DNA of 20,399 bases from a virus. The stretch is from positions 1 through 20,399 of IMG/VR virus record IMGVR_UViG_3300021959_000529; one strand, written 5' to 3'. Made by a program: the position numbers and the translations under genes. This document shows positions 1-20,399 of this stretch, in pieces (the first letter of the stretch is position 1; each line of letters begins with the position of its first letter). The notes under the pieces were generated by a model. The model was not told where the DNA came from. It worked only from the letters and a program-made list of their open reading frames with translations, and did no database searches.

Positions 1-1
1 A

Positions 2-1534
2 GATATTACAGTTTTTGAGCAACTTTACCAACTTGCTGCAGAAGATATAAAAGAAACAGCTGGTAAATTAAAAGAGTACAAGAAAACTGACTTTGCTCAA
101 ATTATTTCTGATGCAGAAGATATTATTTCGCAAAATATTGATGCAATATCTAAATGCGAACAACAAGAACAAGATGCACAAACACAAAAAGACGAACTTC
201 AAGATGATTTATTGCGTCAAGTTGAAAGTAAACAGCCAACAACATATACAGGTCCGTCAATAAAACAACTTAAACAAGAAGAAATTCAATTAACTGATAA
301 GATAAAAAATCTGCAGCAAGAAATTGAAACGAAAGAACAAGAAGTTGAAGAAAAAAATGATACTCAACTTAAACTTCGTGTTGATATAAAGCAATTTGAT
401 CATGATGATATTGAACACCACGTTGGAAAATATAATTCATATGATTCAAAGATAGAAACACAAACGAGAATAACAAATAAACAAAGGACATATGTTGATG
501 GATTGCAAGAAAAAATACAACATCTCGACACACATGAATATGATCCAGAATGCAAATATTGTACATCAAACGTATTTGTTAAAAACGCATTACAAGCCAA
601 GGATTGTATTGATCAAGAACGTGAGTCATTGAAACGACATGAAGAATATTTAACACGTTTTAAAACAGAGCAACAGGAATTATTTAAATACACTATACAA
701 AAAACTCAGTTAGAATCATTGATTTCAGAACGATCTGGATTACGAGATGATATTGAACGTGATGAACTTCGTTTAGAAATTTTAGAAAATGAATTACAGA
801 CAAAAGAATCTGAATTAGAAACTTGTTTAGAGCGACAAGAACAATATACGATTAATCAATCTGCAATTGAAACTAATCAAAAAATTGAAGAACGGATTGA
901 ATTAATTAAAGATGCGTTAGAACATAATAAACATGCAATAGCAAAGATTACAACACGAATCAAAAATTTACATGGTGAGATTGAAGTTGCAAAAACAAAA
1001 AAGAAACATGCACTTGAAAGTTTAGATTCTTATAAAAAGTTAGAAACAGAATATAAGGCATATGAATACTATTTAGAAACAATAAAAAGAAATGGTGTAC
1101 CATATGATATTATTGCAAAAGCTCTTCCAAAAATTGAAGCTGAAATCAACAATGTACTCAATCAAATAGTTGATTTCAATATGGTTCTGAATACAGATGG
1201 CAAGAATATAAACGGATATATTATTTATGATGAAGATAATTTTTGGCCATTAGAATTAACATCTGGTATGGAACGTTTTATTTCTAGTTTAGCAATTCGT
1301 GTAGCTTTAATTAATGTATCAGCATTGCCTCGTCCTAATTTTATTGCAATTGATGAAGGCTGGGGAAGTTTAGACTCAGAACATATTGCTGCAGTAATCA
1401 ACCTATTTGAATATTTTAGAAACAAGTTTGACTTTTCAATTATTATTTCACACGTTGATTCTATGCGTGATATGGTTGATAAATTACTTGAAGTTAACAA
1501 GCAAAACGGATTTAGCCAGATTCAGAACACGTAA
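2..1534 (+). CDS. 46: Recombination endonuclease subunit gp46 (Rad50/SbcC-like), 5' truncated by window edge
   Basis: The frame is open from base 2, so the N-terminus with the Walker A motif lies outside the window; this is truncation by the window, not a broken gene. What is seen: long Glu/Lys/Gln-rich coiled coils on both sides of a CxxC zinc hook (DPECKYC, cysteines at 551-553 and 560-562), then an ABC-type ATPase C-lobe with signature SGMER (1262-1276), Walker B FIAIDEGW (Asp-Glu at 1352-1357), a D-loop (GSLDSEH) and a switch histidine in IISH. Proteins of this family pair with an Mre11/gp47 nuclease to process DNA ends during recombination-dependent replication. The gp47 gene would be expected upstream. 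The stop codon overlaps the promoter-like motif of the next gene. The family call is firm; the gp46 name follows from the T4-like context. Confidence 0.93.
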   Translation, partial: DITVFEQLYQLAAEDIKETAGKLKEYKKTDFAQIISDAEDIISQNIDAISKCEQQEQDAQTQKDELQDDLLRQVESKQPTTYTGPSIKQLKQEEIQLTDKIKNLQQEIETKEQEVEEKNDTQLKLRVDIKQFDHDDIEHHVGKYNSYDSKIETQTRITNKQRTYVDGLQEKIQHLDTHEYDPECKYCTSNVFVKNALQAKDCIDQERESLKRHEEYLTRFKTEQQELFKYTIQKTQLESLISERSGLRDDIERDELRLEILENELQTKESELETCLERQEQYTINQSAIETNQKIEERIELIKDALEHNKHAIAKITTRIKNLHGEIEVAKTKKKHALESLDSYKKLETEYKAYEYYLETIKRNGVPYDIIAKALPKIEAEINNVLNQIVDFNMVLNTDGKNINGYIIYDEDNFWPLELTSGMERFISSLAIRVALINVSALPRPNFIAIDEGWGSLDSEHIAAVINLFEYFRNKFDFSIIISHVDSMRDMVDKLLEVNKQNGFSQIQNT

Positions 1535-1542
1535 TATTTATA
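1533..1542 (+). promoter_or_regulatory. Putative phage late promoter motif AATATTTATA
   Basis: One of eight near-identical copies in the window. It overlaps the stop codon of the gp46 gene and ends 16 bases before the ATG at 1559. No Shine-Dalgarno sequence is visible between motif and start. If transcription begins about 6-8 bases after the motif, as for T4 late promoters, the leader would be only about 10 bases. The promoter role is inferred from recurrence and position. Confidence 0.6.
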
Positions 1543-1558
1543 ATAAAGTATTTCGTGT

Positions 1559-4500
1559 ATGAAAAGAAAAGAAACTATTTATCGAGGACTTGACTTAATT
1601 AATGTATTTTTTGAAGATACATCATTAACATCTCCTGATATATTTCAAATTACAGAATTTCCTACACGACTTACTGCTGGTAAAAATTTAATTAAATTAA
1701 AAGGCCATCCGGATAATTTACGAATTGGTTCATATCTTAATATTGAAATATTAGATTTTAATGGCGATCCAATTTATTATGAAATAATTGATTATATTGA
1801 TGAAGATAAGTCTCGTGTTATTGCAATATATGTTTATGAAGAAACATCTCCGGGCGAAGCTTCAATAACAATTGTTGGTGAATTACAACAACTTAACGGA
1901 CAACCAGTACCGCAAGAATGGGAAGGTCGTGCTAATGTTAAATGGTCTAGAACTGTACAAATTAATCCTACACTTTCAAATAATTCAGAAGTAATTTTTG
2001 AAGCATTACCGAATGTAACAATACAAGAACAAGTAGGTGTACAATTAAATCGAACATATCCAAATGGACAACAATTTCCAACTTATTCAACAGGAACTGT
2101 TAGATTCTTTTCATATAATGGACAACCAGCAATTGAATTAACAAACGGATTGTTTACTAAAGATATGGAAGATGGTACAATAACAGTATCATCGCCATCT
2201 AATCCACAACCTACGCCGCAGTTTACACCATCTAGTACAGCATATTCTTCAACTATTAAGAAAGTTTTAAGTGAAACAACAATGTTATTAGATTCAGAAT
2301 TTATAGTCAAATCTAATCAAACACTTTCAACTCATACATATACATCATTTGACGCATCTTCATATTCATTATTATATGAAGCAACACCTACATATACACC
2401 AACTGAAAATTCAGAATCATTTGCATATGTTACTATAAACGGATTAGAACCAGCAACTGGTGATATTGATCGTATAAAGGTATTTGTTAATGGAAAAGGT
2501 ACAATTGGTACGTGGGAACAAATTAATGATATTGAATTAGAAGAAATTGAATTATTTGTAGATACCGGAAGTGTATTTCCAGATTTTGCAATAGGCACAT
2601 TTTCATCTCAAAATATAATTGATACGTATTGGGAAGCAAAATATTTTAACAATGGTGGATTAGGTACTGCTCCTACAGCATCTTGGACGAGTGGTAGTAT
2701 AGGAAATGGTGTACAAATTATTCCGCATGGTGGGTCTGATATATCTGCTACAAATAGTGTAATGACATTTCAACACGTAGCACCATATGCCGCTACATTT
2801 GTAAGTCAGTCTGCATATAAATTAACAATTGACGCAATTGGCACTAGGAGTTCAGTAAGTGGTAATTCTAATCCAAAATTATCAATATTCTTATCAGGTT
2901 CTGCATTTCCATATGATGCACAAGATCTATTGAATCAAAACATACAACAATTTGGACGTAGAATCGGTGAATTAGAAGTATTATCTAGTAATCAAAGATT
3001 CGATGATACGGTATTTGAATTTGAGGCATTACAAAATGGTAGTGGGCAATTAATATTTGTAATTGAAGGCGGTGAGTGGCAATTTTCTGATATCAGAACT
3101 ACAACTGATAATGATCCCGGATATACACCAGGGTATACAAGAATAAGAACAGAAATACCAACCAAACATAAAAGTGGTAACCAACTTTCATTCAAATTAG
3201 AATATTATAATGTAGATAGTGTTAAAAGTAAACAAATATCATATGTTAATAATCTAGATTGGCAGGGAGGTAATCGTTATATTGATGGTGATTATTCAAT
3301 GCTTACTGGTTCATTATATGTTGCTGATTCATTAGAATCGGGCATTGCAATATCTGGACTTAAAAATACTGGTTTCGTACGCAGCTTAGGATATTCTGGA
3401 TTTGAATATGGCGATCCTGGATTTTTATTATGGAGCGGTAGTGCGTTATCTGGCAGCTCCGGAACTAAAGGTGGCGTACCATATTCTGGCGTCGGATTAG
3501 AATTATATGCTAGTGGCAATAATTATTTTAGATTTTCAACTGCAGATTCTGAATTAGATGTAAGAACTGAAAAATTCTTCGTCGGAAATTCATCTACAAA
3601 TATTTCAGCAAGTAATGGAAATTTGCAAATATTATCATCTAATTTTACAGTAACAGCTGATGGAGATGTTTCAGCAACAAATATTTCATTGTCTGGTACA
3701 TCATATGCTGGATTATTTTCTTGGGATATTAAATTATTTAGAGATGAGGGAGAATATCCAGCATTATCTGCTATTGACAATGATGTATTATGGTATACGT
3801 CTTCATACGGAGGTGTACCGTACGTAATTATTGATTTAGGCGCAGCTCCAGCATCATTTATTCGTTTTAATGATGCCCCGCCATACCCCATATGGGCGAT
3901 ATTAATTAATGATACATCAATAACACCTAGCCGACAAGATGGTACGTTATTAACGTTAGAAGCTGCTACTAACAATGTTTATATTAGAGCCGGCAACGGC
4001 ATGAGCGTATTACCAGCAACAGCATCATACATAACACCATTTGGAACAGAATATAATAACCTCAATCAAAATTATGAATTTTATTACGTACAAGGACAAC
4101 GTAAATTTGAATATAATACTACTGTAACAATTGACAGTCAATCATATAGTAATGTGTATGATATGGATACCGGGGCTCGTATATTTTTACAAAAAAGTAT
4201 TTTTGATTACAATATTTTAGCAACCGGACACCCAGGTTATGAATCATTTAAAGGAGTATTCCCAGCAGCAGATGATTTATATGATATTGGTAGTAGTTCT
4301 AGGCGCTGGGATGATATTTACGCTACGAATGCAACAATTCAAACATCAGATGAAACGCAAAAAACTGATATAGCATCATCTGATTTGGGATTAGATTTTA
4401 TAAATGAGTTACAGCCAGTTAGTTATAAATGGATTGGAAAAACAAGAACTCATTATGGATTAATAGCTCAAAGTGTAAGTTCATCATTAGCTAATTTTAA

Positions 4501-4675
4501 TAAAACAACCGCAGATTTTGCAGGAATTGTAATTTCTACAAATGAATCTGGATCAATATTTGGACTTCGTTATAATGAATTTATATCTCCGTTAATTAAA
4601 GCAATACAAGAACAACAACAGATAATTAATTCGTTGCAATCTAGAATTGAAATATTAGAAAGTGGTTCTGTATAA
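1559..4675 (+). CDS. Large tail-fibre-like protein with C-terminal S74 intramolecular chaperone
   Basis: A 1038-residue protein, Ser/Thr/Asn/Gly-rich and beta-type in composition, as in phage adhesins. The C-terminus carries a Peptidase S74 (endosialidase chaperone) domain from about residue 925: SDETQKTDI with the presumed Ser930/Lys935 pair, LGLDFINELQPVSYKW, then HYGLIAQSV, and a short terminal coiled coil (EQQQIINSLQSRIEILE). Just before it is DLYDIGSSSRRWDDIYATN, a common fibre-to-chaperone junction. In known S74 proteins this domain drives trimer folding and then cleaves itself off at the conserved serine. The N-terminal 600 residues show no family I can name; they include a probable attachment region and a beta-rich, possibly carbohydrate-binding middle part. 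It is a single gene behind its own late-type motif. Role: host receptor recognition, by inference. Confidence 0.88.
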   Translation: MKRKETIYRGLDLINVFFEDTSLTSPDIFQITEFPTRLTAGKNLIKLKGHPDNLRIGSYLNIEILDFNGDPIYYEIIDYIDEDKSRVIAIYVYEETSPGEASITIVGELQQLNGQPVPQEWEGRANVKWSRTVQINPTLSNNSEVIFEALPNVTIQEQVGVQLNRTYPNGQQFPTYSTGTVRFFSYNGQPAIELTNGLFTKDMEDGTITVSSPSNPQPTPQFTPSSTAYSSTIKKVLSETTMLLDSEFIVKSNQTLSTHTYTSFDASSYSLLYEATPTYTPTENSESFAYVTINGLEPATGDIDRIKVFVNGKGTIGTWEQINDIELEEIELFVDTGSVFPDFAIGTFSSQNIIDTYWEAKYFNNGGLGTAPTASWTSGSIGNGVQIIPHGGSDISATNSVMTFQHVAPYAATFVSQSAYKLTIDAIGTRSSVSGNSNPKLSIFLSGSAFPYDAQDLLNQNIQQFGRRIGELEVLSSNQRFDDTVFEFEALQNGSGQLIFVIEGGEWQFSDIRTTTDNDPGYTPGYTRIRTEIPTKHKSGNQLSFKLEYYNVDSVKSKQISYVNNLDWQGGNRYIDGDYSMLTGSLYVADSLESGIAISGLKNTGFVRSLGYSGFEYGDPGFLLWSGSALSGSSGTKGGVPYSGVGLELYASGNNYFRFSTADSELDVRTEKFFVGNSSTNISASNGNLQILSSNFTVTADGDVSATNISLSGTSYAGLFSWDIKLFRDEGEYPALSAIDNDVLWYTSSYGGVPYVIIDLGAAPASFIRFNDAPPYPIWAILINDTSITPSRQDGTLLTLEAATNNVYIRAGNGMSVLPATASYITPFGTEYNNLNQNYEFYYVQGQRKFEYNTTVTIDSQSYSNVYDMDTGARIFLQKSIFDYNILATGHPGYESFKGVFPAADDLYDIGSSSRRWDDIYATNATIQTSDETQKTDIASSDLGLDFINELQPVSYKWIGKTRTHYGLIAQSVSSSLANFNKTTADFAGIVISTNESGSIFGLRYNEFISPLIKAIQEQQQIINSLQSRIEILESGSV

Positions 4676-4678
4676 ACT

Positions 4679-4688
4679 AATATTTATA
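4679..4688 (+). promoter_or_regulatory. Putative phage late promoter motif AATATTTATA
   Basis: Lies three bases after the fibre gene's stop codon and ends 16 bases before the ATG at 4705, the same spacing as the copy at 1533. It continues as TAAAATGG. No Shine-Dalgarno site is visible before the start. Confidence 0.6.
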
Positions 4689-4704
4689 TAAAATGGTCAT
4701 TTAA

Positions 4705-7305
4705 ATGAAATCAATACTACAAGAATTCAAACAACATCTCATAGAACAAACAAGTAATGTTACTGTTTTGTTTCCAGGCGGATTTAAGCCTATAACTGGA
4801 GCACATTTAGCACTTGCTAATCGATATGCAGAAAATCCTTCAGTTAAACAAGTAATAATGCTTGTTGGTCCAAAAGATAGAGATGGATTTACGAGAAAAC
4901 AAACTATCGATAGTTTTAATCTATTAAATTCAAACCCAAAAATCATAATGCAACCAACAGAATTTAATTCTCCAATAATGGCTGCATATGAATTCTTATT
5001 TGCATTGCCAGAAGATGCTCAAGGACAATATGCAATGGCAGCTTCAACAAAGGGTGATGATTATGTACGAGCTAAAACATTTGTTCCTAATGTAGATAAA
5101 TACAAAATTACTGGTGATAAATCTGGAAGAAAAATACCGCAAGGTATTGATGCTATTGAATTAACAGCAAATGCAGATCCAATTCAATATCCATCAGGAG
5201 AACCAATTTCTGCAACAGCAACACGACAAGCAATTGCATCGGGCGATTATAACATATTCAAACTCTCGTACCCGGGTATAGAAGATTCGGTACTAAAAAA
5301 TGTTTGGGAAATATTAACTGGCAAAATGATTGAATCTACTTTTTCTAAAGGTTGGTGGAATACAATTTTAGAACAAGATGTTAATGCATTATTTACTGAA
5401 TTAAGAACTGGAAAGCGTTTACGTGTATTTGATTTTGATGATACATTAGCAAAAATGAATGCTACAATTTATGTTAAACACCGAGATGGATCTAACACAG
5501 AATTAAACCCAGCACAGTTTGCGGTTTATGAGCCAAGGCCCGGCGATGATTTTGATTTTTCAGAATTTGATAGAATTATTAAATCTGCAAATCCAATACA
5601 AAAAAATGTAGATGCATTAAAAAGATCAATGCAAGATGCTGGGGCTAAAACAACTATTTTAACGGCTCGTAGAGTGGCATACCCAGTTAAAAGATATCTT
5701 GAGCGCGAACATGGAATTAAGAACATATACGTTGTTGCACTGGGTTCGTCTGACCCAATGGATAAAGCTCGTTGGATTGAAAAACAAATTCAAAAAGGAT
5801 ATGACGATATTGAGTTTATTGACGATTCTCCAAAAAATGTAAAGGCAGTCGATTCATTACAACAACAATATCCAGATGTTGCATTAACAGCACATTTAGT
5901 AGAAGGCTATATGGATCCTAAAACTGCTGAGAAACACAAAAAGAAAATTGAAAAGCTTCGCAAATTTTTAGATAAAAATACTGGTAAAGAATTTGTATAT
6001 GATTTTGATACATACGACAAAACTACATTTGGCGTCCCATTAACCGAAGGAGTATTGCTCATGGAAGGGGGTGCTGGGGGGCACATGGCTCATCCATATG
6101 ATGATCATGGATTAACCTTCAATGAAATGAAAGAGTTAGTTGCCCGTGCTTTAGAAGGACAGTTAGATATCGAAGAAGCAGTAACTGAAAAGACAGACGG
6201 CCAAAATCTTCAAGTAACGTGGAAGAATGGTCGAGTAGGATTTGCTCGTAATAAAACCACAATCGTTAATCCGTTAACTACAGAAGAACTTACAACTAAA
6301 TTTGAAGGCCGCGGCCCTATATCAGATGCATTTCGTGAAGCAGGACAAGATTTACAAGCAGCATTTAACAAAATAGATTCTAAAAAGTTAGATAGTATTT
6401 TCAAAAACGGCGCTGTATTTGCTAATATGGAAGTTATTTACCCAGAAACGAAAAATATTATAAATTATGATAAAGCTCATATACAGTTTCACAATTTAGT
6501 TGAATATAGAATTGGAACAAACTCAAAAGGAAAGCCGACAGTAGACAAAGTTCAAACTGATTTAGCTGGCGGGTCATTAATTCAAAAAATAATTGAAGAT
6601 GCAAATGCGCACATGCAAAATACATTTTCGTTTATTCCGCCGCAAAAAATTAAATTAGGTCGTATTGCAGATTTTGAAGATCAACAAGCAGCATTATTTT
6701 CAGAAATAGATCAACTTAAAACGCAATTCGGACTTAAAGATACTGATTTAATTTCTGAATATCATCGTGCATGGTGGAGAGATGTAATCACTAGCAAAGC
6801 TCAAGAATTAGGATATGATATATCAGATGATTTAAGAGACACATTAGTAGATAGATGGGCATTCGATGATAAATCAACATCAGTTACAGTTGTTAAAAAA
6901 CAAATTGAAAATCCTGAATTTTTACAATGGGTAACTGAATTTGACGATAAAGATTTTAAATCATATCAAAAACAAAACATGGAACCATTTGAATCAATCT
7001 TTTTGAGATTAGGAGCTCTTGTATTATCAAATGTATCTCAAGTATTAGCTGCAGATCCTAGTAAATCTACACAAGAAATTAAAAGAGATATTGCTACAGT
7101 AATAAAGCAAGTACAACAAAGTAAAGACCCGGAAATTCTTAAAAAAGTTGAATATCAATTAAAAAGAATTGAAAAGCTGGGTGGATTAGATCGAATAGTT
7201 CCAATTGAAGGAATTGTATTTACATTCAAAGGAAACACATACAAGCTCACCGGAGCGTTCGCTCCCGTGAATCAATTGATAGGTATATTAAAGTTTGGAC
7301 GATAA
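4705..7305 (+). CDS. Three-domain fusion: nucleotidyltransferase, HAD phosphatase and ligase-like adenylyltransferase
   Basis: An 866-residue protein. Domain 1 (about 18-205) is a cytidylyltransferase/NMNAT-like Rossmann fold: PGGFKPITGAH (TxxH-type nucleotide motif ending at His34) and ISATATR (168-174). Domain 2 (about 238-395) is HAD-like: FDFDDT with Asp243 and Asp245, Thr320 in ILTARR, Lys354, and FIDDS with Asp373/Asp374, resembling polynucleotide 3'-phosphatase domains. Domain 3 (about 455-866) has covalent nucleotidyltransferase motifs: EKTDG with Lys496 as candidate adenylated lysine, a motif III-like NMEV (Glu576), EGIVF (Glu835) as motif IV and YKLTG (Lys847) as motif V. Motifs III and IV are about 260 residues apart, far more than usual, implying a large mainly helical insertion. 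The N-terminus MKSILQEFKQHLIE resembles a T4 capsid-targeting sequence. Nucleic-acid repair and/or NAD metabolism is inferred. Domains 1 and 2 are secure; domain 3 is likely. Confidence 0.8.
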   Translation: MKSILQEFKQHLIEQTSNVTVLFPGGFKPITGAHLALANRYAENPSVKQVIMLVGPKDRDGFTRKQTIDSFNLLNSNPKIIMQPTEFNSPIMAAYEFLFALPEDAQGQYAMAASTKGDDYVRAKTFVPNVDKYKITGDKSGRKIPQGIDAIELTANADPIQYPSGEPISATATRQAIASGDYNIFKLSYPGIEDSVLKNVWEILTGKMIESTFSKGWWNTILEQDVNALFTELRTGKRLRVFDFDDTLAKMNATIYVKHRDGSNTELNPAQFAVYEPRPGDDFDFSEFDRIIKSANPIQKNVDALKRSMQDAGAKTTILTARRVAYPVKRYLEREHGIKNIYVVALGSSDPMDKARWIEKQIQKGYDDIEFIDDSPKNVKAVDSLQQQYPDVALTAHLVEGYMDPKTAEKHKKKIEKLRKFLDKNTGKEFVYDFDTYDKTTFGVPLTEGVLLMEGGAGGHMAHPYDDHGLTFNEMKELVARALEGQLDIEEAVTEKTDGQNLQVTWKNGRVGFARNKTTIVNPLTTEELTTKFEGRGPISDAFREAGQDLQAAFNKIDSKKLDSIFKNGAVFANMEVIYPETKNIINYDKAHIQFHNLVEYRIGTNSKGKPTVDKVQTDLAGGSLIQKIIEDANAHMQNTFSFIPPQKIKLGRIADFEDQQAALFSEIDQLKTQFGLKDTDLISEYHRAWWRDVITSKAQELGYDISDDLRDTLVDRWAFDDKSTSVTVVKKQIENPEFLQWVTEFDDKDFKSYQKQNMEPFESIFLRLGALVLSNVSQVLAADPSKSTQEIKRDIATVIKQVQQSKDPEILKKVEYQLKRIEKLGGLDRIVPIEGIVFTFKGNTYKLTGAFAPVNQLIGILKFGR

Positions 7306-7313
7306 TATTTATA
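7304..7313 (+). promoter_or_regulatory. Putative phage late promoter motif AATATTTATA
   Basis: Overlaps the stop codon of the preceding gene and ends 19 bases before the ATG at 7333. It continues as TTAAAAATAGGA, which includes a weak AGGA ribosome-binding element. It probably drives the run from 7333 through terminase, where no further copy is seen. Confidence 0.6.
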
Positions 7314-7332
7314 TTAAAAATAGGACTTTCAA

Positions 7333-8130
7333 ATGGCAGAGAAACATAAGTCAAAATATAAAGCACCAAAAGATTTAGAAAAATCAACGAAACCAACTCC
7401 TCGTAAAGATCTTAAAGATTATGAAGGAGATGAAACAGAAAACATGGTGCCAAATTCTACTGGCGAAAAGCAAAAGAATGTACTTCGTAAAACTGATAAA
7501 GAAGTGATTGACAACGGATCAATTGTTCCAGACATGAAAGATGCTGATAGAGCTTATAAACCAGAAGGAGAACATGACCCAAAACATGCTGCTAAAGTAA
7601 TGTCTAAGCGTCAAGATGATGATGAAAAAGACAGTGAAGATTCTATTAAAGATAAAATTGAAAATCTAACAAGAGAACAAAAAGAACGTTTAGTTAGAGA
7701 ATATATTCGTCGCCGTATTAAAAATGTTCTTAAAGAGCAAGAAGAGACAGAAGAAGAACCAGTTCCAGCAGAAGAGCCAATAGCTGAACCAGCAGCTGAA
7801 CCAACACCAGCAGCTGAACCTGCAGTAGAACCTGCACCTGCTTCAGCAGAGCCAGCCACTCCAGAAGCACCAATCGAGCCTGCTCCAGAAGCACCAGCTG
7901 AAGAACCTGCCGCCGATCCTACACCTGAGGAAAGTAATGCTATTGAAAGTAGATATATTCAATATTTACAAACAACATCTTATACACCAAAACAGTTAGT
8001 TAGTAATTTAATGAAAATAGGATTAAAGCTTTCTTCTGAATATGATGTTAAAACAATGAAAAATTTCTTTTTGCAATTAAAATTAACGGCAGATAGAATT
8101 TACAAAGATCCAGAACAATTTAAAAAATAA
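7333..8130 (+). CDS. Hypothetical protein with Pro/Ala/Glu-rich linker
   Basis: A 265-residue protein I do not recognise. Residues 1-110 are highly charged and Lys/Asp/Glu-rich with no hydrophobic core, so probably disordered. Residues about 112-138 (LTREQKERLVREYIRRRIKN) look like one amphipathic helix. Residues about 140-203 form a low-complexity linker of Pro, Ala and Glu (repeats such as PAEEP, AAEPTP, PAPEAP). The last 60 residues form a compact helical domain (RYIQYLQTTSYTPKQLV, then NLMKIGLKLSSEYD). The layout, flexible linker plus small terminal domain, suits a structural or scaffolding role, but nothing in the sequence names one. It is the first gene behind the 7304 motif, and the next gene begins four bases after its stop. 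Confidence 0.85.
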   Translation: MAEKHKSKYKAPKDLEKSTKPTPRKDLKDYEGDETENMVPNSTGEKQKNVLRKTDKEVIDNGSIVPDMKDADRAYKPEGEHDPKHAAKVMSKRQDDDEKDSEDSIKDKIENLTREQKERLVREYIRRRIKNVLKEQEETEEEPVPAEEPIAEPAAEPTPAAEPAVEPAPASAEPATPEAPIEPAPEAPAEEPAADPTPEESNAIESRYIQYLQTTSYTPKQLVSNLMKIGLKLSSEYDVKTMKNFFLQLKLTADRIYKDPEQFKK

Positions 8131-8133
8131 GTT

Positions 8134-8775
8134 ATGTCAAAAAAGTTACAAAATATAAATGCAGTCAATCAAATGTTGGCTGGGGAACATAAGTTTCAAA
8201 CAAATAAGTCAGTTAATTTTACAAAAGAAACAAAAGATGTAAAAAAACATCTTGTTGGAGAAACTTGGGAAGAAACGGATCTTAAATCTGGTATTACATA
8301 CATCATGGAACAAAAAGATGGTTATGTAATGAAAACAAAAAAGGGCGGCACACAACTTCAATCAATTAGAGATGAATTAGTTACGTTTAATAATTGTCCT
8401 AAAGAAACTTGCACTTGCAAAACACCAAATCATTTAGATCGTAAAATGAAAGCATTTCACGATATGTGTTATGATTGTGTTATTGATATGGAACATCGAA
8501 TGAAAATAAATGGCACGTTTGATGAATATGCAAGAAATAGAATGAAGCAAAATGCACTTGCATGGTTGGAACGAGCCGAAAAGGATGTAGAATTATTAAA
8601 ACAATCATATACAACATCATATCAAGTAATTGCAAATGCAGATGGTATGGTAGAAACATTAGATGCAAGAATGACTCCAGATCAATTTGCTGAGAAAGTT
8701 GAACGAGAATTTCAAGAATACAAAGAAAAAATCATATTACAATTATCACAAACAGAGGACAGAGATGAACGTTAA
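8134..8775 (+). CDS. Hypothetical Cys-rich, possibly zinc-binding protein
   Basis: A 213-residue protein of unknown family. The middle contains a cysteine/histidine cluster: NNCPKETCTCKTPNH followed about 20 residues later by MCYDCVIDMEH. Two CxxC/CxC-type pairs at that spacing suggest a treble-clef or ribbon zinc site. The rest is mainly helical and charged (for example WLERAEKDVELLKQ), with a C-terminal coiled-coil-like helix. It follows the 7333 gene by three bases and overlaps the next gene by 11 bases, so the three are probably co-transcribed and translationally coupled. No Shine-Dalgarno site is obvious. Function unknown; nucleic-acid or protein binding through zinc is inference. Confidence 0.85.
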   Translation: MSKKLQNINAVNQMLAGEHKFQTNKSVNFTKETKDVKKHLVGETWEETDLKSGITYIMEQKDGYVMKTKKGGTQLQSIRDELVTFNNCPKETCTCKTPNHLDRKMKAFHDMCYDCVIDMEHRMKINGTFDEYARNRMKQNALAWLERAEKDVELLKQSYTTSYQVIANADGMVETLDARMTPDQFAEKVEREFQEYKEKIILQLSQTEDRDER

Positions 8776-9088
8776 AGATCTATTAAAAAAAGCATGGCAG
8801 TGGTTATTAGACCAAACTGATATTGATGAAATGATTGAAGCTGAAGTTGAAGAAGTAAAAAAAGAATACAAAGAAACTAAAGCTAAAATTAAAGAAGTTA
8901 AAGAAGAGGTTGAACACCGAGTTGAAAGAGTAAGAGAAGAAGTTAAAGATGTTGTTGATGCTGCTCAAAAAGTGAAATCACAAATTGATGACATTAAAGG
9001 TGCAGTTAAAGGCAAGGCTAGAAAAGGTAGAAAACCTTCTTCAAAAAAACCTGCTACAAAGAAACCAAGAGCTAAAAAGAATCCTTAA
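8765..9088 (+). CDS. Small coiled-coil protein with basic, histone-H1-like tail
   Basis: I use the ATG at 8765 (107 residues, starting MNVKDLLKKAWQWLLDQ) rather than an upstream in-frame start, because AGAGGA at 8754-8759 is a good ribosome-binding site for it and an earlier start would overlap the preceding gene far more. Residues about 20-80 are an uninterrupted heptad-like Glu/Lys/Val helix (EEVKKEYKETKAKIKEV). The last 25 residues are almost entirely Lys, Arg, Pro, Ser and Ala (KARKGRKPSSKKPATKKPRA), similar in composition to histone H1 or bacterial H1-like tails that bind DNA. The stop overlaps the next start as TAATG. The role may be nucleic-acid condensation or packaging support, but that is inference from composition only. 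Confidence 0.85.
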   Translation: MNVKDLLKKAWQWLLDQTDIDEMIEAEVEEVKKEYKETKAKIKEVKEEVEHRVERVREEVKDVVDAAQKVKSQIDDIKGAVKGKARKGRKPSSKKPATKKPRAKKNP

Positions 9089-9708
9089 TGAAATTATTCT
9101 TTAATAACATAAAGAACATCATCATAGTGGTATTGATTGTAATAATCATTATCATGCAACAATGTTCTGGTCCATCAATCGATTTCAACTTATTTGGTAA
9201 GAAAAACAAACAACCCGATGCTGTTGAAGGAACTGTTATTACCAAAATAGAAACAAAATGGGATACTGTAAAATTTGATAGCTTAGTTTATGTTCCTAAA
9301 TGGAGAGTAAGAGTTGATACGGTACATGATACAACCTTAAAGGATATTGATACACTTTCAGTATTAAAAGATTATTACGCAAAGTATTTTTATACGGATA
9401 CATTAGATTTAGATTCATTAGGTAATATCATAATCAATGATACTATATCACAAAACTCAATCATATTCAGAGAAATCAATCCAAACATTTATATTCCGAC
9501 TACAATCATACAACGAGATTCGCTCATTTCTAAGAATGAATTTTATTATGGGTTTGGGTTAGCAGGAAACCAACAACAATTCAGTTACATTGGTGGTGAG
9601 TTACTTTGGAGAAGTAAACGTAAGCGTGTTTTTGGGGTTGGGTTAGGCATCAATCAAAATCTTCAGCCGGTTGGCTCTCTAAGATTGATGTGGAAGATTG
9701 GTAAATAA
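9088..9708 (+). CDS. Hypothetical membrane-anchored protein
   Basis: A 206-residue protein. Residues about 8-23 are a strongly hydrophobic Ile/Val-rich stretch (NIIIVVLIVIIIIM) after a short Lys/Asn N-terminus: an uncleaved signal anchor or signal peptide. Cys26 follows, but the preceding MQQ is a poor lipobox. The exported part contains Asp-Thr-Val segments (RVRVDTVHDTTLKDIDTL, and YTDTLDLDSLG) of a kind often seen in Bacteroidota envelope proteins. It ends with alternating Gly/aromatic strands (FYYGFGLAGNQQQFSYIGG) ending in LMWKIGK. It starts by TAATG overlap with the preceding gene and sits three bases before terminase. A spanin or envelope role is conceivable but no defining motif is present. 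Unknown function. Confidence 0.83.
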   Translation: MKLFFNNIKNIIIVVLIVIIIIMQQCSGPSIDFNLFGKKNKQPDAVEGTVITKIETKWDTVKFDSLVYVPKWRVRVDTVHDTTLKDIDTLSVLKDYYAKYFYTDTLDLDSLGNIIINDTISQNSIIFREINPNIYIPTTIIQRDSLISKNEFYYGFGLAGNQQQFSYIGGELLWRSKRKRVFGVGLGINQNLQPVGSLRLMWKIGK

Positions 9709-9711
9709 TTT

Positions 9712-11295
9712 ATGGCAGCACAAAAAGACATAAAACAAATAATCGCGGAACAGTACCAAAAATGTGCTTTAGATCCCGTCTTTTTTATGCGTAATTATTG
9801 TTATATTCAACATCCCGTTAAAGGAAAAATAAAATTTAATCTTTATCCATTCCAGGAACAATCCTTAACGGATTTACGTGATAGTAGATATAACATTATA
9901 TTGAAGTCCCGACAGTTAGGTATATCAACACTATCTGCAGGATATGCTCTATGGGCAATGTTGTTCAATGAAGATTTCAACGTACTTGTTATTGCAACAA
10001 CACAAGAAGTAGCAAAGAACCTTGTTACGAAAGTGCAAGTAATGCACGACAATTTGCCTTCATGGTTAAAAGGTAATATGACAGCAAATAATAAGTTGTC
10101 ATTAAAATTTAAAAATGGCTCACAAATAAAGGCAATTTCTTCAGCATCAACCGGTGCTCGATCAGAAGCATTATCATTATTAATTGTAGATGAAGCTGCT
10201 TTCATTAGAAACATTGAAGAAATTTGGGTAGCATCGCAAGCAACTCTATCTACTGGTGGCGGCGCAATAGTACTTTCAACACCCAATGGTATTGGTAATT
10301 GGTTTCATCAAACATGGGCGGGTGCTGAATCTGGGCATAATGGATTCAACACAATTAGACTTAGATGGGATGTACACCCAGAACGAGATCAAGCATGGCG
10401 AGATGAACAAACACAACTTTTAGGAGAAAAAGGCGCAGCACAAGAATGTGATTGTGACTTTATTTCATCTGGTCATACTGTAATTGATGGTTCAATACTA
10501 CAAAATTTTGAATTGAAATGTACAGAGCCAATAGAACGAAGAGGTTATGATAACGGATATTGGTTATGGAAATACCCAGATTATTCTCGAGATTATATTG
10601 TTGTAGCTGACGTTGCTAGAGGAGATGGAGCTGACTTTTCTACATTTCATGTTATAGATGTACAAACTATAGAACAGGTTGCAGAATATAAAGGAAAACT
10701 TCCTCCAAAAGATTTTGGCAATATGCTAATAAGTGTTGCTTCAGAATGGAATAATGCACTGCTTGCAATAGAAAATGCTAATATTGGTTGGGCTGCAATA
10801 CAACCAGTAATTGATAGAGGTTATCAAAATTTATTTTATACATATAAAGATGATGGATATGTAGATATTGATGTACAACTTAAAAAAGGTTATGACACGA
10901 AAGACAAATCACAAATGGTGCCTGGTGTTTCAACAACATCAAGAACAAGACCATTAATGATATCATCACTTGAAATGTATATGAGGGAAGGCTCTCCTAT
11001 CATTCATTCAAAACGACTTATACAAGAGTTATTTGTATTTATTTGGGAAAATGGTAAAGCACAAGCACAACGAGGATATAATGATGACCTTGTTATGAGT
11101 TTTGCTATTGGACTTTGGTTACGAGATACGTCTTTAAGATTAAGACAACAAGGAATTGAACTCAATAAACGAGCATTAACACAATTCCAAAAAACAGATT
11201 CGGTTATATATACAGGAACAAATCGACCACAAAATACTGGCTGGGACTGGGATAATGGTTACGGCAATGAAGATTTGACCTGGCTTATTAAGTAA
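9712..11295 (+). CDS. 17: Large terminase subunit (gp17), DNA-packaging ATPase and nuclease
   Basis: A 527-residue two-domain packaging motor. N-terminal ATPase: P-loop KSRQLGIST at residues 65-73, in which the usual Walker Lys is Ile and the basic residue stands at the front (Lys65/Arg67), as in other deviant terminase P-loops; Walker B LLIVDEAAF with Asp160/Glu161; then a VLSTPNGIG coupling segment. C-terminal RNase H-fold nuclease: Asp300 in VVADVARGDGAD, Glu354 in LAIENANIG and Asp458/Asp459 in YNDDLVMS, matching the order of the T4 gp17 Asp-Glu-Asp triad. In this family gp17 docks on the portal, translocates DNA into the prohead and cuts the concatemer. The gene starts three bases after the preceding stop without a clear ribosome-binding site. 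A small terminase (gp16) is not identifiable nearby. Confidence 0.97.
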   Translation: MAAQKDIKQIIAEQYQKCALDPVFFMRNYCYIQHPVKGKIKFNLYPFQEQSLTDLRDSRYNIILKSRQLGISTLSAGYALWAMLFNEDFNVLVIATTQEVAKNLVTKVQVMHDNLPSWLKGNMTANNKLSLKFKNGSQIKAISSASTGARSEALSLLIVDEAAFIRNIEEIWVASQATLSTGGGAIVLSTPNGIGNWFHQTWAGAESGHNGFNTIRLRWDVHPERDQAWRDEQTQLLGEKGAAQECDCDFISSGHTVIDGSILQNFELKCTEPIERRGYDNGYWLWKYPDYSRDYIVVADVARGDGADFSTFHVIDVQTIEQVAEYKGKLPPKDFGNMLISVASEWNNALLAIENANIGWAAIQPVIDRGYQNLFYTYKDDGYVDIDVQLKKGYDTKDKSQMVPGVSTTSRTRPLMISSLEMYMREGSPIIHSKRLIQELFVFIWENGKAQAQRGYNDDLVMSFAIGLWLRDTSLRLRQQGIELNKRALTQFQKTDSVIYTGTNRPQNTGWDWDNGYGNEDLTWLIK

Positions 11296-11298
11296 CGG

Positions 11299-11308
11299 AA
11301 TATTTATT
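11299..11308 (+). promoter_or_regulatory. Putative phage late promoter motif AATATTTATT
   Basis: Begins three bases after the terminase stop codon and ends 20 bases before the portal ATG. The final base is T instead of A, as also at 17204. It is also the left arm of a perfect inverted repeat ending at the portal start codon. Confidence 0.55.
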
Positions 11309-11328
11309 TAATATAAAGAATAAATATT
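11299..11328 (+). repeat. Perfect 10-base inverted repeat abutting the portal start codon
   Basis: AATATTTATT at 11299-11308 and AATAAATATT at 11319-11328 are exact reverse complements separated by ten bases. The right arm ends immediately before the ATG at 11329. RNA read through from terminase could fold into an all-AU hairpin touching the start codon; a transcript starting inside the element would lack the left arm. It also places a copy of the late-type motif on the minus strand. Confidence 0.7.
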
Positions 11329-13176
11329 ATGGCGTCATTAAGAAAAAGATTACAAAACTTATTTTCTACTAACGTAATAGTTAGAACCTATGGTAAAGAT
11401 AAACTACGAGTAGTAGATACAAATCGCCTTCAATCTACAGGTAATTTAACGCAAAGTAAAGTTGCTGATAGATATACAAGATTACATGGGTCTAATAAAC
11501 AGCGCGTTGGAGGAATGGGCGGGTATGACTCAAATTATTATATGCATCAAAATCGTATGCAGTTATACACTGACTATGAAATGATGGATAAAGACCCAAT
11601 TATATCATCTGCATTAGATATATATGCTGACGAATCTACATTAGCTGATCAGTTTGGCGACGTTCTTACTGTTAAATCATCAGATAGTAGAATTCAAAAA
11701 ATTCTTTACAATTTGTTTTATGATGTAATGAATATTGAATTTAATCTTTGGCCATGGATTCGTAATATGGCAAAATATGGTGATTTCTTTTTAAAATTAG
11801 ATATTGCAGATGAAATAGGTATTATTAATGTTCGCCCATTTTCTTCATATGAAATAGAGCGATGGGAAGAATTCAATGAAAATACTGGTGAATATGATAT
11901 TAAATTTAGACATATTGTATCAGAACAACTTACATATGATGTATTTGAAATAGCACATTTTCGTAATATTTCAGATTCTAACTTTTTACCGTACGGTAGA
12001 AGTATGTTAGAAGGAGCTCGTCACGAATTTCAAAAATTAATGTTATTAGAAGATGCAATGCTTATTCATAGAATTATGCGTGCACCTCAAAAACGTATTT
12101 TTAAAATAGATATTGGTAATATTCCACCTAATGAAGTTGATACTTATATGGAACAAGTTATCAACAAAATGAAAAAAATTCCACATATTGATCCTAGAAC
12201 TGGAAATTATAACTTAAAGTTTAATTTAAATAATATGTTAGAAGATTATTATCTTCCAGTTCGCGGCGGCAATTCATCTACTCAAATTGATACATTAGAT
12301 GGAATGGAATTTACAGGTATTGATGATATTGAATATGTAAAACATAAAATGATGGCTGCATTAAAAGTACCAAAGCCATTCTTAGGATTTGATGAAGGTG
12401 TAGAAGGAAAATCTACATTAGCATCTATGGATATTCGTTTTGCAAGAACAATTGAAAGATTACAAAAAATTGTTGTTTCTGAATTAACTAAAATTGCAAT
12501 CATACATTTATATTCTCAAGGATATGAAGATAAGGATTTAATTAATTTTGAATTAGAACTTACAGCACCTTCTATTATTTATGATCAACAAAAAGTTGCA
12601 TTAATGAATGAGAAAATGCAATTAGCCCAGGCAATGAAAGATTCTAAATTAGTTTCTCATAAGTATATTTATGAATTCATATTCAATATGTCAGAAGAAG
12701 AATGGTTACAACAAAGAAATGATATTGTTGAAGATTTAAAATTAACATTCCGTCAAAATCAAATAGAACAAGAAGGAAATGACCCTACAGTAACTGGTCA
12801 ATCATATGGTACTCCGCATGATTTAGCAACAGCTCATATGAGTGCTAATGATGTTTTAGAACCAGATAAAGGGGGCAGACCGCCAGAAGGTATTAAGTCA
12901 GGCCAGCATAAAAATGCGTTAGGATGGGATCCGCTAGGCATCAAACAAATCAAACAAGATGTTAAGTCAGCTGGCCAAGCAACAACATTTACGCCTGATC
13001 CTAGATTCTATAGAAGACAATCTAGAAATTCATCATTTGCAACAGAACATGCAGATATATTGAAAAAAATTAAACCTAAAGGTCCAAAAATTATAACAGA
13101 AACATTTAACACAGAACATACTGATACAGATTCGGGGTCAATGTTGGATGAAAACAATATTTTAAATGATGAATAA
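11329..13176 (+). CDS. 20: Portal vertex protein gp20
   Basis: A 615-residue protein with the features of T4-type portals: an N-terminal segment with a Tyr/Met-rich region (YYMHQNRMQLYTDYEMMDKD), the wing/stem core with SALDIYADEST, the strongly conserved DYYLPVRGGNSSTQIDTLDG block, and VPKPFLGFDEGVEGKSTLA followed by the helix FARTIERLQKIV. The C-terminal 120 residues are polar and probably flexible. In this family twelve copies form the ring at one capsid vertex that nucleates prohead assembly with gp22 and later binds terminase. It is the only gene between the 11299 and 13175 motifs, suggesting its own late transcript. No Shine-Dalgarno sequence precedes the ATG. Family assignment is firm. 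Confidence 0.96.
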   Translation: MASLRKRLQNLFSTNVIVRTYGKDKLRVVDTNRLQSTGNLTQSKVADRYTRLHGSNKQRVGGMGGYDSNYYMHQNRMQLYTDYEMMDKDPIISSALDIYADESTLADQFGDVLTVKSSDSRIQKILYNLFYDVMNIEFNLWPWIRNMAKYGDFFLKLDIADEIGIINVRPFSSYEIERWEEFNENTGEYDIKFRHIVSEQLTYDVFEIAHFRNISDSNFLPYGRSMLEGARHEFQKLMLLEDAMLIHRIMRAPQKRIFKIDIGNIPPNEVDTYMEQVINKMKKIPHIDPRTGNYNLKFNLNNMLEDYYLPVRGGNSSTQIDTLDGMEFTGIDDIEYVKHKMMAALKVPKPFLGFDEGVEGKSTLASMDIRFARTIERLQKIVVSELTKIAIIHLYSQGYEDKDLINFELELTAPSIIYDQQKVALMNEKMQLAQAMKDSKLVSHKYIYEFIFNMSEEEWLQQRNDIVEDLKLTFRQNQIEQEGNDPTVTGQSYGTPHDLATAHMSANDVLEPDKGGRPPEGIKSGQHKNALGWDPLGIKQIKQDVKSAGQATTFTPDPRFYRRQSRNSSFATEHADILKKIKPKGPKIITETFNTEHTDTDSGSMLDENNILNDE

Positions 13177-13184
13177 TATTTATA
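13175..13184 (+). promoter_or_regulatory. Putative phage late promoter motif AATATTTATA
   Basis: Overlaps the portal stop codon (TAA at 13174-13176) and ends 22 bases before the ATG at 13207. It continues as GTAAAGATAC. It is the apparent start of the prohead-protease unit running to the terminator at 16610. A TAGGAA element between motif and start may serve as ribosome-binding site. Confidence 0.6.
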
Positions 13185-13206
13185 GTAAAGATACTATAGG
13201 AACACT

Positions 13207-14061
13207 ATGAAGAAACTAAAACATTCGAAGTATAAAAATACCGGTATCCTTTTTGAAATGTTAGTTCGTAAACTAACCTCTGAAACATTAACTTCTGATA
13301 AATCAAATACTATTGATATTATTAAGAAGTATTTTGGTAAGAATACGGAATTAGCAAAAGAAATGAAATTATATAATGCATTGCTTAAAGAACAATTCAA
13401 ATCTGAAGCAAGTGCATTAGAATATATACGTAGCGTAAAGGCAGCTCATTCTAAATTAAATAAATCAGTACTAAAAAGAGAACGTTATAACTTAGTAAAA
13501 GAAATATCTGAAAAATTTAAATTAGATCAAATTTCAAAAATTAGAGTTCACAATTATAAGCTGTTAGCTTCTGCATACATTATTTTTGAAAATGATGAAG
13601 CAGACAATCCAAAACAAATAATGGAATGCAAAAGCGAGATTGTAAATAATATTATAACAGAACGTGCTCAACAAGAAAAGCAACGTGATGTAGTATTAGA
13701 AACATTCAAATCTCAGTCAAAAGATCAACGATTATTAACATATAGATTACTTGTTGATAAATTTAATGACAAATATTCCGGATTAGATGAAAATCAAAAA
13801 CGTTTATTAAACAAATATATAACAAACGTTAATGATTCGGATATATTAAAAGAATATATTCAAACCGTTATTCCTACAATTAAAAAAGGTTTGAAAGCGC
13901 AAGTTGCAAAAATTGATGATGCAGCTACTAAAATTAAAGTAGAACGATTATCAGAAATGCTTTGCGATGTAGAAAATATTAATATTATTAAAGAATCACA
14001 CGTATTAAATCTTTTACGTTATTTTGATTTGATAAAAGAACTAAACGAGGTACATAAATGA
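13207..14061 (+). CDS. Hypothetical helical protein between portal and core genes
   Basis: A 284-residue, Lys/Glu-rich and almost entirely helical protein (for example ILFEMLVRKLTSETL near the start, LLRYFDLIKELNEV at the end), with no signal peptide or membrane segment. I do not recognise a named family. Its place, immediately after portal and before core-type and protease genes, corresponds to the T4 67/68 prohead core region, so a prohead core or assembly role is plausible from position only. Many T4-like phages of aquatic bacteria have an unnamed gene here. TAGGAA at 13197-13202 supports the chosen start. It overlaps the next gene by ATGA (14058-14061), indicating translational coupling. 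Confidence 0.86.
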   Translation: MKKLKHSKYKNTGILFEMLVRKLTSETLTSDKSNTIDIIKKYFGKNTELAKEMKLYNALLKEQFKSEASALEYIRSVKAAHSKLNKSVLKRERYNLVKEISEKFKLDQISKIRVHNYKLLASAYIIFENDEADNPKQIMECKSEIVNNIITERAQQEKQRDVVLETFKSQSKDQRLLTYRLLVDKFNDKYSGLDENQKRLLNKYITNVNDSDILKEYIQTVIPTIKKGLKAQVAKIDDAATKIKVERLSEMLCDVENINIIKESHVLNLLRYFDLIKELNEVHK

Positions 14062-14921
14062 AATCATTGCTAAAAGAAATGCAACAAAAATTTAAAGTAG
14101 TGGAGCAAGATCAAGATAAAGATGGTGATAAGGACTTTGCAGATGTAATGATTGCTCGTATGGTGAAGAGTGGTATGTCTCGAGAAGATGCAATCAAAAA
14201 AGTAAAAGATAAAGAATATAATGAAGCAGTAACAGTTTCAGCTGATGCAGATCAACAAACTATAGATAAAGCAAAAGATGTAGCTGATAAATCTGGTGAA
14301 GATTTAAAATTTGAAGGACTTCGCGGAGCACTTGATGAGCCATATTATATTGAAGTATCTTTAAGAGATGCCCGTAAAGCTCTTAATCTATTTGCTGATA
14401 AAAGAAACGGCTATCCAGAAGTTACTATTTATGGTAGCAATGTATATGCATCATTTGTTCAAAGTGAAATTGAAGATTTAATGGGTGATTTTGCAGCACA
14501 TGATATCGAAGTAATAGATTCTAGTACAGAAATAGATGAGGCGTCGACATCTGCAGGAGCAGGAGCATACAATACACCAAAAGCATTTTCTACACCAGAA
14601 CAAGCTCGCAAGAAAAAGAAAATGAAGTATGCAGGTGTTGCAGAATCAATGGATAAGAAGTATGAACAACTTATTGAATCATACAAAAAATTTGCATTAG
14701 GTGATTCAAAATCAACACCAGATAAAAAAGTAAAAGAAACGATCAAAGAAGTTTCAAAAAAGCTTCAAGAAATTGAACAACTTGTTCGTTATTCTTCTCG
14801 TTTAAAAACAGAGTCAGGTTTGTCTCGTGAAGGATATGGCCCATCTGTTGATAAAGCATTAACAAAAATATCAGAGCGTCTTGTTAAGATATCTGAAAGA
14901 GTAAGAGCATTAGGAGAATAA
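14058..14921 (+). CDS. Putative prohead core protein with DxDxDG calcium-type motif
   Basis: A 287-residue protein. Residues 18-29 read DQDKDGDKDFAD, an EF-hand/excalibur-like acidic loop (Asp18, 20, 22, 24, 26), followed by an amphipathic helix with MVKSGMSREDAIKKV. A compact alpha/beta segment covers about residues 92-160 (YYIEVSLRDARKALNLFADK, VTIYGSNVYASFV). Then come IDE-A, which fits the gp21 cleavage rule (Leu/Ile-x-Glu before a small residue), the flexible stretch STSAGAGAYNTPKAF, and a long C-terminal Lys/Glu-rich coiled coil. Lying directly upstream of the protease and full of charged helix, it is probably an internal core/scaffold component (T4 gp67/gp68 position). That is inference; I see no sequence proof of homology. 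It begins by ATGA overlap. Confidence 0.82.
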   Translation: MKSLLKEMQQKFKVVEQDQDKDGDKDFADVMIARMVKSGMSREDAIKKVKDKEYNEAVTVSADADQQTIDKAKDVADKSGEDLKFEGLRGALDEPYYIEVSLRDARKALNLFADKRNGYPEVTIYGSNVYASFVQSEIEDLMGDFAAHDIEVIDSSTEIDEASTSAGAGAYNTPKAFSTPEQARKKKKMKYAGVAESMDKKYEQLIESYKKFALGDSKSTPDKKVKETIKEVSKKLQEIEQLVRYSSRLKTESGLSREGYGPSVDKALTKISERLVKISERVRALGE

Positions 14922-14922
14922 T

Positions 14923-15546
14923 ATGAACAATCTTTTATTAGAATATAAACCATTTCAACCAAAGGTATTGTCAGAGCAAAGTGCTAGAGAATATGGCGTA
15001 CCTGGCGGGTTTATTGTTCAAGGAGTACTTCAACGCGCAGGAGCAAAAAACCAAAATGGCAGAATATATCCCAAGAATATCTTAGAAAGAGAATGTAAAC
15101 GATATATGACAGAATTTATTGGACAGAACAGAGCATTAGGCGAATTAGATCATCCAGAGTCATCAGTCGTGAACTTGAACAACGTATCACATAACATACT
15201 TAAGATTTGGTGGAGTGGAGATGATTTGATGGGAACAGTCCAAGTACTTGATACGCCATCAGGAAAGATCCTTAAAACGTTGTTTAAAGAAGGAATTACA
15301 TTAGGAATTTCAAGCAGAGGTTTAGGTTCTGTAAAAGAATTATATAAAGAAGGAGCAGTAGAAGTACAAGATGACTTTGAACTTATTGCATGGGACTTTG
15401 TTTCAAATCCATCAACTCATGGTGCATTTATGCGTCCTTCCAAAATGAATGAGTCTGCAGGAGCTGTAGAAAAAAGATTTAAGTACGCAACAACAAATCA
15501 AATAATTACATCAATTCTTTGCGATAACGGAAAATGTAGGATATAA
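14923..15546 (+). CDS. 21: Prohead maturation protease gp21
   Basis: A 207-residue serine protease of the T4 gp21/herpes assemblin-like fold. Visible motifs: GGFIVQGVLQRAGAKNQNGR near the N-terminus, NGRIYPKNIL, the catalytic histidine in GELDHPESS (His77), and the serine in GISSRGLGS (Ser130 or Ser131). The second half continues with DDFELIAWDFVSNPSTHG, a conserved strand of the family. In this family the protease is built into the prohead core and, after assembly, degrades the scaffold and trims gp23 and other head proteins at Leu/Ile-x-Glu sites. The start at 14923 is supported by TAGGAGA at 14911-14917, five bases upstream, one of the best ribosome-binding sites in the window. The length is typical of the family. 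Confidence 0.95.
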   Translation: MNNLLLEYKPFQPKVLSEQSAREYGVPGGFIVQGVLQRAGAKNQNGRIYPKNILERECKRYMTEFIGQNRALGELDHPESSVVNLNNVSHNILKIWWSGDDLMGTVQVLDTPSGKILKTLFKEGITLGISSRGLGSVKELYKEGAVEVQDDFELIAWDFVSNPSTHGAFMRPSKMNESAGAVEKRFKYATTNQIITSILCDNGKCRI

Positions 15547-15547
15547 T

Positions 15548-15922
15548 ATGAAAAGCAATCTAAAATACATATTTGAAATGATGGAAGGTGAACAACAACC
15601 TACATTAACAAAAGAAGAAAAATCTGAATTCGTTCAATCATTAAAAAACTTTTCTGCAATGTCAGAATCAGTTTATGGCAAAGGTGATTTAAAACAAATT
15701 ACAGAAAGAGTACGTAACATCATAGAACGTGCTGAAATGATTGTTAATGAGAATGCAGATTGGTTTGACAAAGTATCAATGAACCGTCACCTTAAAGAAT
15801 TAAATGGTTCATATAAAACATTTGAAGCTACAGCACAAGAAATGTCTCAACTTCAAGAGCGTTTGGCATTAGCATATGAAGATATAGGACAACAACTTTC
15901 AAAATACTTTGATGTAGAATAA
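15548..15922 (+). CDS. Small hypothetical helical protein after gp21
   Basis: A 124-residue all-helical protein, one base after the protease stop. The N-terminus is MKSNLKYIFEMMEGEQ. The C-terminal half carries WFDKVSMNRHLKELNGSY and ERLALAYEDIGQQLSKYFD, a pattern I recall from small unnamed genes located between the protease and scaffold genes in marine T4-like phages. The family has no known function. The position and charged helical character suggest a prohead core or assembly helper, but this is inference. It is clearly co-transcribed with gp21. The upstream AGGATATAAT leaves only a weak ribosome-binding element (AGGA at 15539-15542). Confidence 0.85.
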   Translation: MKSNLKYIFEMMEGEQQPTLTKEEKSEFVQSLKNFSAMSESVYGKGDLKQITERVRNIIERAEMIVNENADWFDKVSMNRHLKELNGSYKTFEATAQEMSQLQERLALAYEDIGQQLSKYFDVE

Positions 15923-15934
15923 TTTGGTTGTTTG

Positions 15935-15950
15935 AATATTTTTTATTATT
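15935..15950 (+). promoter_or_regulatory. Weak variant of the late-type motif (AATATTTTTTATTATT)
   Basis: The 44-base gap before the 15967 gene is almost pure A/T and holds AATATTT followed by TTTATTATTATATATAGGACC. Only the first seven bases match the repeated motif, so this is at best a degenerate promoter. The AGGA at 15957-15960 is a usable ribosome-binding site for the ATG at 15967. Confidence 0.2.
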
Positions 15951-15966
15951 ATATATAGGACCATAG

Positions 15967-16308
15967 ATGGATAAGAATTTATATAGAGAATTTTTCGGAA
16001 TGAAAAAAACTATTGATGAGGCTGAGCTTATTAACAAGATAACTGACTATCAAGGTGGTGTTGTATACAAATTGTTCGATCCATCAACATATGCAAACGT
16101 TAGAGCAGATATTGAAGCATTTGCAAATAAAAAAGGTTTACAAGTTATTCAAAATAAATTTAGTGCTGAAAGAGGCATTGGTTATATGCGATTCTCTCAA
16201 ACAGAAGATCCAGGCAAAGATTCACAACGCATTCAAGGATTTATTTCTCAATTACCAGAAGTAATGAAATTTAAATTTAAAATTATACAAAGAAAACAAC
16301 AGTCTTAA
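15967..16308 (+). CDS. Small hypothetical protein
   Basis: A 113-residue protein of unknown family, with no signal peptide or membrane segment. It starts MDKNLYREFFGMKKTIDEAE and has a mixed alpha/beta composition with a likely strand-helix-strand unit (GGVVYKLFDPSTYANVRADI, then GIGYMRFSQTED) and a basic end (FKFKIIQRKQQS). Its reading frame is preferred over a shorter one nested in another frame because its codon use matches the neighbours and AGGA precedes its start. It sits between the gp21-associated genes and the bS21-like gene, so it is probably expressed late with them. No function can be assigned. Confidence 0.8.
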   Translation: MDKNLYREFFGMKKTIDEAELINKITDYQGGVVYKLFDPSTYANVRADIEAFANKKGLQVIQNKFSAERGIGYMRFSQTEDPGKDSQRIQGFISQLPEVMKFKFKIIQRKQQS

Positions 16309-16323
16309 TTTAAAACAGGTTAT

Positions 16324-16560
16324 ATGAACAAAAAACAAAAAGAACATCAATCAGTTATTCCAGGCCATTCACTTGGCGCAAATGTAGTTAATGGAGATTT
16401 AGGTTTTGCAATTCGAGCATGGAAGAAAAAACTTAAAGATTCGAAGATTCTTGATAAGATTAAATCTAAAAAAGAATTTGTTAAGCCAAGCGTAACAAAA
16501 CGGATTCAACGAAACGATGCTGCATATCGACAAAGAATGCAGAGCTTGAAAGACTTTTAG
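16324..16560 (+). CDS. rpsU: Ribosomal protein bS21-like protein
   Basis: A 78-residue basic protein. Residues about 25-66 follow the bS21 pattern closely: DLGFAIRAWKKKLKDSKIL then DKIKSKKEFVKPSVTKRIQR, to compare with the bacterial form in which a helix of type ALKRFKKKCEKAGIL is followed by a KREFYEKPSVKRKRK-like segment. The EF-x-KPSV-x-KR core is retained. Cellular bS21 binds the small ribosomal subunit near the 3' end of 16S rRNA, at the site where mRNA Shine-Dalgarno pairing occurs. Virus-encoded bS21 copies have been reported in aquatic phages, including a T4-like pelagiphage. The gene ends the prohead unit, has a weak ACAGG ribosome-binding site and ends in TAG, the only TAG stop among the genes here. 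It could redirect host translation, by inference. It resembles a complete, undamaged protein. Confidence 0.75.
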   Translation: MNKKQKEHQSVIPGHSLGANVVNGDLGFAIRAWKKKLKDSKILDKIKSKKEFVKPSVTKRIQRNDAAYRQRMQSLKDF

Positions 16561-16574
16561 TACCCTCCTATAAT
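16546..16574 (+). promoter_or_regulatory. Sigma-70-like promoter TTGAAA, 17 bp, TATAAT
   Basis: TTGAAA at 16546-16551 and a perfect TATAAT at 16569-16574 are separated by exactly 17 bases. The -35 box lies inside the last codons of the bS21-like gene. The predicted start is about 16581, and an intrinsic terminator ends at 16637. It is the only strong host-type promoter I see among late-type motifs. The -10 box is also inside a perfect inverted repeat, so a purely structural explanation is possible. Confidence 0.45.
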
Positions 16575-16586
16575 AGGATTATAGGA
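16566..16586 (+). repeat. Perfect 9-bp inverted repeat after the bS21-like gene
   Basis: TCCTATAAT (16566-16574) and ATTATAGGA (16578-16586) are exact reverse complements around the three-base loop AGG. The hairpin begins six bases after the TAG stop. There is no T-run after it, so it is not a classical terminator. It may cap the 3' end of the upstream mRNA, act as an operator over the TATAAT box, or both. Confidence 0.6.
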
Positions 16587-16609
16587 CCGACATATTAATT
16601 TATGTTTAC

Positions 16610-16637
16610 GCCCCAGCAGCAATGTTGGGGCTTTTTT
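16610..16637 (+). terminator. Intrinsic terminator with GCAA tetraloop
   Basis: GCCCCAGCA (16610-16618) pairs with TGTTGGGGC (16623-16631), one G-T pair included, closing a GCAA loop, followed directly by six T residues. It ends the prohead unit. The downstream flank TTTTTTACTGTTTTT recurs at the second terminator. Its presence rules out the in-frame ATG at 16602 as the start of the next gene. Confidence 0.88.
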
Positions 16638-16656
16638 ACTGTTTTTACGTGGCCAC

Positions 16657-16665
16657 ATATTTATA
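16657..16665 (+). promoter_or_regulatory. Putative phage late promoter motif ATATTTATA
   Basis: Matches nine of the ten motif bases, with C instead of A at the first position (16656). It lies 20 bases after the terminator and ends 17 bases before the ATG at 16683. It continues as AGAAAGAAA, similar to the TAAAG-type continuation at the other copies. Confidence 0.55.
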
Positions 16666-16682
16666 AGAAAGAAAAAAATTAC

Positions 16683-17096
16683 ATGAAAAGACACGTATTA
16701 GCAGAAAATATGATACGGTTTAGAACAAAGAATTTAACTGAATTATATAACGAATCAGATTTACCAGATTTTAGTTATATTTTAATAAATGTCTTAAAAC
16801 AAAAATATCCAGGTATACAATTCAACCGAACTTTAGATGGGGTAGAAAGTGAAGACGGTCAACTTACAGTAATAGCAGACTCAATAATTGAAGACGGTTA
16901 TGGCGGTGTTTGGGTGTGGGATGTAAATGTAGGGCCATATAAAGGAGTCATGACAGCTGCAATTCGTCAAACAACTGAATTAATATTAAAACAACATCCA
17001 AATTTAAAACCCGCAATATTTGTTGATGGAGAAAACCAAAACCCACGCGCGTGGGAAGCAATTGCAAAAAAATTAGGATATAAAATAATAGAATAA
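16683..17096 (+). CDS. Hypothetical protein in its own terminator-bounded unit
   Basis: A 137-residue protein starting MKRHVLAENMIRFRTKNLTE. I start it at 16683 because the upstream in-frame ATG at 16602 would place an intrinsic terminator and a promoter motif inside the gene. The body has mixed alpha/beta character with GVWVWDVNVGPYKG in the middle and an end (NPRAWEAIAKKLGYKIIE) that recalls the last helix-strand of GNAT acetyltransferases, but no acetyl-CoA loop (Q/RxxGxG/A) is visible, so I do not assign that family. LAE followed by Asn near the N-terminus is a possible gp21-type cleavage site. It is flanked by terminators on both sides and preceded by one late-type motif, so it appears to be monocistronic. 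Confidence 0.82.
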   Translation: MKRHVLAENMIRFRTKNLTELYNESDLPDFSYILINVLKQKYPGIQFNRTLDGVESEDGQLTVIADSIIEDGYGGVWVWDVNVGPYKGVMTAAIRQTTELILKQHPNLKPAIFVDGENQNPRAWEAIAKKLGYKIIE

Positions 17097-17102
17097 CATT
17101 TT

Positions 17103-17124
17103 AAAGACTCAATGAGTCTTTTTT
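17103..17124 (+). terminator. Intrinsic terminator
   Basis: AAAGACTC (17103-17110) pairs with GAGTCTTT (17114-17121) around a three-base AAT loop, followed by Ts and then ACTGTTTTTTT. It begins six bases after the stop of the 16683 gene. Its downstream flank matches that of the 16610 terminator over about 15 bases. Confidence 0.85.
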
Positions 17125-17144
17125 ACTGTTTTTTTGTACAGCAC

Positions 17145-17154
17145 CATATATATA
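17145..17154 (+). promoter_or_regulatory. Variant late-type motif upstream of gene 22 (distal copy)
   Basis: CATATATATA followed by TTAAAATA matches the 20017 copy with its continuation at 16 of 18 positions. If used, transcription would begin near 17162, directly at the hairpin that follows. This would make it a second, distal promoter for the scaffold-capsid unit. An extra weak TTGTAC, 16 bp, TAAAAT arrangement overlaps it. Confidence 0.35.
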
Positions 17155-17161
17155 TTAAAAT

Positions 17162-17185
17162 ACGCTATTCTATCCAATATAGCGT
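17162..17185 (+). repeat. Hairpin in the gene 22 leader
   Basis: ACGCTAT (17162-17168) and ATAGCGT (17179-17185) are exact reverse complements around a ten-base loop. No T-run follows. It lies in the 167-base gap between genes, just after the variant motif, where it could be the 5' end of a gene 22-23 transcript. Confidence 0.5.
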
Positions 17186-17203
17186 CCCTTGTTTATCAAT
17201 AAC

Positions 17204-17213
17204 AATATTTATT
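17204..17213 (+). promoter_or_regulatory. Putative phage late promoter motif AATATTTATT (proximal copy for gene 22)
   Basis: Ends 50 bases before the gene 22 ATG, much farther than the other copies, leaving room for a hairpin and a strong ribosome-binding site in the leader. The last base is T, as at 11299. Confidence 0.55.
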
Positions 17214-17232
17214 AAGATTTCTAATAATCTTA
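17213..17232 (+). repeat. Small hairpin before the gene 22 ribosome-binding site
   Basis: TAAGATT (17213-17219) and AATCTTA (17226-17232) are exact reverse complements with a six-base loop. It starts at the last base of the proximal promoter motif and ends 18 bases before the AAGGAG site, so it would leave that site accessible. Confidence 0.4.
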
Positions 17233-17250
17233 TTTCCAAAAAACAAATTT

Positions 17251-17256
17251 AAGGAG
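17251..17256 (+). promoter_or_regulatory. Strong Shine-Dalgarno site of gene 22
   Basis: AAGGAG, seven bases before the ATG at 17264, is the best ribosome-binding site in the window and fixes the start of the scaffold gene. It contrasts with the fibre, 4705 and portal genes, which have none. Confidence 0.8.
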
Positions 17257-17263
17257 AAAACTT

Positions 17264-18274
17264 ATGGCAAAATCAGATTTGCTAAAAGAAGCGATTGCTG
17301 ATGCTAATGCTGTTAGAGAAACTGCTTTAGCGAATGCAAAATTAGCTCTTGAAGAAGCTTTCACTCCACGAATCCAAAGCATGCTTTCAGCTAAATTGTC
17401 TGAAGAATTAGAAGACGAAGAAGAAGGTACAGAAGGTATGATGAGAGGCTCAGAAATGAGAGGATCAGAAATGCGTGAGCAAGAGGATGAACTGGATTTG
17501 GAAGAGCCTATTGAAGAACCAGAAATGGAAGATGAAACGGGCGCTGAAGGCGATGTAATGAATGTTACAATCGATGACCCAACTACTTCACAATCACCAG
17601 ACTTTGTAGGAGATATTCCTGCTGCTGGAGAAGAAATAGAAGGTGAAGAAGAAATAGAAGGTGAAGAAGAAATAGGTGGAGAAGATGATCTTGATCTTGA
17701 ATCAATCATCCGTGAACTTGAAGGTGACTTAAACGAAGAAGAAGCTGAAGAGAAATACGAAGAAGGTGAGATGAGAGGTGAAGATGAACCAATAGAAGAA
17801 GACATTGATTCTATTATCGAAGCTATTCTTGGCGAAGAAGAAGAAGAGAAAGAAATGGGAGAACAAGTTGCTGATGAGGCTGGTGATGATGGTGACGGAA
17901 TGTTACCTGAAGCGGCAGAATTAGAAGAAGCGTATTCAACCATTAAACAACTTCAATCTGTTCTTCAAGAAGTTAACTTGCTAAACGCAAAACTTCTTTA
18001 CACAAACAAATTGTTCCGTAACTTTGAATTATCAGAAAATCAAAAGATGAAAGTAATTGAAAACTTTGATAGAGCTGGTAATACAAGAGAAGTTAAATTA
18101 GTATTTAGCACATTAGCTGAATCATTCCAAAAGCCTGCTACTAAAAAAGCTGTTGTTAAAGAACACAAAAATGTAGCTTCAAAGGCAGTAGGAACCACAG
18201 CACCTGCTAAAGAAATTATCTCAGAAGGAAATGAAATGGCTAACCGATTCAAGAAATTGGCTGGTCTTTTGTAA
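17264..18274 (+). CDS. 22: Prohead core scaffold protein gp22
   Basis: A 336-residue, extremely acidic protein immediately upstream of gp23, the T4 position of gene 22. The N-terminus (MAKSDLLKEAIADANAVRET, then helix ALEEAFTPRIQSMLSAKLSE) and the C-terminal helical part (TIKQLQSVLQEVNLLNAKLL, NQKMKVIENFDRA, ending NRFKKLAGLL) are typical of T4-like scaffolds. Between them, residues about 45-215 are mostly Glu, Asp, Gly and Met with short tandem repeats (RGSEM twice; EEEIEG). Scaffolds of this family form the inner core around which gp23 assembles and are then degraded by gp21; LKE-A and LEE-A near the N-terminus fit the cleavage rule. It starts behind AAGGAG. The acidic middle is longer than I would expect from T4 and probably variable. 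Confidence 0.92.
   Translation: MAKSDLLKEAIADANAVRETALANAKLALEEAFTPRIQSMLSAKLSEELEDEEEGTEGMMRGSEMRGSEMREQEDELDLEEPIEEPEMEDETGAEGDVMNVTIDDPTTSQSPDFVGDIPAAGEEIEGEEEIEGEEEIGGEDDLDLESIIRELEGDLNEEEAEEKYEEGEMRGEDEPIEEDIDSIIEAILGEEEEEKEMGEQVADEAGDDGDGMLPEAAELEEAYSTIKQLQSVLQEVNLLNAKLLYTNKLFRNFELSENQKMKVIENFDRAGNTREVKLVFSTLAESFQKPATKKAVVKEHKNVASKAVGTTAPAKEIISEGNEMANRFKKLAGLL
17630..17674 (+). repeat. 18-bp in-frame tandem repeat in gene 22
   Basis: About two and a half perfect copies of an 18-base unit (GAAGAAATAGAAGGTGAA) encode repeated Glu-Glu-Ile-Glu-Gly-Glu. Whole-codon units mean that slippage would change the length of the acidic segment without shifting the frame. Confidence 0.8.
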
Positions 18275-18306
18275 AACAAAAAAAAAATTAAAAAAGGAAA
18301 ATTAAA

Positions 18307-19956
18307 ATGGAAATTTCAAGTTTGCTAGAAAGCAACGTAGCCACTCAAAGATCTTTAGCATCTGGTCTTGTCTCTAAATGGGAGAAGACAGGTCTATTAG
18401 AAGGTCTTAAGAGTGAAACAGAAAAAGCCGGAATGGCTCAAATGCTTGAGAACCAAGCTCGTCAGCTTGTAAAAGAAGCATCACAAACAGGAACAGCAGA
18501 AGGCTCAGAAGAATGGGCTGGAGTTGCTCTTCCATTAGTAAGACGTATCTTTGCAGAATTTGCTGCTAAAGAATTCGTTTCAGTTCAACCAATGAACCTA
18601 CCTTCAGGTCTTATTTTCTATTTAGACTTTAAGTATGGTACATCACAACCAGGATTCACTGGTGATCAAACTGATCCAGTAACTGCAGCAGGTCACCCAT
18701 TTGGTGCTTCTGAAGCAGCTGACTCTATGTTTGGTGTTACTAATACATCTGGTGATCCAACCGGTGGTCTTTATGGTGCTGGTCGTTTTGGTTACTCAAT
18801 CAACGAAACATCATCAGTTGTAACTGGTACTGTAGCAGCATTGACTGACTCAGCATCATTTAACTATGATTCAAACTTCGTAGATCCTGCAACTGGCGTT
18901 AAAGTTAATACAAATAACTTGAACACAATCTCAGTTCCATTGACATCTTTAGGTGCATATGATTCAACTGCAGTTCGTTCATTTACTATTGATTCTGCTT
19001 CTGCAGGTGCTGTAGGTACTATTTTTAACGCATTCACTAAAGTTGATGGTAGCAACTTAGTATTTGTTGTATCAGGTTCTGATTTAATTACTGCTGCTGA
19101 TTACACAGTTAAGTTTAGCAATCAACCATCTGATACTACAAGAGGTGATTTTGAACAAACTTCATTTACTACTCCAGCTCCAAGTACTTCAGATGATATT
19201 GATATTCCAGAAATTAACTTGGAACTTCAATCTGAAGCAATCGTTGCTAAGACTCGTAAGTTGAAGGCAATCTGGACACCAGAATTTGCTCAAGACTTAA
19301 ACGCTTACCACTCAATTGACGCTGAAGCTGAATTGACTTCAATGTTATCAGAATATGTATCAATGGAAATTGATCTTGAAATTCTTGATATGTTGATCAA
19401 CGCTGCTCCAACCGTTGAATATTGGTCAGCTGTTAATAATGAGGTTTGGAACGGTGCTGGATTTACTCAAACATCAACTGATACTGGTGGTTTCTATAAC
19501 ACTCAAGGTGGATGGTTCCAAACTTTAGGTACTAAACTTCAAAAAGTATCTAACAAGATCCATCAAAAGACCTTAAGAGGTGGAGCTAACTTCCTTGTAA
19601 CTAGTCCAGCTGTTGCAACTATCCTTGAATCTATTCCTGGATTTGCTGCTGACACTGATGGTAACAAAATGGAATTTGCTGCTGGTGTTCAAAAAGTAGG
19701 TGCTATCAATAACAGATACACTGTATACAAGAACCCATACATGAAAGAGAACGTAATCCTTATGGGTTATAGAGGTGCTCAGTTCCTTGAAACAGGTGCT
19801 GTTTATTCTCCATATGTTCCACTTATCATGACTCCATTAGTATACGATCCAGTTAACTTCACTCCACGTAAAGGTGTGATGACTCGTTACGCTAAGAAAG
19901 TGGTTCGTCCTGAATTCTACGGTAAGGTATATGTTAAAGGTCTTGAGACTATTTAA
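18307..19956 (+). CDS. 23: Major capsid protein gp23 precursor
   Basis: A 549-residue HK97-fold capsid protein of the T4 type. The N-terminal delta region (residues 1-65) contains LVSKWEKTGLLEGL, comparable to the T4 precursor, and leads to a likely gp21 cut at TAE-G (Glu65/Gly66), where T4 gp23 is also cut after residue 65; a second fit to the rule is LLE-G at 30-33. The conserved core follows: WAGVALPLVRRIFAEF, VSVQPMNLPSGLIFYLDF, then after a variable Ser/Thr-rich insertion, KTRKLKAIWTPEFAQDLNAY, LRGGANFLVTSPAVATIL and VYKNPYMKENVILMGYRG. It follows gp22 by 32 bases with AAGGA eight bases before the ATG, and a terminator closes the unit. Codon choice shifts toward AAC, TTC, CTT and GGT compared with neighbours, as expected for the most abundant virion protein. 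Confidence 0.98.
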   Translation: MEISSLLESNVATQRSLASGLVSKWEKTGLLEGLKSETEKAGMAQMLENQARQLVKEASQTGTAEGSEEWAGVALPLVRRIFAEFAAKEFVSVQPMNLPSGLIFYLDFKYGTSQPGFTGDQTDPVTAAGHPFGASEAADSMFGVTNTSGDPTGGLYGAGRFGYSINETSSVVTGTVAALTDSASFNYDSNFVDPATGVKVNTNNLNTISVPLTSLGAYDSTAVRSFTIDSASAGAVGTIFNAFTKVDGSNLVFVVSGSDLITAADYTVKFSNQPSDTTRGDFEQTSFTTPAPSTSDDIDIPEINLELQSEAIVAKTRKLKAIWTPEFAQDLNAYHSIDAEAELTSMLSEYVSMEIDLEILDMLINAAPTVEYWSAVNNEVWNGAGFTQTSTDTGGFYNTQGGWFQTLGTKLQKVSNKIHQKTLRGGANFLVTSPAVATILESIPGFAADTDGNKMEFAAGVQKVGAINNRYTVYKNPYMKENVILMGYRGAQFLETGAVYSPYVPLIMTPLVYDPVNFTPRKGVMTRYAKKVVRPEFYGKVYVKGLETI

Positions 19957-19979
19957 TCATTAATCTTATAGAGTAATTG

Positions 19980-20005
19980 GAAGGGATGGCTTAGGTCATC
20001 CCTTT
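19980..20005 (+). terminator. Intrinsic terminator after gene 23
   Basis: AAGGGATG (19981-19988) pairs with CATCCCTT (19997-20004), extended inward by a G-T and a C-G pair around a TTAG loop, and outward by a G-T pair. The T-run is interrupted (TTTCTT) and is followed by ACTGTTT, the same flank seen at the other two terminators. Confidence 0.85.
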
Positions 20006-20016
20006 CTTACTGTTTA

Positions 20017-20026
20017 AATATTTATA
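20017..20026 (+). promoter_or_regulatory. Putative phage late promoter motif AATATTTATA
   Basis: Begins 12 bases after the gene 23 terminator and ends 21 bases before the ATG at 20048. It continues as TTAAAATAAAGGA, which includes an AAAGGA ribosome-binding element. Confidence 0.6.
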
Positions 20027-20047
20027 TTAAAATAAAGGATTAGAATA

Positions 20048-20399
20048 ATGGGAGTCTTTTCAACTAATTTATCAGAAATAACATCTGGCGGATTAATTTC
20101 GTCGAGTCATACTTCTGATTTATATAATGTATTATCAGGTAATACGGTAGAAGATATTACTTTATCCGGATCATTTACAATATCTGCAGGTAATACTACA
20201 TTATTAAATACAACAGCTACTAATTTAACTGCTGCAGCTTTTTCAGCATCATATGTTGATTTAACATCAGCTACACCTTCATACAAAGAAGGACGTATAT
20301 TTTATGATGCAGACAATGGAGCATTGGGTTTATATAACAATGAAGCCGATGTTGTTCATCAATTAGGACAAGAATTTTATTTAAGAGGCCGAAATGATT
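20048..20399 (+). CDS. Fibre-like or appendage structural protein, 3' end outside window
   Basis: The frame is open from the ATG at 20048 to the window end (117 codons), so the gene continues beyond it. It starts MGVFSTNLSEITSGGLISSS and is Ser/Thr/Ala/Gly-rich, with SYKEGRIFYDADNGALGLYN a recognisable pattern in phage fibre and whisker-type proteins, where a 'GRIFYD...LGLYNN' unit introduces a collar or head-attached region. Neither a catalytic motif nor a membrane segment is present in the visible part. The AAAGGA before the start and the late-type motif upstream support the start. An appendage, neck whisker or fibre role is inferred from composition and from its position after gene 23. Confidence 0.75.
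   Translation, partial: MGVFSTNLSEITSGGLISSSHTSDLYNVLSGNTVEDITLSGSFTISAGNTTLLNTTATNLTAAAFSASYVDLTSATPSYKEGRIFYDADNGALGLYNNEADVVHQLGQEFYLRGRND

Follow-up and report, generated by a model that had tools for sequence, protein, structure and literature searches.

A 10-bp inverted repeat stands directly in front of the portal gene of an uncultured T4-related phage, and its position raises the question of whether it controls portal translation or only resembles an element that would. The DNA analysed (the window) is one strand of 20,399 nt, positions 1-20,399 of IMG/VR record IMGVR_UViG_3300021959_000529, and its features are listed in Table 1. The original prediction placed an exact inverted repeat at this site with its right arm against the portal ATG, and its coordinates proved correct to the base. 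The arms are exact reverse complements at 10 of 10 positions, separated by a gap of 10 nt, and all ten pairs are A-U. The reading favoured here, which is held with good confidence, is that the portal gene has a late-type promoter accompanied by a chance complement of its motif, and that a genuine promoter-in-hairpin is located at the tail-fibre gene, where it would delay synthesis of the fibre until late transcription.

Table 1. Positions of genes, late-type motifs and repeat arms in the window
Feature	Position	Strand	Remarks
SbcC/gp46-like gene, 3' part	1..1534	+	phrog_77, E 2.8e-24; frame open to window edge, including upstream of 212
Left arm of tail-fibre hairpin	1527..1539 (1532 unpaired)	+	ACACG-U-AAUAUUU; contains late promoter motif
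Stop codon TAA of SbcC/gp46-like gene	1532-1534	+	inside left arm of tail-fibre hairpin
Late-type motif TATTTATA before tail fibre	1535..1542 (core ATATTTAT 1534-1541)	+	18.5 bits
Loop of tail-fibre hairpin	1540-1545	+	from fold
Right arm of tail-fibre hairpin	1546..1558 (1553 unpaired)	+	AAGUAUU-U-CGUGU; adjoins ATG at 1559; co-varies with left arm
Tail-fibre-type gene with C-terminal S74 chaperone domain	1559..4675	+	phrog_7121, E 1.3e-24; PF13884, E 1e-10
Late-type motif before gene at 4705	4680..4687	+	19.4 bits; no conserved hairpin (35 leaders, p 0.87)
Late-type motif before gene at 7333	7305..7312	+	20.7 bits; no conserved hairpin (31 leaders, p 0.94)
Large terminase gene (gp17-like)	9712..11295	+	phrog_2, E 2.2e-46; stop codon 11293-11295, three bases 5' of portal left arm
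Left arm of portal repeat, AATATTTATT	11299..11308	+	carries late-type motif ATATTTAT at 11300-11307
Right arm of portal repeat, AATAAATATT	11319..11328	+	ends one base before portal ATG at 11329
Portal gene (gp20-like)	11329..13176	+	phrog_213, E 2.5e-64
Late-type motif before gene at 13207	13176..13183	+	13.8 bits; no conserved hairpin (45 leaders, p 0.997)
Late-type motif before open frame starting 20048	20018..20025	+	18.7 bits

The 30-nt portal element had a predicted free energy of -5.3 kcal/mol (RNA fold), with 0 of 200 shuffles as good, while its 81-nt context gave an unremarkable fold (z -1.18; 25 of 200 shuffles as good). Elsewhere in the window lies another exact inverted pair of 10 bp within 60 nt. 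Shuffling of the portal leader placed the right arm directly against the ATG in 0.09 % of trials, and at any position in 0.9 %. For 162 distinct motif-bearing leaders, counted without L001 and L002 as their leader is identical to that of the window, shuffling gave an expectation of 0.33 for helices of at least 10 pairs (1 seen) and of 5.8 for helices of at least 8 pairs (8 seen). The portal repeat is mildly unusual alone and unremarkable among many A+T-rich leaders, and is compatible with chance.

The left arm had been identified as a late-type promoter motif, and this is supported by one-sided strand use and by a location mostly 13-25 nt 5' of starts. The form of the motif in this lineage is TATTTAT[A/T], with ATATTTAT as its core. 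Across 20 loci (340 kb), intergenic copies of ATATTTATA numbered 82 on the plus (gene) strand and 0 on the minus strand, with 114 and 3, respectively, for ATATTTAT, and the distance from the end of the motif to the start codon was mostly 13-25 nt. The wider pattern, derived from 215 distinct sites selected by presence of the ATATTTAT core, consists of T-N-ATATTTAT[A/T], then A+T, then an AA at 96-97 % of sites, conserved four to five bases downstream of the motif. Inspection by eye found TATTTAT at most 60 nt from 9 of the 19 immuto starts printed and 9 of the 20 Mel-JY01 starts printed; immuto is a Flavobacterium phage and one of the nearest cultured relatives. All 79 relatives (from the best 80 of 327) have the motif 5' of the portal start, and the portal site of the window, at 10.0 bits, is the weakest of the window's exact-core sites 13-25 nt before a gene start.

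This motif resembles the T4 late box, which is given as TATAAATA in an excerpt of PMC2984593 and has its first base at -13 according to an excerpt of PMC2988020. Both the T4 late promoter (TATAAATA, or NATAAATA in S-PM2) and the lineage motif are 8-bp A+T boxes ahead of structural genes, with A+T-rich sequence downstream of the box. However, TATTTATA differs from TATAAATA at two of eight positions, such that the T4 consensus is not matched here, and has the further conserved AA downstream, unlike the T4 late promoter. In the literature searched, mostly outside subscription journals, there was no match for TATATTTATA together with promoter and phage, for TATAAATA together with Flavobacterium, or for Mel-JY01; among the matches listed for TATTTATA, no title concerned such a promoter in the present lineage. 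A lineage-wide variant of the late motif provides a testable case of altered promoter specificity.

A candidate for the protein that recognizes this motif was found outside the window. A protein of ~240 aa is encoded by six of seven long relatives, Mel-JY01 and immuto, and is absent from the 20-kb window (L170:1483-2181; immuto MW353175, 78174-78872, annotated as hypothetical). The immuto copy had a weak match to phrog_234, the family of the T4 late sigma (E 0.008 when the search covered one genome, E 0.5 for the full library), and none of 30 members scanned matched this family at E 0.1. Alignment to T4 gp55 with hhalign was collinear but not significant (E 0.02-0.06). A model built from 30 sequences had a pLDDT of 82 and resembles sigma region 2; an earlier model from five sequences (pLDDT 45) was set aside. 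The newer model superposed on 4lup_C with a Z of 9.2 (2.7 A over 93 residues), a score that helical bundles can reach by chance, and among the matches listed in the structure comparison most were sigma factors. Foldseek returned no PDB match for the model at E <=0.001 and one nameless viral match. The ~240-aa protein is treated here as a likely but putative sigma factor and as a candidate late sigma of the lineage.

Pairing between promoter motif and start region was then examined across gene starts. Starts with a motif 8-32 nt upstream were collected (357 starts from L001-L080, L123-L154 and the window) and grouped by protein similarity, giving seven groups with six or more distinct leaders. 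The pairing of each leader was compared with that obtained when its right part was shuffled or exchanged with that of a relative. As relatives are not independent, the leader sets were also thinned, and as MAFFT left the right arms unaligned, covariation was judged by swapping and by folding of each leader. No conserved hairpin was detected in this test at the genes starting at 4705, 7333 and 13207 or in two other groups. A screen for motif hairpins by gene start, with loci including Mel-JY01 and immuto, detected the tail fibre, the portal of L071/L072 (-6.6), the immuto start L091:48985 (-6.9 kcal/mol) and an unrelated contig (L113). One of the genes without a conserved hairpin (4705-7305) encodes a protein of 866 aa, part of which is polynucleotide-kinase-like (phrog_415), and has a late-type motif ahead of it.

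The tail-fibre element is a conserved structure with compensatory change. In the window, it consists of 12 pairs with a free energy of -9.5 kcal/mol (1 of 200 shuffles as good), or -12.1 when 66 nt are folded. The mean for 32 distinct leaders was -7.94 kcal/mol, as compared to -3.15 for shuffled leaders and -5.74 for leaders with the right halves of relatives swapped in; 0 of 2000 permutations were as good in the swap test and 97 % of the 32 leaders were at or below -4 kcal/mol. Thinned sets of 24, 16 and 9 leaders each gave p values of at most 0.0002, and the nine leaders that are less than 60 % identical had a mean of -8.99 versus -5.86 kcal/mol when swapped (p 0.0002). Compared with the median foreign right arm, a leader's own arm paired better in 19 of 24, 11 of 16 and 7 of 9 leaders of these sets. 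Energies ranged from -2.8 (L140, four contigs) to -13.0 kcal/mol (L052) among the 31 distinct leaders listed. In a hand-made version of the set, 12 of 42 members (L145, L146 and L155-L164) were dropped, with the start missing or only the C-terminal domain matching.

Pairing, with compensatory changes, was present in up to 31 of the 32 distinct leaders. Position -1 was occupied by GC in 20 leaders, AT in seven and GT in three, and positions -3, -4, -5 and -6 each contained four or more standard pair types. The arms of relatives differ in their letters and yet pair, as in CTGATATT/AATATCAG, TTGATATT/AATATCAA, TTAATATT/AATATTAA and ATGTATGATAT/ATATTATACAT. The position of the motif and of the upstream stop codon was computed along with the hairpin and its compensatory evolution. 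The motif lies within the left arm in all 32 leaders, a set drawn by motif and not by pairing. A stop codon of the upstream gene is found two bases 5' of the motif core in 29 of 32 leaders (TGA in 21, TAA in eight), and in these stop codon, promoter motif and left arm share bases. For the remaining three, the stop was at -3, at -16 or not found.

The upstream frame was SbcC/gp46-like in 51 of the 51 tail-fibre group members that have one (group of 52). The full-length SbcC homologue is 1055 aa in the relative L123, whose gene order is a ~190-nt gap, a DNA-primase-like gene, the SbcC-like gene and the tail fibre. In the five relatives listed, the stretch from the primase-like start to the SbcC stop contained no late motif. 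The gap itself (L123:1303-1499) contains blocks conserved across five relatives, without a late motif, and may be the site of an early promoter.

This arrangement has known parallels. For T4 genes e, soc and 49, excerpts of PMC3014915 describe a long early RNA that forms a helix over the start region and a late promoter located in the DNA of the 5' strand of this helix, such that late RNA is without that strand. I-TevI, I-TevII, I-TevIII, segB and Aeh1 mobE are described in excerpts of PMC2988022 as late genes inside early or middle transcription units, whose start region is occluded on RNA initiated further upstream. The same excerpts give, as the setting of such hairpins in T4, a late gene that follows early and middle genes of one strand, and the gene order at the tail fibre fits it. 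The tail-fibre leader has the hairpin layout of e, soc, 49 and I-TevI, here as a prediction from sequence, and is well supported on this basis as a further case of the T4-type late-promoter hairpin. It differs from gene e in that a tail-fibre-type gene stands behind an SbcC-like gene, the promoter and the arm share sequence with the upstream stop codon, TATTTATA takes the place of TATAAATA as the motif, and there is no evident Shine-Dalgarno sequence. It also differs from the set containing I-TevI in that a structural gene, and not a homing endonuclease gene, would be controlled. The literature searched, mostly outside subscription journals, contained no report of a tail-fibre late-promoter hairpin; the only paper matched, PMC3014915, does not contain the term 'tail fiber'. 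The case is new in the gene concerned, in its lineage, in the variant of the motif and in having a stop codon overlap the element. The timing device of T4 lysozyme and of homing endonucleases would thus also be present at a tail-fibre-type gene of uncultured T4-related phages.

For the tail fibre, we infer where late RNA starts, that the SbcC operon is transcribed early and that translation is blocked. Read-through RNA from the early-type SbcC/gp46-like gene would form the hairpin and bury the tail-fibre start, and sequestration of this start region in a helix of upstream-initiated RNA is what the folding predicts. With T4 spacing (-13 to -6), late RNA would start near 1548, within the right arm. 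Such RNA, initiated from the left-arm late promoter, would be without that arm and could not form the hairpin, leaving the start free. The predicted late RNA (1548-1590) folds on itself at -3.3 kcal/mol at 37 C and -7.1 at 25 C, as compared to -9.5 and -12.9 for the full hairpin. The tail fibre would therefore be held back, through the hairpin on SbcC read-through RNA, until late transcription. At the portal, too, RNA begun at the left-arm promoter would be without the left arm, in agreement with the original prediction.

The stop codon of SbcC adds a complication, since a ribosome terminating inside the left arm would open the hairpin and could weaken the block. A more elaborate proposal, tentative and on the whole doubtful, treats the tail-fibre element as a three-in-one switch that is kept throughout a widespread, uncultured lineage of T4-related phages, with SbcC stop, late promoter and hairpin arm on the same bases. 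On early RNA the fibre would then be translated only to the extent that ribosomes terminating SbcC open the hairpin, and on late RNA freely; in the same lineage, the late sigma would have changed its promoter specificity from TATAAATA to TATTTATA. An unlikely alternative takes the hairpins as devices of translational coupling, in which melting of the left arm by the ribosome that completes the upstream gene gives access to the next start on read-through RNA. The SbcC stop, which in 29 of 32 tail-fibre leaders falls within the left arm at -2 from the motif start, is as expected from coupling, as is the terminase stop three bases 5' of the portal left arm in the window. However, coupling requires no late promoter in the left arm, and yet the motif is there throughout the tail-fibre group; moreover, the stop-codon distance at the portal varies from -7 to -31 among relatives.

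Comparison of the tail fibre with the portal provides a way to tell a switch from look-alike A+T-rich repeats. Portal relatives were drawn from the best 80 of 327, with L042 dropped as its contig begins inside the portal, leaving 79. The original prediction was of a stem hiding the portal start on terminase read-through RNA, and a conserved stem of this kind is not supported. The right arm is shared by the 11 nearest relatives (L001-L011), with portals at least 89 % identical, in the form AATARATAYT at the ATG, but it is missing in the remaining 68 of 79, which have other, mostly shorter leaders (e.g. TATATTTATATTAAAAAAGAAATATG). All ten pairs are kept in two of the 11 carriers, whose leader is the same as that of the window, and in the other nine the outer pairs are gone without a compensating change. 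At least eight pairs are kept in ten of the 11, the eleventh (L008) having a G-U pair there, and the stem is predicted at only -1.6 to -2.2 kcal/mol in L009-L011. Other short portal stems occur in L035, L079 and L071/L072, as chance allows.

No excess of pairing was detected in the portal group: 47 distinct leaders had a mean of -2.01 kcal/mol, as compared to -2.33 when shuffled and -2.05 when swapped (p 0.63). Thinned sets gave p values of 0.38 (n=31), 0.19 (n=17) and 0.11 (n=11), the last being a weak trend towards pairing. A pattern scan for the repeat returned 30 stretches, of which 15 were portal starts of the clade, four of these on contigs outside the first set; since the scan requires the repeat, it cannot reveal misses. 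The remaining stretches were other sequences, among them L098 and L115, in which a similar motif-complement repeat directly adjoins the start of a different gene (MKKTLTDVEK...).

Most likely, the portal stem does not serve as a conserved element of regulation, and evidence for a portal-specific occlusion switch that uncouples portal from terminase is confined to one close clade. That it works as a lineage-specific switch, hiding the portal start in terminase read-through RNA, is decidedly unlikely. This possibility draws on the exact 10-bp repeat flush with the ATG, on the eight or more pairs (or eight with one G-U) in the 11 nearest relatives, on a stability of -5.3 to -6.6 kcal/mol that increases when cool (-11.1 at 15 C) and on the presence of a like device at the tail fibre. 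Against it are the narrow distribution of the right arm, the uncompensated loss of outer pairs, the weak stems of L009-L011 and the absence of a pairing excess, and ribosomes terminating three bases from the left arm would cover that arm. Terminase is a late gene in T4. The gene upstream of the portal is probably late here too, so that hardly any read-through RNA would arise early enough to need blocking. The portal repeat probably arose as a by-product of A+T-rich sequence or is a weak copy of recent origin; under the favoured reading the promoter would be that of the T4-related lineage, with an A+T-rich leader that happens to hold the motif complement in a small clade.

It is very improbable that the dyads are DNA operators, or terminators or processing sites, instead of translation switches. 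Dyad symmetry around a promoter is also the expected look of a dimeric repressor site, but in the tail-fibre leaders G-U is tolerated (GT in 3 of 30 pairs at position -1, TG in 13 of 29 at position 5), the arm sequences are free to change while pairing holds, and there is no U-run after the stem.

The proposal that the right arm is a minus-strand late promoter firing antisense RNA over terminase (gene 17) is hardly credible: the right-arm 10-mer matches the reverse complement of the left arm at every base, but the minus-strand match scores 7.2 bits against 9.9 for the best minus-strand background site, the motif is nearly absent from the intergenic minus strand (ATATTTATA, 0 versus 82 on plus; ATATTTAT, 3 versus 114; 20 loci), and the minus-strand core is broken in L003-L011, the next lineage already having AGTATTTATT. 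The ATAAATA of the right arm was also considered as a sense T4 late box and rejected, with ATAAATAT intergenic on the plus strand three times versus 114 for ATATTTAT (20 loci). Elsewhere in the window, a small gene at 16324-16560 weakly resembles ribosomal protein S21 (phrog_21469, E 0.007), and the matching region of Mel-JY01 contains an annotated RpsU.
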